In this document: positions 1-27,631 of the stretch, in pieces
Layout: each line of letters begins with the position of its first letter
How positions within the stretch are numbered: the first letter of the stretch is position 1
DNA from: a virus
Length of the DNA stretch: 27,631 bases
IMG/VR virus record: IMGVR_UViG_3300034523_000009
Location: 1 to 27,631 of that record
Reading direction: 5' to 3' (one strand)
Program-made: the position numbers and the translations under genes
The notes under the pieces: generated by a model
Seen by the model: only the letters and a program-made list of their open reading frames with translations
Database searches by the model: none
Told to the model about the DNA's origin: nothing

Positions 1-35
1 TATTGAGAAGTTAGTTTCATTTAAAATCCTAAAGT

Positions 36-173
36 ATGCCAATCCCCAAACCAACAAGTGGTGAGAAGCAATCCGAGTACATCCAACGCTGTATGGAAGC
101 AATCGGAGGCGAGTACCCAGACAAAGACCAAGCAGTAGCAGTTTGCTACACACAATGGAAGGAGGGCAAATAG
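36..173 (+). CDS. 45-aa protein with RCM...YPD..QAVAVCY..W motif
   Basis: The reading frame starts at ATG 36 and encodes 45 residues. It carries the pattern EYIQRCMEAIGGEYPD, then QAVAVCYTQW, with two cysteines (C19 and C41) placed as in a short module I remember from phage head proteins, often near or fused to portal or prohead protease genes. Here it stands alone. The stop codon TAG (171-173) lies inside the hairpin of a terminator, so this is the last gene of a unit entering the window from the left. No catalytic residues are evident and the function is unknown. Head-assembly involvement is inferred from remembered family context only. Confidence 0.65.
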   Translation: MPIPKPTSGEKQSEYIQRCMEAIGGEYPDKDQAVAVCYTQWKEGK

Positions 174-184
174 CCCTCTTTTTT
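162..184 (+). terminator. Intrinsic terminator overlapping the end of the 45-aa gene
   Basis: GAGGGC (162-167) pairs with GCCCTC (173-178) around the loop AAATA, followed by six T (179-184). The stop codon of the upstream gene is contained in the loop and stem. This closes the upstream transcription unit just before the promoter at 216-245. Confidence 0.8.
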
Positions 185-215
185 ATTCATAGTATATACA
201 ATTTCACCCATAGTG

Positions 216-245
216 TTGTGGGTATGAATGCTTTGCGTACATTTG
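216..245 (+). promoter_or_regulatory. Bacteroidota-type promoter (TTG-19-TACATTTG)
   Basis: TTG at 216-218 and TACATTTG at 238-245 are separated by 19 nt. This fits the Bacteroidota primary sigma consensus TTG-N(17-23)-TAnnTTTG. It sits 32 nt after the terminator T-run and 24 nt before ATG 269, which fits a promoter for the long rightward unit that begins with the methyltransferase region. TAnnTTTG is short, so chance occurrence is possible, but its position supports it. Confidence 0.6.
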
Positions 246-268
246 GGTATCATTTAAAACCAATCAAA

Positions 269-388
269 ATGAAACAAATCTCTGCACACCAAGTCAAGGT
301 CTTCTTTGCGAAGCTCATTGCCTCTATCGTTATCATTGGCGGCCTTATGGGGTCAATGGCTATTGTTGAACTAATTGCTGGACTGTAA
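269..388 (+). CDS. Small single-span membrane protein (39 aa)
   Basis: ATG 269 is chosen because it is preceded by the recurring leader AAAACCAATCAAA; longer in-frame starts would cross the terminator and promoter. The 39-residue product has a polar N-terminus (MKQISAHQVK) and a hydrophobic stretch at about residues 15-37 rich in I, G, M and A, so it is probably a one-pass membrane peptide. It is the first gene after the promoter and lies 1 nt before the next start (390). I do not recognise its family. Confidence 0.55.
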   Translation: MKQISAHQVKVFFAKLIASIVIIGGLMGSMAIVELIAGL

Positions 389-389
389 G

Positions 390-704
390 ATGCTATTTGA
401 AATTGATGACCTTCAGATGTGGCTTGAGGATTCCAATGTAATGCCACAGGCTTATTGGGATGCCGTAGAAGCAGGAACCGATAACGAATACCTTGCTGAA
501 TGGCTTGGCTACGAATCGGTGAACGATATGTGCAAGTACGAGATGCAAATTGAGTACAAGGAGGAATCCTACAACGAGGATGGCTACACCAATACCACGA
601 GCTACCCAACCTCACACATCAGCAATCCACCAACCAAGATGGATATGGAGCTTTACTACAAGTGGATTAATTGGGCAACCGAAGTAGCAGCAGATGAATA
701 CTAA
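390..704 (+). CDS. Acidic hypothetical protein (104 aa)
   Basis: The start is ATG 390, immediately after the preceding stop (386-388). A TTG at 375 would overlap the upstream gene. The 104-aa product is acidic, rich in Y, W, E and D, and ends in WINWATEVAADEY. There are no cysteine pairs, signal peptide or nucleotide-binding motif. Its end overlaps the next gene by 11 bp, so it is translated as part of the same operon. Family not recognised. Confidence 0.55.
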   Translation: MLFEIDDLQMWLEDSNVMPQAYWDAVEAGTDNEYLAEWLGYESVNDMCKYEMQIEYKEESYNEDGYTNTTSYPTSHISNPPTKMDMELYYKWINWATEVAADEY

Positions 705-882
705 AATGAAAACACCATTCACTGTGTTCTTTGAGAACCATCCCGAGTTCAGCGATGCAACAAAGGAGGCTTTCCTTCACTTTGAGCGCAACACAATCCA
801 ATCAGCCTACTTCTTGGGTAAGGTGCAGCACGATTCAGGCAAATCAGAAGAAGAATTTTTTGATGCGCTCTATGAAAATTAA
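694..882 (+). CDS. Hypothetical protein (62 aa, or 58 aa)
   Basis: This small acidic, phenylalanine-rich protein could start at ATG 694 (overlapping the upstream stop) or at ATG 706 just after it. Visible segments are FFENHPEFSD and EEEFFDALYEN. Its last codons overlap the methyltransferase start (ATG 872) by 11 bp, a translational coupling arrangement. It may be an accessory of the methyltransferase, but that rests only on adjacency. Family not recognised. Confidence 0.5.
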   Translation: MNTKMKTPFTVFFENHPEFSDATKEAFLHFERNTIQSAYFLGKVQHDSGKSEEEFFDALYEN

Positions 883-2005
883 TCAGCTTGACCTGTTCAG
901 CGGAATCGGTGGATTCCATCTTGGCTTTGAGCGAGCAGGATATGAAGTCACATCCTACTTCTCGGAGATAGACCAACACGCTATCGCAGTTTACAAACAT
1001 CAATTCCCAAATTCTACTTATGTCGGTTCAGTTACAAATGTTCGGGGGGCAGACCTTCCCCGAATTGACCTCATCACTTTTGGAAGTCCTTGCCAAGATT
1101 TCTCATTGGCAGGAAAACGAGCTGGGATGGAAGGAGAAAGAAGTTCTCTTGTCCTCCAAGCAATCCGCCTTATTAGCGAATGCCGACCAAGTGTATTTGT
1201 CTGGGAAAATGTTAAAGGCACGTTCTCCTCAAATGATGGCGCAGACTTTTGGGCAATTATCCAAGCCTTTGCCAACATTGGGGGTTATAGACTTGAATGG
1301 CAACTGCTTAATACAAGTTGGTTTCTACCCCAAAATAGAGAGCGGATATACCTTGTCGGATATTCTACAACCACAGGAGGAGATTGGCGAGGAGTATTTC
1401 CTATCGGAGAAAGCAATGAGCAAACTTCTTTAAACGGAATAAATGTTGTTGCAAGCTGCGAAAACGATGTGCAATCAAGACGAGTATATGACTCCGATGG
1501 CATAGGTCGTACTCTGACTTCAGGCGATTACAAATCACCAATGAGGGTTCAAGTAAAGCAAATTGGAACAAAGTTTGATTCTAATGGTGGTACGCAACCA
1601 TATCAGCAAGACCGAGTATATGATGCTGATGGCCTTGTGCCTGCATTGAATCGTGGCAAGAGTGATTTGATTATAAAACACGAGATAGGTGACTATCGTA
1701 GTGATGAAGGGTGGAGGCCGAGAAAGGATGGGAATTGCCCAACGCTTGCAGCTCGTGCAAGAGAAGATGGCAGCGGTCAGCCATTGTTAAAAGAAAACTA
1801 TCGCATCCGAAGGCTTACTCCTATTGAATGCGAACGCTTACAGGGATTCCCCGACAACCATACCGCCTTTGGCAACTACGATGGTGTAGTGAAGTCAATG
1901 AGCAACACCCAACGCTACAAGCAATGTGGCAACGCAGTAACTGTTGACGTTGTTGCGGCAGTTGCAAAAAATTGTTTACCTTTATTCAAAACCAATCAAC
2001 AATGA
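872..2005 (+). CDS. DNA (cytosine-5) methyltransferase
   Basis: This is a 377-aa C5-MTase that transfers methyl from SAM to cytosine in DNA, as phages often do to evade host restriction. Motif order is canonical: motif I DLFSGIGGFHLGF (7-19); motif IV GSPCQDFS with catalytic Cys74; motif VI WENV (111-114); motif VIII QNRERIYLVG (154-163); motif IX RRLTPIECERLQGFPD; motif X QCGNAVTVDVV near the C-terminus. The region between VIII and IX is the target-recognition domain and holds repeated VYD-DG units. ATG 872 is preferred because it places motif I near the N-terminus; ATG 863 is also possible. No cognate restriction enzyme is adjacent. The reading frame overlaps both neighbours. A 137-codon alternative frame is nested inside it (1020-1433). 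Confidence 0.95.
   Translation: MKINQLDLFSGIGGFHLGFERAGYEVTSYFSEIDQHAIAVYKHQFPNSTYVGSVTNVRGADLPRIDLITFGSPCQDFSLAGKRAGMEGERSSLVLQAIRLISECRPSVFVWENVKGTFSSNDGADFWAIIQAFANIGGYRLEWQLLNTSWFLPQNRERIYLVGYSTTTGGDWRGVFPIGESNEQTSLNGINVVASCENDVQSRRVYDSDGIGRTLTSGDYKSPMRVQVKQIGTKFDSNGGTQPYQQDRVYDADGLVPALNRGKSDLIIKHEIGDYRSDEGWRPRKDGNCPTLAARAREDGSGQPLLKENYRIRRLTPIECERLQGFPDNHTAFGNYDGVVKSMSNTQRYKQCGNAVTVDVVAAVAKNCLPLFKTNQQ
1020..1433 (+). CDS. Nested +1-frame ORF inside the C5 methyltransferase (137 aa)
   Basis: An ATG-started frame of 137 codons lies wholly inside the methyltransferase gene, shifted +1 relative to it. It reads MFGGQTFPELTSSLLE near its start and TLSDILQ...EEYFLSEKAM near its end. The latter resembles the SL-DIL-(D/E)-KYYLSEKA segment I recall in C5-MTase-associated phage proteins. 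The same DNA encodes motif VIII (RIYLVG) in the main frame, so the overlap is either true dual coding or a fossil of a frame change. There is no obvious ribosome binding site. It could be a spurious open frame shaped by the codon use of the methyltransferase. Confidence 0.3.
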   Translation: MSVQLQMFGGQTFPELTSSLLEVLAKISHWQENELGWKEKEVLLSSKQSALLANADQVYLSGKMLKARSPQMMAQTFGQLSKPLPTLGVIDLNGNCLIQVGFYPKIESGYTLSDILQPQEEIGEEYFLSEKAMSKLL

Positions 2006-2772
2006 AAATCATAGAACTACTTGATGGCAGCACTTGGGATTTAGAAACCCTAAAGAGCCGTATGCACGATGATGACTTCTACTACGGCAACCTGTCAAAG
2101 AATGCCCTGTCATCTTCAGCTTGTAAATTATTATTAACCTCACCAAAGACCTACCACTACGTTACCAAGTACGGCAGCGAGGATTCAGATGCCTTCTCGG
2201 TAGGGCGACTGGTTCACCTGATGGCTCTTGAGCCGCATCGTGTGGAGGAGTATAATGTGATTGAGGTGCAGAGCAAGAACGCAAAGGCGTGGCAAGAAGC
2301 AAAAGGCCAACGCAACATCTGCACCCGTAAGGAGATGGATGAAGCGCAGCGCATTGCTGATGCCCTACTTCGCAACGAATACTTTTTGTCAATGATTCAA
2401 GGCTGCGAGTTTGAGCAACCAGCAATCGGTATGATAGATGGGATGCCGTTTAGAGCAAAGGCAGACATCATCGCTGATGGCTTCTTGGCTGACCTAAAGA
2501 CCACCACCGACCTACGAGCGTTCCCTTACTCGGCAAAGAAGTACGGCTACGATGTACAGGCGTTCATCTACACCCGACTATTCGGTGTGCCGATTGACAA
2601 GTTCTACTTCATCGCTATTGACAAGGCGAGCTTGGATGTGGGTATCTACTCCATCACTCCTGAATTTGTAGCAGAAGGCGAAAGAAAAACGCTTGAGGCC
2701 ATCCAACTGTACAAGCAGTTCTTCATCTTGGGTGAGGACTTGGATTCGTACACAATCTTCGGTGAACTTTAA
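2002..2772 (+). CDS. PD-(D/E)XK exonuclease, RecE / DUF3799-like
   Basis: The 256-aa product looks like the nuclease domain of RecE-type 5'-3' dsDNA exonucleases (DUF3799 group), which supply single strands for annealing recombination. Visible features: LSSSACKLLLTSPKTY (36-51); VGRLVHLMALEP (67-78) with His72; the catalytic core KADII..GFLADLKTTTD with Asp155, Asp164 and Lys166; and the YDVQAFIY helix (183-190), matching the QxxxY motif. The start is ATG 2002, preceded by AAAACCAATCAACA and overlapping the methyltransferase stop by 4 bp. No RecT-like annealase is next to it; the SSB-like gene at 26454 may be a functional partner, which is inference. Confidence 0.85.
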   Translation: MKIIELLDGSTWDLETLKSRMHDDDFYYGNLSKNALSSSACKLLLTSPKTYHYVTKYGSEDSDAFSVGRLVHLMALEPHRVEEYNVIEVQSKNAKAWQEAKGQRNICTRKEMDEAQRIADALLRNEYFLSMIQGCEFEQPAIGMIDGMPFRAKADIIADGFLADLKTTTDLRAFPYSAKKYGYDVQAFIYTRLFGVPIDKFYFIAIDKASLDVGIYSITPEFVAEGERKTLEAIQLYKQFFILGEDLDSYTIFGEL

Positions 2773-2784
2773 AACCAACGAGAA

Positions 2785-3141
2785 ATGAAAAACATAAAAG
2801 TAGTAGAAGTCCTTTCGGAGGGCATTAAGTTCAATGATGGAACTATATTAAAGTCCGACCACGATAGCGATTGTTGCGAACACCATTGGTTAGCTTTTGA
2901 TGAGTTGTCTATAGATGACTTTGAAGGATTGGTATTCGACATCAGCGGAGATAACTTCTTCAATAAGATTGAGGAATACGGGATTGAAATTCTACCTACA
3001 AACGGACACCCTATTAGAGTTGCTGGTCACGGATACAACAATGGATACTACAGTAGCAACATTGACTTAGTTGTTGTTGACAGTTCTGGCAAGGTTGTTA
3101 AGAAGTACGATGTTTCGGAGTGTCAAGTTATTCAGGATTAA
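2785..3141 (+). CDS. Conserved phage hypothetical protein, DUF7448-like
   Basis: The 118-aa product has a pattern I associate with a conserved phage family (possibly DUF7448): an N-terminal strand followed by SDHDSDCCEHHW (24-35), then DFEGLVFDIS, GIEILPTNGHPIRVAGHGYN and NGYYSSNIDLVVV. The paired cysteines and His pair could bind metal, but this is not proven. The start ATG 2785 is preceded by AAAACCAACGAGAA. It lies in a run of small genes behind the nuclease. Function unknown. Confidence 0.7.
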   Translation: MKNIKVVEVLSEGIKFNDGTILKSDHDSDCCEHHWLAFDELSIDDFEGLVFDISGDNFFNKIEEYGIEILPTNGHPIRVAGHGYNNGYYSSNIDLVVVDSSGKVVKKYDVSECQVIQD

Positions 3142-3151
3142 CCAAAGAGAA

Positions 3152-3292
3152 ATGAAAAGGATACTTGAAATTATAGAAATAGGAATGCCTCAAAGTTTAA
3201 TACATCGGGAGGATGAACCAACTGATGAACTCATTGACACATTTGAGTTGATGCTTGAACTAAACGAAACGCTTAACACCAACGAGAAATGA
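3152..3292 (+). CDS. Small acidic hypothetical protein (46 aa)
   Basis: ATG 3152 is preferred over upstream alternatives because the AACCAAAGAGAA leader precedes it at the same spacing as in neighbouring genes. The product, 46 residues, is acidic and leucine-rich (LIDTFELMLELNETLN near the C-terminus), probably helical. It overlaps the next start by 4 bp. Family not recognised. Confidence 0.5.
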   Translation: MKRILEIIEIGMPQSLIHREDEPTDELIDTFELMLELNETLNTNEK

Positions 3293-3510
3293 AAGCAACA
3301 CTCGTATACAACCTACCCGATGAGCAAGAGGAGTTCCAAGATGCAGTCAATGGAGCAAAATGGAAGTACGCTATGTGGGTAATGGATAACGAACTGCGAG
3401 CTTTGACCAAGTACGCTCCTGATTCAATGCCTGACTTGGAACACGAAACGTATGAGAAGATACGCACCACCCTTCACCGCATCCTAAACGAAAACGAACT
3501 AAACCTATGA
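3289..3510 (+). CDS. Conserved phage hypothetical protein (73 aa)
   Basis: This short helical protein starts MKATLVYNLPDEQEEFQDAV and ends RILNENELNL. It resembles a small protein family I remember from many phages (MKATLEYNLPED...), commonly found among early genes and without an assigned function. It is coupled to both neighbours by 4-bp overlaps and preceded by the ACCAACGAGAA leader. No enzymatic motif is visible. Confidence 0.7.
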   Translation: MKATLVYNLPDEQEEFQDAVNGAKWKYAMWVMDNELRALTKYAPDSMPDLEHETYEKIRTTLHRILNENELNL

Positions 3511-3773
3511 GAGAGCAATTTATGCGTATCGCAATGGCGAGGCTACGCAGCACCTATCCGTTTAAACCCCAACGCCAAGCAGTAGCAGCTCGTATGTGGG
3601 TAACCTATCTTGAACGCTACGCAGCAAAGCAATGGGAGCGTGAGCAGATGCGCCAAGTACGTGCCTGTGCTATGCATGCAGCACAACAGGAATGGGAGTT
3701 AATGGAGGATGAACTCAATAAGCGTATGGACATCATCGGAACTAACGGCAACGAGGGAACGCATTATGAGTAG
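3507..3773 (+). CDS. Basic/aromatic hypothetical protein (88 aa)
   Basis: The 88-aa product is rich in R, Q, M and W, with a predicted long helix (AARMWVTYLERYAAKQWEREQ). An ATGA overlap joins it to the upstream gene, and it overlaps the glycosyltransferase start by 8 bp. No motif is recognised. Its codon use and overlaps look like its neighbours, which is the main support for its being real. Confidence 0.55.
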   Translation: MREQFMRIAMARLRSTYPFKPQRQAVAARMWVTYLERYAAKQWEREQMRQVRACAMHAAQQEWELMEDELNKRMDIIGTNGNEGTHYE

Positions 3774-4707
3774 GCCGTTTGTAGTGGCCTTTCACAAGGT
3801 AAACTCAGGGGTAGCATACCATCGTGTCTTTGCCCCTTTGATTTGCCACCAAGAGGCAGACGTGATGTTCGTTGAAAAGATAACGGACATTGAGCCTGAG
3901 GTATGGCCTAAGATTACTCACTTCTTCTCAAGCCGTGCATTCCCTGTTGAGCCGTTTGATGACTTCGTTAGGCTCTGCCGCAAGGAGGGTATCAAGCTAA
4001 TCATTGATAACGATGATTGGTGGGTGCTACCTCCTAACCATCCCCTAAACGGATTCTACGGAAGGCAGATGAAAGACCGCATTATTCGGTCTATGAAAGC
4101 AGCAGATGAGGTATGGGTAACCAACAAGCACCTCGCCTCAAAGGTAAAGAAGTACAATACCAACATCCGAGTCATCCCAAACGCCATCAGCGTACCCACT
4201 TGGCAGATAAACCGAGAGCCATCAGAGAAGGTTCGCTTCGGTTATATCGGAGGCAACCACCACCAAGCGGACATCCGAGATTCAACCATTGACCTATCGG
4301 GCTACGAATCGTATGTGGCGGAGGTAGATAACTACCCCGATATGATGCGAGCAGCATACAAGCTACCCACGATGCCCCCAACGCACTACCATCGCCTGTA
4401 CGAATACTTTGACGTTAGCCTTGTGCCGTTAACGACAAGCGAGTTTGCTAAGTGCAAATCACATCTAAAGATGCTTGAGGCAGGATTCAGCAAGTGCGCT
4501 CTGATTGTGAGCAACACGCACCCATACGAACCCTACATCACCAAAGACAACTGCATTGCAATCAACCACCCAAGCGAATGGGCAGGAGCAATCAAGAGGC
4601 TAAACGATAACCCCAACCAAGTCCAAGACCTAACCGAATCGCTATACGAGTACGTGCAGGATTTCACGATGGACAAAATAAACGAACTGCGATGCTTTAC
4701 ATTGTAA
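3766..4707 (+). CDS. GT-B type glycosyltransferase (GT4-like)
   Basis: The 313-aa product has a two-Rossmann-domain layout. Visible features are GVAYHRVFAPL (15-25) in the N-terminal domain, LIIDNDDWW (78-86), the interdomain IRVIPNAIS (134-142), a second Rossmann start FGYIGGNHH (158-166), and the C-terminal donor-binding helix FAKCKSHLKMLEAG (227-240), matching the K-S-x-K...E signature of GT4 enzymes. It probably transfers a sugar from a nucleotide donor; acceptor unknown (phage DNA, virion protein or host glycan). ATG 3766 is chosen since the N-terminal strand begins there. It is followed by a second glycosyltransferase with a 16-bp overlap. Confidence 0.75.
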   Translation: MSRPFVVAFHKVNSGVAYHRVFAPLICHQEADVMFVEKITDIEPEVWPKITHFFSSRAFPVEPFDDFVRLCRKEGIKLIIDNDDWWVLPPNHPLNGFYGRQMKDRIIRSMKAADEVWVTNKHLASKVKKYNTNIRVIPNAISVPTWQINREPSEKVRFGYIGGNHHQADIRDSTIDLSGYESYVAEVDNYPDMMRAAYKLPTMPPTHYHRLYEYFDVSLVPLTTSEFAKCKSHLKMLEAGFSKCALIVSNTHPYEPYITKDNCIAINHPSEWAGAIKRLNDNPNQVQDLTESLYEYVQDFTMDKINELRCFTL

Positions 4708-5219
4708 CTCCTTGCTCACGCCCTCAGAACCTAAAACGCATCAAGCAGTACATTCCTGAATGGGCTACGTGGGTGGTGATGATGGATGCCTCTACCGACT
4801 TCAAGGAAGCAACAGGCGCAAACGTAACCCACTATTCAAAGAAGACAGGAAATTGGGGAAATCCACTACGCAACGAGTTCCTTGACCTCTACCAAGACCA
4901 ATTCACGCAAGATGACTGGGTGTACTTTCTGGATGATGATAACATCCTGCACCCGAAGTTCAATGAGCAATGGTCAAACCTCCATAACCTTGACTCCTCA
5001 ATCGTAACGTGGGGACAAGAGGGAAGACTACGCCCTACCGACCAACCAACAATCGGAAACATAGACACCGCCTCCTATATGTTCAAACCATACCACTTGC
5101 CGAAGCTGCGCTTTGAGAATATCTACGAAGCCGATGGCCTATTTGCTTCTGCTGCCGCACGGCAAGGAACCCTCATCTGCGTGGATTCGTACCTTTGTTA
5201 CTACAACGCTCTGCGATGA
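4692..5219 (+). CDS. GT-A type glycosyltransferase with DDD motif
   Basis: The 175-aa product begins with the GT-A strand MLYIVTPCSRPQNLKRI and contains YFLDDDNILHP (78-88), whose DDD (81-83) fits the metal- and nucleotide-sugar-binding DxD site. GNPLRNEFLD (56-65) precedes it, as in GT2-like folds. It is short for GT2 but long enough for a catalytic core. No membrane segment is seen, so it is cytoplasmic. It overlaps both neighbours (16 bp and 4 bp) and forms a cassette with the preceding GT-B enzyme and the following methyltransferase. Substrate unknown. Confidence 0.75.
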   Translation: MLYIVTPCSRPQNLKRIKQYIPEWATWVVMMDASTDFKEATGANVTHYSKKTGNWGNPLRNEFLDLYQDQFTQDDWVYFLDDDNILHPKFNEQWSNLHNLDSSIVTWGQEGRLRPTDQPTIGNIDTASYMFKPYHLPKLRFENIYEADGLFASAAARQGTLICVDSYLCYYNALR

Positions 5220-5743
5220 AAACCTACAAAGATATTCAAGGGTGGTTCAACCACCAAGCAGCATACGACTTCCTGTTATCACAAGTCCCAGAAGGAGGCA
5301 CGTTCGTAGAACTCGGTGCGTGGCTCGGAAAGTCATCGGCCTACCTATGCGACAAAGCAACACACCAAAACATCACCATCATTGATTCGTGGAAAGGCTC
5401 ACCAAACGAACTTGAAACCGCCCACAAGCTCGCAATGGAAGTAGACATCTACGACTTGTTTGTTGAGAATATGGGAGAGCGCAAGTACAAGGCCATCAGA
5501 GCAACATCCAAAGCAGCATCCAAGAAATTCAAGAACGAATCCTTAGACGTAGTCTTTATAGACCTAACCCATACCTACGAGGCAGTAAAGGAGGATATTC
5601 AACTATGGCTACCCAAAGTAAAGAAGGGAGGCTACATAGCAGGAGATGACTACCACGAACATTGGCAAGGAGTAATCCAAGCCGTAGATGAATTGCTACC
5701 CCACGCCACGTTCATTGATGATTGTTGGCTCTACAAAAAATGA
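5216..5743 (+). CDS. Class I SAM-dependent methyltransferase (Methyltransf_24-like)
   Basis: The 175-aa product carries a SAM-binding motif I, FVELGAWLGKSSAYL (30-44), the acidic strand-2 end IIDSWKG (55-61), VVFIDLTHTYEAVKEDI (112-128) and GGYIAGDDYH (138-147). This is the pattern of Methyltransf_24 / FkbM-neighbour enzymes that methylate sugars or small molecules. It is coupled to the glycosyltransferase through an ATGA overlap, so it may methylate a glycan made by the two GTs (inference). It overlaps the HNH gene by 4 bp. Confidence 0.8.
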   Translation: MKTYKDIQGWFNHQAAYDFLLSQVPEGGTFVELGAWLGKSSAYLCDKATHQNITIIDSWKGSPNELETAHKLAMEVDIYDLFVENMGERKYKAIRATSKAASKKFKNESLDVVFIDLTHTYEAVKEDIQLWLPKVKKGGYIAGDDYHEHWQGVIQAVDELLPHATFIDDCWLYKK

Positions 5744-6003
5744 AGAACCACACAAAGGTCTACCTCAAAGGAATGGGATATGACACGACCGATTGGATTC
5801 CTTGCGAGGTATGCCAAGCGCAGGCGAATGCGGTGCATCACATCCGACCAAGAGGGATGGGTGGAAGCAAGACACGAGATAACATAGAGAATCTTATGGC
5901 ACTATGTCAGTCCTGTCATCACGAAGCAGACTTTGGAACGAAGCTATCAGAGGAGTACCTTTCTGAAGTACACAATCACCACTTGTCAAAGCGGGTTATT
6001 TAG
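5740..6003 (+). CDS. HNH endonuclease next to terminase
   Basis: The 87-aa product has a zinc-bound HNH fold: Cys22-x2-Cys25 (CEVC), the catalytic HH at 33-34 (AVHHIRPRG), Asn48 in RDNIENL, and Cys56-x2-Cys59 followed by HH (CQSCHHEA). Small HNH proteins beside terminase genes are known to act with the terminase in cos cleavage and head packaging, so this one probably works in DNA packaging. It starts within the stop of the methyltransferase gene (ATGA). Confidence 0.9.
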   Translation: MKNHTKVYLKGMGYDTTDWIPCEVCQAQANAVHHIRPRGMGGSKTRDNIENLMALCQSCHHEADFGTKLSEEYLSEVHNHHLSKRVI

Positions 6004-6025
6004 AATAGAACCAAATAAAACTAAA

Positions 6026-6343
6026 ATGCCAAAAGGAAACCCTAATCTCGTAAAGGGAGGCCCAAGCCTCAACCCATCGGGTAGACCAGCAGGCGTACCC
6101 AACAAAACCACCAACAAGATTCGTGAGGCTTTCCAAAACCTCATTGAAGCCAACCTTGAGAATATGACCCTATGGCTCACGCAGGTAGCTGCTGATGACC
6201 CGAAGGGCGCACTTGACCTGCTGAACAAGATGGCGGAGTACACGACACCCAAACTTGCACGGGTAGAGAACTCCCACGAAGCAGCAGATGAACTCACCCA
6301 AATCAAAGTAGAGATTGTCCGTACTCCAAGTCAAGACAAGTGA
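6026..6343 (+). CDS. Terminase small subunit (probable)
   Basis: The 105-aa product opens with MPKGNPNLVKGGPSLNPSGR, a Gly/Pro/Asn/Arg-rich arm like that of DUF5681-type proteins, then a helical region (KIREAFQNLIEANLENM) and LARVENSHEA. Its position directly before the large terminase and after HNH supports TerS, which recognises phage DNA. ATG 6026 is chosen because the family begins with this arm; upstream codons overlap the HNH gene. It overlaps the large subunit by 29 bp. Confidence 0.75.
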   Translation: MPKGNPNLVKGGPSLNPSGRPAGVPNKTTNKIREAFQNLIEANLENMTLWLTQVAADDPKGALDLLNKMAEYTTPKLARVENSHEAADELTQIKVEIVRTPSQDK

Positions 6344-7475
6344 ACTCTTTGAAAGGAACTACACCGCACCCACACGGATAGTAGTCAATCAAGGCGGTTC
6401 ACGTTCTGGTAAGACCTACTCCATCTTGCAGATGCTTATTGTCATCGCAATGCAAGAGAAGGGTAAGGTTTTTTCTATTGTGCGTAAATCGCTGCCATCG
6501 CTCAAGATGACCGCATACCGTGACTTCTTTGAGATACTCAACAAACTTGAGTTGTACGATGAGTCACGCCATAACAAGAGCGACTACACCTACACGCTCA
6601 ACGGCAACCTTTTTGAGTTCATTTCGCTTGACCAACCGCAGAAGAAGCGTGGAGCAAGACGTGACTACCTATTCTGCAACGAGGCAAACGAACTCTCTTG
6701 GGAGGACTTCTTTCAGTTGTTGGTTCGTACCACAGGCAAGATTTGGATTGACTACAACCCATCAGATGCGTTCCATTGGATATACGACAGGCTGCTGACC
6801 CGTGATGATGTAACGTACATACAAAGTACCTACAAAGACAATCCGTTCTTGGATGCCTCCATCGTAGCGGAGATTGAACGACTCGCAACAACCGATGAAG
6901 ACTACTGGCGCATCTACGGCTTGGGAGAGCGTGGTATGAGCCGTGCTACCATCTTCCAATTCGGGATGAATGAGATACCTGCTGATGCAACCTTACTCGC
7001 CTACGGAATGGACTTCGGTTACACCAACGACCCAACCTCGCTTGTTGCGGTGTACAAGTCAGGTGATAACCTGTACGCTGATGAACTCATCTACCAAACG
7101 GGACTCACCAACCCCGATATCAGCAACAGGCTAAAAGACCTAAACCTTGACAGGCGCACAGAGGTATACGCTGATTCTGCCGAACCCAAATCCATTGAGG
7201 AGTTGCATCGTATGGGATGGAACGTAAAACCCACGCAGAAGGGCGCAGATAGCGTTATAGTGGGTATTGACGTGCTGAAGCGACACAAGCTATTCGTTAC
7301 CCCACGAAGCAACAACCTAATCAAAGAGATGCAGAACTACAAATGGGTAGAGGACAAGAACGGCAACCTCTTAAACAAACCCATAGATGCATTCAACCAC
7401 GCCATAGATGCTATGCGCTACGCAACATACAACAAGCTATCCAAGCCGAACTACGGCCGCTATGCTATACGTTAA
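6315..7475 (+). CDS. terL: Terminase large subunit
   Basis: The 386-aa packaging motor has an ATPase domain with Walker A GGSRSGKT (27-34) and a Walker-B-like strand YLFCNEAN (118-125, Glu123). The C-terminal RNase-H-like nuclease shows YGMDFGYTNDP (Asp233), EVYADSAEP (Asp287) and NHAIDAMRYA (Asp365), the usual metal-binding acidic triad. The only start before the conserved FERNY...VVNQGG region is TTG 6315: an in-frame TAG lies at 6309-6311. The gene therefore starts 29 bp inside terS, probably by coupling. Length is near the low end for TerL, but all motifs are present. Confidence 0.95.
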   Translation: MSVLQVKTSELFERNYTAPTRIVVNQGGSRSGKTYSILQMLIVIAMQEKGKVFSIVRKSLPSLKMTAYRDFFEILNKLELYDESRHNKSDYTYTLNGNLFEFISLDQPQKKRGARRDYLFCNEANELSWEDFFQLLVRTTGKIWIDYNPSDAFHWIYDRLLTRDDVTYIQSTYKDNPFLDASIVAEIERLATTDEDYWRIYGLGERGMSRATIFQFGMNEIPADATLLAYGMDFGYTNDPTSLVAVYKSGDNLYADELIYQTGLTNPDISNRLKDLNLDRRTEVYADSAEPKSIEELHRMGWNVKPTQKGADSVIVGIDVLKRHKLFVTPRSNNLIKEMQNYKWVEDKNGNLLNKPIDAFNHAIDAMRYATYNKLSKPNYGRYAIR

Positions 7476-7497
7476 ATTCAAAAGGTTATTTTATTAG

Positions 7498-8211
7498 ATG
7501 GAACTGAAAGTAGTAGTACCCACCGACCTATCGGAAATCACCTTAGAGCAATACCAGAAGTTTGCTCGGCTTGAGGGTGATGAGGAGTTCCTTACCCATA
7601 AGATGCTTGAGGTGTTCTGCAACGTGCCTTTGAACAAGCTACCGAATGTCAAGTTCAAGAGCCTATCGGGTGTCGTGAATCGCCTGAATGGTATGTTTGC
7701 TACCAAGCCATCACTCAAGCAGGAGTTCACTATTGGTGGCCAAACATTTGGGTTTATCCCCAATCTTGAAGACATCACATTCGGTGAGTACGTTGACCTT
7801 GACAATTATATGGCCGACACGCAAGAGCTGCATAAGACAATGGCTATTTTGTACCGTCCCATCACGCAGCGAGCAGGCAAGCGATACGACATTGAGCAAT
7901 ACGAGTCGGCAGAGAAATATAGCGAGCTGATGAAGCAAGCGCCTATGGATGTTGTGTTAGGAGCAACGCTTTTTTTTTATCGTTTAGGAAGCGACTTGTT
8001 GCTCGCTACGATGAACTCTTTGGAGAAGCAAACAACGAGTATAGCGGAGAGGCTCAATTCGGAAGGAAGTGGGGATGGTACTCCTCGTTCTATCACCTTG
8101 CTAAAGGAGATGTCACAAAGTTTGAAGATGTGGGAAGACTGGGCGTTCATCAATGCCTCACTCTTCTCACGTTTGACAAAGAGCGCAACGACCTTGAACG
8201 AAGACAATTAG
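7498..8211 (+). CDS. Tail-assembly-chaperone-like protein, 0-frame product (237 aa)
   Basis: ATG 7498 follows the terminase by 22 nt. Residues 1-160 include IGGQTFGFIPNLEDITFGEY and MAILYRPITQR..YDIEQYE, a conserved type I recall from Bacteroidota phages upstream of the tape measure. After LFFYRLG the 0 frame continues through a Ser/Thr-rich tail (SGDGTPRSITLLKEM) to TAG 8209-8211. The T9 run at 7970-7978 lies at the junction, and an alternative -1 frame extends the protein differently. Position before tail genes suggests a role like lambda G/GT. Identity as chaperone is inferred. Confidence 0.7.
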   Translation: MELKVVVPTDLSEITLEQYQKFARLEGDEEFLTHKMLEVFCNVPLNKLPNVKFKSLSGVVNRLNGMFATKPSLKQEFTIGGQTFGFIPNLEDITFGEYVDLDNYMADTQELHKTMAILYRPITQRAGKRYDIEQYESAEKYSELMKQAPMDVVLGATLFFYRLGSDLLLATMNSLEKQTTSIAERLNSEGSGDGTPRSITLLKEMSQSLKMWEDWAFINASLFSRLTKSATTLNEDN

Positions 8212-8228
8212 AGAAACTAAAGAAATGA
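7498..8228 (+). CDS. Tail-assembly-chaperone-like protein, -1 frameshift product (243 aa)
   Basis: Residues 1-160 are shared with the 0-frame product. Slippage on T_TTT_TTT (7971-7977) would move ribosomes to the -1 frame, adding 83 residues from TTA 7977 to TGA 8226-8228. The new tail reads like a real protein: FGRKWGWYSSFYHLAKGD (188-205), VTKFEDV, then a charged C-terminal helix (FDKERNDLERRQLEKLKK). Its TGA overlaps the next start codon (ATG 8225) as ATGA, the junction used throughout this genome, whereas the 0-frame stop leaves a 13-nt gap. Alternatives are transcriptional slippage on T9 or an assembly error in the homopolymer. Confidence 0.6.
7970..7978 (+). promoter_or_regulatory. T9 slippery site for -1 frameshifting
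   Basis: Nine consecutive T follow codon boundary CTT-TTT-TTT-TAT (7969-7980). The heptamer T_TTT_TTT allows tandem -1 slippage with full re-pairing. No downstream pseudoknot was confirmed by eye. Confidence 0.55.
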
Positions 8229-8692
8229 GGCAGTTTTACGACATCACGACCAAGCTGAAGGATACGCTTCAAGCACATAGCCAAGTCAACGTAGTCACTA
8301 CGGGCGACATCTTTGACATTGACCTGAACAAGCAGACCATTTTCCCGCTGAGCCACATCATTGTGAACCAAGCAACATTTGAAGGCCAAATCGTACGGAT
8401 GAACGTAAGCCTCGTATGTATGGACTTGGTAGATGAAACGAAGGAAGACCCCCGTGACCAACCAGAACCGTTCTACGGAACAAGCAACGAGCAGGACATC
8501 CTAAACACGCAACTCGCAGTCATCAACGATGTAATCACGGAACTACGCAGAGGCACGTTGTATTCGGACTTGTACCAGCTTGACGGAACGGCTACGGCAA
8601 TTCCATTCAGCGAGCGCTACGAGAACCTGCTTGCTGGGTGGACTGCTACGTTTGATGTGCTGCTTGCTAACACCGAAATCAGCGTTTGCTAA
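8225..8692 (+). CDS. Tail/neck completion protein (probable)
   Basis: The 155-aa protein contains GDIFDIDLNKQTIFPLSHI (27-45), VSLVCMDLVDETKEDP and NEQDILNTQLAVINDVITEL. I recall this pattern as a conserved Bacteroidota phage structural protein between terminase and tail genes. Its size and mixed alpha/beta character fit a tail terminator or connector, but no signature proves it. It starts in the ATGA overlapping the stop of the frameshifted chaperone and ends directly before the next ATG (TAAATG). Confidence 0.6.
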   Translation: MRQFYDITTKLKDTLQAHSQVNVVTTGDIFDIDLNKQTIFPLSHIIVNQATFEGQIVRMNVSLVCMDLVDETKEDPRDQPEPFYGTSNEQDILNTQLAVINDVITELRRGTLYSDLYQLDGTATAIPFSERYENLLAGWTATFDVLLANTEISVC

Positions 8693-9211
8693 ATGGCACG
8701 TCAGGAACTTGTGCAAGCCGTGATGGTGAAGTTCGCCAAATACGTCATTCAGCAGGCGAGGACTAATCTATCTCGCAAGAAGCAGAATGTAACGGGTGAC
8801 CTATACAAGTCCCTTGACTACGATTTGAACGTAAGCAAAAATTCGTTCTCCTTGAGCTTTAAGATGGAGGACTACGGATTGTACCAAGACGCAGGTGTTC
8901 GTGGCGCAAAAAGCACGTATACAAGCGCAGCAGGCTCTCCATACAAGTACACCAACAAGATGCCCCCTTCAAGTGCGTTCAGTCAATGGGCAATCAAAAA
9001 GGGATTGCAAGGAGTTCGCAACAAGCAAGGGCAATTCATAAAGCGCAAGAGCCTTCAGTTTGCCTTAGCACGTAGCATCTATGAGAAGGGTATCCCTGCC
9101 ACCAAATTCTTCAGCACACCTTTTGGCATTGCGTTCAAGAGGCTACCACCTGATATTGTCAACGCCTTCAAACTAACAGAGGAGGACTTTAAAGCATTTA
9201 CTACAAGATGA
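8693..9211 (+). CDS. Head-tail / tail completion protein, HK97 gp10-like (probable)
   Basis: This basic 172-aa protein contains TGDLYKSLDY (34-43), FKMEDYGLYQDAGVRGAKS, PPSSAFSQWAIKKGL and ARSIYEKGIPATKFFSTPF. The string Y-x-D-x-G-x-R-G followed by a C-terminal helix and a GIPATKFF loop is typical of HK97 gp10-like or tail-completion proteins, which join the tail to the head. It follows the preceding stop without a gap and overlaps the next gene by 4 bp. Confidence 0.65.
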   Translation: MARQELVQAVMVKFAKYVIQQARTNLSRKKQNVTGDLYKSLDYDLNVSKNSFSLSFKMEDYGLYQDAGVRGAKSTYTSAAGSPYKYTNKMPPSSAFSQWAIKKGLQGVRNKQGQFIKRKSLQFALARSIYEKGIPATKFFSTPFGIAFKRLPPDIVNAFKLTEEDFKAFTTR

Positions 9212-10488
9212 GTGTACCTGTATCAGCGATACCAGCGTCTATCGCAATGGCTCGCAGCCCAATTTTCGTAACTGGAAAAAACAACGCAGTTAGTGGCGAC
9301 ACATTAGAATCAATGACCTGTGATATTAAAATATACACGGGTGGATTCACGGCAGGTGGTGCTAACGACTACGAGTTGTCTAAAGAGTACTCAATTCAAA
9401 ACGTAATCAACTTTGAGATTAGCGACCTAATTCGTGAGCAGTTCCTTCATCCGTTTGGAAAGGCATTTATTGTTGAGCCAAGTGCATCGGAAACAGGTGA
9501 GGTTCTTTGGGTCTATCCCTATGGAGATTGGTACTACAATAACGCAGGAGGTGGCGTTGTTTCAGGAGAATGGAACCAACCCGAAGAAGAAGCACCATAT
9601 GAATTTATATCACTTGATGGCTATAAGTCATTAGGAGAGCAACAGAATGCAGGAGTCACGCAAGGAAACCTCGTTACCCTCCGACCATTTCAAGTGCTTG
9701 CAGGCAACTCGCAGAGCCTTGCGGTGTCATACAACTCTTACTCTGGAGTTAACGGATTCAGCATTGAAATCAACGGAGTAGAATATTGGTTCTCACTAAA
9801 GGATGAACTCGGATGGGACAATACTACGACTACTTCTACGCAGATGGTAATCTACATTCCGAGCGGTGTTGCCAACATAGCAACATTCTTGGGCGTAACG
9901 CCAACCGATGACTACACCATCAATCTTCTTGTTAACAACGAATGCGTCAGCTACAATGACCGAGTAAAGTCAGATGGCGGGGTTGTGGAAGGATTCAACT
10001 GCCTATGCGAAGCAGTTGACGCTCTTGGCGGAAACGATGACAAGATAGCACACAACTTTGAGGTCATTTGCGAACCTAAGTACGACCCATACCTGATTCA
10101 GTTCGTGAACAAGTACGGAGTATCTGACTACCTCACGTTCTTCAAGAAGTCAACGGAGCAAGGTAACTTCACGCAAGACCAATATCAAAAGAGCATCTAT
10201 GCGGATGGCTTTACCAACATCAACTACGTGAATGGTAAATACCAATCGTTCAATATCAACTCTCGCAACACGCTAACGCTCAACACGGGCTTCGTGGATG
10301 AGTCGTATGGTGCTATTATGGAGGAGATACTGATGAGCGAGAAGGTAGCCGTATACGAAGATGGGCAATGGGTAGCAGTTCAGCCTAATCGTGGAAGCAT
10401 TGACTACCAGAAGTCGGTAAACGACAAGACCATCAACTACACGATGAGCTTCACCTATGCGTTTGACCAACGGATGCTTGTACGATGA
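9208..10488 (+). CDS. Tail structural protein with DGG-VEG-CL module (426 aa)
   Basis: This 426-aa beta-rich protein starts MSVPVSAIPASIAMARSPIF and contains ISDLIREQF, LRPFQVLAGNSQSL and TLNTGFVDESYG. It is the type of tail protein I remember from Bacteroidota phages before the hub-like protein. At about residues 248-272 it contains YNDRVKSDGGVVEGFNCL, a short unit also present twice in the gene at 20981. It is rich in Asn, Gly, Tyr and Ser, as virion proteins are. ATGA overlaps couple it to both neighbours. The exact role (distal tail, baseplate or tip) is unknown. Confidence 0.6.
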   Translation: MSVPVSAIPASIAMARSPIFVTGKNNAVSGDTLESMTCDIKIYTGGFTAGGANDYELSKEYSIQNVINFEISDLIREQFLHPFGKAFIVEPSASETGEVLWVYPYGDWYYNNAGGGVVSGEWNQPEEEAPYEFISLDGYKSLGEQQNAGVTQGNLVTLRPFQVLAGNSQSLAVSYNSYSGVNGFSIEINGVEYWFSLKDELGWDNTTTTSTQMVIYIPSGVANIATFLGVTPTDDYTINLLVNNECVSYNDRVKSDGGVVEGFNCLCEAVDALGGNDDKIAHNFEVICEPKYDPYLIQFVNKYGVSDYLTFFKKSTEQGNFTQDQYQKSIYADGFTNINYVNGKYQSFNINSRNTLTLNTGFVDESYGAIMEEILMSEKVAVYEDGQWVAVQPNRGSIDYQKSVNDKTINYTMSFTYAFDQRMLVR

Positions 10489-12503
10489 ACAAGGTTGACA
10501 TTTACGTTAACAATCAACGCTTGGATTTATTTCAAGACGAGGATATCACCATCAACCTGTCGGTGCAGAATGTGCAGGACATCAGCAAGGTGTTCACAGA
10601 GTTCACGCAAGACTTCACGGTTCCTGCCAGCCCAACGAACAACGCAATCTTTAGCCACTACTACCGAACGGATGTAAATGGCGGATTTGATGGTCGCTTT
10701 AGGCAGGATGCCCAAATTGAAATCAATTCGTTACCATTTCGTGCGGGTGTTGTGGAGCTTGAGAGCGTTCAGCTAAAGGGGACAGAGCCTTACGCATATA
10801 CGCTGACGTTTTATGGGAATCTTGTCAACCTAAGTGATTTGTTTGGCGATGACTATTTGTATGACCTAAACTTTAGTGCATACAATCACCCATATACTGA
10901 TGATGAAATCTTTGATAGATTCACTACGGAATACGATAGTCAGTTCTTTTATCCGTTAATGAGTCCTGTCAAGAATTGGATTTATGACTCAAGAAATAGC
11001 GAACACTCAGATAACAACATCGCTTGGCACAATGCAAACGAAGAACACGGTATTCACTACTATGAATTAAAGCCTGCGATTAAGGTTACTGCCATTCTAA
11101 ACGCAATAGAAGCAAAATACGGAATTACCTTTAGCGGTTCATTTCTATCTGCTAATCCGTTTGTAGACCTTTCATTGTGGCTACACAGGACGGAAGGATA
11201 CCTTTATGACACCACTACTTCTATTGATTGGCAACTAATAAATTTCAATAGAAGCACAGGTGGTGGAACTGAATTTAATCTAAGCACCGAAACTTGGAAC
11301 GTTGTAGATACTGACATCTACCAATTAGAAGCAACGGTCACCAACGCCACCGCAGCTTACGAGATAGGATTGTTCCAAAATGAACAACTTGTATCCATAA
11401 TCCCGTATGATGCACACCCATCATCGTCTATAACCCACACGTTTATTGGACTTGGATTTTATAGCGGTGATGAAGTTCAGTTAAAGATTCGTGCAGCAGT
11501 ACCCGTTAGCTTTAATTATCGTGTTGATGACTTTGAGGCGACTGATGTAACAACAAGCACCAAGCGATTTGAGGTAGACCAAACCTTAACCGCAACATAC
11601 ACCTTTAACTTGGTTGTATCTGACTTGATGCCAGAAATTAAGGTCAAAGACTTTTTGTCTGGGATATTGAAGATGTACAATATGGTTCTTGTCCCAACGG
11701 GAGGCACCAACTTCTTGATTCAGCCTCTTGATAATTGGTATGCAGCAGGAAGCGATAAGAACTACCAAGAATACTTTGACATCACGGAGTATGCGGTAAA
11801 CCGACCATCGCTATATCGTGAGATTGAGTTTAAATACCAAGACACCGAGCAGATATTAGGATTTGAGTACAGGAATCTAAACAATGTTGGATATGGCGAC
11901 TTGCGTAGCTTCTTCACGTTTGATGGTGATGAGTTCATTGTAGAGCTTCCATTTGAATGTCCTTTATTTGAGCGTTTATCTAACCTTGACCCAGAAGCCG
12001 CACCCGTTACCAATGTGCTTGTCTATAAGAGCATCACACGAAATGCAAACGAAGATGGAACATTCAACCCATACTTGGGAGCGCCCGTTCTATTCTATGG
12101 TGTTTGGAGCGACTATGACTTGACTTCAAATCCCCTTGCGTTTGTAAACGCAGACAATACAACCAGCAGACAAGTTAACTATTGTTGGTATGCCAACACT
12201 TCCAACAACCCATATAGCGCAAGTTCAGCAAACACTATTTGCTTTGGTGCTGACATTGACCCATACTTGCTTCAGAGTGTAAACAATAACTTGTATCAGG
12301 ACTATTGGAGCAACTACATCACGGACTTGTATAACGCAAAACGGAGAATCTTACAGATAGATGCGGTCTTGCCTGTTGGTGTGATTATCAATATGGAGCT
12401 AAACAATGCGGTTGTTTGGAACAACAACAAGTACATTGTAAACAACGTAGAACTGAACCTGACCACAGGCAAAGCAACATTTGAACTCCTTAACGTAGTA
12501 TGA
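10485..12503 (+). CDS. Large tail tip / hub-like protein (672 aa)
   Basis: The N-terminus MNKVDIYVNNQRLDLFQDED and ISKVFTEFTQDFTVPASPTN match a conserved large tail protein of Bacteroidota phages as I remember it. Mid-protein IKVKDFLSGILKMYNMVLVP and FDITEYAVNRPSLYREIEFKY are reminiscent of hub or tail-associated proteins, where a domain near this position forms the tail tip. The C-terminus (VNNVELNLTTGKATFELLNVV) looks like a beta-strand pair. No enzymatic lysis domain is seen. It lies between the other tail protein and the tape measure and overlaps both neighbours by 4 bp. Confidence 0.6.
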   Translation: MNKVDIYVNNQRLDLFQDEDITINLSVQNVQDISKVFTEFTQDFTVPASPTNNAIFSHYYRTDVNGGFDGRFRQDAQIEINSLPFRAGVVELESVQLKGTEPYAYTLTFYGNLVNLSDLFGDDYLYDLNFSAYNHPYTDDEIFDRFTTEYDSQFFYPLMSPVKNWIYDSRNSEHSDNNIAWHNANEEHGIHYYELKPAIKVTAILNAIEAKYGITFSGSFLSANPFVDLSLWLHRTEGYLYDTTTSIDWQLINFNRSTGGGTEFNLSTETWNVVDTDIYQLEATVTNATAAYEIGLFQNEQLVSIIPYDAHPSSSITHTFIGLGFYSGDEVQLKIRAAVPVSFNYRVDDFEATDVTTSTKRFEVDQTLTATYTFNLVVSDLMPEIKVKDFLSGILKMYNMVLVPTGGTNFLIQPLDNWYAAGSDKNYQEYFDITEYAVNRPSLYREIEFKYQDTEQILGFEYRNLNNVGYGDLRSFFTFDGDEFIVELPFECPLFERLSNLDPEAAPVTNVLVYKSITRNANEDGTFNPYLGAPVLFYGVWSDYDLTSNPLAFVNADNTTSRQVNYCWYANTSNNPYSASSANTICFGADIDPYLLQSVNNNLYQDYWSNYITDLYNAKRRILQIDAVLPVGVIINMELNNAVVWNNNKYIVNNVELNLTTGKATFELLNVV

Positions 12504-12637
12504 AGCCAAGTTATTTAGGTTATTTGATTGAACTCTTGCAGGTAGACGAGTGGCGCAAGCAGTCAGAGGCGATTGACATCGCCAAAGGCAAGTACGCTAT
12601 TCCTAAGACGTGGGATGAGTTCTTAAAGCGCAGGTAA
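12500..12637 (+). CDS. Small helical protein upstream of tape measure (45 aa)
   Basis: ATG 12500 overlaps the preceding stop (ATGA), and the stop TAA 12635-12637 overlaps the tape-measure start by one base (TAATG), so it is fully embedded in the operon. The 45-aa product reads LIELLQVDEWRKQSEAIDIA then IPKTWDEFLKRR. It is amphipathic and charged. The position next to the tape measure suggests a tail assembly role, but the family is not recognised. Confidence 0.6.
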   Translation: MKPSYLGYLIELLQVDEWRKQSEAIDIAKGKYAIPKTWDEFLKRR

Positions 12638-14250
12638 TGGTAGTAGAAACAGTTAAGATTGAAGGCAACGGAAGTGGGTTTGAGGAAACTATCAAAGACC
12701 TCAATACTGCCGTACAGGAACTCAATAAGAATCTTAAATCAATAGGGTCTACTGCCGAGAAGTCATTTGACAAGGCTGAGAAGTCTGCCGAGAACGTAGA
12801 GAAGCAGGTTAAGGAAACGGGCAAAAGCGTTACCGACCTAATCAAAAATATCACGGCTCTTGGAGTTGTGACTCGTGTTAGCGATGCTGCAAGCGAGGCC
12901 TTCACGGGCAACCAAAAGATAGTTGATGCCCTTAACACGGGAATCTTCACCGTTCAGATTGCGGTTAGCAACTTGATTGATTACTTCACGGGTGGTAAGG
13001 GCAGCTTGCGTGATGCTTTTAGAGGAGTAACGGAGCAAGCAAAGGAATTGGTGAAGCTGCAAAACGAATCTCGCCTTGCGGATGTTCAACGAATGGCCTC
13101 TCAGCTTGAATCTCAAAAACTCGCAGAGATTGAGCGCCAAAAGCGTGATGACGAACTAAAGAGCATTGATGAGCGCATTAAGGCTAACCAAGCATTAGAT
13201 AAAATCCTAAGCGACCAACTTGCTAAGGAAAGAGGATTGGTTGAAGTAAAGGTGGCTGCTGCTAATGCTGAATACGAGCGATTAAAGAACATTGAGAATC
13301 TTGTTGCATTAGAGCAAGCCAATGTTGAATTGATTGACATTGAAGAACGAATCATTGGTCAGCGGTCTGAGGCGCTTATGAACCAACGCAGCCTTGAGCG
13401 TGAGCGTTTAGAATTGCAGAAGCAAATAAATGAAGCTAAGGCAATAGAGGCTGAAACGGGAGTAAAGTTCAACAAACAACAACAACTTCTTGGTGTATTA
13501 GGTCTTGATGAGCAAATTAAGAATGAACGACAAATTGCCGAAGAAGAATATAAGAGATACGAGAGGTCGTACGAGATTCGTGTTGATTTCTTAAATGAGC
13601 AGATTAAGGCAGCTCAAGAAGCGGGTCAAACTGAGAATGCCCAATATCAACAACTTCTTGATGAGCGTTATCAGCTTGACCAAGAGTACTACGACAGGAC
13701 AAAGCAACTCGGTGAACAACGTAGGCAGCTTAATCTGCAATCAGTTAGCGATGCGGTGATGACCACGCAGCAGGCGATTAGTGCTATTTCAGCCTTCTAT
13801 GATGCTCGCTATGCCAACGATGAGAAGAACGCAGAGAAGGCGTTTAACATCCAAAAGAAACTATCTATCGCTCAAGCAGTAGTGCAGGGCGTAGAGAGCG
13901 TGGTAAACGCTTACGCAACGGCTCAGAAGTCACCATTGACCGCATTGTTCCCTACATACCCTGCGGTAGCAGCAGGCACGGCAGCAGCGTTCGCTGCAAG
14001 TCAAGTGGCACTAATCAATAGCCAACAATTCCAAGCAGCAAGCTCAGGGTCGGCTAACTACGACTCAGGAGCAGGCGTACCATCGCAACCTGCAAACTTT
14101 AACATCGTATCAAGCAGCGGTGGGAATATCTTGGTAGAAAGCATCGCCTCACAATTCCAAAAGCCCCTAAAGGCTTACGTGGTTAGTGGCGAGGTTATTT
14201 CAGGAACAGAGCTTGACCGCAGACGAGTAAGAACCGCAACATTCGGATAA
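12637..14250 (+). CDS. Tape measure protein
   Basis: The 537-aa protein is dominated by coiled coil: residues about 15-60 and about 130-390 are rich in K, E, Q and A, with heptad patterns (LERERLELQKQINEAKAIEA). A C-terminal Ala/Gly-rich hydrophobic segment, SIAQAVVQGVESVVNAYATA (about 411-430), then AVAAGTAAAFAASQVALI, is typical of tape measures of Bacteroidota phages. At about 0.15 nm per residue it would set a tail of roughly 80 nm (inference from the usual tape-measure ratio). It starts in a TAATG overlap and ends in a TAATG overlap with the protease. Confidence 0.8.
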   Translation: MVVETVKIEGNGSGFEETIKDLNTAVQELNKNLKSIGSTAEKSFDKAEKSAENVEKQVKETGKSVTDLIKNITALGVVTRVSDAASEAFTGNQKIVDALNTGIFTVQIAVSNLIDYFTGGKGSLRDAFRGVTEQAKELVKLQNESRLADVQRMASQLESQKLAEIERQKRDDELKSIDERIKANQALDKILSDQLAKERGLVEVKVAAANAEYERLKNIENLVALEQANVELIDIEERIIGQRSEALMNQRSLERERLELQKQINEAKAIEAETGVKFNKQQQLLGVLGLDEQIKNERQIAEEEYKRYERSYEIRVDFLNEQIKAAQEAGQTENAQYQQLLDERYQLDQEYYDRTKQLGEQRRQLNLQSVSDAVMTTQQAISAISAFYDARYANDEKNAEKAFNIQKKLSIAQAVVQGVESVVNAYATAQKSPLTALFPTYPAVAAGTAAAFAASQVALINSQQFQAASSGSANYDSGAGVPSQPANFNIVSSSGGNILVESIASQFQKPLKAYVVSGEVISGTELDRRRVRTATFG

Positions 14251-15182
14251 TGAAACTTATTGAACTAATCTTAGATGAAACGATGGCACTCACGGGGATT
14301 GATGCCATCAGCCTCGTAGAGCATCCTGCTATTGAGGAGGACTTTATCGCCCTCAACTCTCAGCGTGTGGAGTTTGCTGCACAGGATAACGAGAAGCGCA
14401 TCCTTATGGGAGCAGCACTCGTACCCAACAAACCCATCTACCGAGTAAATGGTGAGGAGGAGTTCTACGTTTACTTCAGCCAAGACACCATCCGCAAAGC
14501 GAGTGAGATGTTCTTCCAGAAGGCCAAGCAGAACAACGCAACGCTTGAACACGAGGTGGGCATCAACGGCCTCACGGTTGTAGAGAGTTGGATTATTGAG
14601 GATGAGGTTCACGACAAGAGCAAGAAGTACGGCTTTGAGTTGCCTGTTGGTACGTGGATGGTTTCTATGAAGGTCAACAACCCAGAGATTTGGGATGGCT
14701 TCGTAAAGACAGGCAAGGTCAAGGGATTCTCCATTGAGGGCTACTTCGTTGACAAGATGAACTTCGCCAAGCAGGAGATGGAGCGCCTTGAGGAGCAAGA
14801 GGCGGCCTTAGTGCTATCGCAAATCGTAGCCATCATCAAAAAGGATGGTCGCAAGAAATCAGGCAAGCGTATGGAGATGGAGTCCTACTCGGACTACCCG
14901 CAAGCGGTACGCAACAATGCTCAGCGTGGTATTGACTTAAACGAGAACAACGGAAACAAGTGCGCTACGCCTGTCGGTAAGGTAAGGGCGCAGCAGCTCG
15001 CACAAGGCAAGCCTGTGAGCGTAGAAACAATCACTCGTATGTACTCGTACCTATCAAGAGCCGAAGAATACTACGATGAGAACGACACTACCGCTTGCGG
15101 CACCATCAGCTATCTGCTATGGGGTGGACTTGCTGCAAAGCGTTGGGCTGAATCTAAACTTAAAGAATTGGGCAAACTATGA
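14250..15182 (+). CDS. XkdF-like prohead serine protease with C-terminal extension
   Basis: The 310-aa protein has an N-terminal part (DAISLVEHPAIEEDFIAL) and the XkdF / Peptidase_S78_2-type core: RILMGAALVPNKPIYR (50-65), NATLEHEVGI (His101), VESWIIEDEVHDKS, GTWMVSMKVNNPEIW and KVKGFSIEGYF (Ser161). His and Ser in these motifs are the likely catalytic pair. It cleaves scaffold or capsid termini during head maturation. A separate domain at about 213-305 starts YSDYPQAVRNNAQRGIDLNE and includes KCATPVGKVRAQQL and CGTISYLLWGGLAAKRWAES; it recurs in phage head proteins and has no function known to me. Confidence 0.85.
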   Translation: MKLIELILDETMALTGIDAISLVEHPAIEEDFIALNSQRVEFAAQDNEKRILMGAALVPNKPIYRVNGEEEFYVYFSQDTIRKASEMFFQKAKQNNATLEHEVGINGLTVVESWIIEDEVHDKSKKYGFELPVGTWMVSMKVNNPEIWDGFVKTGKVKGFSIEGYFVDKMNFAKQEMERLEEQEAALVLSQIVAIIKKDGRKKSGKRMEMESYSDYPQAVRNNAQRGIDLNENNGNKCATPVGKVRAQQLAQGKPVSVETITRMYSYLSRAEEYYDENDTTACGTISYLLWGGLAAKRWAESKLKELGKL

Positions 15183-15340
15183 TACGACCACAAAAGCTAC
15201 CCGTATCCTCACCAAGAGGCGGCAACAGAGGATGCCTCTGCAAGGACAATACCTACTCACGTAAATGCTGCGATGGCTCTCTGCCTGCTCAGGGCATCGG
15301 CTCATTGACTGGTCAAGGTGATGTAGAACTCAACCCATAA
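15179..15340 (+). CDS. Cys-rich microprotein (53 aa)
   Basis: ATG 15179 overlaps the protease stop (ATGA). The 53-aa product is RGGNRGCLCKDNTYSRKCC (residues 14-31 region) followed by DGSLPAQGIGSL. It has four cysteines in a C-x-C-x8-CC pattern. I recall very similar GCLC-DNTYS-KCCDG microproteins in Bacteroidota phages, next to head genes, of unknown role. It could bind metal or be disulphide-linked in the virion. No signal peptide is seen. Confidence 0.65.
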   Translation: MIRPQKLPVSSPRGGNRGCLCKDNTYSRKCCDGSLPAQGIGSLTGQGDVELNP

Positions 15341-15379
15341 AATGTAACAAACAACCAACCCTCTTTTATTTAGTTAGAT

Positions 15380-15973
15380 ATGAAAGCAAATAATATCCTT
15401 AACCGCATCCTTGCTGAACTTAGCTCCATTCGTGAGGTTAAGTTTGAGCAAATGACCCTTGAGAACGGTGCCGTTCTTGAGGCTGAAGTATTTGAAGCAG
15501 GAAACGAAGTATTTGTCGTTAGTGGCGAAGACCGTGTTCCTGCTCCTGTTGGTGAGCATCTCCTTGCTGATGGCCGTGTATTGGTTATCGCTGAAGAAGG
15601 TGTAATCGCTGAAATCAAAGAGAAGGCTGAAGAAGTAGAGGAGAAGGTAGAGATTGAAGTTGAGGCTTCAGTTGAAGAACCTGCAACCGAACTTGCTGAA
15701 GTTGAAGTAAAAGAAGAAGCTCCTGCCGTTGCAGCCATCGTGGAGAAAGTCCTTGAAGAGATTGCAATGATGCGTGAGGAGATGAAAGCAATGCGTGAGG
15801 AGATGGGCTCATACGCCAAGAAGGAGGAGATGGCATCGGTTAAAGCCGAGCTTTCTGCCGCACCTGCTGCGAAGCCCATCAAACACAACCCCGAAAAAAA
15901 GCAAGTCAACAAGGTAGAATTTAACCGCCCCGCAAAGGCGATTGACCGAGTCCTTGCACGTCTTAACAAATAA
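15380..15973 (+). CDS. Scaffold protein (probable)
   Basis: The 197-aa product lies between the protease and the major capsid gene. It is very rich in E, V and A: an N-terminal region with LEAEVFEAGNEVFVVSGED and an acidic, helical middle (IEVEASVEEPATELAEVEVK) leading to a coiled coil (EEIAMMREEMKAMREEM). The C-terminus is basic (KKQVNKVEFNRPAKAIDRVL), as in scaffolds that bind the capsid protein. Position, composition and length fit a scaffold cleaved by the upstream protease. It is preceded by a 39-nt AT-rich gap. Confidence 0.75.
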   Translation: MKANNILNRILAELSSIREVKFEQMTLENGAVLEAEVFEAGNEVFVVSGEDRVPAPVGEHLLADGRVLVIAEEGVIAEIKEKAEEVEEKVEIEVEASVEEPATELAEVEVKEEAPAVAAIVEKVLEEIAMMREEMKAMREEMGSYAKKEEMASVKAELSAAPAAKPIKHNPEKKQVNKVEFNRPAKAIDRVLARLNK

Positions 15974-15986
15974 ATAAAACCCGAAA

Positions 15987-16913
15987 ATGGCTACGACCAC
16001 TTCAATCACTACTAACTACGCAGGTCAATTTGCGAGTAAGTACATCTCTGCTGCTCTGTTGAGCGCAGACACCCTTGACAAGGGCCTCGTTGAGATTCTT
16101 CCCAACGTAAACTTCAAGACCACCCTTCAGAAGGTTAACACCAACGACATCGTAAAAGACGCTACTTGCGACTTTGACGCTACGTCTACGCTGACCCTGA
16201 CTGACCGTGTTCTTGAGGTAGAGCCGTTCCAAGTTAACCTGCAACTCTGCAAAAAGGACTACTACGATTCTTGGATTGGTAGCCAAATGGGATTCTCTGC
16301 TTACGATAGCATCCCCGCTTCGTTCGCTGACTTCTTGATTGCTCACGTTGCTGCTAAGACTGCCCAAAAGATTGAGCAGAACATTTGGAATGGTAACGCT
16401 GCTTCAGCAGGTGAGTTCAGCGGATTCCTTTCTTTGATGGCTGCTGACTCTGACGTTGTTGACGTAACGGCTACGACCGTAACGGCTGCTAACGTAATCA
16501 CCGAGCTTGGTAAGGTTGTAGACGCTATCCCCGCTGCCCTTTACGGCAAGCAGGATCTGACCATCTACGTTCCGCAAAACGTGGCTAAAGCCTACGTTCG
16601 TGCGCTTGGTGGATTCGGTGCTTCAGGTCTTGGTGCTAACGGTCTTGACAACAAAGGCACGATGTGGTACGGTGACCAACCCTTGTACTTTGACGGAATC
16701 CGTGTAGCTATGGTTAACGGTCTTCCTTCAAACAAGATGGTTGCTGCTGAATCAAGCAACCTTTTCTTCGGATCAGGACTCCTGAATGAGAGAAACGAAG
16801 TGCGCCTGTTGGACATGTCGGACCTCGATGGTAGCGATAATATTCGTGTGATCTTGCGCTTCTTCGCAGGTGTTCAGTACGGCATCGGTTCTGACGTAGT
16901 TCTCTACTCTTAA
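15987..16913 (+). CDS. Major capsid protein (HK97-fold, probable)
   Basis: This 308-aa protein follows the scaffold gene and is preceded by AAAACCCGAAA. Residues include NVNFKTTLQKVNTNDIVKD, KDYYDSWIGSQMGFS, AKTAQKIEQNIWNGN and LTIYVPQNVAKAYVRALGG, consistent with the spine-helix and A-domain layout of HK97-type capsids. The C-terminus IRVILRFFAGVQYGIGSDVV is typical of the family. Its own strong terminator at 16938-16972 fits a highly expressed gene. Assignment rests on position and composition plus recalled resemblance. Confidence 0.85.
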   Translation: MATTTSITTNYAGQFASKYISAALLSADTLDKGLVEILPNVNFKTTLQKVNTNDIVKDATCDFDATSTLTLTDRVLEVEPFQVNLQLCKKDYYDSWIGSQMGFSAYDSIPASFADFLIAHVAAKTAQKIEQNIWNGNAASAGEFSGFLSLMAADSDVVDVTATTVTAANVITELGKVVDAIPAALYGKQDLTIYVPQNVAKAYVRALGGFGASGLGANGLDNKGTMWYGDQPLYFDGIRVAMVNGLPSNKMVAAESSNLFFGSGLLNERNEVRLLDMSDLDGSDNIRVILRFFAGVQYGIGSDVVLYS

Positions 16914-16937
16914 TCCGAGCAATAAGTTAAACCATAA

Positions 16938-16972
16938 GGGGGTGGTGGTTTCAAAGCCCCGCCCCCTTTTTT
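16938..16972 (+). terminator. Intrinsic terminator after the major capsid gene
   Basis: GGGGG (16938-16942) pairs with CCCCC (16962-16966), extended by further G-C pairs up to a small loop, followed by six T (16967-16972). Confidence 0.85.
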
Positions 16973-16989
16973 AATTCAAACAACAAACA

Positions 16990-17541
16990 ATGGCTTGCGA
17001 TTTAACATTAGGACGTGCAGTACCGTGTAAAGACGTAGTAGGTGGAATTAACAAAGTATTCTTCATCAACTACGATGACTTGGGTACGGTTACTCTGTCT
17101 TCTGACGATAGCATCAGCAACATTTCAGGCACGTTTACTGCCTACGAATATGATGTAAAAGGAAACTCATCTTTTGAGCAGACTATCAACTCAAGCCGTG
17201 AGAATGGTACTACCTTCTTCACGCAGACGTTGAACTTGACCTTGACCAAGCTCACGAAGCAGGACAATAAGCAGTTGAAGTTGATGGCCTACGGCCGCCC
17301 TCAGGTGGTTGTACAGGACTACAACGGCAATGCGTTTATGATGGGTCTTAACTACGGAGCAGAGGTTACGGGTGGAACGATTGTAACTGGTGCTGCTATG
17401 GGTGACCTTTCTGGTTACACCTTGACGCTTGAGGCTCAGGAGCAACTGCCCGCCAACTTCATTGATGGCGCTACGGTTGCCAATCCGTTTGCAGGACTTA
17501 CGAATGCAAACGAGACCATCGTAGTAGGAACTAACTCCTAA
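16990..17541 (+). CDS. Major tail (tube) protein candidate
   Basis: The 183-aa protein begins MACDLTLGRAVPCKDVVGGI and has a beta-rich body (FFTQTLNLTLTKLTKQDNK, YTLTLEAQEQLPANF). It follows the capsid gene, has its own terminators on each side, and is of the size of tail tube subunits. I recall similar proteins (LGR..PCKD.VGGI..) in Bacteroidota phages as abundant virion proteins. Tube function is inferred from size, position and expression context. It lies outside the main tail cluster, which is odd. Confidence 0.55.
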   Translation: MACDLTLGRAVPCKDVVGGINKVFFINYDDLGTVTLSSDDSISNISGTFTAYEYDVKGNSSFEQTINSSRENGTTFFTQTLNLTLTKLTKQDNKQLKLMAYGRPQVVVQDYNGNAFMMGLNYGAEVTGGTIVTGAAMGDLSGYTLTLEAQEQLPANFIDGATVANPFAGLTNANETIVVGTNS

Positions 17542-17549
17542 ATAATTGA

Positions 17550-17575
17550 GGGGGGCGCAAGCCCCCTTATATTTA
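17550..17575 (+). terminator. Intrinsic terminator after the tail tube candidate
   Basis: GGGGGC (17551-17556) and GCCCCC (17561-17566) form a 6-bp stem with a GCAA tetraloop, followed by an imperfect T-rich tract (TTATATTT). Weaker than the other two because the T-run is interrupted. Confidence 0.65.
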
Positions 17576-17579
17576 CAAG

Positions 17580-18077
17580 ATGAATACACTACAAAAGGCT
17601 TTTAAGCGTGTATCTTCTATTGCAGAAGAGGCAGCAAAATACGAGTTCTCAAACCAGTTCGCCACTTTGCGTAGCGAGTTAATGAAAGCATTTTCTTTCA
17701 TTGAACCTAAGAAAGCTCGTGGTATTGGTGCTTTGAATGCACCTGTGCGTGAGATTGAGCGATTGATGCAAGATCTTAAATCAGCATCATTGAGTGAAAT
17801 AGAATCAATTGTATCACAAATCAACAACAAGAAGCTTGAAGTTCAGCAAAACCTCAAGACGATTGAAGATGACATTGATATTATTGACCGAATGACCAAC
17901 AGCATCAAGCAAGAGCTTAAGCCACTAGAGGCAGTAGCAATTGAGATGGGTGGAAAGCCGCAGCAAGTTCCTTTGTGGAAGCAAGGTATGCAGGTTGTGG
18001 ACATGGGACGTCAAGTCATTCTTCAGTATTCTATGCTGAGAAATGATATGCGACAATTCCTAAATGAAATAAAATAA
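17580..18077 (+). CDS. Helical hypothetical virion-region protein (165 aa)
   Basis: This 165-aa protein is strongly alpha-helical: residues about 1-40 (LQKAFKRVSSIAEEAAKYEF) and about 55-120 (ISQINNKKLEVQQNL-type repeats, DDIDIIDRMTNSIKQELKPL) suggest coiled coil. The C-terminal part contains MGGKPQQVPLWKQGMQVVDM. It stands alone between two terminators, so it probably has its own transcript. Family not recognised; a structural or assembly role is inferred from location. Confidence 0.6.
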   Translation: MNTLQKAFKRVSSIAEEAAKYEFSNQFATLRSELMKAFSFIEPKKARGIGALNAPVREIERLMQDLKSASLSEIESIVSQINNKKLEVQQNLKTIEDDIDIIDRMTNSIKQELKPLEAVAIEMGGKPQQVPLWKQGMQVVDMGRQVILQYSMLRNDMRQFLNEIK

Positions 18078-18081
18078 TTCA

Positions 18082-18089
18082 TATATTTG
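18082..18089 (+). promoter_or_regulatory. Candidate TATATTTG promoter element
   Basis: TATATTTG matches TAnnTTTG exactly, 5 nt after the upstream stop. The expected -33 TTG at 17-23 nt upstream is missing, so support is partial. A terminator follows about 50 nt downstream. Confidence 0.35.
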
Positions 18090-18134
18090 CGGAAGCAAGC
18101 CTGAAAGGGTTAGCTAAACGTGATGGGATGGAGA

Positions 18135-18156
18135 GGGGGCGAAAGCCCCCTTTTTT
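18135..18156 (+). terminator. Intrinsic terminator (GNRA loop)
   Basis: GGGGGC (18135-18140) and GCCCCC (18145-18150) close a GAAA tetraloop, followed by six T (18151-18156). It terminates the unit of the 165-aa protein or a short RNA started at 18082-18089. Confidence 0.85.
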
Positions 18157-18191
18157 ATTACAAAAACATTTGCGGAGGTTATTTACTTGAG

Positions 18192-18626
18192 ATGCATATT
18201 CTACAAGTATCGGCTTTGCCTCAAACAATTACCATCATCCCTCGTGAGTTTGTTTTTTCTCAAGAGGATTTGGATTTTTACTTTGAGCGTGTGTTGCTTG
18301 ATGATGGTACGCTTGAGGGCGTATTATGCGTTGAGAGCGCATTAAACAACCTTGATGGTGTTACGCTACTCTTGACGGATGAAAGCACCAACACAACCGC
18401 TACAATCAATCCTACGATTGAGGAGGCAAACGGCTTTATGTACCTGACCTCTACCTTTACATTGGTCAACAACCGATTCTACGGACTGAAGGTATTTTAC
18501 GATGGAGACTTAATCTACCGAGATAGGGTCTTCGTAACGCCACAAACCGACTACGCCAAATTCACGGTAAACCAAAATGTCTACACGGAAGAAACAAGCT
18601 ACGACAATGACTACATCATCATCTAA
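18192..18626 (+). CDS. Conserved virion-associated hypothetical protein (144 aa)
   Basis: ATG 18192 is used; an earlier in-frame GTG (18120) would span the terminator stem. The product MHILQVSALPQTITIIPREF...LLTDESTNTTATI...LVNNRFYGLKVFYDGDLIYR...RVFVTPQTDYAKF is beta-rich. It resembles a protein I remember directly before the portal in Bacteroidota phages, with a DEST-N...Y..K.F..IYRD.VF pattern. It overlaps the portal start by 50 bp. Function unknown. Confidence 0.6.
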   Translation: MHILQVSALPQTITIIPREFVFSQEDLDFYFERVLLDDGTLEGVLCVESALNNLDGVTLLLTDESTNTTATINPTIEEANGFMYLTSTFTLVNNRFYGLKVFYDGDLIYRDRVFVTPQTDYAKFTVNQNVYTEETSYDNDYIII

Positions 18627-20412
18627 AGTCCACGTTGTAAACCTATCCTCTTACACTACCCCTAACATCAGCGAGGTGCAGGGTAAGGATTGGGTGCAGT
18701 ATGGCGATGACAATAACTACTTCCAATACCTGATTGACCGCTACAACGGAAGCCCCACCAACAACGCCCTAATCAATGGCGTGGTGGACTTTATCTACGG
18801 AAAGGGATTGGATGCTACGGATTCTGCTCGCAAGCCGAGTGAGTACGCAGCAATGAAGGGATTGTTCAGCAAGGACTGCGTAAAGCAGCTTGTTGCCGAC
18901 TACAAGATGATGGGTCAATGCGCTATCCAAGTCATTTACTCACAAGACCACAACTCTATTGTAGAGATTGCCCACATCCCCATTGAAACGCTCCGTGCGG
19001 AGAAGTGCGATGAGGATGGCGATATCAAGGGCTACTACTACGCAAAGGACTGGAGTGCGGTAGCATCACGCAAAGAAACGCCTGTACGCATCCCTGCGTT
19101 TGGAACGAGCCGTGAAGGTCTTGAGGTGTTGTACATCAAACCCTACCGAGCAGGATTCTACTACTACTCACCCGTAGACTATCAAGGTGGCTTGCCGTAT
19201 GCCGAATTGGAGGAGGAGATTGCGAACTTCCACATCAACAATATCCAGAATGGCCTCAACCCTTCAATGCTCATCAACTTCAACAACGGAGTGCCGAGCG
19301 AGGAGGAGCGTAGGGCTATTGAGATGCAGATTGCTAATAAGTTCAGCGGCACGAGCAACGCAGGCAAGTTCATCTTGGCGTTTAACGACAATGCTGAGTC
19401 AAAAGCAACACTTGAAACCGTACAACTATCGGATGCCCATAACCAATATCAGTTCTTGTCTAACGAGGCAATGCAGAAGCTGATGGTGGCTCACCGCATC
19501 ACTTCTCCGATGCTTATGGGCATCAAGGACAATTCAGGATTGGGTAACAACGCTGATGAGCTTAAAACGGCTTCTATCCTGTTTGAGAACATCGTCATCA
19601 AGCCGATGCAAGAAACGCTGCTTGATGGCTTTGAGAAGATTCTCACCTACAACGACATCAGCCTCAACCTGTACTTCAAGACGCTCCAGCCGCTTGAGTT
19701 CAGCAACGATATTGAAACGCCAATGGATGCTGAAACACGTGAGGAAGAAACGGGAGTGAAGTTATCAAGCCAAGAGCCGAGTGATGAGCATTTTGATGAG
19801 GTGTTTGCTGCTTTGGAAGAAGTAGGCGAGGTCATCAATGAAGATGAGTGGGAGCTTGTAGATGAGCGCCCCGTTGACTACGAAGCAGAGCAGGCATTAA
19901 GCAAGTACGCTTTCGCATCAACAGGCAGCGCATTCCCAAACGCCAAAAGCTCGCAGGATGGCATAACCGAAGAAGGCCGTCAATACAAAGTGCGCTACGC
20001 TTACGCTCCGAATGCTACGAAGGCTAATAGCCGTGAGTTCTGCAAGAAGATGGTATCTGCCAACAAGGTTTACCGCAAGGAAGACATTGAGCGTATGGGC
20101 AGCCAAGCGGTCAACGCAGGATTCGGTAAAGATGGTTCTTCTACCTATTCAATTTGGCTCTACAAAGGTGGAGCACGCTGCAAGCATTTTTGGATGCGTA
20201 AAACATACCTCGCAAAAGCCGAAGGAGTAACGCCTGACGTGGGCAACCCAAACGCAGAGGTAACAGTGAACCAAGCCAAGCGAGCAGGAGTAGATTTAGA
20301 AACTAATGCAAAGGATGTTGCTAAACGCCCTGCTGATATGGACTATTCAGGATACACGGCTGACTACGCACAAAAGCACGGCATCCCTAAAACCCCCAAA
20401 CATCTACAATAA
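18577..20412 (+). CDS. Portal protein with C-terminal extension
   Basis: This is a 611-aa head portal, the dodecameric ring through which DNA is packaged. The N-terminal portion contains DDNNYFQYLIDRYNGSPTNN (49-68), LINGVVDFIYGKGL and the long core through MQKLMVAHRITSPMLMG and NADELKTASILFENIVIKPM, typical of portal stem and crown. An appended domain (about 467-550) reads YKVRYAYAPNATKANSREFC and YSIWLYKGGARCKHFWMRKT. ATG 18577 is used, although ATG 18607 lies in the same frame and would reduce the 50-bp overlap. It is far downstream of the terminases, unlike the common TerL-portal order. It ends in a TAATG overlap. Confidence 0.9.
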   Translation: MSTRKKQATTMTTSSSKVHVVNLSSYTTPNISEVQGKDWVQYGDDNNYFQYLIDRYNGSPTNNALINGVVDFIYGKGLDATDSARKPSEYAAMKGLFSKDCVKQLVADYKMMGQCAIQVIYSQDHNSIVEIAHIPIETLRAEKCDEDGDIKGYYYAKDWSAVASRKETPVRIPAFGTSREGLEVLYIKPYRAGFYYYSPVDYQGGLPYAELEEEIANFHINNIQNGLNPSMLINFNNGVPSEEERRAIEMQIANKFSGTSNAGKFILAFNDNAESKATLETVQLSDAHNQYQFLSNEAMQKLMVAHRITSPMLMGIKDNSGLGNNADELKTASILFENIVIKPMQETLLDGFEKILTYNDISLNLYFKTLQPLEFSNDIETPMDAETREEETGVKLSSQEPSDEHFDEVFAALEEVGEVINEDEWELVDERPVDYEAEQALSKYAFASTGSAFPNAKSSQDGITEEGRQYKVRYAYAPNATKANSREFCKKMVSANKVYRKEDIERMGSQAVNAGFGKDGSSTYSIWLYKGGARCKHFWMRKTYLAKAEGVTPDVGNPNAEVTVNQAKRAGVDLETNAKDVAKRPADMDYSGYTADYAQKHGIPKTPKHLQ

Positions 20413-20912
20413 TGGCAACGGCACTTTGGATTAAGCGAGAGGATTTGGTGCGGCAGACCGCATTGGGTGGTAACGTGGACACGGATAAGTTTATTCAGTT
20501 CATCAAGATTGCCCAAGAGATTCACATCCAAAACTACACAGGCACGAAGCTCTACGACAAGATTAGCGATGACATCATCGCGGGAACGCTTGCCAATCCA
20601 TACTTGGCGTTGGTGAACGACTATTTGCAGCCGATGCTGATTCACTACGCTATGGTAGAATACTTGCCTTTTGCTGCGTACACGATTGCCAATGGCGGTG
20701 TATACAAGCACACAAGTGAGAACTCAACAAGCGTAGAAAAGAACGAGGTTGACTTTTTGGTGGAGAAGGAGCGCAACATTGCTCAGTACTATACTGACCG
20801 CTTCATCACCTATATGAGCTACAACCAAGCAACATTCCCTGAATACTATCAAAACTCAAATGCCGATGTCTTCCCAGACACAGATGCAAACTTCAGCTCG
20901 TGGGTGTTGTAA
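20412..20912 (+). CDS. Head completion / adaptor protein, DUF6712-like
   Basis: The 166-aa helical protein shows LWIKREDLVRQTALGGNVDT, FIKIAQEIHIQNYTGTKLYD, PMLIHYAMVEYLPFAAY, SVEKNEVDFLVEKERNIAQY and ATFPEY. This is the DUF6712 pattern I recall from Bacteroidota phages. The helical layout suits a head-tail connector (gp6-type). It directly follows the portal, where adaptors are usually encoded. Start in TAATG; followed by a 68-nt spacer with a purine-rich segment before the next gene. Confidence 0.8.
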   Translation: MATALWIKREDLVRQTALGGNVDTDKFIQFIKIAQEIHIQNYTGTKLYDKISDDIIAGTLANPYLALVNDYLQPMLIHYAMVEYLPFAAYTIANGGVYKHTSENSTSVEKNEVDFLVEKERNIAQYYTDRFITYMSYNQATFPEYYQNSNADVFPDTDANFSSWVL

Positions 20913-20980
20913 AAAGCAATACGAACCCAAGAAGGGCAATATAGTGAAGTTAAAAAGTTATTTAAAGGAGAAAGAGAAGA

Positions 20981-21301
20981 ATGGCTAATTTAATCTCATG
21001 GGGGGCAATCTACTGCTCTACTTGGTTCGGTCAAGTGGATGAAACCACCTTGTCCATCCAGAACGAGTCAGCACCTCCGTGCTTCTCTCCTGCAAATGAA
21101 ATCGTAGACCAATACGTTACCCGTGTAACCAATGATGGTGGGGTAGTTGAGGGGTACGATTGCTTGGTGGCTGCTATTCAAGACTTGAACGAGGACACCT
21201 ACTACGATATTTTTGATACTTACATCCAGCGTATGACCGATGACGGAGCAACATTGGAGGGAGAAGAATGCTTGATTGACCAACTATTTATTTTGAACTG
21301 A
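20981..21301 (+). CDS. Small protein with two DGG-x-VEG-x2-CL units
   Basis: ATG 20981 is preceded by AAAGGAGAAAGAGAAG, one of few Shine-Dalgarno-like sites in the window. The 106-aa product contains two tandem units: YVTRVTNDGGVVEGYDCL (about 44-61) followed by AAIQDL, and YIQRMTDDGATLEGEECL (about 81-98) followed by IDQLFIL. A third copy is in the tail protein at 9208. I recall the RV-x2-DGG-x-VE pattern in many Bacteroidota phage proteins without known function. It overlaps the fibre start by one base (TGATG), so it may be a fibre partner or chaperone. Confidence 0.6.
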   Translation: MANLISWGAIYCSTWFGQVDETTLSIQNESAPPCFSPANEIVDQYVTRVTNDGGVVEGYDCLVAAIQDLNEDTYYDIFDTYIQRMTDDGATLEGEECLIDQLFILN

Positions 21302-23103
21302 TGAGTTATTTTGACGATGCCAGCTTGGTAATGATTCCAAGCGGATATAAAGACCAGAAGGTCTACTCGGTGAAGCCTTTGGATGGGTCGGGTGACCTTA
21401 CGTTCAGCCGTGCCTCAAGTGCAACCCGTGTTGCAAGTAATGGCCTTATTGAGAAGGTTCGAACCAATATCGCATTGCAGAGCCAAACATTTGATAACGC
21501 AAGCTGGACTAAAAGTAATTCAACTATCACGGCTAACGCTACAACTGCTCCTGATGGAACAAGCACGGCTGATAAGATTGTAGAGAACACAAGCAATGCT
21601 GCTCACTATGTAAATTCAACAAATGCATCAAGTGGCGTAATTACAACTGTTTCTTTTTATGCTAAAAAGAACGAGCGTGATTTTGCTATGGTGTTTTTGA
21701 CAGGAACTGCTGGAAGTGCCGCTTGGTTTGATTTAACTAATGGAACAGTCGGCACAAAGCAAGGGGCAGTTCTTTCGCATTCAATCACTTTTGCTGGAAG
21801 CGGATGGTACAGATGTACTGCTACATATAGTTCTATTTCTTCAAATGATTTCGCAATAAGCCTTTCTACGGCAGATAGCGTTTTTTCTTACACAGGAGAT
21901 GGAACTTCAAGTATCTTCATTTGGGGTGCGCAGATTGAGTCAGGTGACATCGCAACAGACTACATCGCCACCACCAGCGCAGCAGTAAGCGTTGGCCCTG
22001 TTAGTGGGTTACCCCGTTTGGACTACTTGAATAGTACTTGTCCTCGCCTGTTGCTTGAGCCGCAGCGGACGAATCTAAACATCTTTAGTGAGGACTTTTC
22101 AAATGCGACTTGGGACAAGCTAAACGTAGTAACTACAAACTACATTAACCAAGTTGTAAGCCCAGACGGATACACGAACGCTGACTTGGCTATACCTAAT
22201 ACCACAAGCGATTCCTATCACGGATTCCAACTTGGTAGCGGACGGCCGTCTTTGACCGCTGGAACTGTTTACACTTATAGCATTTTCGCAAAGGCCAACG
22301 GATATAGCAAAATCCGAGTTCAAAACTTTAGTGCTGGAGTACGAGCGCAGTTTGACCTTTCTACGGGCACACTAATCAACCAAAGCGGAACGACAAGCAC
22401 GTTCATTACGCCTTACGGAAATGGATGGTACCGAGTTGGATTCACCTACACGCAAGCAACTACCGTAAGCGCATACTGGAATATTTTGGTTGTGAGCAAT
22501 GATGACAACACAGGTAGCGCACCCGTAGCGTGGGCTGGTAATGGAACGAGTTCGGTAGCGTTTTGGGGTTCTACTATTGAAGCAGGAGCCTACGCCACCT
22601 CGTACATCCCCACATTGGGAACGAGCGTTACAAGGGTTGCGGATGCTGCTTCTAAAACTTCGGCTTCTGCTTTGATTGGTCAGACGGAAGGTACTATCTT
22701 TTGGGAGCTTGATATTCAAATACCAACCGCAACCGCATTAGAAGCCTCCGTTAACGTAGACGATGGGTCTGGATTTGGAAATACCATTTACCTATATAAA
22801 AGTGGAGCCGCTACGATTGTTGCTGAAATGTATGTATCATCCGTAGCCCAAGCATCTTTTAGTAAAAGTTCAATTACTGCAGGCACTTACAAATGTGCTT
22901 TAGCGTATGCAAATAACAATACTGCGTTTTTTGTGAACGGAGTGCAAGTAGGCTCTACCGACACATCGTGCAGCGTACCAGCAACGAGCCGAATTCAAAT
23001 GGGACAAACCGCTATTTCAAACGATACAAGCTTAACAAAGCAACTGCTCCTATTCAAGACCCGTTTAACCAACGCCCAACTGGCAGAATTGACCACGCTA
23101 TGA
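21301..23103 (+). CDS. Tail fibre / host-recognition protein with duplicated carbohydrate-binding-like domain
   Basis: The 600-aa product has an N-terminal SGYKDQKVYSVKPLDGSGDL region and FSRASSATRV (35-44), seen in many phage fibre and spike proteins. Two similar beta-sandwich units follow: 56-224 (NIALQSQTFDNASW...GSGWYRCTATY...GDGTSSIFIWGAQIESG) and 257-437 (NLNIFSEDFSNATW...GNGWYRVGFTY...GNGTSSVAFWGSTIEAG). The C-terminal part (462-600; TIFWELDI, SSITAGTYKCALAYANNNTA) resembles a laminin-G/concanavalin-like domain. Ser/Thr/Gly/Asn-rich composition fits an adhesin. It probably binds surface glycans. No depolymerase catalytic motif is seen. Confidence 0.75.
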   Translation: MSYFDDASLVMIPSGYKDQKVYSVKPLDGSGDLTFSRASSATRVASNGLIEKVRTNIALQSQTFDNASWTKSNSTITANATTAPDGTSTADKIVENTSNAAHYVNSTNASSGVITTVSFYAKKNERDFAMVFLTGTAGSAAWFDLTNGTVGTKQGAVLSHSITFAGSGWYRCTATYSSISSNDFAISLSTADSVFSYTGDGTSSIFIWGAQIESGDIATDYIATTSAAVSVGPVSGLPRLDYLNSTCPRLLLEPQRTNLNIFSEDFSNATWDKLNVVTTNYINQVVSPDGYTNADLAIPNTTSDSYHGFQLGSGRPSLTAGTVYTYSIFAKANGYSKIRVQNFSAGVRAQFDLSTGTLINQSGTTSTFITPYGNGWYRVGFTYTQATTVSAYWNILVVSNDDNTGSAPVAWAGNGTSSVAFWGSTIEAGAYATSYIPTLGTSVTRVADAASKTSASALIGQTEGTIFWELDIQIPTATALEASVNVDDGSGFGNTIYLYKSGAATIVAEMYVSSVAQASFSKSSITAGTYKCALAYANNNTAFFVNGVQVGSTDTSCSVPATSRIQMGQTAISNDTSLTKQLLLFKTRLTNAQLAELTTL

Positions 23104-23492
23104 AATTCCTAAAATACGAGTTCACGCCCAGCCAATGGGCTACGGCTAAAGCCAAGATTGAAACCACTACAACCAATCCTGATGGTGAGGTTACGACCAC
23201 TTGGAACTCCGAGCTGGTTACGGCAGTAGTTGAGTTGGGCTACCTATGCACCGAATGGGGAACAGATGCCGAAGGCAACCAAGTATGCTTGAAGACCTCA
23301 CCGAAGTACGCAGTAGACATTCTGTGGACAGGTGAGCCTCTTGCTACCTCTTTTGCCTCTTACGTTGTATGGCCTGCTCCGTGTGGTGTGCATATCATCG
23401 CAGGATGGGAATCTTCATACGCAGAGGAATACTGCAAGGCTAACCCCGAAGCAGCATACTGCCAACCTCCTGTACCTCCTGTTGAGCAATGA
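23100..23492 (+). CDS. Conserved phage hypothetical protein near fibre (130 aa)
   Basis: ATG 23100 overlaps the fibre stop (ATGA). The 130-aa product contains KFLKYEFTPSQW, VVELGYLCTEWG, SPKYAVDILWTGEP, SYVVWPAPCGVHIIAGWESS and YCKANPEAAYCQPPVPPVEQ. I recall this protein in Bacteroidota phages, always after a fibre or adhesin gene, with no known function. Cysteines and tryptophans are frequent and the proline-rich C-terminus is typical. It could be a fibre chaperone or accessory. Confidence 0.65.
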   Translation: MKFLKYEFTPSQWATAKAKIETTTTNPDGEVTTTWNSELVTAVVELGYLCTEWGTDAEGNQVCLKTSPKYAVDILWTGEPLATSFASYVVWPAPCGVHIIAGWESSYAEEYCKANPEAAYCQPPVPPVEQ

Positions 23493-23662
23493 CAAAGGAA
23501 TCTGCTGATTCGGTTATCACGTCTTGGTCTTTGACAGGCGCAGGACTACTCGTAGGCTACGTACATCAGATTATGGGCTTGGCGGTGCTTATGGCATCGC
23601 TTGCCTACACTTTATGGAAGTGGCGCAGGGATTGGCTAAAGGAGAAGAATCGTGCTAATTGA
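23489..23662 (+). CDS. Small membrane protein, holin candidate (57 aa)
   Basis: ATG 23489 overlaps the preceding stop by 4 bp. The 57-residue product is hydrophobic in the middle: WSLTGAGLLVGYVHQIMGLA then VLMASLAYTLWKWRRDWLKE, one or two membrane segments with a basic C-terminus. It begins the lysis module together with the next gene, which overlaps it by 11 bp. A holin or antiholin role is inferred from position and topology. Family not recognised. Confidence 0.55.
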   Translation: MTKESADSVITSWSLTGAGLLVGYVHQIMGLAVLMASLAYTLWKWRRDWLKEKNRAN

Positions 23663-23840
23663 GCGACTCTTTAAGAATCCCAAGACCACCATCTTGGGAC
23701 TTCTTATTATTGGGCTATGCTTTGTGCTTGTCTTCTACCAGCGAGCTACGCTTACGGAGGTATCTGCGTTCCTGATGGGAGCGTTTGCACTTATGTTTTT
23801 AAAAGACCCTAACGATGGCAAAGCAACAGGCGGTAAGTAA
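23652..23840 (+). CDS. Two-span membrane protein, holin-like (62 aa)
   Basis: The gene starts with GTG 23652 (no earlier ATG avoids the upstream stop). The 62-aa product is ERLFKNPKTTILGLLIIGLC then LVFYQRATLTEVSAFLMGAFALMF, giving two hydrophobic segments (about 13-28 and 37-50) with charged ends. It resembles small phage holin-like membrane proteins I recall in Bacteroidota phages. The 3' end overlaps the next gene. A pore-forming role is inferred. Confidence 0.6.
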   Translation: MLIERLFKNPKTTILGLLIIGLCFVLVFYQRATLTEVSAFLMGAFALMFLKDPNDGKATGGK

Positions 23841-23943
23841 GTTCATCAGCAAGAGCAAGAAGCGAGGCAAGCATTCAAAGAGTGCAAGCAGCAACAAGCG
23901 GAGCAAGAACTACAAAAAAGCATACGTAGGTCAGGGCAGATAA
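23815..23943 (+). CDS. Small basic RGKHSK...SKNYKK protein (42 aa)
   Basis: ATG 23815 overlaps the previous gene. The 42-aa product is extremely basic: FISKSKKRGKHSKSASSN then KRSKNYKKAYVGQGR. I recall near-identical RGKHSKxxSSxxKxSKNYxKPYxGQGR microproteins in many Bacteroidota phages and prophages. Function unknown; charge suggests nucleic acid or membrane binding. It stands among lysis genes. Confidence 0.7.
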   Translation: MAKQQAVSKFISKSKKRGKHSKSASSNKRSKNYKKAYVGQGR

Positions 23944-23955
23944 CTATATTTGGGT

Positions 23956-24162
23956 ATGAAAACAAGTTTTGCCACCCTGCTCACCGTAGCATTTATCGTT
24001 CTGAAATTGACCAACTATATCACTTGGTCTTGGCTTTGGGTTCTATCGCCTCTTTGGATTTCGCTGCTTATCATCGTGCTTTTATTAGGTGCAGCTCTTT
24101 TGTTGCAAAGAAAGGAGAAGCGTGAATCAGTTGAGCAGCTAAAAAAGCGATTCAAGTTGTAA
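23956..24162 (+). CDS. Transmembrane Fragile-X-F-like membrane protein (68 aa)
   Basis: ATG 23956 gives 68 aa: FATLLTVAFIVLKLTNYITW, then SWLWVLSPLWISLLIIVLLLG, and a basic tail QRKEKRESVEQLKKRFKL. The LTVAFIVLKL...W.WVLSPLWI pattern matches the Fragile-X-F family, a small transmembrane protein found in phages and prophages. There is a TATATTTG 4 nt before the start, too close to be an ordinary promoter for it. It may belong to the lysis cassette. Confidence 0.65.
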   Translation: MKTSFATLLTVAFIVLKLTNYITWSWLWVLSPLWISLLIIVLLLGAALLLQRKEKRESVEQLKKRFKL

Positions 24163-24202
24163 ACTGAAAATTCCCTAAAGTATAAAGTCGGTTCAACAAT
24201 TT

Positions 24203-24221
24203 TACTTAAGATTGTTAAGTA
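24203..24221 (+). promoter_or_regulatory. 19-bp dyad TACTTAA-N5-TTAAGTA before the endolysin gene
   Basis: Perfect 7-bp arms TACTTAA (24203-24209) and TTAAGTA (24215-24221) flank GATTG. It lies 49 nt before the endolysin ATG (24270). The same architecture recurs at 25285-25303. Its right arm touches a TAGGTTTA (24220-24227), one base off TAnnTTTG, so it could be an operator over a promoter. Nearby is a direct repeat TCAAAACCAAT (24228-24238 and 24261-24271). Confidence 0.45.
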
Positions 24222-24269
24222 GGTTTATCAAAACCAATAACGAGCAAGATTTTATTAAAATCAAAACCA

Positions 24270-24695
24270 ATGACCAAGAACTTTAGTCTTGCTGAACTAA
24301 CTAAAACTAATACAGGCCTTCCTAACGCTTTACCGAAGCACTTGGAACCCAACCTTCGTGCGCTTGCAGAAAACGTCTTACAGCCAGCGAGAGATGCGTT
24401 AGGAGCGATTGAGGTAACGAGTGCGTATCGTTCACCTGCGGTAAACAAAGCCGTAGGCGGTAGCAAGACCTCGCAGCACGTTCAGGCTCAAGCGGCAGAC
24501 CTAAAGTACGCAGGAGGCAACGATGTGTTATTTAACTGGATTGCTGACAACGTGGACTACGACCAGCTCATCTGGGAGTTTGGCACGGCAGATGCACCAG
24601 CTTGGGTTCACGTTAGTTATTCAGAGGGCAACAACCGAAAACAAAAACTAAAGGCAGTAAAAGTCAATGGCAAAACCAAATACCTCCAATTTTGA
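24270..24695 (+). CDS. Endolysin: M15-family zinc peptidase
   Basis: The 141-aa product starts MTKNFSLAELTKTNTGLPNA. It contains VTSAYRSPAVNKAVGG (49-64), TSQHVQAQAADL (His70, Asp77) and WVHVSY (His114), which give the M15 zinc ligands H-x6-D...H. Such single-domain enzymes cut peptide cross-links or the D-Ala ends of peptidoglycan. No signal peptide, so export depends on the holin-like proteins upstream. ATG 24270 lies within the AAAACCAATG leader. It overlaps the spanin start by one base (TGATG). Confidence 0.9.
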   Translation: MTKNFSLAELTKTNTGLPNALPKHLEPNLRALAENVLQPARDALGAIEVTSAYRSPAVNKAVGGSKTSQHVQAQAADLKYAGGNDVLFNWIADNVDYDQLIWEFGTADAPAWVHVSYSEGNNRKQKLKAVKVNGKTKYLQF

Positions 24696-25108
24696 TGAAT
24701 GGCTTAACCAACTTGAAGAAAAAGAAGTTCCCGTTTGCAGCATTGACAATCCTGATTGCGACTCTTGCGGCAGTTAGCGGATGCCGTACTGCTCAACCTA
24801 TCCTTCAGAGTGTGATTGTCAAGGACACGGTGATTGTAACCGAAACAAAGTACCTGCTGGACACGCTGGAGGTGCTAAAGGACACGACCATCTACCAAGA
24901 CAAGGTACGCCTTCAGCTCAAGTACATAGACCGAAAGGTCGTGGTTGAGGCTGCGTGCCTGCCTGATACGGTGCGTGTGACCCAAACCAAGATACTGGCG
25001 AAGCAAGAGCTGAAGAAATGGAACTTTGACAAGGCGGTCTTTACCATCATCTTCGTTTTGGTGTTTGCCTACTTCATCAAGCGGTGGATTGACAAGCTGA
25101 CCGAATAA
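24695..25108 (+). CDS. Candidate unimolecular spanin (lipoprotein with C-terminal TM)
   Basis: The 137-aa product has a basic N-terminus (LKKKKF), a hydrophobic stretch and a lipobox LAAVSGC with Cys30 as the lipidated residue. The middle region is periplasmic-like (VIVKDTVIVTETKYLL, KYIDRKVVVEA). A C-terminal hydrophobic segment FTIIFVLVFAYFI (about 116-128) is followed by KRWIDKLTE. A lipoprotein anchor at one end and a membrane anchor at the other is the layout of u-spanins such as T1 gp11, which fuse outer and inner membranes. It follows the endolysin. The gene starts at ATG 24695. Confidence 0.65.
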   Translation: MNGLTNLKKKKFPFAALTILIATLAAVSGCRTAQPILQSVIVKDTVIVTETKYLLDTLEVLKDTTIYQDKVRLQLKYIDRKVVVEAACLPDTVRVTQTKILAKQELKKWNFDKAVFTIIFVLVFAYFIKRWIDKLTE

Positions 25109-25207
25109 GCCCGTAGATAGCGTTTATTTGCGTTCTAACGCACTTTCTACCAAAAGTGGAGTGGTTATATGTTTGAGCGTATAAAAGTCGCTTAAATCAA
25201 AGATTTC

Positions 25208-25308
25208 TTTCTTTTTCTTTACTTGGTTTCTTTTTCTTTCAAGTTACTTGGTAAGTTAGTATACTTGTAAGTAAGTTGACTTGATACTTGACTTAATCAA
25301 GTAAGTTG
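25208..25308 (+). repeat. Direct repeats and TACTT/AAGTA iteron-like array
   Basis: TTTCTTTTTCTTT occurs at 25208-25220 and 25227-25239, each followed by ACTTGG (the second with CAAGTT inserted). TACTT half-sites are at 25220, 25245, 25262 and 25285, and their complement AAGTA at 25269 and 25299. GTAAGTT is repeated at 25251, 25271 and 25301. CAAGTTACTTG (25240-25250) is a palindrome. It resembles an origin or a protein-binding array. Confidence 0.6.
25285..25303 (+). promoter_or_regulatory. 19-bp dyad TACTTGA-N5-TCAAGTA
   Basis: Perfect 7-bp arms TACTTGA (25285-25291) and TCAAGTA (25297-25303) flank CTTAA. It differs from the dyad at 24203-24221 by compensating base changes in the arms and in the spacer, so the arms stay complementary. 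Confidence 0.5.
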
Positions 25309-25441
25309 TAAAAAAAACAAAATAATCTTTACATACGCAAGTACCTATGCATAGATTATGCTAATTTATATTCATTCTAAATAGTGAGCGACTATATTTT
25401 CTTGTACTGGGATGACTTACCTTTGAGCAAACCATCAGACA

Positions 25442-25726
25442 ATGAGCAAGACACCAACGTATTACATCGGCAAGCTGAAGCAAATAGAGGCAAAGGATGT
25501 GGTGCAGGACTTCCAACCAGACAATTACAATCTGGGAACTGCACTCACCTACCTGATGAGGGCAGGCAAGAAGCCTAACAACCCCATCACCCAAGACATC
25601 AAGAAGGCCATTGCGCATCTTGAGTTTGAATTAGAACGCCAAATCCACCTATCAGTCCAAGATGAGCAACGAGCAACAAGCACAACAAGCGAAGTCAAAT
25701 CAGTTGAGTATGCAGTACTATACTAA
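25442..25726 (+). CDS. DUF3310-like protein (94 aa)
   Basis: ATG 25442 is used. The core YYIGKLKQIEAKDVVQDFQP and NYNLGTALTYLMRAGKK then DIKKAIAHLEFELERQ matches the DUF3310 pattern (short helical phage early protein, once named nucleotide kinase without proof). The C-terminal 30 residues are Ser/Thr/Glu-rich. It is the first gene after the repeat region and overlaps the next gene by 65 bp if that gene starts at 25662. Confidence 0.75.
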   Translation: MSKTPTYYIGKLKQIEAKDVVQDFQPDNYNLGTALTYLMRAGKKPNNPITQDIKKAIAHLEFELERQIHLSVQDEQRATSTTSEVKSVEYAVLY

Positions 25727-25907
25727 CCCAGCCAAACGCAGAAAGATTGACTTCATCCTTGAGGAGTGTGCTTCTCTGTTCGCCAACTGCGGCAACTCGT
25801 ATGCTGAACGCCAACAGGCGAAATACAAAGAGCAAGAGCTACTCGCAGAGGTAGCCAAGCTTGACCACCACTTCGCCATTCAATGCGGTTACCAACAGGC
25901 AGACTGA
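25662..25907 (+). CDS. Hypothetical protein (81 aa, or 65 aa)
   Basis: Two in-frame starts are possible: ATG 25662 (65-bp overlap) and ATG 25710 (17-bp overlap, beginning MQYYTNPAKRRKIDFILEEC). The shorter one agrees better with overlaps in this genome. The helical product has ECASLFANCGNSY with two cysteines and a C-terminal AKLDHHFAIQCGYQQ. It overlaps the RusA gene by 25 bp. Family not recognised. Confidence 0.5.
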   Translation: MSNEQQAQQAKSNQLSMQYYTNPAKRRKIDFILEECASLFANCGNSYAERQQAKYKEQELLAEVAKLDHHFAIQCGYQQAD

Positions 25908-26269
25908 CATCCTACAAGGTCATCGTAGGCAAAGTACCAAGCCTCAACGCCTTCTACGCATCAAAGCATTGGACAGTCCGTGCAAAGGCTAAAGAGAAGC
26001 ATTGCGGTGAAGTGTTGCAACAACTGCAAGAATACGACAAGTACGAGCTGAAGAACGTGCAAATCAAGTGCAGGGTCAACTACCGATACGACTTGGACAA
26101 TAGCGTGATGGCTATCAAGTTCGCTCTGGATGCGTTCAAGCAATGGGGAGGGATAAAGGATGACTCACCCAAGTACGTGAACCGAATCAAGATGACCCAT
26201 TCCGAAGCTATCCCAAAGGACACCGCTGAAATTATTTTTGAGGGTTGGGTAGTAGATTCAGAATCTTGA
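25883..26269 (+). CDS. RusA-like Holliday junction resolvase
   Basis: The 128-aa protein shows VPSLNAFYASKHWTVRAKAK (18-37), then the RusA catalytic block YRYDLDNSVMAIKFALDAF with Asp70, Asp72, Lys79 and Asp83, and GIKDDSPKYV with Asp93 and Asp94. RusA enzymes cut branched DNA symmetrically during recombination and before packaging. Length equals the family norm (about 120). It lies near the SSB-like and helicase genes, forming a replication/recombination group. Confidence 0.9.
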   Translation: MRLPTGRLTSYKVIVGKVPSLNAFYASKHWTVRAKAKEKHCGEVLQQLQEYDKYELKNVQIKCRVNYRYDLDNSVMAIKFALDAFKQWGGIKDDSPKYVNRIKMTHSEAIPKDTAEIIFEGWVVDSES

Positions 26270-26278
26270 GTATATTTG
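26245..26278 (+). promoter_or_regulatory. Bacteroidota-type promoter (TTG-23-TATATTTG)
   Basis: TTG 26245-26247 and TATATTTG 26271-26278 are 23 nt apart, the upper limit for this class. The element begins immediately after the RusA stop codon and 21 nt before the next ATG (26300), leaving room for a short leader. Confidence 0.5.
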
Positions 26279-26299
26279 CTCAAACAAAAACCAATCACA

Positions 26300-26440
26300 A
26301 TGACTCTATCACTCTCTCAAGAAACCTACACCCAAGCCCTGCAAGTTCAGCAGGCGCAAATCAAAGCACTCCAAGAAAAGGTAACCGAGCTACAAGCAAA
26401 GGTTGAAGTATTGGAGCAGCAAGCAATTCTATTCATTTAA
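26300..26440 (+). CDS. Coiled-coil microprotein (46 aa)
   Basis: ATG 26300 follows the promoter-like box and the AAAAACCAATCACA leader. The 46-aa product is LSLSQETYTQALQVQQAQIK then ALQEKVTELQAKVEVLEQQ: heptads with L/V at a and d positions, like a small leucine zipper. It precedes the SSB-like gene by 13 nt. It may be a dimeric regulator or assembly factor; no DNA-binding motif is seen. Family not recognised. Confidence 0.55.
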   Translation: MTLSLSQETYTQALQVQQAQIKALQEKVTELQAKVEVLEQQAILFI

Positions 26441-26453
26441 AACCAATCTAATA

Positions 26454-26888
26454 ATGGCTAAAATCGTAAGCATCACCCCGAAGGGGCAATGGCAAGACCT
26501 GTTTAAGTTGGAACTCCGCTTTGATAACGGAGACTTCGGAACGGCATTCGCCAAATCACCAACCCCCTCTTATGCCGTAGGCGATGAGGTGGACTACACC
26601 AAGAACGAAAAGGGTACTATCAAAATCAACAAACCATTTACTGGTGGATTTAGTGGAGGTTCAGGAGGCAGCTTTGCCACCGCATCAAGAACGGCAGGTG
26701 ATGACCGCTCCGCCTCCATTATCCGCCAAGTAGCTTTGAAGGCTGCGGTGGAGTACGCTTGTGCCGCAGGTCACGATGTCAATACCATCTTGGCTAACGC
26801 AGCAACATTTAATGAGTGGATGAACGGTAACCAATCTACCGCCACTCACCAAGAGCATTTTGCTTCACGCAACGAAAGCCCGTTCTGA
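26454..26888 (+). CDS. SSB-like / OB-fold replication protein (144 aa)
   Basis: ATG 26454 is preceded by AAAACCAATCTAATA. The 144-aa product has an N-terminal beta-rich part (MAKIVSITPKGQWQDLFKLE, RFDNGDFGTAFAKSP, VDYTKNEKGTIKINK) consistent with an OB fold, a Gly/Ser linker (GGFSGGSGGSFA, about 65-76), and a helical C-terminal part (SIIRQVALKAAVEYACAAGH). I recall this arrangement in phage single-strand-binding or recombination accessory proteins. Assignment is by pattern only. A strong terminator follows. Confidence 0.6.
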   Translation: MAKIVSITPKGQWQDLFKLELRFDNGDFGTAFAKSPTPSYAVGDEVDYTKNEKGTIKINKPFTGGFSGGSGGSFATASRTAGDDRSASIIRQVALKAAVEYACAAGHDVNTILANAATFNEWMNGNQSTATHQEHFASRNESPF

Positions 26889-26914
26889 TTGGTTTCTTCG
26901 GGCGTTGCGTAAGA

Positions 26915-26936
26915 GCCTCCTTCGGGAGGCTTTTTT
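26915..26936 (+). terminator. Intrinsic terminator with TTCG loop
   Basis: GCCTCC (26915-26920), TTCG tetraloop (26921-26924), GGAGGC (26925-26930), then six T (26931-26936). It ends the SSB-like unit. Confidence 0.9.
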
Positions 26937-26976
26937 ATTTCATTAATGTTTGTATATTAGCATCACCAATCAGAAT

Positions 26977-27631
26977 ATGAAACATCCAGACTTACTACCA
27001 AACGAAGCCTCGCTTCCCTACCTTCAAAGAGCGTTGAAGGGCAAATACTTTGACACAGGCAAGCTCGGTGTCTACGAACTTGATGAGTATGTTCGCTTTA
27101 AAGATGGCGAGTTCATCGTAGTCACAGGACACGCCAACGTGGGCAAGACCCACACGCTGATGTACCTGATGCTTCTTCAGTCTTACAATATGGGAAAGAA
27201 GTGGCTCATCTACTCGGCAGAGAATGAGGTTGCCTCACTCAAGCGCAAGCTCATTGAGTTTATGGTATGCAAACCGATTCAGGGAATTGATGAACTCACG
27301 ATGCACCGCAAGCTAGACTGGATAAATGAGTACTTCCAATTCATTGATGGCAACAGGCTATTCAACGCCTTTGACCTAATTGAGGTGATGGAGTCCATCA
27401 AGAACGAATGGGACTACACAGGTGCGTTGATTGACCCTTACAACAGTCTAACCACCGACCAAAAGAAGTTGGGCAAGACAGGGATGCACGAATACCACTA
27501 CGAGGTAGCATCAGCCATTCGGGTGTTCGCCCACAAGAATGCTATCACCACCATTGTAAGCACTCATCCTGTATCTGAAGCTCAAAGGCGGGTACACTAC
27601 AAAGGACACCCATACGAAGGCCACCCGATGC
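26977..27631 (+). CDS. DnaB/RecA-type replicative helicase (cut by window end)
   Basis: ATG 26977 follows the CACCAATCAGAAT leader, and the frame runs off the right edge after 218 codons. Visible features: IVVTGHANVGKTHTLMYLM with Walker A GHANVGKT, YSAENEVASLKRKLIEFM, YTGALIDPYN (Walker B, with D) and ITTIVSTHPVSEAQRRV (sensor-like). This pattern fits the helicase core of DnaB-like or T7-gp4-type proteins, here without an N-terminal primase. It probably unwinds phage DNA at the fork. A weak -7 box (TATATTAG, 26953-26960) lies before it. Confidence 0.85.
   Translation, partial: MKHPDLLPNEASLPYLQRALKGKYFDTGKLGVYELDEYVRFKDGEFIVVTGHANVGKTHTLMYLMLLQSYNMGKKWLIYSAENEVASLKRKLIEFMVCKPIQGIDELTMHRKLDWINEYFQFIDGNRLFNAFDLIEVMESIKNEWDYTGALIDPYNSLTTDQKKLGKTGMHEYHYEVASAIRVFAHKNAITTIVSTHPVSEAQRRVHYKGHPYEGHPM

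Follow-up and report, generated by a model that had tools for sequence, protein, structure and literature searches.

A run of at least nine T in a phage gene next to the large terminase and the two selected C-terminal tails read behind it

The window analysed here, a whole stretch of 27,631 nucleotides, contains a gene with a run of nine T (7970-7978, plus strand, as are all features of this gene and the next) behind which two reading frames stay open. This raises the question whether both frames are used and, if so, how the second one is entered. In the 0 frame, where the codons at the run are CTT TTT TTT TAT with the first at 7969, no stop occurs until TAG at 8209-8211, and the product (7498-8211) has 237 aa, made up of a common N-terminal domain and an alternative C-terminal tail. 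A slip of -1 after 7977 joins the same N domain to a -1 tail of 83 aa (7977-8228, the FGRKWGWYSS... domain), giving 243 aa up to the stop TGA at 8226-8228. The two tails overlap in 7978-8208, and the end of the -1 tail past the 0-frame stop (8212-8228) is coded singly. The ATG of the downstream gene (8225-8692) overlaps the -1 stop as ATGA, an arrangement also found in those close homologues that are complete. The initial annotation had proposed a programmed -1 frameshift on the heptamer T_TTT_TTT, which lies at 7971-7977, and its figures for the run, both open frames, the stops and the ATGA overlap were exact when rechecked in the sequence.

The frame change is conserved. In 80 close IMG/VR loci T9 was found at the same place without exception, and the -1 tail was the better conserved of the two tails. 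Wider searches yielded 338 loci in all, 332 of which could be classified because both the N and the C domain were recognised. In all 332 the frame of the C domain is -1 with respect to that of the N domain, with the T run in between. The runs consist of nine T in 285 loci, ten in 44, eleven in one and eight in two, so that at least nine T are present in 330, and they start in all three codon phases. The only T8 runs (L281 and L303) both belong to a divergent clade with short 0-frame tails and offer natural test cases for a requirement of nine T. The same T9 and -1 tail occur in an isolate, Nonlabens phage P12024L, which is about 30% identical and whose 0 frame ends 25 codons past the run. The gene family belongs to a large group of uncultured phages whose hosts are probably Bacteroidota. 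The proposed -1 shift, which the homologues show to be conserved at the T run, and the reading of the -1 tail as a genuine protein are thus well supported.

Homopolymers are liable to errors and to length mutation, and the frame break could accordingly stem from faulty assembly, from decay of the gene or from a phase-variable DNA tract. However, a run length that would bring the two domains into one frame was found in none of the 332 classified loci, the isolate genomes P12024S and P12024L agree, and purifying selection acts on both frames, as detailed below. Sequencing or assembly error and a pseudogene were therefore rejected, and an explanation of this kind as a whole is regarded as extremely improbable. 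In one locus (L120, 2501-3235) the frame is also disrupted upstream of the T run, near codon 53, probably through an assembly error.

Selection on the two tails was assessed in 172 representatives, with expected stop counts conditioned on the -1 protein and on local codon usage. Within their first 50 codons the 0-frame tails together contained 108 stops against 422.6 expected, and 128 of the 172 genes had no stop at all in this stretch against 13.6 expected. As the sequences are related, these numbers do not represent separate events; the internal controls, however, carry the same relatedness. These control frames were neutral, with 2930 stops against 2903 expected for the N region read in the corresponding frame and 1580 against 1539 for the third frame. 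For 65 independent pairs that span 93-99% identity, divergence at 4-fold sites amounted to 0.148 for the N region and 0.030 for the dual-coded zone, but to 0.166 once the 0-frame stop had been passed; deeper bins agree in direction. The -1 frame thus shows a five-fold lower synonymous rate where the two tails overlap, and in homologues the counterpart of 8212-8228, behind the 0-frame stop of the gene concerned, again evolves as fast as the N region. How far the constraint extends depends on where the 0 frame ends, as seen in groups whose stops lie at up to 26, at 47-65 and at 70-88 codons. Per opportunity, neutral substitutions occurred at a rate of 0.071, changes silent in -1 and replacing in 0 at 0.029 (0.40 relative to neutral) and the converse class at 0.013 (0.19 relative to neutral). 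Changes that create a 0-frame stop while being silent in -1 were seen once, against about 33 expected.

It might still be argued that the -1 product alone matters and that composition or codon use happens to leave the 0 frame open, since the window has other alternative-frame ORFs of 60-137 aa and the length of the 0-frame tail varies. This is contradicted by the stop avoidance, for which the controls are neutral, and by the extent of the synonymous constraint, which in each gene reaches as far as the 0-frame stop and no further; such an accident is therefore hardly credible. RNA structure as the source of the synonymous constraint in the T-run lineages was likewise rejected, as no structure signal was detected there and the constraint tracks the 0-frame stop. 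Judged from these substitution patterns, dual coding with two alternative C-termini is real; both tails are kept by purifying selection, and both proteins would therefore be functional. The dual-coding 3' half proposed in the initial annotation is upheld by stop avoidance, synonymous constraint and the two-frame substitution classes alike, and the codon-substitution analysis of both frames in homologues that it had suggested found purifying selection in 0 and in -1. The nearly equal lengths of the two products (237 and 243 aa), also pointed out there, hold for the window's own clade but not for the family, in which the 0-frame tail measures 16-88 codons with a median of 56 among the 172 representatives.

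Two ways of entering the -1 frame have to be weighed, slippage of the RNA polymerase on the T run and slippage of the ribosome on the heptamer. Transcriptional slippage is efficient at nine A or T, with a hybrid of 9-10 bp (PMC5009743), nine bases act as a threshold in many bacteria, at which slippage is selected against (PMC1088944), and the insertions are mostly of a single base (PMC5574713). The slip site has two features of such a system: the run is uninterrupted and at least nine long in 330 of the 332 loci, and apart from the two T8 exceptions this length is kept in every codon phase. With independent flanking T counts 18.9 runs shorter than nine would be expected, whereas two were seen, since a T lost on one flank is gained on the other; about 27 changes of phase or flank on the tree likewise include only two that end below nine T. 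Elsewhere in these loci T9 and T10 runs are scarce, 24 in 0.69 Mb compared to 169 at the slip site. The third frame stays open for a median of 2 codons before it ends.

In the ribosomal alternative, which is the main rival, the same two proteins would arise when ribosomes slip by -1 on T_TTT_TTT, as in lambda G/GT. The heptamer is a legal in-frame X_XXY_YYZ site and is present in every run of at least nine T. For such a mechanism, however, seven T would suffice, yet at least nine are kept in all phases with compensating flanks, and no other slippery heptamer is found in the T-run lineages. These lineages also have neither of the usual stimulators, a downstream structure or an upstream Shine-Dalgarno-like element: RNA structure is absent both up- and downstream of the run (mean z about 0), and Shine-Dalgarno-like motifs show no excess over the 172 representatives. 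The AGGAG that precedes the run in the window was dismissed as a stimulator for this last reason. Rfam gave no match in the window. Some ribosomal frameshift sites work without a stimulator, and these results therefore make the ribosomal reading less probable. Because of the rule of nine or more T and the lack of RNA structure, polymerase slippage is favoured, and the shift in the T-run lineages is probably of this type. The lambda-like ribosomal -1 shift put forward in the initial annotation is thus confirmed in its -1 relation, which is conserved, but not in its ribosomal nature, which was not established.

In the proposed mechanism an exact mRNA copy of the run (U9) would be read in the 0 frame and yield the 237-aa form. 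When the RNA polymerase slips back on T9 and adds one U, ordinary translation of the U10 mRNA would enter the -1 frame and yield the 243-aa form. About 160 N-terminal residues, which form the common domain, would be identical in the two forms, with the difference confined to the C-termini; the 237-aa form is presumably made in larger amounts. A pair of proteins with two tails, generated by polymerase slippage in the T-run lineages, is the explanation that accounts best for the locus as a whole, and we consider it likely.

A group of 16 loci (L421-L436) has lost the T run. At the same place these loci carry an invariant A_AAT_TTT, and both frames are still open. Nine of them could be placed on the tree, where they form a single clade that branches within the T-run lineages, next to L178 and L139. 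A stem (ACCGTTTAG/CTAAACGGT) starts 4-5 nt past A_AAT_TTT, encloses about 90 nt and is followed by a second hairpin, as can be seen in L421 at 1969-2099. The perfect 9-bp stem is present in every locus of this group that was tested, and a stem of equal length occurs in only one of the 172 T-run representatives; the mean z of the 100-nt window is -2.85. Covariation in the stem is thin, with one compensatory pair (in L432), because the stretch itself is dual-coding. With a heptamer and a downstream structure these loci have both elements of a canonical -1 ribosomal frameshift signal, which A_AAT_TTT and the stem resemble. Ribosomes may accordingly be able to make the shift in this gene, which is why we still give the ribosomal reading of the T-run lineages serious weight, although it appears rather unlikely. 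Conversely, the absence of such a stem from the T-run lineages, while the clade without the run has one, is the best indirect argument that they do not depend on ribosomes.

More remote relatives encode the protein in a single frame. Uninterrupted proteins of about 259-301 aa are found in Duneviridae (Flavobacterium phages FPSV-F7 and laban6-1, Cellulophaga phage Ingeline), in Polaribacter phage Leef and in a Microcystis phage. The -1 fusion is collinear with the single-ORF Duneviridae proteins across the slip site (hhalign probability 97.7%, E 1.6e-12, 219 columns), whereas the 0-frame product aligns to single-ORF relatives only up to about residue 173. This difference makes it probable that the -1 form is the older and canonical one, to which the 0-frame tail would have been added by overprinting. 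Homologues with one uninterrupted frame and no T run had been named beforehand as the case that would speak against a programmed shift. Single-frame genes of this kind exist only in remote relatives, the Duneviridae, and the nested clade L421-L436, which also has no T run, exchanged it for another slippery site and kept both frames; the proposed shift is undermined by neither. In Flavobacterium phage 6H, gp10 (L339, 10352-10927) is annotated with 191 aa and the record appears frame-broken near the end of the gene; phages nearly identical to 6H (FPSV-F7; L340, 3501-4382) have an intact ORF of 293 aa. For the family, we lean slightly towards a history in which the same pair of proteins is made in two ways, mostly by polymerase slippage on nine or more T and, where this was replaced once, by a ribosomal heptamer with a long-range stem, with single-frame distant relatives and an overprinted 0-frame tail kept over very wide divergence.

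For the 0-frame product AlphaFold2 gave a mean pLDDT of 81, with about 87-97 in the N domain, a long helix (residues 150-186) that passes through the slip site and a tail predicted with lower confidence as a helix pair. The -1 tail, modelled separately and not as part of the whole 243-aa fusion, is predicted as an all-helical domain (pLDDT 86). Searches of Pfam, PHROGs, NCBIfam and PDB sequences returned no match informative on function, and a PDB fold search returned unrelated helical hairpins only. In BFVD uncharacterised phage proteins were matched, among them some single ORFs of 258-267 aa that were matched by both the head and the -1-tail models. The gene lies directly 3' of the large terminase, and four genes separate it from a putative tape measure (12637-14250). 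A role in tail or neck assembly, as a pair similar to lambda G/GT with a fixed ratio of isoforms, is suggested by this analogy, but we put it forward with some hesitation. That the gene is a tail assembly chaperone, as suggested in the initial annotation, could not be established, because Pfam, PHROGs and the PDB yielded nothing with chaperone function. Just upstream of the terminase region two glycosyltransferase-like genes and one methyltransferase-like gene were noted from their translations (3709-5743), and a 137-aa alternative-frame ORF (1020-1433) lies within a DNA cytosine methyltransferase-like gene.

Like lambda G/GT, the locus is a gene of the morphogenesis module upstream of the (here putative) tape measure, in which a -1 relation between a common head and a second product leads to a different C-terminus. 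In lambda, however, the shift lengthens the protein, whereas here the 0 frame runs for 16-88 codons over the -1 tail with both under selection, a pure run of nine or more T takes the place of the mixed heptamer, and no link in sequence or fold to known chaperones was found. Bacterial transcriptional slippage on A9 or T9, as in Shigella mxiE and spa13 and Thermus dnaX, also uses a homopolymer of nine, adds a base and needs no RNA structure. The present case, a candidate for such slippage, differs in that it concerns a structural-module gene of a dsDNA phage whose unslipped tail is overprinted and selected. Comparable to dnaX, with ribosomal slippage in E. coli and transcriptional slippage in Thermus, one gene family apparently uses two mechanisms according to lineage, but here the exchange occurred within one phage gene family that in addition has single-frame relatives in the Duneviridae. 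Potyvirus P3N-PIPO likewise combines a common head with an alternative C-terminus from an overlapping -1 frame that is reached through polymerase slippage, but differs by its viral RNA-dependent polymerase, its A-rich site and its RNA virus context. No description of a T-run frameshift in this gene was found in the open-access literature, to which the search was confined.

In P12024L the gene has been split by annotation at the 0-frame stop into two hypothetical proteins, gp40 and gp41 (L082, 5001-5695), which shows that gene callers pick one of the two products, and PHROG 32199 (175 long) matches only the truncated form of this gene that ends at the 0-frame stop. In this family, selection has been quantified on both frames of an extended dual-coded region of a dsDNA phage. 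Its recoding site is available in hundreds of natural versions, which contain either a homopolymer or a heptamer plus stem within the same gene, and transcriptional versus ribosomal slippage thereby becomes directly testable.
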